DNA of 33,628 bases from an uncultured Clostridium sp. (GTDB lineage Bacteria; Bacillota; Clostridia; Lachnospirales; Lachnospiraceae): the NCBI GenBank assembly GCA_945915475.1, contig CAMEFI010000034.1, positions 1 to 33,628 of the forward strand, given 5' to 3'. This document shows positions 1 through 33,628 of this stretch, piece after piece. The notes below the pieces were generated by a model. It saw only the letters and a list, made by a program, of their open reading frames with translations, was not told the origin of the DNA and made no database searches. How positions within the stretch are numbered: position 1 is the stretch's first letter; every line of letters starts with the position of its first letter. The position numbers and the translations under genes were made by a program.

Positions 1-69
1 CTTGTCAAATCTGCACAACTCAATATGCATTTTCAAGAGTTTCGCAATTACCTAAAAGGAATATCATAA
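1..69 (+). CDS. 3' end of an unidentified protein (partial)
   Basis: An open frame enters from the left edge and stops at TAA 67-69, giving a 22-residue C-terminus (begins LVKSAQLNMHF, ends RNYLKGIS). The next gene starts 12 nt after this stop with its own GAGGAGAG ribosome binding site, which is the spacing of co-transcribed genes and is the main reason to believe the frame is real. Nothing in 22 residues identifies the family. The neighbour is a cell-envelope gene, so an envelope or polymer-synthesis role is possible but is only a guess. Confidence 0.45.
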   Translation, partial: LVKSAQLNMHFQEFRNYLKGIS

Positions 70-81
70 CGAGGAGAGAAC

Positions 82-1225
82 ATGAATAAAAGGCAGAAGA
101 AAAAGAAATTAAAGCAGCAAATGAATGGTGCTGCAAAACAGAAGAAGCAGGATAAACCGGAATCTGTTAATATCATTAAAGATGATTCTACTGTGGATGA
201 AAACGCTGTGACACAGAATACATCTGCTGTTTTTCGTTTTTTCTTATTCACGATTACATTTTTGATTTTGGAGCTTGGAATGGCGTGTTCTACCGGGGGA
301 CATTTTTTCAGTCATTACGGAATCTATATTACATTGTTTTGCGTAGGATATGGATTGCTATTTCAATTGGTGACAACGCTTACAAAGCGGGAACGAATCA
401 ATCGAATCTTACAAGCAGGCTGTCTTTTTTTTGTATCTTTTGGTTTTTGCGTCATTTATTTCCTTTATTGTGAATTTCAATTATTTTATGATTTGAATAC
501 CATGATTGCAGGTGCTTCAGATGCAGTGGGAGATTTTTCGGGAGATATTGTTGCCATGGTAATGACTTCGGACGGATTATCACACATATTCCTGTTTTTC
601 CTTCCTGTATTGTTGTATTTGATATTGGATAAAAAATGTTCATTTGCAGAGCCAACAGATTTCAAAACAAAGGGAAAATTATTGGTATCTTGTGGAGCAA
701 TTGGAACAGTTGGATATGGCAGATGATACGGTAATTGTGATCAGTGCGGATCATTTTCCTTATGGGCTTGATCAGGATTCTGGTTCCATGGCGAATCTGG
801 AGGAATTGTATGGTGTGCCCATTGAAAATGATTTTGTAAGAGACCATAACCGGTTGATTATATGGAGCGGCTGTTTGGAAAAAGAGGATCCGATTGTCGT
901 GGGCACACCTACGTCTAGTATAGATATACTACCCACGTTGTGCAATTTGTTTGCAGTGGATTTTGATTCGAGATTATTGCCGGGAAGGGATGTGTTTTCG
1001 GATGCAGAACCTCTGGTATTTACACTGGGATATGATTGGAAAACGGATAAAGGAACCTATCTTGCTGCCAAAGGGACATTTATTCCGGCTCAAGATGGGG
1101 AAGAGGTTTCCCAGGAGTATATCGACAACATGAAAGCCATAGTTAAAAATAAAATTACTTATAGCAAGAGCGTGCTGCGACAGGATTATTTTCGACATGT
1201 TTTTGAATCCTTAAATATTCCTTAA
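82..1225 (+). pseudogene. LTA synthase/sulfatase-family membrane protein, broken by internal deletion and frameshift
   Basis: The 5' part (82-726) encodes a Lys-rich cytoplasmic start, then about four hydrophobic segments (roughly residues 52-72, 80-102, 113-135, 168-190), like the membrane half of lipoteichoic-acid-synthase-type alkaline phosphatase superfamily proteins. The 3' part, in another frame (about 680-1225), reads LVEQLEQLDMADDTVIVI, then SADHFPYGL, then TPTSSIDILPTLCNL, the C-terminal third of the same family with its Asp-His metal ligands. The two frames overlap in 644-726 and appear to join near 675-690. Family members are usually 600 residues or more; here the last membrane segment and the catalytic core with the Thr/Ser nucleophile are missing and the remaining halves are out of frame. 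RBS GAGGAGAG precedes ATG 82. No functional enzyme is expected. A sequencing or assembly deletion is the alternative explanation. Confidence 0.8.
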
Positions 1226-1240
1226 GAATGATGCTTTCTG

Positions 1241-2197
1241 CTATAGAACAACATCTGGCTTTGATTTTCCCCAATACTGTTCAATTGCATTTTGGTTCAA
1301 ATTTTCTCCAATTACAATGAGAATGGATTGTCCTGTTGGAATCGGTTGTATTTCCGTTACCCTGTGGGTGATGTTGACGGAAAGCCATTGTCCGTCTGAA
1401 AGTTTCTGGAATCCTTTGATACGGAAGACCTTGCCGCAGGCAGGGTCTTTCAGTATTTTCGGGCAGGAATCTCTTAAAAATTCTTCTGAAAAATCCATAT
1501 TCATAAAGTACAGACTATCGTATGTCTCTTGGTTGTCAAACCAGAGTTTGGTATAGTCTGCGATATGATAACCAGAGTGCATGATTGCCTGGTAATCTGT
1601 ATCTTGTAATGTATCCCAGTCTTTTTCTATGACGATGGAAGTGGATGTTTTTGTACAGTGAAGGAGATGCAGAGATTGTTCTACATATTTTTGGGTAGAG
1701 ACGAGTCTGTCTGCGCTTACTTCCTGCGTGTGACTATATAGGATTGTTCCGGCCTGGGCCGCCTGAGATGCCAGAATATAACGGGAAAATTCGGATAGGG
1801 ATTGTTCTAAATTGGCATCAATGATAGTGATGACATTTCCAATCTCATACCAGCGGTCTAAAGGATCTTCGTGTAGTGTGTCAAAGAATTCATCCATATC
1901 AAAGATTCCGGATGGTTCCACTAAGATGCGGTCGTATCCGCACATTCCCATTGCAATCAGCTTGGTCTTGAATCTTCTTCTATGACAATCTGCGTCACAT
2001 CCTCCGGCTACCATTTCTAATGTGCAATGTTCACCTAGTATATCCTGCAGTAACATGGCATCTACATTTACAGCACCAAAATCATTTTCTAAAATTCCGA
2101 TGTTTGCACCCTGACCTATTAAGAATTGAGCATATTTACGAATAAAAGTTGTTTTACCGGAGCCGAGAAAACCGGTTATCAAATCTATCTGAATCAT
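1241..2197 (-). CDS. CobW/P47K (COG0523) P-loop GTPase-like protein, variant motifs
   Basis: 318 residues. The N-terminus has a Walker A motif GFLGSGKTT (residues 9-17), ENDFGAVNVD (37-46) and VEPSG (94-97), the pattern of G3E GTPases of the CobW/HypB/UreG group. The C-terminal part contains GKVFRIKGF, typical of the CobW C-terminal domain. COG0523 proteins are metal chaperones or insertases, often for zinc. Two features are unusual: the CxCC metal site is replaced by C67-x3-C71 (GGCDADCH), and no NKxD guanine-specificity motif is evident where expected (the strand reads ILYSHTQEV). Either this is a divergent branch or the nucleotide preference differs. ATG 2197 has an AGGTG ribosome binding site on the minus strand. 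The gene is convergent with the broken envelope gene and divergent from the nuclease pair, so it is probably transcribed alone. Metal and client protein are unknown. Confidence 0.85.
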   Translation of the reverse strand: MIQIDLITGFLGSGKTTFIRKYAQFLIGQGANIGILENDFGAVNVDAMLLQDILGEHCTLEMVAGGCDADCHRRRFKTKLIAMGMCGYDRILVEPSGIFDMDEFFDTLHEDPLDRWYEIGNVITIIDANLEQSLSEFSRYILASQAAQAGTILYSHTQEVSADRLVSTQKYVEQSLHLLHCTKTSTSIVIEKDWDTLQDTDYQAIMHSGYHIADYTKLWFDNQETYDSLYFMNMDFSEEFLRDSCPKILKDPACGKVFRIKGFQKLSDGQWLSVNITHRVTEIQPIPTGQSILIVIGENLNQNAIEQYWGKSKPDVVL

Positions 2198-2304
2198 GTT
2201 TTCACCTCGTTATTTAGTATACCCCCATTTTAACATAGGATTCTTTGGAAGAAAAGAAGACTGTTAAAATTACAAAATAAGTAGTCTGAATGACGAAATT
2301 AAAG

Positions 2305-2349
2305 GAGCTGCCTTATGATAAAATGAAATTGTAAGGCGGCTCTTTTTTT
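2305..2349 (+). terminator. Intrinsic terminator upstream of the nuclease operon
   Basis: GAGCTGCCTTA (2305-2315) pairs with TAAGGCGGCTC (2332-2342), 11 pairs with one G-U, followed by seven T (2343-2349). It points along the plus strand, but the nearest upstream gene is on the minus strand, so the RNA it ends is not obvious. Confidence 0.75.
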
Positions 2350-2357
2350 GGTACAAT
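2329..2357 (+). promoter_or_regulatory. Sigma-A-type promoter overlapping the terminator
   Basis: TTGTAA (2329-2334), a 17-bp spacer, then TACAAT (2352-2357). The -35 box lies in the right arm of the terminator stem and the spacer includes its T-tract. It is positioned to drive the SbcD/YhaO-like gene at 2444. A second possible -10 (TATAAT 2405-2410) has no well-spaced -35. Confidence 0.55.
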
Positions 2358-2443
2358 GTAATGGTGAAAAGAGATGGATTTATGATTGGACGGAGAAACG
2401 TTCTTATAATATTTAATAGGGAATGATTATGGGAGGTACAATA

Positions 2444-3544
2444 GTGAAATTCATACATTGTGCAGATTTACATTTGGATTCTAAAATGAATTCCAACCTA
2501 GAAAAAGAGAAAGCAAAAGAACGGAAAAGTGAGATATTACACACATTTGAGAGAATGGTAGAATATGCAGTATCCAATGATGTTCAGGCGATTTTGATAG
2601 CGGGGGATATGTTTGATACGAAGAGTATTTCTGCAACTACCAGGAATACGGTATTGCATAGCATAGAAACGCATTCGGATATTCACTTCTACTATCTGAG
2701 GGGAAATCATGATCAGGATAACTTTCTTTCCGGTTTGGAGAGTATACCGGCGAATCTTAGAATGTTCGATTCTGCATGGAGAACATATGAGGAGGCGGAC
2801 GGAGAGATTACGGTAAGCGGAATGGAACTGTCGGCTGAGAATAGTGGGTCGGCATATGTGTCGCTGGTATTGGATGCGAATAAGTTCAATATTGTCATGC
2901 TCCATGGTCAGGAATCGGAAGGAATATCGAGAGATAAAGCAGAGGTTATTCATCTGAAAGCGTTACGCAATAAGGGAATCGATTATCTTGCTCTGGGGCA
3001 TGTGCATGCCTATAAGAAGGAGCAACTTGATCCGAGAGCAACCTATTGTTATCCCGGATGTCTGGAAGGACGAGGATTTGATGAGTGTGGAGAGCATGGC
3101 TTTGTTGTGTTGGAGATTGATCCTGCGACAAAGAAATATACCCATGAATTTGTTCCCTTTGCATATCGCAGACTCTATACGGTGGAGGTGGATGTTACAG
3201 ATTGCTGTACTACATCACAGATGGTGGAAAGAACAGAGAATGCATTGGAGGCAACCGGGTGTGAAGCAACTTCCATGGTTAAGATTGTATTGAATGGAAT
3301 GCTGGATGTGGAATGTGAAAAGGATCCGGCTTACATTTTAACAAGGTTTCAGGATTCTTATTATTATGTAAAGATATATGATGAGACAACTCTCAAGGTG
3401 AACGAAGAGGATTATATGCTGGATGTCTCGTTGAAAGGAGAGTTTGTACGTCAGGTAATGGCAGATGATTCTTTAAATGACGAGGATAAGAAAGTAATCA
3501 TACGGTATGGATTACAGGTGATTGCAGGAGAGGAGGTGCAGTAA
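2444..3544 (+). CDS. SbcD/YhaO-like metallophosphoesterase (DNA exonuclease subunit)
   Basis: 366 residues from GTG 2444, chosen because GGGAGG (2431-2436) sits 7 nt upstream and the product then begins directly with the family start VKFIHCADLHLD. An in-frame ATG at 2423 lacks a good ribosome site. The calcineurin-like phosphoesterase motifs appear in order: DLHLD (residues 8-12), GDMFD, GNHD and GHVH, the Mn/Mg-binding set of SbcD/Mre11-type nucleases. The last third would be the capping and partner-binding region. The ATPase partner starts 2 nt after the stop, so the pair is translationally coupled and should act as an SbcCD- or YhaON-type complex on DNA ends or hairpins. YhaO is the closer comparison because the partner is YhaN-like. 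Confidence 0.9.
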   Translation: MKFIHCADLHLDSKMNSNLEKEKAKERKSEILHTFERMVEYAVSNDVQAILIAGDMFDTKSISATTRNTVLHSIETHSDIHFYYLRGNHDQDNFLSGLESIPANLRMFDSAWRTYEEADGEITVSGMELSAENSGSAYVSLVLDANKFNIVMLHGQESEGISRDKAEVIHLKALRNKGIDYLALGHVHAYKKEQLDPRATYCYPGCLEGRGFDECGEHGFVVLEIDPATKKYTHEFVPFAYRRLYTVEVDVTDCCTTSQMVERTENALEATGCEATSMVKIVLNGMLDVECEKDPAYILTRFQDSYYYVKIYDETTLKVNEEDYMLDVSLKGEFVRQVMADDSLNDEDKKVIIRYGLQVIAGEEVQ

Positions 3545-3546
3545 AT

Positions 3547-6168
3547 ATGAAGTTGATTTCCTGTCATGTTGAGAATTTCGGTAAACTTCATGATTGTTCC
3601 ATGAAATTTGAGGACGGCATCAATGCTGTTTGTAAAGAAAACGGATGGGGCAAAAGTACATTTGCTGCATTTATCCGGGCGATGTTTTATGGATTAGATG
3701 GTGACCGCAAGAGAAGTGTGGAAGAAAATGAGAGAAAGCGGTATAAGCCATGGCAGGGAGGTGTTTTCGGAGGACGGCTTATATTTGAGACGGAAGGAAA
3801 ACAGTATGAAATTCAGCGTATCTTCCATGACAAAGAGGCGAATGATGAATTTGAATTGAGAGATGCAAGAACGAATCTTGTATCTCGTGACTTTACGGAA
3901 CGAATCGGTGAAGAACTCTTTCAAATTGGAAGAGAATCCTTTATCCGGACTATTTTTATTGGCCAGAGTGAGTGCGAAACCTATGCCACGGATGATATCA
4001 ATGCCAAGATTGGCAATATTACAGATAACACCAATGACATGAATCATTTTGATAGTGCCAATGCGGTTCTTACGGATTTGATGAACCGGATGTCACCTAC
4101 GAGAAAAACAGGTTCCATCTCCAAAAGAAAGGATGAGATTGCGAAACTGGAACGTGTGGTAAAGGATGGAAGCAATATTTCAAAGAGCGTGGATGAATAT
4201 AGTAAGATGCTGCGCAACGAGGAAGAGCAATATAAGGTGAAAAAAGAGGAGATGCAGAAAAATACAGCTTTGCAGAAGAAAGCTGCGGCTCTTCATAATG
4301 TTCAGGCAAAAAAGGATGAATGGAATCATTTAAAGAAATCTGTGGAGGAGAAGAAGAAAAAAGCGACTGAATGGAAGGATAAATTTCCCGGGGAGATTCC
4401 GGAGAATGGGGAAGTTATGGAAATGCTTTCTGAATGTACGGAATATGAAAAGGCGGCAGAACGGGTTCGGATGACAGTTGTAAGTGAGGAGGAACAGAAG
4501 GAACTAGCGGATTTGGATGATTTGTTCGCATCAGGAGTTCCGGATGAAACGATCATAGATGAAAAGATAGCAGCAACTGCCCGGTATGTCCGGATGAAGC
4601 AGGAATACAGTGAAAAACAATTGAGTGCGCAGGAGATGGAACGATTAGAGGAATTAGAGACATTTTTTGAAAAAGATACTGATTCTGTATCTGCTATTGT
4701 GGGGAAATGGAACGAGAGAAATGCAAGAAAGTCTGCGCTTCCGTCAAAACAGGCGATGTTGTCGGCATTTCAGGCTTCTGCACAGGTTTCGTCTAAAAGT
4801 ACAATATCTTTGTGGATAATAGCTGGCATTTTGGCGATTGTTTGTGGTTTTTTCTTGTTGGTAAAAGATTTATTATTGCCTGGGATAGGTGTCGCGGTAA
4901 TTGGAATAGGCCTGATAATAGCAGGAGTATTGATCGTAGATAAAAGAAAAGAATCAGGAGAACATTTAGAACAGTTACAAATGGCTGAACTGGAAAAAGA
5001 CATTCAGGAGGACAGGGAATTTGTTGAGAAAACAGATAGAGAAGTAAGCATTTATTTATCTGCACATGGAAAAGAATTTGAGGAGTATGCGGTAGCTGCC
5101 TTTTTGCAGCAGATTACGGAAATCAGTGTGGAATATCAAACACTAAAAGAAAAAGCAAAAAGAGCAGCTTTGGAATTAGAAAGGGAAGAATTAGAAAAGG
5201 CAAAAAAGGAAATCAGCTCTTTTCTGTGTCAATTCCGGTTAGGGGAAGAGGACACAAGGTATTTGGATGATCTGTACACTTTAAAAAGAAAACGGGAACA
5301 ATATACGGCGTTAACGCAACAGGAACGAAGAAACAAAAAAGCAAAGCAGGAAAAAGCAGAACTGGAAGCAGAAATCGTGGACTTTTTAGAACGACATGGA
5401 TATTCCAAGGAAGACAATCTTCGGGAACAAATGAATGAAATACAGGAAAATCTTCGGCATTATATGCATGCATCGGAGAATAAGGAGGAGGCACTTCGTA
5501 CACTTGCAAAGTTTGAAGAGGAGTATGATGTCAGAATTTTAGAAAAGGAAACAGAAACTGCTGATCTGCCTTCTTTGGAAGACATAAATGCCACAATCAC
5601 TACCTTGACCGGTGAAATGGAGATGATCCATAAAACCATAACCGACTATAATAAAACGTTAGAAAGCCTGCAAAGTGAGTATGATGCATGGCAGGAAGAA
5701 GGAATTCGTCTGGAGCAATTGCAGGAGCTTCAGGAGAAGGAACAGAAAAAATATCAATATCTGAAAAAGGTACAGGAAAAACTTTGTGCGGCAAAAGAGT
5801 CCATTACATCAAAATATTCTGCGCCGATATTAAAGGCTTTTGGAAATTATTATAGTATGATAACCGGGGAGAAAACGGAAGTGTTTCACCTGGATGCCAA
5901 TACCACCATCACGGTAGACGAGTTTGGCAAGCAAAGACAGGTCAATACATTGAGCACCGGATATCGGGATTTGATTGGTATTTGTCTTCGGGTGGCACTG
6001 GTGGATGCCATGTACGAGAATGAGGCACCAATACTGATTTTTGATGACCCCTTTACGCATTTAGATGATGAGAAAATGAAGTCGGCCACAATATTTATGG
6101 AAAATGTGGCAAGGCATTACCAGATCCTTTATTTTACCTGTAGCAATATAAGGAATATGGAAAGATAG
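3547..6168 (+). CDS. SbcC/YhaN-like SMC-type ATPase with internal membrane hairpin
   Basis: 873 residues. The N-terminal ATPase half has ENGWGKST (Lys36). The C-terminal half has the ABC signature region STGYRDL (near residue 803) and Walker B ILIFDDP (Asp833-Asp834). Between them lie long charged, heptad-like coiled coils. At about residues 418-463 two adjacent hydrophobic stretches (beginning ISLWIIAGILAIV, ending IIAGVLIVDK) form a probable transmembrane hairpin. Classic SbcC carries a CxxC zinc hook at the coil apex; none is seen, which matches YhaN-type proteins. GAGGAGG just before the upstream stop serves as ribosome binding site for ATG 3547. The enzyme would use ATP to control the coupled nuclease at the membrane. 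Its biological substrate is not known from the sequence. Confidence 0.88.
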   Translation: MKLISCHVENFGKLHDCSMKFEDGINAVCKENGWGKSTFAAFIRAMFYGLDGDRKRSVEENERKRYKPWQGGVFGGRLIFETEGKQYEIQRIFHDKEANDEFELRDARTNLVSRDFTERIGEELFQIGRESFIRTIFIGQSECETYATDDINAKIGNITDNTNDMNHFDSANAVLTDLMNRMSPTRKTGSISKRKDEIAKLERVVKDGSNISKSVDEYSKMLRNEEEQYKVKKEEMQKNTALQKKAAALHNVQAKKDEWNHLKKSVEEKKKKATEWKDKFPGEIPENGEVMEMLSECTEYEKAAERVRMTVVSEEEQKELADLDDLFASGVPDETIIDEKIAATARYVRMKQEYSEKQLSAQEMERLEELETFFEKDTDSVSAIVGKWNERNARKSALPSKQAMLSAFQASAQVSSKSTISLWIIAGILAIVCGFFLLVKDLLLPGIGVAVIGIGLIIAGVLIVDKRKESGEHLEQLQMAELEKDIQEDREFVEKTDREVSIYLSAHGKEFEEYAVAAFLQQITEISVEYQTLKEKAKRAALELEREELEKAKKEISSFLCQFRLGEEDTRYLDDLYTLKRKREQYTALTQQERRNKKAKQEKAELEAEIVDFLERHGYSKEDNLREQMNEIQENLRHYMHASENKEEALRTLAKFEEEYDVRILEKETETADLPSLEDINATITTLTGEMEMIHKTITDYNKTLESLQSEYDAWQEEGIRLEQLQELQEKEQKKYQYLKKVQEKLCAAKESITSKYSAPILKAFGNYYSMITGEKTEVFHLDANTTITVDEFGKQRQVNTLSTGYRDLIGICLRVALVDAMYENEAPILIFDDPFTHLDDEKMKSATIFMENVARHYQILYFTCSNIRNMER

Positions 6169-6244
6169 GTGTTGTGTTGTTTTGACTTGGTATGTTATTA
6201 TAGTTAGCAGAATGACCAGGTGTTTTATGGAGAGGTTTATTTGT

Positions 6245-8155
6245 ATGAATTATAATGTAGATTATGAAATCTGCACCATTATTTTTCTGTTAGTGGTGCT
6301 TGTGATTTCCAGATCAAGAAAAAGGCTGGAAGATTTTCAGTCAAAAATGTATCAGATTTTTATGATCGTATGCTTTGCTAATACTTGTCTGGATATTGTT
6401 ACATGTTATACAGATAGTTATTATCAAAAGGTTCCGTTGTGGTTGAATTATACGATGAATACCTTTTTTCTGATGGTACAATGTATCATACCGATTATGG
6501 TTATGCTATATATTTTTTTCAAGATACAGCAGATTCAGGAATGTAATATGGTTGTGATTGCGATTTCTCTTATGCCGGCGATTCTTGCAGCGTTGGGGGT
6601 ATTGTCCAGTCCGTTCACACATTGGTTTTTCTATTTTGATGCCACCGGATATCATCATGGTATTTTGCATAGCTGGCTTTATGCCAATGCAGCTTTGTAT
6701 GCAGTGGGGACGACGATTTATGCCATCTGTGTACATAAGATTATCCGTTGGTCGCAGACAATATTGGTTCTTGCCATGATTGTTGTGACATTATTGCCCA
6801 CAATTGTTCAGTTTTTCTTTCCGAATTATATGCTGGCAGGACTTGGAACGGCGCTTACTGTTTTTATCATGTATTTGACAAATGAGAATTCCATGATGTA
6901 TCTGGATGCGACTACGGGCGCATTGAATCGTCAGGCGTTTTCTCATCATATAAAAGCTTACAAGAAAAAGAACTTCCCGGAACAGATTTTCGTAATTGCT
7001 TTGGATAATTTCAAGATCATCAATGAGGTATATGGCATTGATGGTGGGAATCAGATAATGAAAATGCTGGTGGAAGCTTTACAGAAAGAATATTCGGAAT
7101 CTTGTGTTTACCGTTTTGGCGGAGATATGTTTGCGGTCATTTTAAAAGAAACAACAGAAGGTTCAAGAGAATTAGCGAAGATTCGGAGTATTTTACATAG
7201 AAAATGGTATTTGCATGATAATGATACCCAGTTAAGTGCCTGTATCTGTCTGGTGCACTCCATTCATCATTCAGAGGAGAGTCTGGAGGATGCCATTGAA
7301 TATAGCGTGGAACAAGCCAAAAGAATTGGAAAGGGTCAATTCATTGAGATAACAGAGAACAGTGCAACGGAGATTTCGAGACGGGCGGCAATTGAACAGG
7401 CGATTGTGAATTCCATAGAGAAGGACACTTTTGAGGTGCATTATCAGCTGATTTATGATACAAAAGAGAGAAAGTATCACTCTATGGAGGCTTTGGCCAG
7501 ATTACAGGTACCGGGATATGGTTACGTGTCTCCGGAAGAGTTTATACGAATTGCGGAGAAGAATGGCACCATTCTCAAGATTGGCCTGCTCGTACTGGAG
7601 GAGGTTTGCAAATTTTACAAAGAATGCGGCTTGAAAGAATATGGGATTGATTTTATTGAGGTCAATCTGTCTGTGGTTCAGTGCGTGCAAGACAATATTC
7701 ATGAAGATATTGTGCGGATTATGGATAAATATGGGATTGAACCGTCAATGATCAATCTGGAGGTTACGGAAAGTGCAGCGGCATATTCGGAAGAAAGATT
7801 GATTCGGAATATGGAGAAGATGTCAGTGGCAGGTCTGGCTTTTTCGTTGGATGATTATGGATCCGGATATTCTAATATCAATTATCTGGTTGATCTGCCT
7901 TTTTCTATTGTTAAGATTGATAAGTATCTTGTATGGGCGGCAATGAGAAATGAGACATCCCGGGTGATCCTTGAGAATATTATTTCCATGTTTAAGAAAA
8001 TTCACCTGAAAGTCGTGGCAGAGGGAATTGAGGATTTGCAGATGGCGACCATGGTGACAGAGATGGGAGCGGATTATTTACAGGGTTATTATTATTCGAA
8101 ACCTCTTGTGAGGGAAAAGGTAATGGAAAGACTGGAAGATCAGAAAGTGAGGTAA
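6245..8155 (+). CDS. Membrane GGDEF-EAL protein, probable c-di-GMP phosphodiesterase
   Basis: 636 residues from ATG 6245, which has GGAGAGG (6229-6235) upstream; in-frame ATG 6227 and TTG 6182 are less well placed. The N-terminal ~215 residues hold about six to seven membrane segments with no known sensory family recognised. The GGDEF domain follows (about 215-380); its signature is FGGDMF (residues 292-296 GGDMF), so the catalytic Glu of GGDEF is Met and cyclase activity is doubtful. The EAL domain (about 385-630) keeps EALAR (Glu415), EVNLS, LEVTES, DDYGSGYS (Asp536-Asp537), VVAEGIE and LQGYYYSKP, the residues expected for an active phosphodiesterase. The expected net role is membrane-located breakdown of c-di-GMP, with the GGDEF domain perhaps binding GTP as a regulator. 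The symporter gene starts 3 nt after the stop, suggesting co-transcription. Confidence 0.92.
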   Translation: MNYNVDYEICTIIFLLVVLVISRSRKRLEDFQSKMYQIFMIVCFANTCLDIVTCYTDSYYQKVPLWLNYTMNTFFLMVQCIIPIMVMLYIFFKIQQIQECNMVVIAISLMPAILAALGVLSSPFTHWFFYFDATGYHHGILHSWLYANAALYAVGTTIYAICVHKIIRWSQTILVLAMIVVTLLPTIVQFFFPNYMLAGLGTALTVFIMYLTNENSMMYLDATTGALNRQAFSHHIKAYKKKNFPEQIFVIALDNFKIINEVYGIDGGNQIMKMLVEALQKEYSESCVYRFGGDMFAVILKETTEGSRELAKIRSILHRKWYLHDNDTQLSACICLVHSIHHSEESLEDAIEYSVEQAKRIGKGQFIEITENSATEISRRAAIEQAIVNSIEKDTFEVHYQLIYDTKERKYHSMEALARLQVPGYGYVSPEEFIRIAEKNGTILKIGLLVLEEVCKFYKECGLKEYGIDFIEVNLSVVQCVQDNIHEDIVRIMDKYGIEPSMINLEVTESAAAYSEERLIRNMEKMSVAGLAFSLDDYGSGYSNINYLVDLPFSIVKIDKYLVWAAMRNETSRVILENIISMFKKIHLKVVAEGIEDLQMATMVTEMGADYLQGYYYSKPLVREKVMERLEDQKVR

Positions 8156-8158
8156 AGA

Positions 8159-9571
8159 TTGTTGAAAATAGAAGAGAATAAAAGAAATTCGTTTTCAGGT
8201 TCTATAGGATTTGTGTTGGCTGCAGCGGGAAGTGCAGTAGGGTTGGGAAATATATGGAGATTTCCTTATCTTGCAGCAAAGGACGGCGGAGGCCTGTTTC
8301 TGGTCGTTTATCTGGTGCTGGCTCTTACATTTGGATTTACATTACTTACAACAGAGATAGCGATAGGAAGAAAGACCAAGCAAAGTCCGTTGACTGCTTA
8401 TAGTAAGGTCAGACCGAAATGGGGATTCTTAGGGGTGCTTGCCTGCCTTGTACCTGTGATTATCATGCCATACTATTGTGTGATTGGTGGTTGGGTTCTA
8501 AAGTATTTCCTTGCATACCTTACAGGTGAAGGATCAAAAGCGGCTATGGATGGATATTTTACGGATTATATTACATCGGATATGCAACCAATACTTTTGA
8601 TGGTTGTTTTTTTGGGAGTGGTAGCATTTATTATTTATCGGGGTGTGAATAATGGGATTGAATCTTCCTCAAAGATTATAATGCCCCTTTTATTATTGTT
8701 AGTTGTGGGAATCGCAGTCTTTTCCCTGACAATTCACCATACAGATTCGGATGGAGCGGTGAGAACCGGTATTGAGGGATTAAAGATATACGTGATTCCG
8801 GACTTAAATGGATTGACCGTTAAAGATTTTTTTACAGTGTTATTAGATGCTATGGGACAGCTTTTTTTCAGTCTTAGTGTTGCCATGGGTATTATGATCG
8901 CATATGGATCCTATGTGAAAGATGATGCGAATCTTGTGAATTCTATCAATCAGATTGAGATATTTGATACGGCAGTAGCGTTTCTTGCGGGGATTATGAT
9001 CATTCCGGCAGTCTATACTTTTATGGGAAGAGAAGGGATGGAAGCTTCTGGACCCAGTCTGATGTTCGTTTCGTTGCCGAAGGTTTTTGATGCAATGGGA
9101 GGGATTGGTAATGTGGTGGGCTGCCTGTTCTTTGCCATGGTATTATTTGCTGCAATCACCAGTGCGGTCTCTGTCATGGAGGCGGTGGTATCCAGCCTTA
9201 TGGATAAGTTTCATTTATCAAGGACAAAGGCCACTGTGTTAGAAACCATCATTGCACTGGCCGGGGGAACTTTAGTATGTCTTGGATATAACAAATTGTA
9301 TTTTGATATTGTGCTGCCAAATGGTGCGCATGCACAGATACTGGATGTGATGGATTATATCAGCAATAATTGTCTCATGCCGTTAGTTGCCATTGGAACC
9401 TGTATCCTGATTGGATGGATTGTGAAACCGGATATGATTGTGGAAGAGGCAGAAAAGACAGGGTGTAAATTTGGCAGAAAAAGATTATACATTATAATGG
9501 TTAAGTTTGTGACCCCGTTGTTATTGGTTGTTCTTTTGTTGAAATCTTTGGGAATTCTGAAGATGATCTGA
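8159..9571 (+). CDS. Sodium:neurotransmitter symporter (SNF/NSS) family transporter
   Basis: 470 residues with about 11-12 membrane helices. The first helix carries the hallmark GSAVGLGNIWRFPYLAAKDGG, where sodium and substrate bind in LeuT-type transporters. TEIAIGRKTKQSP and a Ser/Ala-rich helix with FAAITSAVSVMEA fit as well. Bacterial members import amino acids or similar amines with sodium; the substrate cannot be told. The start is TTG at 8159 (or the adjacent TTG 8162), with GAGG about 6 nt upstream overlapping the end of the EAL gene. Pairing with a c-di-GMP protein suggests a shared transcript but not necessarily a shared function. Confidence 0.93.
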   Translation: MLKIEENKRNSFSGSIGFVLAAAGSAVGLGNIWRFPYLAAKDGGGLFLVVYLVLALTFGFTLLTTEIAIGRKTKQSPLTAYSKVRPKWGFLGVLACLVPVIIMPYYCVIGGWVLKYFLAYLTGEGSKAAMDGYFTDYITSDMQPILLMVVFLGVVAFIIYRGVNNGIESSSKIIMPLLLLLVVGIAVFSLTIHHTDSDGAVRTGIEGLKIYVIPDLNGLTVKDFFTVLLDAMGQLFFSLSVAMGIMIAYGSYVKDDANLVNSINQIEIFDTAVAFLAGIMIIPAVYTFMGREGMEASGPSLMFVSLPKVFDAMGGIGNVVGCLFFAMVLFAAITSAVSVMEAVVSSLMDKFHLSRTKATVLETIIALAGGTLVCLGYNKLYFDIVLPNGAHAQILDVMDYISNNCLMPLVAIGTCILIGWIVKPDMIVEEAEKTGCKFGRKRLYIIMVKFVTPLLLVVLLLKSLGILKMI

Positions 9572-9682
9572 TACACTAAAATCTATTGCTTTTTATGTAC
9601 AAATATAATAGAATATTTTGAGGCAGGTTATTAGGAAAAGACTATAGAAATGCATTACTTTGGTACGATTAGGAGGCAGACC

Positions 9683-10123
9683 ATGGTTCGTGAAGAGAAT
9701 GTCAAATTGATGAGCCGAATTGCAATTTATGAGAAACAGAAAGGCAGAACAGAGATTCCCATGCATTGTTTTTACAAGGCAGACTATGTTCGGCTTCATG
9801 CATTAAAATCAATAGTGTATGCCACAATAACCTTTGTATTCATTGCAGCATTGGTCATTTTGTATCGATTAGATGACATTTTAAGTAATATACTAAAGTA
9901 TGATTATAAGAAACTTGTAATAGGGATTATGGTAGCCTATGCAATATGGGTGTTCGTATACTGGCTTATCGCCCGAATCCTATATGCGAAGAGATATGAG
10001 GAAAGCAGATCGAATATTATTATATACAATCATAATCTTAAGAAACTGCAGGAAGAAGCAGAAAAAGATGTTGTGAGAACGAAGGGAGGAGTAGTGATTG
10101 ATGACGACTTTGTTGACTTTTAG
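9683..10123 (+). CDS. Small membrane protein of unknown function, first gene of the c-di-AMP operon
   Basis: 146 residues from ATG 9683, selected because AGGAGG (9671-9676) lies 6 nt upstream. Two strong hydrophobic helices (about residues 45-65 and 82-105) sit between a polar N-terminus and a charged C-terminal tail ending GGVVIDDDFVDF. I do not recognise the family. Its last 23 nt overlap the next gene, so the two are translationally coupled and lead directly into cdaA. A role in c-di-AMP synthesis or envelope homeostasis is inference from position only. A TATAAT at 9604-9609 could be part of the operon promoter, but no well-spaced -35 is visible. Confidence 0.75.
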   Translation: MVREENVKLMSRIAIYEKQKGRTEIPMHCFYKADYVRLHALKSIVYATITFVFIAALVILYRLDDILSNILKYDYKKLVIGIMVAYAIWVFVYWLIARILYAKRYEESRSNIIIYNHNLKKLQEEAEKDVVRTKGGVVIDDDFVDF

Positions 10124-11039
10124 AGACAATGTGAAGGCTTTTATAAGCCGTTATGATTATATATTCACTCCTATCGGGAAAGGAATTCTGGCTCTTTGTA
10201 TATTCTTTTCACTTCATGTGCAGTTTGGATATATGACGGTGCTGGGTAAAGGGATTGTATTACTTGCGTTATCCCTTTTGTGTGCTTTTTTGCCAATTGA
10301 GATTCTGGCAGGAATTTCAGCGGTCTTAATTGTTTTGCAATCATTTAAAGTCACGGTGGATGTGGCACTGTTAAGTTTTGCACTTATTATGGTTTTCTAT
10401 TGCGGGTATATGCGCTTTGTTCCGAAAACGGGAGTGATTGCATTACTGGTTCCGATTTTCTATGCATGTCATTTAATCTATGCATTGCCGATTGTTATTG
10501 GATTTTTGGTGGGGCCTGCAGCAATTATTCCTGTGGCATTTGGCGTATTATTGCAGGATTATGGGCTGGCAGTAGGAGATTTGGTGAAAGTACTTGCGGC
10601 AACAACGGATGATGATGAAGCAGTTCAGGGATTTCATTATGTATTATCTGAATTGCTGGCAAATAAAGAGATGTTTCTTACTATTATTGTATTTTCAACA
10701 GTGATTTTGATAGCATATCTTATATATCGTTCATCTTTTGAACACTCATGGATGGTATCATTTGTGGTAGCCGGATTTTTGAATATTGTTCTGTTTTTGG
10801 TTGGAAGTGTGACTTTTGCCATAGAAATTAATATTGGTGCAATTCTGTTAGAGAGTGTTGCAGGCACATTGATTGCGTGCCTCTTGCAATTTTGGAAAGG
10901 AATTGTAGATTATCAGCGGACGGAGCTTTTGCAGTTTGAGGATGATGAGTATTATTATTATGTTAAGGCAATTCCAAAGTTGTCTGTTCCTGAATCCAAT
11001 AAGAATGTGAAACATATTAATTCCAAAACACATAATTAA
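10101..11039 (+). CDS. Polytopic membrane protein of unknown function preceding cdaA
   Basis: 312 residues from ATG 10101, with GGGAGGA (10084-10090) upstream; TTG 10098 is the only nearby alternative. About eight to nine hydrophobic helices fill residues 20-265, interrupted by an acidic loop (ATTDDDEAVQG). The C-terminal tail is cytoplasmic-looking and contains QFEDDEYYYYVKAIPK. No transporter ATP-binding motif or catalytic signature is visible, so I name no family. It overlaps the preceding small membrane gene by 23 nt and is 16 nt from cdaA, so it is very likely co-expressed with the diadenylate cyclase. It could be a membrane partner or a transporter. Confidence 0.82.
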   Translation: MTTLLTFRDNVKAFISRYDYIFTPIGKGILALCIFFSLHVQFGYMTVLGKGIVLLALSLLCAFLPIEILAGISAVLIVLQSFKVTVDVALLSFALIMVFYCGYMRFVPKTGVIALLVPIFYACHLIYALPIVIGFLVGPAAIIPVAFGVLLQDYGLAVGDLVKVLAATTDDDEAVQGFHYVLSELLANKEMFLTIIVFSTVILIAYLIYRSSFEHSWMVSFVVAGFLNIVLFLVGSVTFAIEINIGAILLESVAGTLIACLLQFWKGIVDYQRTELLQFEDDEYYYYVKAIPKLSVPESNKNVKHINSKTHN

Positions 11040-11055
11040 ATGGAGATGTTAATCA

Positions 11056-11922
11056 TTGAAACAATTAATTACTTTTTTCAAAACATATTTTGACTGGTTC
11101 TATATTCCGCGGATTACAGTGACGGATATAATAGAGATTGCAATTATTGCAATTTTGCTTTATTACATTATGGACTGGTTTAAAAAGACCCGGGCATGGA
11201 CCTTATTCAAGGGTATTTTGGTTCTGTTGCTTTTTACGGGTATAGCAATGATTTTTCAATTTCATACGATTTTATGGATTTTTAAGAATACGATCAGCGT
11301 AGGTGTTATTGCCGTTATTATCATTTTTCAGCCGGAGTTTCGAAGAGCGCTTGAACAGCTTGGGCGTAAGAATTTTATCTCATCCTTGTTTTCCACTGGC
11401 GTAGAGAATTCTGGAAGAATACTGGATCGAAAAGTAATGAATGAAATCAACAAAGCGGTATTTGCAATGGCAGAAGTGAAAACTGGTGCGTTGATCGTGT
11501 TAGAACAGGATGTTCGATTGGGAGATTATGAGAGGACGGGTATTCCTATTGATGCAGAAGTGACAAGCCAGCTTCTCATCAATATATTTGAACACAATAC
11601 ACCATTGCATGATGGCGCAGTATTAATCCGGGATAATCGTATTGTGAGTGCAACATGTTATCTTCCGCTATCAGACAATCTGGATATTAATAAATCATTA
11701 GGAACAAGACATCGTGCAGGAATTGGTGTAAGTGAAGTTTCGGATAGTATTACGGTGATTGTTTCGGAGGAGACGGGCGGTGTGTCTCTTGCCTGCAACG
11801 GAGTATTGTATCGTGGATTGACGAGAGAAAGTCTTCCAAAGAAGATAGATGAATTGAGTAAGAATGAGCCAATTACCAAAAAAATGAAATGGTGGAAAGG
11901 TCTTGGTAAACATGAAAAATAG
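11056..11922 (+). CDS. cdaA: Diadenylate cyclase CdaA (DacA)
   Basis: 288 residues. It makes cyclic di-AMP from two ATP at the membrane. Three N-terminal helices (about residues 20-95) are followed by the DAC domain. The catalytic motifs are intact: HDGA (Asp186-Gly187-Ala188) and TRHRAG (Arg218-His219-Arg220). Length and layout match Firmicutes CdaA. The start is TTG 11056 with GGAGATG about 8 nt upstream. cdaR overlaps its 3' end by 11 nt. In many Firmicutes the operon continues with glmM, whose product inhibits CdaA; here it continues with HPr and Sir2. Assignment is secure from motifs and the cdaR neighbour. Confidence 0.97.
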   Translation: MKQLITFFKTYFDWFYIPRITVTDIIEIAIIAILLYYIMDWFKKTRAWTLFKGILVLLLFTGIAMIFQFHTILWIFKNTISVGVIAVIIIFQPEFRRALEQLGRKNFISSLFSTGVENSGRILDRKVMNEINKAVFAMAEVKTGALIVLEQDVRLGDYERTGIPIDAEVTSQLLINIFEHNTPLHDGAVLIRDNRIVSATCYLPLSDNLDINKSLGTRHRAGIGVSEVSDSITVIVSEETGGVSLACNGVLYRGLTRESLPKKIDELSKNEPITKKMKWWKGLGKHEK

Positions 11923-13141
11923 AATTCTGGACCATTTTGGTTTAAAATTATTATCTTTGATTATTGCAATTGTGGTTTGGATCATTGTGGCAAATGTTGA
12001 TGATTATACCACAACAAAGCAGATTTCGGGGATAGAGATAGAATTCATAAATGGTGATGCCATTACAGAAAAGAATAAAGTCTATGAAGTACCGGATGGA
12101 ACATCAATAGATATTGTTGTAAAGGGACGCAGGAGTATTGTTGAGAAATTGACAAATGAGGATTTTAAGGCTGTCGCAGATCTGTCAAAAATGTCCATTA
12201 CCAATGCGGTAGCTGTGAATGTATCGGCGGTAAGCAGTTATGTGGCAAAAGAACTTACAATTTCTTATACCAATAATGCCGTTAATATTGCCGTGGAGGA
12301 TAAGCTGCAGAAACAGCTGCCAATTACTGTGCGGACGAATTCGGATGTCGCAGAGGGCTATGCCATTCGTAATAAAACAGCATCCCCGAATCTGATTACG
12401 GTAGAAGGCGCCGAAAGTGTTGTCAATACAATCGAAGAAGTTGCAGTGGATGTAGACGTAAAGGGTGCTGATAAGAGTTTATCTGCCTATGCAACACCGG
12501 TATTTTTGGATAAGAATGGCGAAGCGATAGATTCATCAAAATTTGATTATGATGTAAAGGAAGTAGAAGTAGCGGTTGAGATTCTGAAAACCAAGGAACT
12601 GAAAGTAAAGGTTAAGACGAAAGGGGAACCGATACAAGGTTATGCTGTTGCCGGCGTAGATTATCAGCCTACAAGTATTCTGGTGGTAGGAGAAGCAGCA
12701 GATCTGGCAAAAGTAGACGATATTGTCATTGATGATGTTGATGTGACGAATTTAGCGAGAGATCTTGAAATTCCGGTTGCGTTAGCAGATTATCTGCCAA
12801 GCGGCATTACATTAGCAGAAGACACACAGGAAGTCATGGTTAAGGTTGCTATTGAAAAGATAGAAGAAAAGATGCTTGTGATTAATGCAGATGAGATTAA
12901 CATAGTGGGTAAGGCTGCTGAATTGAATTATGAATTCGTGGAGAATATAAGCTATACCTTGAAAGTGAAGGGATTGAGTAAGGATTTGGAGAATCTGAAA
13001 GTTACTAATTTAATCCCAAGCATTGATGTGTCGGGATATGGCGTTGGAACATATAAGTTTACGGTGAGTTTTAAAGAAATGAGCGGAATTGAGATACTGG
13101 ATAGTATTGAGACGGAGTTGGAAATTACGCAAATACAATAG
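11912..13141 (+). CDS. cdaR: CdaR / YbbR-domain regulator of CdaA
   Basis: 409 residues from ATG 11912, which has GGAAAGG (11894-11900) upstream; TTG 11903 would leave only 2 nt. One N-terminal membrane helix (LKLLSLIIAIVVWIIVANVD) follows the typical FGLKLLSL start and anchors an extracellular part made of about four repeated beta-rich YbbR domains (about residues 45-120, 128-215, 220-305, 310-405), each with a pattern like VKVKGEPIQGYAV or LPITVRTNSDVAEGYAI. CdaR is known to bind and modulate CdaA. The 11-nt overlap with cdaA supports coupled translation. No frameshift or unusual truncation is seen. Confidence 0.93.
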   Translation: MKNRILDHFGLKLLSLIIAIVVWIIVANVDDYTTTKQISGIEIEFINGDAITEKNKVYEVPDGTSIDIVVKGRRSIVEKLTNEDFKAVADLSKMSITNAVAVNVSAVSSYVAKELTISYTNNAVNIAVEDKLQKQLPITVRTNSDVAEGYAIRNKTASPNLITVEGAESVVNTIEEVAVDVDVKGADKSLSAYATPVFLDKNGEAIDSSKFDYDVKEVEVAVEILKTKELKVKVKTKGEPIQGYAVAGVDYQPTSILVVGEAADLAKVDDIVIDDVDVTNLARDLEIPVALADYLPSGITLAEDTQEVMVKVAIEKIEEKMLVINADEINIVGKAAELNYEFVENISYTLKVKGLSKDLENLKVTNLIPSIDVSGYGVGTYKFTVSFKEMSGIEILDSIETELEITQIQ

Positions 13142-13165
13142 ACGGAAGTAGGAGGAGGGATTGGT

Positions 13166-13432
13166 ATGGTGGTACAGAAAATTGTGGTTACCGAGCCTTC
13201 CGGTCTGCATCTTCGTCCTGCGGGGCAATTATGTGAATTGTGCCTGAAATATGAATCGAAGATTCAGATTAAGAAGGGATATCAAACTGCAAATGCAAAA
13301 AGTGTGTTAGGAGTATTGGCAGCAAGAGTCCAACAGGGAGATGAAATAGAGATTATCTGTGAAGGAACGGATGAAGCAGAAGCAATGGAACAGATAATCA
13401 GATCATTCCACAATGGTTTTGGGTCAAAGTGA
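13166..13432 (+). CDS. HPr-family phosphocarrier protein
   Basis: 88 residues, the normal HPr length. The active site reads GLHLRPAG with His15 in place, the residue phosphorylated by enzyme I; the usual Ala after His is Leu. The regulatory site NAKSVLG has Ser46, the target of HPr kinase in Firmicutes. Both key residues are therefore present, and a PTS and/or carbon-catabolite signalling role is likely. A strong GGAGGAGGG ribosome site precedes ATG 13166. It lies 24 nt after cdaR, with no enzyme I gene nearby, so it may be the general HPr or a dedicated paralogue tied to this operon. Confidence 0.9.
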   Translation: MVVQKIVVTEPSGLHLRPAGQLCELCLKYESKIQIKKGYQTANAKSVLGVLAARVQQGDEIEIICEGTDEAEAMEQIIRSFHNGFGSK

Positions 13433-13470
13433 ATGGATTATAGTGTATGATTATATGGAGGTGATCTCTT

Positions 13471-14199
13471 GTGAGAATGGAATCACAGGAAAAAGTGGAA
13501 GAACTTAAAAGAATCGTGGAAGAGAGTGACAATATTGTGTTCTTTGGTGGTGCAGGCGTGTCAACAGAGAGTGGAATTCCGGATTTTCGAAGTGTGGATG
13601 GTCTATATAATCAGAAGTATAAGTATCCGCCGGAAGTTATTGTAAGTCATAGCTTCTTCCGACAGGCTCCGGAGGAGTTTTTTGAATTTTATAAGAATAA
13701 GATGATTGCATTGGACGCACAACCAAATGCAGCACATAATAAGCTTGCAGAATTGGAGAAAGCGGGAAAAGTCCGTGCTATTATTACACAGAATATTGAT
13801 GGTCTTCATTATGCGGCAGGCAGTAAGGAAGTATTAGAACTCCATGGAAGTGTACATCGCAATTATTGTGAAGCCTGTGGCAAATTCTATCCGGTGGAAT
13901 ATATCGTAGAGTCGGAAGGGGTTCCGAGATGTGAGTGTGGTGGTATTGTGAAGCCGGATGTTGTACTGTATGAAGAAGGACTGGATCCGAATACAATGCA
14001 GAAGGCAGTAGATTATATTCGAAATGCAGAAGTACTGATTATTGGAGGGACATCACTGGCTGTATATCCGGCTGCCGGATTTATTGACTATTTCCGTGGC
14101 AAGCACTTGGTTGTCGTGAACATGGATAATACAACGAAAGAAGTACATGCAGATCTTGTGATTCATGAGAGGATTGGCGAAGTGTTTGAACTATTATAG
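13471..14199 (+). CDS. cobB: Sir2-family NAD-dependent protein deacylase
   Basis: 242 residues. Sirtuin motifs are all visible: GGAGVSTESGIPDFRS (NAD binding), TQNIDGLH, catalytic ELHGSVH, a zinc site with two Cys pairs (CEAC and CEC) and GGTSLAVYPAAG. The enzyme removes acyl groups from lysines using NAD+. The start is GTG 13471 because GGAGGTGAT (13456-13464) is 6 nt upstream; an ATG two codons later is the alternative. It is the last gene of the cdaA group; a 13-bp hairpin follows. The link between a sirtuin and c-di-AMP genes is by position only. Confidence 0.95.
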   Translation: MRMESQEKVEELKRIVEESDNIVFFGGAGVSTESGIPDFRSVDGLYNQKYKYPPEVIVSHSFFRQAPEEFFEFYKNKMIALDAQPNAAHNKLAELEKAGKVRAIITQNIDGLHYAAGSKEVLELHGSVHRNYCEACGKFYPVEYIVESEGVPRCECGGIVKPDVVLYEEGLDPNTMQKAVDYIRNAEVLIIGGTSLAVYPAAGFIDYFRGKHLVVVNMDNTTKEVHADLVIHERIGEVFELL

Positions 14200-14220
14200 A
14201 GTGTAGGAAAGATTAAGAAG

Positions 14221-14250
14221 ACGGGAAAGATGATTATTCATCTTTCCCGT
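14221..14250. terminator. Bidirectional hairpin between cobB and the AraC regulator
   Basis: A perfect 13-bp stem (14221-14233 with 14238-14250, starting ACGGGAAAGATGA) with a 4-nt loop. It sits between convergent genes, and the right arm and part of the loop lie inside the last codons of the AraC gene. T-tracts are weak on both sides. Confidence 0.65.
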
Positions 14251-15022
14251 TTGATGTCTGAAAGCCTTCTTCAGTTGCTTTTCCGATTTCTGTGTTTCGA
14301 AAATAATACATTCGGTAATTGCTCGGTGTCATGCCGGTATGTTTTCGAAATATTTCCGTAAAATAACTCTGGTTTGAAAAGGCTAACGTCGAAGCAATCT
14401 GCGAGAGGCTATAGTTGGAGTAGATCAGCATGTTTTTGGCTGTGTCTACCTTCTTGGATTGAATGTAACTGCTGATGGAACTTCCTGTTTCTTTTTTGAA
14501 TAGACGGGATAAATAGGAAGGGGTTAATTGAACATGTTCTGCAAGTGTTTCTATAGTGATTCGTGTATGTAAATGGTCATAGATATAATCCAGACATTCA
14601 GCAATCTGTCTGGAGCAAATCTTCTGCTTGCGGAGAGATTTCATTCGCTTGGTATAGTCTATACACATGGCAGTGTGAAGATCGGAAATCTCCTGAATTG
14701 ATTTACAAAGGTCGGCTTTTTGAATATAGAAATCGCTCAGACTGTATGCTGCTGATAATTCCATTCCGCCTTCTATGCAATAGCGTGCAACCAGAGCAGT
14801 TGTGATAGTAAAATGATATTTCATACTCTGAAGCCTATTTAAAGATAATGTCCCTAGTCCGGGTTTATTCATTAATGGTTCTTCACACAGTTGATGAACT
14901 TTTTGAATGTTGCCGGCTTTGATGGCTGAATAGAATTCTAATTCCGGATTGTAAGGAGCTCTTAATATTTCATTTTCTCTCTGAACAAATTCTTTGTAAT
15001 GAAGTTCCTGCTGTAATGCCAT
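14234..15022 (-). CDS. AraC-family transcriptional regulator
   Basis: 262 residues. The C-terminal ~100 residues contain two helix-turn-helix units: TIETLAEHVQLTPSYLSRLFKKETG (helix-turn-helix 1) and SLSQIASTLAFSNQSYFTEIFRKHTG (2), the AraC/XylS signature ending MTPSNYR. The N-terminal ~150 residues are helical, lack the sugar-binding cupin signature, and resemble the uncharacterised sensory part common in Clostridia. It is transcribed divergently from the GH5 glycosidase across a 138-bp spacer, which makes that gene its most likely target, probably in response to a sugar or oligosaccharide. On the minus strand a TATAAT (plus coordinates 15047-15052) and AGGAGG-like site precede the ATG at 15022. 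Confidence 0.92.
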   Translation of the reverse strand: MALQQELHYKEFVQRENEILRAPYNPELEFYSAIKAGNIQKVHQLCEEPLMNKPGLGTLSLNRLQSMKYHFTITTALVARYCIEGGMELSAAYSLSDFYIQKADLCKSIQEISDLHTAMCIDYTKRMKSLRKQKICSRQIAECLDYIYDHLHTRITIETLAEHVQLTPSYLSRLFKKETGSSISSYIQSKKVDTAKNMLIYSNYSLSQIASTLAFSNQSYFTEIFRKHTGMTPSNYRMYYFRNTEIGKATEEGFQTSNGKDE

Positions 15023-15081
15023 GAGAAATCCTCCTGTTTTCTTAAAATTATATCATAATAACGATAAAAAAGATATAAAAA

Positions 15082-15090
15082 TGGTATAAT
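15082..15090 (+). promoter_or_regulatory. Extended -10 promoter of the GH5 gene
   Basis: TGGTATAAT (15082-15090) is a perfect extended -10 (TGnTATAAT) with no recognisable -35, which suits activation by the divergent AraC regulator. Opposite it, a minus-strand TATAAT (15047-15052) is placed to serve the regulator gene. Confidence 0.55.
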
Positions 15091-15160
15091 TTGTCAATAA
15101 AGAATGATACAAATATGTATACAAGAAATAGTGAGGCTGCAAGGTCGGAAAGGAGAAAAA

Positions 15161-16183
15161 ATGAAACTAGAATGCGGAATCAATCTGGGGGGATATCTTT
15201 CACAATGTAAGCACGAGATGGAGCATTATCAAACGTTTATTGTTGAGAAGGACGTAAAGCAAATTGCAGAGTGGGGTTTTGATCATGTAAGACTTCCGGT
15301 GGATTACGAAGTGTTGGAAGATGAAGCTGGAAATGTATTGGAATCCGGCTATAATCTTGTAAAGCAAGTTATTGATTGGGGAAAGAAATATGAGTTAAAT
15401 GTAGTGCTGGATTTGCATAAGGCATACGGCTATGATTTCAATGACGCGGGAGATACGGAGAAAAACAATCTGTTCTCAGACGAGGCATTACAGAATCGCT
15501 TTCTTAAGTTATGGCAGCAGATCGCAGAGCGGTTTGGATCGTATGATAATATTGCTTTTGAATTGTTGAATGAAGTTGTAGAAAAAGAAAATGCCAAAGC
15601 GTGGAATGAACTGATTCGGAAAGCCGTGAAGGTTATTCGAAAAATTACAACCGAAGCGCCGATTATTTACGGTGGGATTCAGTGGAATAGTGTGAAGACG
15701 TTGAAACTGTTAGAGGTTCCGGCAGATAAGAATACCATTTTTACCTTCCATTTCTATGAGCCGCTTCTGTTTACCCACCAAAAGGCATATTGGGTTGAGA
15801 CAATGGATAAAGATAAGACGATTCTGTATCCGGAAGAGATGGATTACTACCGGACACAGTCGGAAGTGCTCGGCTATCAGGGGGAAGTAGTAATCAAAGC
15901 GCATTCCAAGACTATGGGAAAAGAATTTATTCGTGAAATGATACAGGAGGCGGTTACCGCAGCGGCAAAAGCTGGAGTAGGTCTGTATTGTGGCGAATTT
16001 GGTGTCATTGATCAGGCACCGGAAAATGATACATTACGCTGGTTTGCAGATGTGCGTGAAGTATTTGCAGAGAATCAGATTGGATGTGCATTATGGACAT
16101 ATAAGGGGATGGATTTTGGATTAGTTGATCCGCATTATGATCTGATCAGAGATAAGCTGATTAATCTGTGGATAAAACGATAA
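15161..16183 (+). CDS. Glycoside hydrolase family 5 (endoglucanase-like), cytoplasmic
   Basis: 340 residues from ATG 15161, preceded by AAAGGAG (15149-15155). The GH5 barrel order is visible: GINLGGYLSQC at the start, HVRLPVDY (Arg44), DLHKAYG, FELLNEVVE with the acid/base Glu after Asn, FTFHFYEPLLFTHQ, and YCGEFGV with the nucleophile Glu, then GCALWTYKGMDFG. No signal peptide is present, so it probably acts inside the cell on imported oligosaccharides such as beta-glucan or mannan fragments; the exact substrate is not evident. An AraC regulator is divergent to it and a terminator follows at 16300. Confidence 0.92.
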   Translation: MKLECGINLGGYLSQCKHEMEHYQTFIVEKDVKQIAEWGFDHVRLPVDYEVLEDEAGNVLESGYNLVKQVIDWGKKYELNVVLDLHKAYGYDFNDAGDTEKNNLFSDEALQNRFLKLWQQIAERFGSYDNIAFELLNEVVEKENAKAWNELIRKAVKVIRKITTEAPIIYGGIQWNSVKTLKLLEVPADKNTIFTFHFYEPLLFTHQKAYWVETMDKDKTILYPEEMDYYRTQSEVLGYQGEVVIKAHSKTMGKEFIREMIQEAVTAAAKAGVGLYCGEFGVIDQAPENDTLRWFADVREVFAENQIGCALWTYKGMDFGLVDPHYDLIRDKLINLWIKR

Positions 16184-16299
16184 TGATATAAGAAGATGGA
16201 AATCATCGTTGACAGTCTGATCGTATTGCGTTCGGTGGAGATAACATCAAAAACATAATTATATGTACTACAAATGATAATGTAGTTGATGAAAAAGTG

Positions 16300-16343
16300 A
16301 CATACCGGTAAGTGAAAAACTTTCGGTATGTTCTTTTTGTTTT
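16300..16343 (+). terminator. Intrinsic terminator after the GH5 gene
   Basis: ACATACCG (16300-16307) pairs with CGGTATGT (16324-16331), followed by a T-rich run (TTCTTTTTGTTTT). It ends the GH5 transcript about 120 nt after the stop codon. Confidence 0.75.
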
Positions 16344-16370
16344 CATTAGAACATTTTGATTGGAATAAAA

Positions 16371-16399
16371 TCAAGATATAAGTTAAACTTATATCTTGA
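16371..16399. promoter_or_regulatory. Palindromic operator upstream of lysR (ATAAG-N5-CTTAT box)
   Basis: A perfect 14-bp inverted repeat with a single central base. Its core, 16378-16392, is ATAAG-TTAAA-CTTAT, which fits the T-N11-A pattern of LysR-type regulators. The same box occurs twice upstream of purA (17885-17899 and 17905-17919), and an 11-mer AAGATATAAGT is shared exactly. It lies about 70 bp upstream of the lysR -10 box. The rest of the 330-bp spacer 16184-16513 holds the GH5 terminator and this promoter region. Confidence 0.65.
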
Positions 16400-16445
16400 A
16401 AATAAAGAAAATATAAGAAAAATGACAAAAAATGCATTTAGGGGG

Positions 16446-16474
16446 TATACAAACCACATGATATAGTATATAAT
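16446..16474 (+). promoter_or_regulatory. Probable promoter of the lysR gene
   Basis: TATACA (16446-16451), a 17-bp spacer and TATAAT (16469-16474). The -10 is perfect and the -35 weak. It is downstream of the palindromic box at 16378-16392. Confidence 0.5.
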
Positions 16475-16513
16475 TTGTTTATGGGAAATCTATTAGATAT
16501 AAGGAGAGATTAT

Positions 16514-17416
16514 ATGAATATCAATCTGGAATACTATAAGATTTTCTATCATGTAGCCACCGAGCTTAGCATAACTGGTGCTGCAAAGAAGCTCTGTATA
16601 TCACAACCTGCCGTCTCCCAAGCTGTAAAACAGCTCGAGCAGGGATTAGGGATTGAGCTTTTTACCAGACGTGCGAAAGGTGTCAGTTTAACCCGAGCCG
16701 GAACTTTGTTGTATTCTTATGTCGGGAATGGTTATGAGACGATTCTTGCAGGTGAGACACAGCTTGCCAAGATGATGAATCTTGAATATGGGGAGGTGCG
16801 AATTGGAGCTAGTGATATGTCGTTACAGTTCTATTTACTTCCCTATTTGGAACAGTTTCATCAGCTATACCCGGAGATTAAGGTTACTGTAACAAATGCC
16901 CCAACGCCACAGACCATTGACCACCTGCATCAGGGACGAATCGATTTCGGGGTCGTGACCAAACCCTTAGAAGTGGATTCCAAGTTTGAGATTATGTGTG
17001 TCCGAACGATACAGGATGTGTTTGTGGCGGGGGATAAGTTCCGTTATCTGAAGGGGAAAAAGCTGGATTACAAGGAATTATCTGCTTTGCCTTTGATATG
17101 CTTGGAAGGTGATACGAGTACAAGGAAATATGTAGATAGCTATTTGGAGAGCATGAAGGTATCTGTCACACCGGAGTTTGAGCTTGCGACCAGTGATATG
17201 ATCGTACAGTTTGCAATGCGGAATCTGGGAATTGGATGTGTTGTGGAGGACTTTGCAAAGAAACAGGTCGAAAGCGGAGAACTTTTTCAATTGGAATTCA
17301 AGAAGAAGATTCCGGATCGTGAGATGTGCCTGATAATTGATCAGCGTTCAACCATGTCTGTTGCGGCATCCAAGCTTTTGGAATTATTGAAAGTGACGAA
17401 TACCGATAACGAATAA
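16514..17416 (+). CDS. LysR-family transcriptional regulator
   Basis: 300 residues from ATG 16514 with AAGGAGAG (16501-16508) upstream; ATG-like starts at 16475 would add an unrelated leader. The N-terminal winged helix-turn-helix reads LSITGAAKKLCISQPAVSQAVKQLEQGLG, followed by LFTRRAKGVSLTRAG. The rest is a periplasmic-binding-protein-like effector domain (about residues 90-295). The ligand is not known. Palindromes of the LysR type lie upstream of this gene and of purA, so autoregulation and control of purA (and perhaps the DUF1292-like gene) are reasonable hypotheses. The DUF1292-like gene starts about 100 nt downstream on the same strand. Confidence 0.94.
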   Translation: MNINLEYYKIFYHVATELSITGAAKKLCISQPAVSQAVKQLEQGLGIELFTRRAKGVSLTRAGTLLYSYVGNGYETILAGETQLAKMMNLEYGEVRIGASDMSLQFYLLPYLEQFHQLYPEIKVTVTNAPTPQTIDHLHQGRIDFGVVTKPLEVDSKFEIMCVRTIQDVFVAGDKFRYLKGKKLDYKELSALPLICLEGDTSTRKYVDSYLESMKVSVTPEFELATSDMIVQFAMRNLGIGCVVEDFAKKQVESGELFQLEFKKKIPDREMCLIIDQRSTMSVAASKLLELLKVTNTDNE

Positions 17417-17517
17417 CCGATAGCAGGGATTTAAGAAAGCTATCAACGTCTTGCAAAGTGGCATGATTAGAGAATCTTAAGAACACAGTGTAAGCGGATA
17501 GCGAACAGGAGGATAAG

Positions 17518-17790
17518 ATGGAGTTAAATAATACTTTCAAGTTAATCAATGAAAAAGGTGAAGAAATTGTATATGTTGGATTAAGCGTAGTGGAAAATCC
17601 GGAGAATGGACAACGTTACCTGATCTATACGGAAGCCGACAATGCAAAGGAACAGACGGGTAAGCAGGTTGATTTATATGCTTGCGTGTATGGTAAGGAA
17701 AACGGAAGAATCGTATTGGATCCGATTACAACAGAGAAAGAGAAGACATTGATTAAGACATTTATCGAGAAGAACATTAAAGTTGCATAA
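17518..17790 (+). CDS. DUF1292-like small protein
   Basis: 90 residues, acidic and soluble, beginning MELNNTFKLINEKGEEIVY. The pattern of short beta strands with EEIVYVGLSVVENPENGQRYLIYTEAD resembles DUF1292 proteins (YrzB-like), which are about this size and lack a known activity. AGGAGG (17507-17512) lies 5 nt before ATG 17518. It sits between lysR and purA on the same strand. A 5-bp hairpin at 17793-17806 followed by CTTTTATT may be a weak terminator. Confidence 0.75.
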   Translation: MELNNTFKLINEKGEEIVYVGLSVVENPENGQRYLIYTEADNAKEQTGKQVDLYACVYGKENGRIVLDPITTEKEKTLIKTFIEKNIKVA

Positions 17791-17884
17791 CAAAAGGAAA
17801 ACCTTTCTTTTATTATATGAGAGCGGCTATACTTTGCATGAAATGGGACGTGCGAGTGTGGTCGTTCTTTTCATGTTGGAAGGT

Positions 17885-17919
17885 ATAAGCTGTACTTATA
17901 AGATATAAGTATAGCTTAT
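17885..17919. promoter_or_regulatory. Tandem palindromic boxes upstream of purA
   Basis: Two copies of ATAAG-N5-CTTAT: 17885-17899 (N5 = CTGTA) and 17905-17919 (N5 = TATAG), centres 20 bp apart, about two helical turns. Together they also form a 16-bp inverted repeat with one mismatch around a 3-nt centre. Each half is a T-N11-A LysR-type site. They lie about 45-80 bp upstream of the likely purA -10 box, the usual place for a LysR activator. Confidence 0.65.
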
Positions 17920-17940
17920 GACAAACATTAGAAATATTGA

Positions 17941-17970
17941 TTTTACTTATGCCTTAAAATAAGTTATACT
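17941..17970 (+). promoter_or_regulatory. Probable purA promoter
   Basis: TATACT (17965-17970) is a fair -10; the best-spaced -35 (TTTTAC, 17941-17946, 18-bp spacer) is poor. A weak -35 behind paired LysR-type boxes suits an activated promoter, but the exact start is uncertain. Confidence 0.4.
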
Positions 17971-18035
17971 TTAGCTGAATAAAGGGGATATTTGTCCTTG
18001 TTTATATCATTTGGTCAAAAGAAAGGGTTATGTAT

Positions 18036-19310
18036 ATGGTTAAAGCGGTAGTAGGAGCAAACTGGGGAGACGAAGGAAAAGGTAAGATTACGGATATGCT
18101 GAGCAAGGAAGCGGACATTATTGTGCGTTTTCAGGGTGGTGCAAATGCAGGCCATACGATTGTAAATGATTATGGTAAGTTCGCGCTTCATACATTACCA
18201 TCCGGTGTATTTTATAATCATACAACCAGTATTATTGGTAATGGTGTTGCACTCAATATTCCAGTTTTGTTTAAAGAAATTAAGGATATTGTAGATAGAG
18301 GAGTACCGATGCCAAAGATTCTGGTGTCTGATCGTGCGCAGATTGTGATGCCATATCATATCTTATTTGACGAGTATGAGGAGGAGAGATTGGCTGGTAA
18401 GTCTTTTGGTTCCACGAAGTCAGGTATTGCTCCATTCTATTCAGATAAGTATGCGAAGATTGGCTTTCAGGTGAATGAGTTATTTGATGAGGATGCATTA
18501 AAGGAGAAAATAGAGCGTGTTATCGTTCAGAAGAATGTGTTGCTGGAGCATTTATACCATAAGCCGTTGTTGAAGGTGGATGAGCTGCTTGCAACATTAA
18601 AGGAATACAGAGAGATGGTGGAACCTTATGTGTGTGATGTGTCTGCTTTCCTTTATCAGGCAATCAAGGATGGCAAGAATATTCTGTTAGAGGGTCAGCT
18701 TGGTTCTTTGAAAGATCCGGATCACGGAATTTATCCAATGGTCACATCTTCTTCTACTTTGGCTGCTTATGGAGCCATTGGTGCAGGAATTCCGCCATAT
18801 GAGATTCAGAAGATTGTTACTGTTGTGAAGGCATATTCTTCTGCTGTAGGTGCAGGTGCGTTTGTCAGTGAGATTTTTGGTGATGAAGCAGACGAGTTAA
18901 GACGTCGTGGTGGAGATGGCGGTGAATATGGTGCAACAACCGGAAGACCAAGAAGAATGGGGTGGTTCGATTGCGTTGCATCAAAGTATGGTTGCCGGAT
19001 TCAGGGTACAACGGATGTGGCATTTACGGTACTGGATGTATTAGGATACTTAGATGAGATTCCTGTCTGTGTAGGATACGAGATAGATGGAGAAGTAACA
19101 ACAGATTTCCCAACGACCGGTAAGTTAGAGAAGGCAAAGCCGGTGCTTAAGACATTGCCAGGTTGGAAATGTGATATCCGTGGAATTAAAAAGTATGAAG
19201 ATCTTCCGGAAAACTGTAGAAAATATATTGAATTCGTGGAGGAGCAGATTGGCTTCCCAATTACCATGGTATCCAATGGTCCTGGAAGAGATGATATCAT
19301 TTATAGATAA
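18036..19310 (+). CDS. purA: Adenylosuccinate synthetase
   Basis: 424 residues, the normal length. It catalyses the GTP-dependent joining of IMP and aspartate in AMP synthesis. The signature GANWGDEGKGK is at the N-terminus; GGANAGHT, GSTKSGIAP, EGQLGSLKDPDHG and the C-terminal TGRPRRMGW follow. The start at ATG 18036 leaves 8 nt to GAAAGGG (18021-18027); ATG 18030 would leave only 2. It is monocistronic: LysR-type boxes precede it and a terminator follows at 19363. No purB is adjacent. Confidence 0.97.
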   Translation: MVKAVVGANWGDEGKGKITDMLSKEADIIVRFQGGANAGHTIVNDYGKFALHTLPSGVFYNHTTSIIGNGVALNIPVLFKEIKDIVDRGVPMPKILVSDRAQIVMPYHILFDEYEEERLAGKSFGSTKSGIAPFYSDKYAKIGFQVNELFDEDALKEKIERVIVQKNVLLEHLYHKPLLKVDELLATLKEYREMVEPYVCDVSAFLYQAIKDGKNILLEGQLGSLKDPDHGIYPMVTSSSTLAAYGAIGAGIPPYEIQKIVTVVKAYSSAVGAGAFVSEIFGDEADELRRRGGDGGEYGATTGRPRRMGWFDCVASKYGCRIQGTTDVAFTVLDVLGYLDEIPVCVGYEIDGEVTTDFPTTGKLEKAKPVLKTLPGWKCDIRGIKKYEDLPENCRKYIEFVEEQIGFPITMVSNGPGRDDIIYR

Positions 19311-19362
19311 GATGATGCGGATGAATAGTCTTTGGCAATAAATCTTTCCGGACGGAATGAAG

Positions 19363-19408
19363 AAGCGAGTGCATTAGGATTAAAATAACCTGAGTCACTC
19401 GCTTTTTT
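19363..19408 (+). terminator. Intrinsic terminator after purA
   Basis: AAGCGAGTG (19363-19371) pairs with CACTCGCTT (19396-19404), with a small inner AGG/CCT stem in the loop, followed by T (19403-19408). Confidence 0.85.
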
Positions 19409-19409
19409 G

Positions 19410-19437
19410 TTGGAAGAATGTTATACTGTTCTATAAA
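19410..19437 (+). promoter_or_regulatory. Possible promoter of the small membrane protein and birA
   Basis: TTGGAA (19410-19415), a 16-bp spacer and TATAAA (19432-19437), directly after the purA terminator. TATACT (19422-19427) is an alternative -10 without a spaced -35. Confidence 0.4.
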
Positions 19438-19462
19438 GAAAAAGATCAGAAAGGAAATGTAT

Positions 19463-19927
19463 ATGGAACATACAGTAAGGAAGAATAAGTATAACCGAAT
19501 TGGAATGCGTATCATTGCAGCAATTTTTATTTTGATTGCAGTGGTTCGAATTGTTGTTGTGGTTACAAGTAAAGAACCTACTAATCGAATCCTTACAGCA
19601 ATTCTTTGTGCGGGCTGTCTGGCATATGGATTCTATCTGCTCAGACAAACCTTGAAGCCGCAGGCGTATGACATTACCTATGTGTTTGGAGATAAGACCA
19701 TGACACTTAAGATGCATCGGAAAGAGTTTACGATATCCTATGGAGAAATAAGGGATCTTGGCTTTGTGGTTCCCAATGACAATATGGATTACAGTCTCAT
19801 TCAGATCTATATTGGAAAAGAACAATATGTGATACCATTTAGTGCTAATCGGAATGTAGCTGAGGCATTATATGGAATGCTTAAGTTAAAGAAAGAAGAA
19901 GCAGACACTGAAAAAAATGAGGAGTAG
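19463..19927 (+). CDS. Small two-helix membrane protein of unknown function
   Basis: 154 residues from ATG 19463, with AGAAAGGA 8 nt upstream (ATG 19457 is too close). Two membrane helices (about residues 11-35 and 43-60) are followed by a soluble beta-rich domain (about 65-135) with DITYVFGDKTMTLKMHRKEF, the look of a PH-like or bacterial YcxB/EbsA-type membrane-attached domain. I do not assign a family. It lies 43 nt ahead of birA and may be co-transcribed with it. Confidence 0.7.
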   Translation: MEHTVRKNKYNRIGMRIIAAIFILIAVVRIVVVVTSKEPTNRILTAILCAGCLAYGFYLLRQTLKPQAYDITYVFGDKTMTLKMHRKEFTISYGEIRDLGFVVPNDNMDYSLIQIYIGKEQYVIPFSANRNVAEALYGMLKLKKEEADTEKNEE

Positions 19928-19970
19928 AATATTGGTATAGGAATCAAGCGGTTTGAAAGGATGTTAAGAA

Positions 19971-20954
19971 TTGGCGACAAAAGATAAGATATTAGAAATG
20001 CTACGGGAAAAGAATGATTATATATCCGGCCAGAATCTTTGTGATCAATTGGGTATATCAAGAACAGCAGTCTGGAAGAATATGAATGCGTTGAAAGAAG
20101 AGGGGTACGTGATTGATTCCGTTAATAATAAAGGATATTGTCTCATGGCTGAGCCGGATATCATTGATGTGAAACGTATGGGAGAATATTTGCACACGAA
20201 ATGGATGGCACGTCATATCGTATATGATAAGAAGATGGATTCTACCAATACAAAGGCGAAGCTTTTGGGAGAAGCGAATGCAGAAAATGGAACAGTGGTG
20301 ATGGCAGAACAACAGACGGCTGGAAAGGGAAGGCGGGGAAGAACCTGGGTGTCACCTATCGGTAACTGTTATTTTACGGTTCTGTTAAGACCGGATGTCC
20401 GGGCAGACCGGGCGTCTGTGATTACACTGGTCTCTGCTTTGGCACTTGCCCAGGCCATTGAAAAAGTGATGAATTTGGAAACTATGATCAAATGGCCAAA
20501 CGACGTTATTGCAAATGGTAAGAAATTATGTGGCATTCTTACGGAGAGCAGCAGTGATCTGGAATATATTAATTATGTAGTAGTAGGAATTGGTGTGAAT
20601 TGCAATCAGAAAGAATTTCCGGAAGAGATTCGAGATGTGGCATCTTCTATTTATCTGGAGACAGGAAGAATTGTAGATCGGACACGGCTGCTAGGAGAAT
20701 TTTTTAATGTATTTGAAGAATACTATGAGAAGTTCCTGAAAACAGAGGATTTGCAGGGACTGGAAGATGAATATAATGCCAGATTGATCAACAGAGGGAA
20801 AGAAGTTAAAATTGTGGAAAAGGAGCAGGAGACTGTACTGAAAGCAATTGGAGTTGACCGGAATGGTGGTCTTGTTGTGGAAGATACAGAGGGCAATCGG
20901 CGTGCCATTATTTCCGGGGAAGTGTCTGTCAGAGGACTGTATGGTTATGTATAG
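19971..20954 (+). CDS. birA: Biotin protein ligase / biotin repressor BirA
   Basis: 327 residues. An N-terminal winged helix (residues 1-60, ISGQNLCDQLGISRTAVWKNMNAL) precedes the ligase domain with GKGRRGRTWVSP (biotinyl-AMP loop), KWPNDV and VVGIGVN, and the small SH3-like C-terminal domain ends VSVRGLYGYV. It activates biotin with ATP and attaches it to carboxylase carrier proteins; the DNA-binding domain indicates that it also represses biotin genes. The start is TTG 19971 with GAAAGG about 10 nt upstream. No biotin synthesis or transport gene is nearby. Confidence 0.95.
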   Translation: MATKDKILEMLREKNDYISGQNLCDQLGISRTAVWKNMNALKEEGYVIDSVNNKGYCLMAEPDIIDVKRMGEYLHTKWMARHIVYDKKMDSTNTKAKLLGEANAENGTVVMAEQQTAGKGRRGRTWVSPIGNCYFTVLLRPDVRADRASVITLVSALALAQAIEKVMNLETMIKWPNDVIANGKKLCGILTESSSDLEYINYVVVGIGVNCNQKEFPEEIRDVASSIYLETGRIVDRTRLLGEFFNVFEEYYEKFLKTEDLQGLEDEYNARLINRGKEVKIVEKEQETVLKAIGVDRNGGLVVEDTEGNRRAIISGEVSVRGLYGYV

Positions 20955-21185
20955 TTTCAGAATGGTGTTGTTGGCAGAAGGATGAATGGGGGTTTTTACG
21001 TAAAATGATGGATTTGTTATATGTATATAACATATATATTATGATATAGAATGGTATTATAACACAGATGCTTAATAAAATAAAGTCATGAATACGCACC
21101 CCATATAAAAGTGGATGAAAATACCTAATATAATTAGGTGAAAGAACGGTTTTACATTATATAATTTATTATAAAAAGGGGTTAC
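20955..21185. other. Spacer between birA and the gdhA promoter; two palindromes
   Basis: No gene is seen. The stretch is very AT-rich and holds TGTTATAT-GT-ATATAACA (21015-21032, perfect 8-bp arms) and ACCTAAT-ATA-ATTAGGT (21123-21139, perfect 7-bp arms). Either could be an operator for gdhA control. A TATAAT at 21160-21165 has no well-spaced -35. Confidence 0.4.
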
Positions 21186-21214
21186 TTGCAAAAATTAAGC
21201 AGATTTTATATAAT
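21186..21214 (+). promoter_or_regulatory. Strong gdhA promoter
   Basis: TTGCAA (21186-21191), a 17-bp spacer and a perfect TATAAT (21209-21214). Transcription would start near 21221, giving a leader of about 95 nt. Confidence 0.75.
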
Positions 21215-21220
21215 ACTTTA

Positions 21221-22677
<1,457 letters not shown>

Positions 22678-22700
22678 TCAAGAGTTATTATTTGTAACTA

Positions 22701-22762
22701 GATAACAAGAAAAAGGGTGTCATGCAAGTTTACTTGCAAATGGCACCTTTTTTCTTGTTATC
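22701..22762 (+). terminator. Long terminator hairpin after gdhA
   Basis: A stem of nearly 28 bp: GATAACAAGAAAAAGGGTG (from 22701) pairs with CACCTTTTTTCTTGTTATC (to 22762), with an inner GCAAG/CTTGC stem and a small internal mismatch region. The right arm includes a run of T. Confidence 0.8.
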
Positions 22763-23029
22763 GTATTCTTGCAAAGCAAGAACTGCAAACACATGAAATG
22801 AACCCGTCTCCGAAGGAGACAAATGAGCTTGTGTGGAGCAAGCGAGGTTCATGAATGCTGTTTGCAGGTTACAAATGATAACGGAGTTATGGTCTTTAGT
22901 GCGAAAGCCCACCCCGAGACTTAGGGAAAACGAGTCGAAGACGAAGTTTGAGCTATAGCCGAGTGGGTGTCATTGAACACTTGACAAGAATGAAAGCAAA
23001 GTGCAAAGCAAGAACCGCAAATACATGAA
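22763..23029. repeat. Hairpin-rich spacer flanked by 28-nt direct repeats
   Basis: The two 28-nt repeats are 22771-22798 and 23003-23030; both begin GCAAAGCAAGAA and end ACATGAAA, and differ at two positions. They are 232 nt apart. Between them no gene is seen, but several stems are: TTCTTGC-aaa-GCAAGAA (22766-22782), the branched fold at 22783-22867, ATAAC-gga-GTTAT (22878-22890), and a domain closed by GCCCAC (22907-22912) with GTGGGT (22963-22968). The repeat arrangement suggests a duplication or a small dispersed element. Confidence 0.55.
22783..22867 (+). ncRNA. Branched RNA-like fold downstream of gdhA (unknown class)
   Basis: Four nested perfect stems fit one 85-nt fold: CTGCAAACA (22783-22791) with TGTTTGCAG (22859-22867), 9 bp; a symmetric 6/6 internal loop; ATGAACC (22798-22804) with GGTTCAT (22846-22852), 7 bp; then two hairpins, GTCTCC-gaa-GGAGAC (22806-22820) and GCTTG/CAAGC (22827-22831 with 22839-22843). 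It could be a structured RNA or the palindromic body of a small mobile element. The strand is unproven, since every stem also exists on the other strand. It matches no RNA class I know. Confidence 0.45.
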
Positions 23030-23058
23030 AATCCCCGGAATGATGATTTCCGGGGATT
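23030..23058. terminator. Terminator-like hairpin at the end of the structured spacer
   Basis: AATCCCCGGAA (23030-23040) pairs with TTCCGGGGATT (23048-23058), 11 perfect pairs. No good T-tract follows on the plus strand, so terminator function is uncertain. From 23059 to 23204 nothing else is recognised. Confidence 0.45.
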
Positions 23059-23204
23059 GCTTGTTGATATGGAATGAAACAATTATGAATTTTTAATTAT
23101 CTGATATAGAAATATTATCCATGCAATCATATAGAGGCCCTCCTGATATTAGTATATGCAAGTGGAAGATAAGCATGCAGTTCCATTCTCGTATTCAACG
23201 GTAA

Positions 23205-23462
23205 TCACCGGCGCCACCAATCATCCCAGTCACGTCTGTCGTCTCTGCGGTCATCGTGGTCGTGGCGGTCATGCCTGTCATTTCTGCGATCATCCCAACC
23301 ACGTCTGTCATCTCTATGGTCGTGGCGGTCATGCCTGCCGTTTCTGTGATCGTCACAGCCATGTCTATTATCCGTGCAGTCATGTTCGTGACCACATGGT
23401 GAACAAGGTGAACAGCCGTGTCTACTGCAATCGTTACGAAAACGTTCAAAATCGTTTGGCAT
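23205..23462 (-). CDS. Asp/Arg/His/Cys-rich low-complexity small protein
   Basis: 85 residues. By count 22 Asp, 20 Arg and 11 His, i.e. 53 of 85, plus six Cys all in the first 36 residues (patterns such as GCSPCSPCGHEHDC). The second half repeats units like NDRHDRHDHDDRRDDRRDWDD and ends WDDWWRR. Minus-strand ribosome site AAGGAG lies about 6 nt before the ATG at 23462, which favours this frame over overlapping ones. At DNA level the repeat has a 60-nt period (compare 23261-23276 with 23321-23336). It looks like a disordered, metal-binding protein, or a coat or matrix component; function is unknown. It is divergent from the 69-residue gene. Confidence 0.65.
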   Translation of the reverse strand: MPNDFERFRNDCSRHGCSPCSPCGHEHDCTDNRHGCDDHRNGRHDRHDHRDDRRGWDDRRNDRHDRHDHDDRRDDRRDWDDWWRR

Positions 23463-23538
23463 AGAAATCTCCTTTTTGTTTATGGTATGCAGAAGAGGTT
23501 ATAAGTTGTGAATATAGCAGGAAACCACAGAAAACTTC

Positions 23539-23566
23539 TTGATATTTATGGATAGCGTTGTATAAT
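23539..23566 (+). promoter_or_regulatory. Promoter of the 69-residue gene
   Basis: TTGATA (23539-23544), a 16-bp spacer and TATAAT (23561-23566). This is a close match to the vegetative consensus. Confidence 0.65.
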
Positions 23567-23635
23567 TGAAGTCGGAAGTCCGTTGACTTTGCACAATGGA
23601 CAGGTTCTAATGCATATTTTAAGGAGGCATATACA

Positions 23636-23845
23636 ATGAGTATCAAAGATATTGATTTAAATAAGGATGGCGTAACTCTTGGAGACCATATGGAACATAT
23701 CAAGGAGAAGGCAGCTAATTTGTTTGATGGGGATGATACCAATTCGAACAATATTATCGACAGGGTGTCACATCAGATGGTGGATTCGGTTGTGGAGGAT
23801 AAGATTAACGCTGTAGTGAAAGATTGCAACAAAGCCGATAAGTAG
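23636..23845 (+). CDS. 69-residue acidic protein of unknown function
   Basis: A short, soluble, acidic protein beginning MSIKDIDLNKDGVTLGDHME and ending VVKDCNKADK. AAGGAGG lies just upstream of ATG 23636 and a near-consensus promoter precedes it, so it is very probably expressed. The segment DLNKDGVTLGD loosely resembles a calcium-binding EF loop but lacks the final acidic ligand, so I do not call it EF-hand. The rest looks helical (about residues 15-65). It ends 19 nt before the MATE gene and may be co-transcribed with it. Confidence 0.7.
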   Translation: MSIKDIDLNKDGVTLGDHMEHIKEKAANLFDGDDTNSNNIIDRVSHQMVDSVVEDKINAVVKDCNKADK

Positions 23846-23864
23846 AAAGAGTATAGCATATAAA

Positions 23865-25238
23865 ATGAGTACAGAATTGAAGAGAAACAAATATGAGATA
23901 GACATGTGCAATGGTTCCATTATGGACAAGTTGATTTCATTTTCCATCCCATTGATGTTATCGGGAATTTTGCAGTTATTGTTTAATGCGGTAGACATTA
24001 TTGTGGTAGGAAGATTTACCGGAAGTGAAGCATTAGCAGCAGTAGGATCCACTACGGCACTCATTAATGTGTTTGTGAATCTGTTTATCGGAATATCATT
24101 GGGAGCAAATGTGCTTGCCGCCCGATTCTATGCGACAGGGCGTGACAAAGAAATGTCAGAGACGGTGCATACGGCAATTACGCTGGCACTCATTAGTGGT
24201 GTTGTGATGGAGATTGTGGGGATTCTTGCAGCAAAGTGTGCGTTGGAGTGGATGGATACGCCGGATAACGTGATCGATCAGGCAGCACTTTATATGCGGA
24301 TTTATTTTATGGGAATGCCTTTTTTTATGTTATATAATTATGGGGCAGCTATTTTAAGAGCTGTGGGAGACACGAAACGCCCACTCTATTTTTTAATTAT
24401 TTCCGGTACAACGAATGTGATATTGAATTTGTTTTTAGTTATTCAGTTTCAGATGGGTGTTGCAGGTGTGGCCATTGCAACTGTTATCGCACAACTGATG
24501 TCATGTTTGCTGGTGTTACGGTGCCTGTATCGCTCAGAGGGAAGCTATCAGCTTCGATTTTCTAAGCTGGAGATGAAAGCAAGATATGTCAGACAGATTT
24601 TTCAGGTAGGGATTCCGGCAGGATTTCAGAGCACCGTTATTAATTTTTCCAATGTATTATTGCAGTCTTCCGTGAATTCTTTTGGCTCTACAGCTATGGC
24701 AGGATACACGGCAGCAAATAATGTGTTAGGTTTCTTGTATGTTTCCGTGAATTCCATTACACAGGCATGTATGAGTTTTACAAGCCAGAATTATGGTGTT
24801 GGTAAGTACAAACGGATGGATAAGGTTCTCAAGGATTGTCTTTTGCTTACGGTAGTGGTGGCTTTGGTACTTGGTGGAGGTTCGTATCTGCTTGGACATG
24901 AGATATTGCACATTTACACAAAGAGTGAAGAAGTGGTTTCCTGTGGAATGGATATCATGCTGTATACGACCGTAACATATTTTCTATGTGGAATTATGGA
25001 TTTGTTTCCGGGTGCATTGCGGGGTATGGGACATTCAACGGTGCCGATGATTTTGTCAATTATAGGTACAGTAGGAACCAGAATTGTTTGGATTTATCTT
25101 ATTTTTCCATATTACAGAGCCTTGGATATTTTGTTTATTTCTTATCCGGCATCATGGATTCTTACGATTGTCATGCAGGTGGTATGTTTTTATTTTGTGA
25201 GAAAGAAGGTACATGGAGGGGTGGGAAACATACAGTAG
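23865..25238 (+). CDS. MATE-family efflux transporter
   Basis: 457 residues with 12 predicted helices in two homologous halves, each starting with a MATE-like helix (SIPLMLSGILQLLFNAVDIIVVGRF and VGIPAGFQSTVINFSNVLLQSSVNSFG). PTVPMILSIIG-type and GAAILRAVGDTKRP-type segments fit the family. It probably exports cationic compounds or metabolites by Na+ or H+ exchange. ATG 23865 lacks a strong ribosome site (AAAGAG is distant), so translation may depend on the upstream 69-residue gene; ATG 23904 is an alternative start. The YitT-family gene follows 32 nt later. Confidence 0.93.
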   Translation: MSTELKRNKYEIDMCNGSIMDKLISFSIPLMLSGILQLLFNAVDIIVVGRFTGSEALAAVGSTTALINVFVNLFIGISLGANVLAARFYATGRDKEMSETVHTAITLALISGVVMEIVGILAAKCALEWMDTPDNVIDQAALYMRIYFMGMPFFMLYNYGAAILRAVGDTKRPLYFLIISGTTNVILNLFLVIQFQMGVAGVAIATVIAQLMSCLLVLRCLYRSEGSYQLRFSKLEMKARYVRQIFQVGIPAGFQSTVINFSNVLLQSSVNSFGSTAMAGYTAANNVLGFLYVSVNSITQACMSFTSQNYGVGKYKRMDKVLKDCLLLTVVVALVLGGGSYLLGHEILHIYTKSEEVVSCGMDIMLYTTVTYFLCGIMDLFPGALRGMGHSTVPMILSIIGTVGTRIVWIYLIFPYYRALDILFISYPASWILTIVMQVVCFYFVRKKVHGGVGNIQ

Positions 25239-25270
25239 CATGAGGTCAGAAGAAATAGAGGAGCGATTGT

Positions 25271-26152
25271 ATGGAAAGAATTCTAAGTAAGAAATTTTGG
25301 CAGCATATTCTTGTGGCAATAGCGGGAATGTTATTGTTTGCAATGGGAATTAATCTGTTCATTGTTCCGGCAGATCTATATAATGGCGGAATTCTTGGTA
25401 TCAGTCAAATTCTTCGTACAGTTTTTGTACGATACCTGAATTGGTTTTCTGGTACAACAGATATTGCAGGCATCATTAATTTGTTATTAAATCTGCCATT
25501 GTTTGCACTTGCGTATGTATCTATCGGTAAAAGTTTTTTTGTTCGGACACTTGTGTGCGTGGTAACACAGACTATTTTTCTGAGTTTCATACCGATTCCA
25601 AAATCACCGATTGTGGCAGATGCGTTGACTGCCAGCATGATTGGTGGAATTATGGCGGGCAGTGGAATTGGAATTGCGCTTCGGTCGGGCGGTTCAAGTG
25701 GTGGAATGGATATTGTTGGAATGTATTTTACGAAGAAGTACAAGGGATTCAGTGTTGGTAAGGTTTCGCTGGCGGTCAACTGTATTGTATATGGAATCTG
25801 TGCCGTATTGTTTGGTTTACCCACGGCGATATATAGTATTATTTATTCGACAGTTAGTACGCTGATGACGGATAAGGCACATATCCAGAATATTAATGTG
25901 GAAGTTATGATCTTTACAAAAGAAGCACCAGAGCAGATTGTGGACTGTATTGTAAAAGAGTTTCAACGGGATGCAACCTGGTGGGAAGCGAAAGGCGGCT
26001 ATACCGAAGGAAAAACTTATATGATAATGACAATCTTATCAAAATATGAATGCGAACATCTGCGACCGAAATTAAAGAAAATTGACGATAAAGCATTTAT
26101 TGTTGTTAAGGAAGGAATGCACATTGCCGGGAAATATGAAAAACATTTGTAA
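25271..26152 (+). CDS. YitT-family membrane protein (DUF161 + DUF2179)
   Basis: 293 residues. Five or so membrane helices (about residues 10-205) contain the family motifs FIVPADLYNGGILGISQI and LRSGGSSGGMDIVGMY. The cytoplasmic C-terminal DUF2179 domain (about 215-290) has NVEVMIFTKEAPEQIVDCIVKE and GGYTEGKTYMIMTIL. Members are common in Firmicutes, often several per genome, with poorly defined transport or regulatory roles. GAGGAG precedes ATG 25271. It likely shares a transcript with the MATE gene and is followed by a terminator at 26208. Confidence 0.93.
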   Translation: MERILSKKFWQHILVAIAGMLLFAMGINLFIVPADLYNGGILGISQILRTVFVRYLNWFSGTTDIAGIINLLLNLPLFALAYVSIGKSFFVRTLVCVVTQTIFLSFIPIPKSPIVADALTASMIGGIMAGSGIGIALRSGGSSGGMDIVGMYFTKKYKGFSVGKVSLAVNCIVYGICAVLFGLPTAIYSIIYSTVSTLMTDKAHIQNINVEVMIFTKEAPEQIVDCIVKEFQRDATWWEAKGGYTEGKTYMIMTILSKYECEHLRPKLKKIDDKAFIVVKEGMHIAGKYEKHL

Positions 26153-26207
26153 ACTTGACACTTTATAATATAAAAATTATAATATAATCACCTGAGATTA
26201 TGAACTA

Positions 26208-26240
26208 GGCTTCTGAAAGATTACTCAGAAGTCTGTTTTT
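26208..26240 (+). terminator. Terminator after the YitT-family gene
   Basis: GGCTTCTGA (26208-26216) pairs with TCAGAAGTC (26225-26233), one G-U pair, followed by TGTTTTT. Confidence 0.75.
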
Positions 26241-26421
26241 ACTTTATAGGAAACTTTTCGTTTCCTATAAAGCAAAAACGCTCCGCTATGGATGCGTACC
26301 TCGCGGTTAGGAAGTTAATGTTGCACATTCCGCTCGGGCGCAAAAGAGTCGCAAGCGACTCTTTGTTTTGTAGCAAAAGTTCGGCAGGCGATATTGCGCT
26401 TGCACAAGATGTCGTCTGTCG
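26235..26421. other. Hairpin-rich non-coding element upstream of the second lysR
   Basis: No gene lies in 26153-26490. Stems, in order: a 20-bp inverted repeat with one mismatch (26235-26254 with 26260-26279, core CTTTATAGGAAAC); ACGCTCC/GGATGCGT (26278-26298, one bulge); AAAGAGTCGC with GCGACTCTTT (26343-26352 with 26355-26364, perfect, followed by GTTTTG); CGGCAGGCGA (26382-26391) with TCGTCTGTCG (26412-26421), 10 pairs of which two are G-U. The G-U pairs hint at RNA structure rather than DNA palindromes. Class unknown. Confidence 0.5.
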
Positions 26422-26490
26422 GGAGTAAGAACATCGAGAAGTATTGCTTTGGGACGATAAAATTTAAAGAGAATGGAAATGGAGGCGGAT

Positions 26491-27396
26491 ATGGAACTTC
26501 AACAGCTACAGTACTTTATGGTGGCAGCTAAGTATGAGCATATTACCAAGGCGGCAAATTCCTTGCATATTGCACAGCCGGCGCTGTCCCAGTCTATTAA
26601 GAGATTAGAACAGGAATTAGGGGTAAAGTTGTTTGACAGACGAAAGGGTGGAATCAGTCTAAGCGTGCCGGGGAAATTACTGGTGGAAGAACTGAAGCCC
26701 ATCATGAAGAGTCTGGATGATTTGCCGAAGAAATTGGCAGATACTGCAAGGAAACAGCACATGACCATTCATTTGAATGTTTTAGCAGCATCCGTTCTGG
26801 TTACCAATTGTATTATTGCATATAAAGAGAAACATCCTGAGGTGAATTTCCAATTTGTCCAGAGTCAGGCATCTCTGGATTATGATCTGTGCATTACTGC
26901 AACATTACCGAAGCGGTCTACAGCAGCCAATCAGACAATATTAGAGGAAAATTTTTTCCTTGCCGTGCCATCCTCATCGAAGTATGCGGACTATAAGGAA
27001 ATTGAGTTAGCTGAGGTGTCAGAGGAAGGATTTATTGTGATGGCGAATACACGACCAATCCGTAGTATTTGTGACCAGTTCTGTTTTGAGGCGGGCTTTT
27101 CCCCGGATATCGTATTTGAGAGTATGAATTTTGAGTCCGTGCGAAGTCTGATCAGTGCGGGTCTTGGTGTTGGATTCTGGCCGGAATATTCCTGGGACAG
27201 TATCTGGCAGAAGTCAGAAAATGTAGTGTTGCTACCAATTAAGAGCCCGGAGTGTGAGCGTGATATTATTATCACATATAACCCACAATTTTCGGATAAT
27301 CCAATTGTAAAAGATTTTTATGAGTTCTTGATTCAGTTTGCCATGGAGTGTAAGGAGGAACACGAACGGAATCGACAGTTGAACGGACGGGGATAA
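26491..27396 (+). CDS. LysR-family transcriptional regulator (second copy)
   Basis: 301 residues from ATG 26491 with GGAGG (26481-26485) 5 nt upstream; ATG 26473 is less likely. The N-terminal helix-turn-helix is HITKAANSLHIAQPALSQSIKRLEQELG, then LFDRRKGGISLSVPG; the effector domain fills about residues 90-290. It is only distantly similar to the LysR at 16514. It lies 76 nt upstream of the class I aminotransferase on the same strand, so amino-acid-related control is possible, but no T-N11-A palindrome was noticed in front of either gene. A hairpin-rich element precedes it. Confidence 0.93.
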   Translation: MELQQLQYFMVAAKYEHITKAANSLHIAQPALSQSIKRLEQELGVKLFDRRKGGISLSVPGKLLVEELKPIMKSLDDLPKKLADTARKQHMTIHLNVLAASVLVTNCIIAYKEKHPEVNFQFVQSQASLDYDLCITATLPKRSTAANQTILEENFFLAVPSSSKYADYKEIELAEVSEEGFIVMANTRPIRSICDQFCFEAGFSPDIVFESMNFESVRSLISAGLGVGFWPEYSWDSIWQKSENVVLLPIKSPECERDIIITYNPQFSDNPIVKDFYEFLIQFAMECKEEHERNRQLNGRG

Positions 27397-27472
27397 TGTA
27401 GAGAGGGGAAGGGTATGTTTTGACTTGGTCTGTTGCAGCTTATAACGAAAATATAACGAGAAGAGGATATAG

Positions 27473-28651
27473 ATGAAGAACATAGGGAAAGAGATTGCAG
27501 CCAGGCGTCTGGAACATTTTCAGACGGGAATCTTTGCAGAATTAAATGATAAAAAGGATGAGATAGAGAAGCAGGGCAGACATATCTATAATCTGTCCGT
27601 TGGTACACCGGACTTTGAACCGCCCCAACATGTAATGGATGCGGTGGTAGAAGCTGCCGGTAAGCCGGAGAACTATAAGTATTCCCTGCGGGATATTCCG
27701 GAGCTTCTTGAGGCGGTTTCGTCTTATTATAAGAAACGGTTTGGGGTGGATATTGCACCAGATTGTATTACCGGTGTGCATGGAACCCAGGAAGGAATAG
27801 GACATGTAGGAATGGCATTGCTAGATGAGGGAGATCTGGTACTGTTGCCGAATCCGGGGTATCCGATTTTTGAGGCAGGTTCGTATCTGAGTGGAGCCGA
27901 CATGTATTTCTATGACTTAAAGGAGGAAAATGATTTCCTTCCGGTTCTTTCTGAGATTCCGGAAGAGATTGCCAGAAAGGCTAAATTGATGATCGTATCC
28001 TATCCGTATAATCCGGTCTGCCGGATTGCACCACGTTCTTTCTATGAGGAATTAGTGGTATTTGCCAAGGAGTATGACATTTTTGTGATTCATGATAATG
28101 CCTATTCGGATATCATTTTTGATGGAAGGAAGGGCGAATCCTTTCTCTCTATTCCGGGAGCTATGGATATAGGGGCAGAGTTTTTCTCCCTGTCCAAATC
28201 CTTTAATGTGACAGGCGCGAGAGTATCTTTCTTCCTGGGCAGAAAAGATGCGGTGGATGCATTGAAATTATTGCGTAGTCAGTTTGATTTTGGAACATTT
28301 CTTCCCGTACAGTATGGTGCCATTGCAGCGTTAAATGGTTCCAATGAATTTGTGAAACAGCAGTGTGCGGAATACCAGAGAAGAAGAGATGCCCTATGCG
28401 GTGGATTCCGGAAGATTGGTTGGAATGTGCCGGATAGTCAGGGTACTATGTTTGTGTGGGCACCGGTTCCGGATGGTTATGCAAATTCCCGGGAATTCTG
28501 TATGACCATGGTGGAAAAGGCCGGAGTACTCTGTACACCGGGGGATGCTTTTGGTACCGGTGGAGAAGGATATGTGCGGTTTGCCCTTGTGCTGCCGGTG
28601 GAGAAACTTCGCGAGGTGGTAAAGGCAGTGGATGAAAGTGGAATTCTCTAG
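27473..28651 (+). CDS. Class I/II pyridoxal-phosphate aminotransferase
   Basis: 392 residues, the usual length. Fold-type I features: NLSVGTPDFEPPQHV near the N-terminus, YSLRDIPELLEAV, GTQEGIGHVGMAL (phosphate-binding region), SYPYNPVCRIAP, HDNAYSDIIFDG (Asp and Tyr contacts to PLP), and the Schiff-base Lys242 in FFSLSKSFNVTGAR. The loop that normally reads NYPNNPTG is SYPYNPVC here, so substrate recognition may differ from standard aspartate or alanine aminotransferases. LL-diaminopimelate or branched/aromatic amino acids are possible substrates. It follows a LysR regulator. Confidence 0.92.
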   Translation: MKNIGKEIAARRLEHFQTGIFAELNDKKDEIEKQGRHIYNLSVGTPDFEPPQHVMDAVVEAAGKPENYKYSLRDIPELLEAVSSYYKKRFGVDIAPDCITGVHGTQEGIGHVGMALLDEGDLVLLPNPGYPIFEAGSYLSGADMYFYDLKEENDFLPVLSEIPEEIARKAKLMIVSYPYNPVCRIAPRSFYEELVVFAKEYDIFVIHDNAYSDIIFDGRKGESFLSIPGAMDIGAEFFSLSKSFNVTGARVSFFLGRKDAVDALKLLRSQFDFGTFLPVQYGAIAALNGSNEFVKQQCAEYQRRRDALCGGFRKIGWNVPDSQGTMFVWAPVPDGYANSREFCMTMVEKAGVLCTPGDAFGTGGEGYVRFALVLPVEKLREVVKAVDESGIL

Positions 28652-28704
28652 TTTCCAATATATAAACTGAAACTATACACAAAAGTCCGATAGGAAGAGG
28701 TGAC

Positions 28705-29250
28705 ATGATGGAAGAACAAAATATAGATAATCAGGATGCAAAAATATGGATAAGATCTTTAATAGCTTTGCTGATATTTTTCGTGTGTTTTCTAATATAT
28801 ATGCGCACCTTTCTGTTTGTTGGAGATATTCCATCTTCATCTATGTATCCCACAATGGAAATTGGGGATTTCTACGTGGCTACATGCTGGTCAGCATGTA
28901 TTGATCATGTACAAAGACAGGAAATTATCTTTTTTAAGCACCCGGATGATCCTTCTATGGCGTTGGTTAAAAGGATTATAGGAATGCCGGGAGACACTGT
29001 GACAATCAAAAACAATCAGGTATATGTAAATGGGGAATTACTTGACGAACCATATTTAGATGAACCAATGGTATCTCCGGATGCAGAATATCATGTACCA
29101 GAAAATTGCTATTTTATGCTAGGCGACAATCGGAATAATTCGTTTGATAGCAGATTTTGGAAGAATACATATGCTTCCAAAGAGGACATCTTCGCTATTC
29201 CAATGCTGCGAATTTACCCATTGAATAGAATTGCTGTTGTAAATAACTAG
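28705..29250 (+). CDS. lepB: Type I signal peptidase
   Basis: 181 residues with one N-terminal membrane anchor (about residues 14-37), then the catalytic Ser46 in IPSSSMYPTM and catalytic Lys89 in ALVKRIIGMPGD; GDNRNNSFDSRFW is the conserved third block. It cleaves signal peptides from secreted proteins outside the membrane. AGAGGTG precedes ATG 28705 (or ATG 28708). The short size and single anchor are typical of Gram-positive SipS-type enzymes. In Firmicutes, extra signal peptidases often travel with pilus or adhesin genes; the VaFE adhesin remnant 1.4 kb downstream is consistent with a decayed locus of that kind. Confidence 0.95.
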   Translation: MMEEQNIDNQDAKIWIRSLIALLIFFVCFLIYMRTFLFVGDIPSSSMYPTMEIGDFYVATCWSACIDHVQRQEIIFFKHPDDPSMALVKRIIGMPGDTVTIKNNQVYVNGELLDEPYLDEPMVSPDAEYHVPENCYFMLGDNRNNSFDSRFWKNTYASKEDIFAIPMLRIYPLNRIAVVNN

Positions 29251-29401
29251 CATCTATAAAAGTAGAGGTATTTTATCATATGGTAATGAGTCTTTTGTAG
29301 AAATGTTAGCCGACCGTTGAAAGCAATTGCAATTACTGTGATTGATTTGTATCAAAAACCTTCTGATTCAACAACAATTATGTATTTATGAGGTGTTCAT
29401 T

Positions 29402-29740
29402 ATGAATAAAAACAAGAATTTCGGTGCAATTATATTTGTTCCTGCATATTATTTATCAAAAGGATTGAGTTGGTTAATGAACAAGTGTAAACTGACATAC
29501 ATATTAGCTTTAGGGTGCTCCGTTTTCTTCATCTATTTATTTTTTACAGGAATACCTTACTCTAGTAAATGGTCAGTTATAGGTACAATTATGGTACTTG
29601 TTCCCGTTTATATATTGGTGATTGGTAGTATCTTATCTGTAATTCCATTGGTGTTTGATATTTTACAATTGATTTTATCACCATTTGTGACATTATATAA
29701 CCATTTTACTGAAGATATACAGCCTTCTGAAGAAAAGTGA
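29402..29740 (+). CDS. Small hydrophobic protein of unknown function
   Basis: 112 residues from ATG 29402, with GAGGTG 7 nt upstream. Two long hydrophobic stretches (about residues 36-56 and 62-95, the second perhaps two helices) with basic residues at the N-terminus and an acidic tail (EDIQPSEEK). No family recognised. It lies in an AT-rich accessory stretch after the signal peptidase gene. Confidence 0.6.
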   Translation: MNKNKNFGAIIFVPAYYLSKGLSWLMNKCKLTYILALGCSVFFIYLFFTGIPYSSKWSVIGTIMVLVPVYILVIGSILSVIPLVFDILQLILSPFVTLYNHFTEDIQPSEEK

Positions 29741-30046
29741 AAGAAAACCAAAAATAAACAAGAAAGAACATCATTGAAAACAACATGAAAATACTATCTC
29801 CTGTCTAAAGTCATTGAATCTGGTAACAAAGACTTTATCTGTGGCATCCATATACATCTGTTAGTGTGTATGTAATAGATATTTATACTATGTTTTCTTT
29901 TAATATCATGGAACTATAAAAAGAATTCGCTTATTTTCTCATGAGTGGGGCAGAGTATCTTTCAGAATATATTTGTAATCAAAGAATGAGGAATAATTAA
30001 CTCACGGACGACTGGTCCGCAATATGTCATTGGAGGATATTAATCG
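29741..30046. other. AT-rich spacer without recognisable features
   Basis: No gene, hairpin with T-tract or clear promoter was identified in this 306-bp stretch. A GGAGG at 30032-30036 belongs to the next gene. Confidence 0.5.
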
Positions 30047-30394
30047 ATGATTCACAAAAAGATGGAACGACGAGAAAAAAACTGTATCAGAAAAGAATAT
30101 GAGTCGGAAAATTATACGATTCTTGTCAGAGATAAAAGGACATCCGCTAATAATCATATTGCTTTTTTGAGAATTGAAGTAGTGTGTCATGGAACAAATC
30201 CAGACATTATATATCCGGTTCTCAAATTCTCATCGGTTAAGAAAAAATTTCTTGTTTATCCGGTTTCTGGTGTTTTTATCGATGAAATAACATATATCCC
30301 ATTTATGAAAGGAATGGAAGAAGGATATCGGTTTGCTAAGGAAGCAAATCAAATGATAGATGAACTGATGGATTCCCATTTTTTGAAAGAATAA
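30047..30394 (+). CDS. 115-residue protein of unknown function
   Basis: A soluble, basic protein beginning MIHKKMERREKN, with a beta-rich middle (NHIAFLRIEVVCHG, LKFSSVKKKFLVYPVSG) and a helical C-terminus (YRFAKEANQMIDELMD). GGAGG (30032-30036) sits 10 nt before ATG 30047. No known family is recognised. Its flanks are decayed genes, so it may be a stable accessory gene or a passenger of a former island. Confidence 0.6.
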   Translation: MIHKKMERREKNCIRKEYESENYTILVRDKRTSANNHIAFLRIEVVCHGTNPDIIYPVLKFSSVKKKFLVYPVSGVFIDEITYIPFMKGMEEGYRFAKEANQMIDELMDSHFLKE

Positions 30395-30474
30395 GAGGAA
30401 ATGTGACCGGCGTAATGTGTCATACTGCATTCCGCTATTTTTAAGATAGTTTACTAAAGAGGTTGCTTTTGTAA

Positions 30475-30690
30475 GTATATAATAATTCCAACGATGAGGA
30501 TTCGGATATATCAAAACAATTGCAGTCACATATCAATGATGATACATATTTAGGAAAACTATATAGAGATTTATCCAATATGGAGTTTATCTGGTCTGCT
30601 ATTGAAAATGTAGGAGAAACCAGATCAACATTCGGGAGTATCTTAAAGTATGCAAAATATAATTCTCTTGAATTTAAAACATACAAATGA
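30475..30690 (+). pseudogene. Open fragment without a plausible start (gene remnant)
   Basis: A coherent reading frame of 71 codons, open from a TAA at 30472, ends at TGA 30688. It reads NNSNDEDSDISKQL..., then LYRDLSNMEFIWSAIENVGE, then SILKYAKYN. The only early start codon is TTG 30517, without a ribosome site. It is in the same frame as the adhesin remnant that follows, separated by the single TGA, but shows no VaFE character. Most likely a piece of another gene fused by recombination. Confidence 0.4.
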
Positions 30691-31188
30691 TTTAGATGCT
30701 ATTATGCATCCGTAAAGGATCATGTAGGGGTAAGCGACGGATTATCTGATTATACAATTGTTAACCATGTATCCTATACCAACCTGCTTCCGGGTAAGAC
30801 ATATACCCTGTCAGGAACATTGTATGATGTCGAAACCAAAGAACAGTTTAAGGATGCAAATGGACAGCCTGTAACAGCCGAAACCTCATTTACGGCAGCA
30901 GAGGAGAATGGTTCCGTGGATGTTACATTCACCCTCGATACCTCCAATCTGTATGGTAAACAGGTAGTCGTTTTCGAAGACTTATACAGCAACGGACAGA
31001 AAGTAACAAGCCATGCGGACATTGAAGATAAATCACAGACGGTGTCTTATCCGGGAACCAATAAGATTACAGAATGGATCCAGACCGGTGATAAAGACAT
31101 ACTGCTGATATTATTATTAATGACAATTGGTATGGGCTTACTGATTGGTGGAATGTATATCCGGAAACGGAAAGTACATCACTTATAA
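30691..31188 (+). pseudogene. C-terminal remnant of a VaFE-repeat surface adhesin
   Basis: The frame directly after TGA 30688 reads VKDHVGVSDG, VNHVSYTNLLPGKTYTLSGTL, TSFTAAEENGSVDVTFTLD, KQVVVFEDLYSNGQKVTSHADI and DKSQTVSY, one complete VaFE domain of the kind found in Gram-positive surface proteins. Then come QTGDKD, a membrane helix (ILLILLLMTIGMGLLIGGMY) and a basic tail (IRKRKVHHL), the layout of a wall-sorting signal but with no clear LPxTG. The signal peptide, N-terminal head and other repeats are absent and no start codon or ribosome site exists, so this is a truncated gene. A terminator follows at 31196. Confidence 0.75.
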
Positions 31189-31195
31189 TAAGCAT

Positions 31196-31232
31196 AAAGA
31201 CCCCGGTATATTTGGTATGCCGGGGTCTTTAT
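31196..31232 (+). terminator. Intrinsic terminator after the VaFE remnant
   Basis: AAAGACCCCGG (31196-31206) pairs with CCGGGGTCTTT (31220-31230). It survives although the gene in front of it is truncated. Confidence 0.8.
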
Positions 31233-31274
31233 CATAACAAAACATAAAAAAATTGACAATTTTGCCGCCACACG

Positions 31275-31383
31275 CTCGTGACTTTAGTCATGAGTTAGGC
31301 AGGTTAGCGTACTTGCAAAACCAAGTACAGACGGTATTTCTCTCGGTGAACTGCCACTCACCTAAAGGTAGGTGGCAGTTCAC
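31275..31383 (+). mobile_element. IS200/IS605-like end or derived remnant (hairpin cluster)
   Basis: Three hairpins in a row: CTCGTGACT-TT-AGTCATGAG (31275-31294, one G-T pair), GTACTTG/CAAGTAC (31309-31315 with 31322-31328) and GTGAACTGCCAC/GTGGCAGTTCAC (31346-31357 with 31372-31383) with an inner ACCT/AGGT. The string GTGACTTTAGTCATGAG closely recalls the hairpin found at the right end of many Firmicutes IS200/IS605 (TnpB) elements. No tnpA or tnpB frame is nearby, so at most this is a solo end or a non-autonomous derivative. The recollection of the motif is from memory. Confidence 0.4.
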
Positions 31384-31452
31384 GATGAAAAAAGAAGCTC
31401 TCATTATGAAGTAATGTCATTAAGTTAAGAGTCAAACATGAATTTGGATCTT

Positions 31453-31491
31453 TTCTTATTTGAAAATTCAAAATGAATTTTCAAATAAGAA
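31453..31491. repeat. Perfect 18-bp inverted repeat
   Basis: TTCTTATTTGAAAATTCA (31453-31470) and its exact complement (31474-31491) around a 3-nt centre (AAA). It is AT-rich with no T-tract, so it does not look like a terminator. It could be an operator or the body of a small inverted-repeat element. Confidence 0.7.
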
Positions 31492-31540
31492 ATACAGACA
31501 TATTAATTGAGTATAATAACATTAGAGGAAAACTCGGTAA

Positions 31541-31569
31541 TTGCTCTACTTTGAAATATATGCTATAAT
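31541..31569 (+). promoter_or_regulatory. Extended -10 promoter of the PD-(D/E)XK gene
   Basis: TTGCTC (31541-31546), a 17-bp spacer and TATAAT (31564-31569) with TG one base upstream (TGCTATAAT). Transcription would start near 31576, giving a leader of about 165 nt. Confidence 0.6.
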
Positions 31570-31599
31570 ACATTTGTGAATATTTTTTAATATTGGTAT

Positions 31600-31735
31600 C
31601 CGTTTTTCTTCAAGACGGAAAAGGAAGTATAGCGCAAGGTCGCCAGCCTTGTTACTAACCATCCTTGTAAGGAATTTAAGCGAGGATGGCGTTAGTGCTG
31701 TTTCTCGCTTTTAATTATAAATGAGAAACAGGAGG
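31600..31735 (+). ncRNA. Structured 5' leader of the PD-(D/E)XK gene
   Basis: Stems in order: CCGT/ACGG (31600-31618); CAAGG/CCTTG (31635-31639 with 31647-31651); a 12-bp stem ACTAAC-CATCCT (31654-31665) with AGGATG and GTTAGT (31683-31688, 31691-31696, 2-nt bulge); AGC/GCT (31631-31633 with 31697-31699) could close a three-way junction. A perfect 9-bp hairpin CTGTTTCTC/GAGAAACAG (31698-31706 with 31723-31731) ends on the first G of the Shine-Dalgarno GGAGG (31731-31735) and overlaps the closing GCT by two bases, so the two folds may compete. The layout suggests control of translation. Class unknown. Confidence 0.5.
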
Positions 31736-31742
31736 AAAGAAA

Positions 31743-32549
31743 ATGAGCCAAAAATATTTTAAACCGAAAACTCTTGAAATTGTCGACGAGCTCTGTCCGA
31801 TGGATGACACCTTTTTCAGACTTCTGGCAGATGACCTGGATTTCTGTGAAGAAGTGATTCAGGTCATATTAGATATGCCGGATTTGAAAATAGTGAAAAC
31901 TGAGCCACAAAAGGTTCTGCACAACTTCAATGGACGTTCCGTTACGGTTGATGTCTTATGTAAAAACGTAAATGGTGAATTGTTCAACATTGAGATTCAA
32001 AAGGACGATAACGACGACCATGTAAGAAGAGTCCGTTACAACGCTGCGAATATGGACACTGCAATGTCAAGAAAAGGTACTGAATTTTGGGAGTTGAAAG
32101 ATATTTATGTTATCTACATTTCCAGGTTTGATGTCTTCTTTTTAGATAAGACCATGTATCATATCGACAAAGTAATCCGGGAAACCGGAGATGTCATTGA
32201 GGATGGAATCCACATGGTATTCGTGAATGCGAAGATTAATGACGGAACGAAAGTGGCAGAACTGATGGAGATTTTCAAAAGTTCATCCGTGCCGAAAAAT
32301 GAAAAATTCCCAAAGGTTTGTCGCGCAGTCAGAAATTATAAGGTAGGAAAGGGGCGTGATACAATGTGTACATTGGTTGAAAACTATGCAAAAGAGTATG
32401 CAGAAGAAGTTGCAAAAGAAGCTACGAAAAAAAATACTTTAGAAATTGCAAAGGCTCTTATTTCAGCAGGAGCATCCGATGAAATGATTAAAAAGGCTAC
32501 CGGTTATGATCAGGCAGAACTTGACAAGTTACGCTCCGAAGCGGAGTAG
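31743..32549 (+). CDS. PD-(D/E)XK nuclease-family transposase (Rpn-like)
   Basis: 268 residues. The N-terminal ~190 residues match the PDDEXK_2/Rpn family: MDDTFFRLLADD, then the nuclease core VTVDVLCKNVNGELFNIEIQKDD, in which Asp and the E-x-Q pair are the catalytic set, then RRVRYNAANMDT and KDIYVIYISRFDVF. The C-terminal part is a charged helix (YAKEYAEEVAKEATKK) and a small helical tail. Such proteins are annotated as transposases but are thought to nick DNA and promote recombination. GGAGG precedes ATG 31743; a long structured leader lies upstream and a terminator follows. No inverted-repeat ends are obvious. Confidence 0.9.
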   Translation: MSQKYFKPKTLEIVDELCPMDDTFFRLLADDLDFCEEVIQVILDMPDLKIVKTEPQKVLHNFNGRSVTVDVLCKNVNGELFNIEIQKDDNDDHVRRVRYNAANMDTAMSRKGTEFWELKDIYVIYISRFDVFFLDKTMYHIDKVIRETGDVIEDGIHMVFVNAKINDGTKVAELMEIFKSSSVPKNEKFPKVCRAVRNYKVGKGRDTMCTLVENYAKEYAEEVAKEATKKNTLEIAKALISAGASDEMIKKATGYDQAELDKLRSEAE

Positions 32550-32563
32550 AGTGATTCCGTAAG

Positions 32564-32592
32564 AAAGCCGCATTTGATATGCGGCTTTTTTT
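32564..32592 (+). terminator. Intrinsic terminator after the PD-(D/E)XK gene
   Basis: AAAGCCGCAT (32564-32573) pairs with ATGCGGCTTT (32579-32588), followed by T to 32592. Downstream, GGAAATC/GATTTCC (about 32597-32627) may form another small stem. Confidence 0.85.
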
Positions 32593-32787
32593 GCGCGGAA
32601 ATCGTTTCCGCATATAGCGGATTTCCAGATGAATGTCATTGACAACCTGTCGTATTTTTAAGATAATGGAAATGATTTCCACCATGCATTACTCACAGGA
32701 AATCCACAGCTGATATTCCATGATAAAATTCAATCTGTACTTAAAACGATATTATAACAAATATATAAGAAAAGGAGAGTGATAACA

Positions 32788-33628
32788 ATGATGAATACTT
32801 GCAAACATGTTACATCGAAACCTGCTGTGTCAATGTATTTCGTGGCGGTTGTTATCATTACGGCATTGTTAATGATTGTAACAATCGGTGCGATACATGT
32901 GTCAGCAGTAAATGCACCGGAAGTAACTGACAACATTCATTCAAGTGATTACGACTTTACAGTCGGAACACAGAAACCGATCTATTCGTTCCTGCATAAA
33001 ACAGACACCGGATACGAGAGGGTGGAAAATCTGTATGAGAGTAAAATCTACAAGGGCGATAACGATGGAGAGGCTTACAAAAAGAGCACCAAGGTGGTCA
33101 TTGAACAGTATGATAACGACTTCGGTTTTCTTTCCAAAAAGGAAATTGTATTGGAAAGCGACTGTTTTGGAACCGTATGCTTCGGAGAGGAGTATAACTA
33201 TCTGGTAAGCGGAAATATCGGCAAAAAAAATGTGACGGAATACGAAGAAGGTACAAGAGTGACAAAATACACAAAGGATTGGGATGAGGTGGAACATTAT
33301 ACCATCAGAGGTGGGACTTGTGCACTTCCGTTTGCAGGTAGTTGCTGTGCTTTGGAAAAAGACGGCTATCTGTATATCTATACCGGGTATAAAGATTTTT
33401 CAGGGCATCAGAAAAGTACGACCAAAATCTGCGATTTGCAGAACAAGAGATTTTTGGATTTTAATGAACGTCCATTTTATTTTAGTGCATCTGCCAGCCA
33501 TTCTTATCGCCAGAATCTGATTATTGACAAAAACGGGCAGCTTTATGCAACAGGCCACGGAGATTCAGGTCCACGTTCTATTTATGTGTATACTTATATA
33601 GGGAAGAATGAATATTCATGTGACCTAT
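32788..33628 (+). CDS. Secreted or membrane-anchored protein of unknown function (3' end outside window)
   Basis: An open frame from ATG 32788 (or ATG 32791) to the right edge, 280 codons, preceded by AAAGGAGAG (32771-32779). The N-terminus has a basic start, a hydrophobic stretch (MYFVAVVIITALLMIVTIGAI) and then VSAVNAPEVTD, a signal peptide or membrane anchor. The exported part is rich in aromatic and charged residues with repeated short beta-like segments (CFGEEYNYLVSGNIG, LEKDGYLYIYTGYKDF, LIIDKNGQLYATGHGDSG), which resembles a beta-propeller, but no family is assigned. It contains no VaFE domain. Confidence 0.75.
   Translation, partial: MMNTCKHVTSKPAVSMYFVAVVIITALLMIVTIGAIHVSAVNAPEVTDNIHSSDYDFTVGTQKPIYSFLHKTDTGYERVENLYESKIYKGDNDGEAYKKSTKVVIEQYDNDFGFLSKKEIVLESDCFGTVCFGEEYNYLVSGNIGKKNVTEYEEGTRVTKYTKDWDEVEHYTIRGGTCALPFAGSCCALEKDGYLYIYTGYKDFSGHQKSTTKICDLQNKRFLDFNERPFYFSASASHSYRQNLIIDKNGQLYATGHGDSGPRSIYVYTYIGKNEYSCDL

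Follow-up and report, generated by a model that had tools for sequence, protein, structure and literature searches.

The lysR-purA Locus

The window, by which we mean the whole 33,628-nucleotide stretch of DNA that was analysed, contains a lysR gene followed on the same strand by a small open reading frame and by purA. The coordinates of these genes and of the elements around them are given in Table 1. A Pfam scan of the lysR product returned PF00126 (HTH_1) at 7-63 and PF03466 (LysR_substrate) at 93-293; both the N-terminal winged helix-turn-helix and the C-terminal substrate-binding domain of the LysR family are thus present. Among the 25 of 56 NCBIfam matches listed, no equivalog model scored above its own cut-off for this protein. 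The AlphaFold model of the protein has a mean pLDDT of 89.3, and its top structural matches are full-length LysR folds. The gene names lysR and purA, as assigned in an earlier note on this DNA, are borne out by the Pfam domains of the former and by matches above the NCBIfam cut-off for the latter.

The small protein encoded between lysR and purA is DUF1292-like and has no Pfam match. Its gene lies between lysR and purA in 18 of the 19 loci of the genus that show both genes, the one without it being L024. Further upstream, a sirtuin match precedes lysR in the fetched stretch of 17 of 21 genus loci. In the source genome an AraC-type regulator and a GH5 glycosidase (14234-16183) separate the sirtuin gene from lysR, and in L007 and L020 the fetched stretch has GH5 rather than a sirtuin match upstream of lysR. 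In L020 (G018:C46), purA is gone from between the DUF1292-like gene and the next gene, and was either moved or lost.

Table 1. Genes and putative regulatory elements of the lysR-purA region (positions are those of the window).
Feature	Position	Strand	Description
lysR-upstream box	16378..16392	+	Exact match; inside a perfect inverted repeat with arms of 12-13 bp (16371-16399)
Likely lysR -10 TATAAT	16469..16474	+	Read from the sequence and compared by eye with genus upstreams
lysR	16514..17416	+	LysR-type regulator, 300 aa; putative purA regulator
DUF1292-like small protein gene	17518..17790	+	Between lysR and purA; weak NCBIfam match below cut-off
Distal box	17885..17899	+	At about -85; exact match; near inverted copy of the proximal box
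Proximal box	17905..17919	+	At about -65; exact match; putative recognition site; consensus in relatives ATAA-N7-TTAT
Putative activation subsite	17927..17941	+	At about -43; T-N11-A, ATTAGAAATATTGAT; from column conservation in 62 aligned promoters
Putative second activation subsite	17936..17950	+	At about -34, over the -35; T-N11-A, ATTGATTTTACTTAT; from column conservation
purA -35 TTTACT	17942..17947	+	Read from the sequence; conserved columns 38-43; 17 bp from the -10
purA -10 TATACT	17965..17970	+	Conserved columns 61-66
purA	18036..19310	+	Adenylosuccinate synthase; NCBIfam PRK01117.1 and TIGR00184 above cut-off; putative target

Three Exact Boxes Cluster at the Locus

The earlier note had claimed three exact copies of the palindrome ATAAG-N5-CTTAT, one upstream of lysR and two upstream of purA, and all three were found in these places. 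Dinucleotide shuffles gave an expectation of 0.03 exact boxes for the window, and none of 100 shuffles held three. When the upstream regions were shuffled locally, one box was reached upstream of lysR in 2 of 5000 shuffles and two boxes were reached upstream of purA in 0 of 5000.

The whole genome (3.09 Mb in 81 contigs) contains six palindromic ATAAG-N5-CTTAT sites. Because the backwards control pattern gave seven matches per strand genome-wide, the total number of boxes is not enriched, and it is the clustering alone that departs from expectation: three of the six sites lie within 1.5 kb, and the expected number of such triples is about 1.5e-5. The remaining three sites (L031, L032, and L033) each fall within a mechanically called open reading frame; the corresponding proteins are a SigF-type sigma factor, a protein without an NCBIfam match, and a TIGR02452 family protein, respectively. 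With two mismatches allowed, 25 boxes were found versus 24.5 expected; since this is chance level, only exact sites and the full element described below were used.

The purA Promoter Contains a Conserved Operator with Fixed Spacing

Upstream regions of purA were compared for 63 genomes with a lysR ortholog; the 63 sequences are distinct, one per genome as far as the record names show. An element in fixed register, together with a -10 box, was found in 62 of the 63, a fraction that is conditional on the ortholog because the upstream regions were sampled for its presence. In the remaining one (L110, from Hungatella effluvii), inspection by eye located the element farther upstream, behind a long leader. 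The earlier note had held that boxes missing from relatives with lysR and purA would count against a regulatory link; in these relatives the element is present at purA.

The 62 rows were aligned through the best match of each to a pattern. The element begins with the box, followed by 7 bp, by ATAA-N4-AATATTGATTTTACTTAT spanning the -35, and by the -10. Its consensus reads ATAA-N7-TTAT (columns 1-15), 7 bp, AT(A/T)A-N2-(A/T)AATATT(G/A)ATTTTACTTAT (columns 23-46), and a TATAAT-like -10, and in the window it corresponds to 17905-17950 plus the -10. The arms of the first palindrome are better conserved than their N7 centre. The start site of purA was placed 7 bp downstream of the -10, which centres this palindrome at -65. 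With the start site placed in this way, the window and 62 of the 63 relatives have, in register, the T-N11-A palindrome near -65 that is looked for in promoters of the LysR family. Activation subsites are looked for between that site and the -10, and at the sequence level two overlapping T-N11-A palindromes occupy this interval (columns 23-46). Measured centre to centre, the -65 box is 22 bp away from the -43 subsite and 31 bp away from the -34 subsite. The block that the two subsites form jointly (17927-17950) has a single occurrence in its own genome at up to three mismatches, and this occurrence is at purA.

The positions of about -65 and -85 that had been given for the two purA boxes agree with the -10 read from the sequence and the start site placed from it, and the proposed promoter with a -65 box and a weak -35 is supported. 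The proposal that the -65/-85 pair represents the geometry of a LysR activator was not supported by the comparison. The -85 box was seen by eye in just 2 of the 63 purA upstream regions, and the pair is therefore not a conserved LysR geometry; the conserved second part of the operator lies downstream of the -65 box, over the -35. The -85 box is probably a species-level addition.

The Operator Follows the lysR Ortholog

Within the genus, 21 of the 25 other genomes had a LysR match at E 1e-60, and lysR and purA were found side by side in 19 loci, including the source locus. Loci L034-L052, which are the contigs of L002-L020 again with public names, entered the counts a single time. The public genome collection has 465 stretches coding for relatives of this LysR, and the best 80 of the 465 were analysed. 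Flanks of up to 3 kb were fetched, shorter where a contig ended, and they contain purA in 59 of these 80 loci; in 21 it is absent from the fetched stretch, through a contig end or distance. Among the 59, lysR precedes purA in 45, purA precedes lysR in 12, and the two genes are divergent in 2. Three arrangements of one and the same pair are better explained by a functional link than by an inherited gene order. A LysR of the purA type also adjoins purB in two loci (L183 and L186), and in L189 purF is one gene away from it.

To determine the specificity of the element, 200 Lachnospiraceae genomes from 199 genera were searched both with its pattern and with a LysR profile. Fifty genomes with a match of at least 388 bits were considered to have the ortholog; the next match scored 322 bits. 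Counting pattern matches alone, before any gene, a match without mismatch to the 22 fixed positions was present in 32 of the 50 ortholog genomes versus 1 of the 150 others (Fisher p ~4e-23). All 32 of these elements precede purA; another 12 in ortholog genomes, with one mismatch each, likewise stand at purA. Counted for purA only, after a check of the target gene, the element is present within one mismatch in 44 of 50 genomes with the ortholog versus 0 of 150 without it. Six of the 150 have an element with zero or one mismatch (G034, G072, G130, G136, G145, and G208), in each case before purL. As for other genomes with the ortholog, the purA element has two mismatches in G065 and G128 and three in G153, is degenerate in G110 (four mismatches), and is represented in G220 by the box alone, in a divergent region; in G122 there was no purA near lysR and no element was located.

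As a control, 29 of the 150 genomes lacking the ortholog were searched for purA, which turned up in 28 of them. None of these 28 upstream regions (400 bp each) contains the element: 27 were at 7-13 mismatches of 22 and one was at 6, scores that resemble those of shuffled sequence (means 8.0 to 11.6). In G235, whose LysR at 322 bits is just under the ortholog limit, purA (54% identity) adjoins this LysR, yet the element is absent. The link between LysR and purA claimed in the earlier note is supported: relatives with both genes keep the element, and genomes without the ortholog lack it at purA. A second purA copy (44% identity) was observed in L232 (G033:C31), divergent from a different LysR and with a partial element in which 4 of the 22 positions are wrong.

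The Box Upstream of lysR

Scanning the 260 bp before lysR in 21 genus members gave a box with at most one mismatch in 16 and an exact one in 11. Outside the genus, 6 of 61 lysR upstream regions had such a box versus 1.2 expected from base shuffles, and one of the six belongs to a divergent pair and is its purA box. The distance from the start of the box to the lysR start codon is 129 to 204 bp in 15 of the 16 genus members that have it, which is not a standard position for an activator, and 59 bp in L008.

The box upstream of lysR may simply belong to the intrinsic terminator of the preceding gene and have no regulatory meaning, and we give this reading serious weight, somewhat below even chances. 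In 7 of the 16 members that carry it, the box sits inside an unbroken outer stem of 6-15 bp, and in six of these seven a T run was seen by eye at the 3' end of the stem. By eye, an outer stem is also present in L005, L006, and L014, interrupted by one or two mismatches. The sequence of the outer stem varies among species while its pairing is retained, and in the five of 21 members without a box the upstream sirtuin gene ends only 17-104 bp before lysR. A terminator alone, however, needs no particular core, and here the core is kept in the genus while the stem around it varies. Both roles may hold, and the simplest reading of the sequences would be an upstream-gene terminator that carries a LysR core at its tip. 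Autoregulation of lysR, which the earlier note had claimed, is in agreement with the conservation of the box in the genus and is possible there; it is not general to the system because the box is rare outside the genus, and the frequent terminator-like hairpin and the odd position also count against it. Autoregulation across the family, given the count outside the genus, was judged weak.

Other features of the lysR upstream region were observed in passing. The ribosome-binding region of lysR (16499-16513, ATAAGGAGAGATTAT) is within one mismatch of the box and is similar in many genus members; this likeness may be a chance property of an AT-rich Shine-Dalgarno site. By eye, a lysR promoter block at 16440-16474, GGGGTRTACAAA, is common to many genus members, and a subgroup that includes L011, L014, L015, L018, L019, and L025 has a common CACAAAATATTCGACAAA stretch with an inverted partner upstream. 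The block and the stretch are possible sites of another regulator.

Related Operators before purL and Other Genes

The pattern searches brought up variants of the element as well, whose half-sites include ATTAG and CTAAT. Twenty of these were checked, one per genome, and they lie directly before purL, which encodes FGAM synthase; in 13 of the 20 loci the fetched stretch contains a LysR of another clade. This sister clade likely represents a second purine LysR regulator, as judged from the sequences. Loci with the purL operator variant are L117, L118, L126, L127, L129, L135, L139, L141, L142, L144, L176-L182, L192, L195, L198-L200, L202, L308, and L309.

A tree of 36 LysR sequences separates the purA-type (20 rows) from the purL-linked ones (10 rows) with support of 100/100, with one label change for each group and six rows in no group. 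Among the purA-type rows, purA was seen in the fetched stretch for 17 of 20 (L052, L064, and L092 were without it); two of the ten purL-linked rows are the same gene. At column 44 of the element, all 62 purA elements have T and 14 of the 20 purL elements have A, although the purL rows came from patterns in which column 44 is fixed, with mismatches allowed, so that this ratio and the conserved columns of these rows are partly chosen. The source genome encodes PurL above cut-off; the purL-type pattern matched only the purA element there, and thus gave no sign of a purL arm in this genome.

A search of the order covered 294 genomes, 68 of which had a match, and 27 loci were read; the matches in family f22 lie outside that set. 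Beyond the Lachnospiraceae, the layout was found before purA in 10 genomes of family f17 and before purL in two others. The fetched flanks of 1.5 kb contain no lysR in these 10 f17 genomes, and a search at E 1e-40 gave no related LysR in one of them, G419. Related LysRs (~280 bits) also occur in f17 genomes without the element.

Likewise outside the Lachnospiraceae, L246, L249, L253, and L254 show this operator layout between a gene for an F420-0:gamma-glutamyl ligase-like protein and a divergently transcribed LysR gene, and the box sits at the start of the LysR gene; the identity of the ligase-like protein comes from a Pfam match for L249 and from the first residues for L246, L253, and L254. 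The form of the element is thus not specific to purA, as close variants precede purL, the F420-ligase-like gene, and others, beside other LysR genes. Within the order the layout is a general form of LysR operator; the particular feature here is the gene that it serves.

Other Purine Controls

In other Firmicutes, purine genes are controlled by PurR of the Bacillus type, which is not a LysR protein, and by purine riboswitches. The source genome gave no match to the purine riboswitch (RF00167), with 150 of 432 first-look candidates scored. An Rfam scan of the window, including the region upstream of purA, returned no leader RNA above the gathering score. For Bacillus-type PurR, the best match to TIGR01743 was 37.8 bits versus a cut-off of 258.7, and there were two partial matches only. 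PurR was judged by the cut-off alone because this model gives matches in 12 of 14 control genomes, with scores above the cut-off in 2. PurR and purine riboswitches resemble the putative regulator described here in controlling purine genes and differ from it in that neither was detected above cut-off in the source genome, a result that counts in favour of the link between LysR and purA.

A Model for the Control of purA

Sequence comparison strongly supports a LysR regulator that would act on purA in many Lachnospiraceae. The operator has fixed spacing, is linked to lysR, and is absent from the purA genes that were examined in genomes without the ortholog. The LysR protein encoded at 16514-17416 has, we consider, a high probability of being a purA-dedicated regulator, which would bind as a tetramer to the -65 palindrome and to the -43 and -34 palindromes and would switch by a sliding dimer. 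One dimer of the tetramer would be on the -65 palindrome, and the other on one of the two overlapping weaker palindromes, -43 or -34. Following the sliding-dimer model, the protein without its signal would occupy -65 and -34 and thereby cover the -35; on receiving the signal it would shift to -65 plus -43, which would free the -35 and aid RNA polymerase. We infer binding, the tetramer, and the direction of regulation by analogy, and the choice of -65 plus -43 as the active state is taken from LysR biology. The signal is probably a purine-pathway metabolite. Several observations weigh against this reading: the purA elements of f17 with no LysR in the fetched flanks, the lack of an element in G235, the degenerate, box-only, or missing elements of G110, G220, and G122, the 21 loci in which purA was not seen, and the use of the same element form before genes other than purA.

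Two other readings of the element were considered. The conserved block could be a strong constitutive purA promoter with an extended -35 and an AT-rich upstream, the palindromes being incidental. The block does overlap the -35 and the -10, and purA is a housekeeping gene. A promoter of this kind would nevertheless leave several observations aside: the 28 checked purA genes of genomes without the LysR ortholog lack the element, purA elements within one mismatch are confined to the ortholog genomes in the 200-genome comparison, and the arms of the palindrome are conserved beyond their centre. We regard a constitutive promoter as very improbable. It is also unlikely, in our estimate, that the element is an operator for another LysR protein, or for several, with the neighbouring gene not encoding the main regulator. 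The genome does encode a second LysR above 1e-50 (G000:C1:161587-162462), the sister LysRs have near-identical operators at purL, and the purA element of f17 occurs without a LysR in the fetched flanks. However, presence and absence of the element at purA track the lysR ortholog, the pair is kept in three arrangements, and the purL-type operators accompany a separate clade and differ at column 44, with a ratio that is partly chosen.

Going beyond a dedicated purA regulator, we tentatively suggest a wider scheme that may turn out to be wrong. A paralogous set of LysR proteins might control purine synthesis in Lachnospiraceae and their relatives, one member for purA and one for purL, each with its own version of the three-site promoter, and the set might replace PurR and riboswitches. 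The purA member might sense the adenylate branch, through a pathway intermediate or a co-substrate such as aspartate, and so set the split between AMP and GMP apart from the total flux at purL.

A literature search by title and abstract opening, with subscription papers and regulon databases outside its scope, found no report of a LysR protein acting on purA and no description of purine control in Lachnospiraceae. Within that scope, the operator has the textbook LysR form and what is new is purA as the target. The Lachnospiraceae are a major family of gut bacteria, and a purA regulator with its likely purL sister is a candidate purine control system for this large family. If both exist, a dedicated purA LysR and its sister at purL would be a way to regulate the pathway without PurR or riboswitches, and the ligands of the two regulators could be searched for directly. 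The promoters are also a large natural collection in which LysR activation sites are conserved at fixed spacing, and such a collection is useful for testing the sliding-dimer model.

Comparison with Known Systems

The three-site LysR regulators that have been studied mostly act on catabolic or stress genes. In contrast to BenM, OccR, OxyR, and DntR, the protein described here would have a purine biosynthesis gene as its target, and its subsites are named by position only. The likeness to these four regulators lies in a strong palindrome near -65 with two weaker sites on the promoter side, as given in PMC4730206, and in a regulator gene that stands beside its target, in divergent orientation in 2 of the 59 loci here. 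According to that paper, LysR proteins have a strong site near -65 and two weaker downstream sites, one dimer moves on activation, and no conserved ABS'' motif has been deduced so far (PMC4730206).

The best full-length structural match to the lysR product is CcmR of Synechocystis (5y2v), with 23% identity, a TM-score of 0.66, and the LysR fold over the whole chain; this protein is also the best PDB sequence match. CcmR is named as a Rubisco operon regulator, and its structure was solved with 2-oxoglutarate. As the match has only 23% identity, it was not used as evidence on the ligand of the protein studied here. Compared with the NCBIfam equivalog for PunR, the lysR product scores 81.6 of 345 bits, far below the cut-off. 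PunR of E. coli, as described in PMC8376909, is like the putative purA regulator a LysR protein that acts on a purine-related gene, and differs from it in that its target is a transporter.
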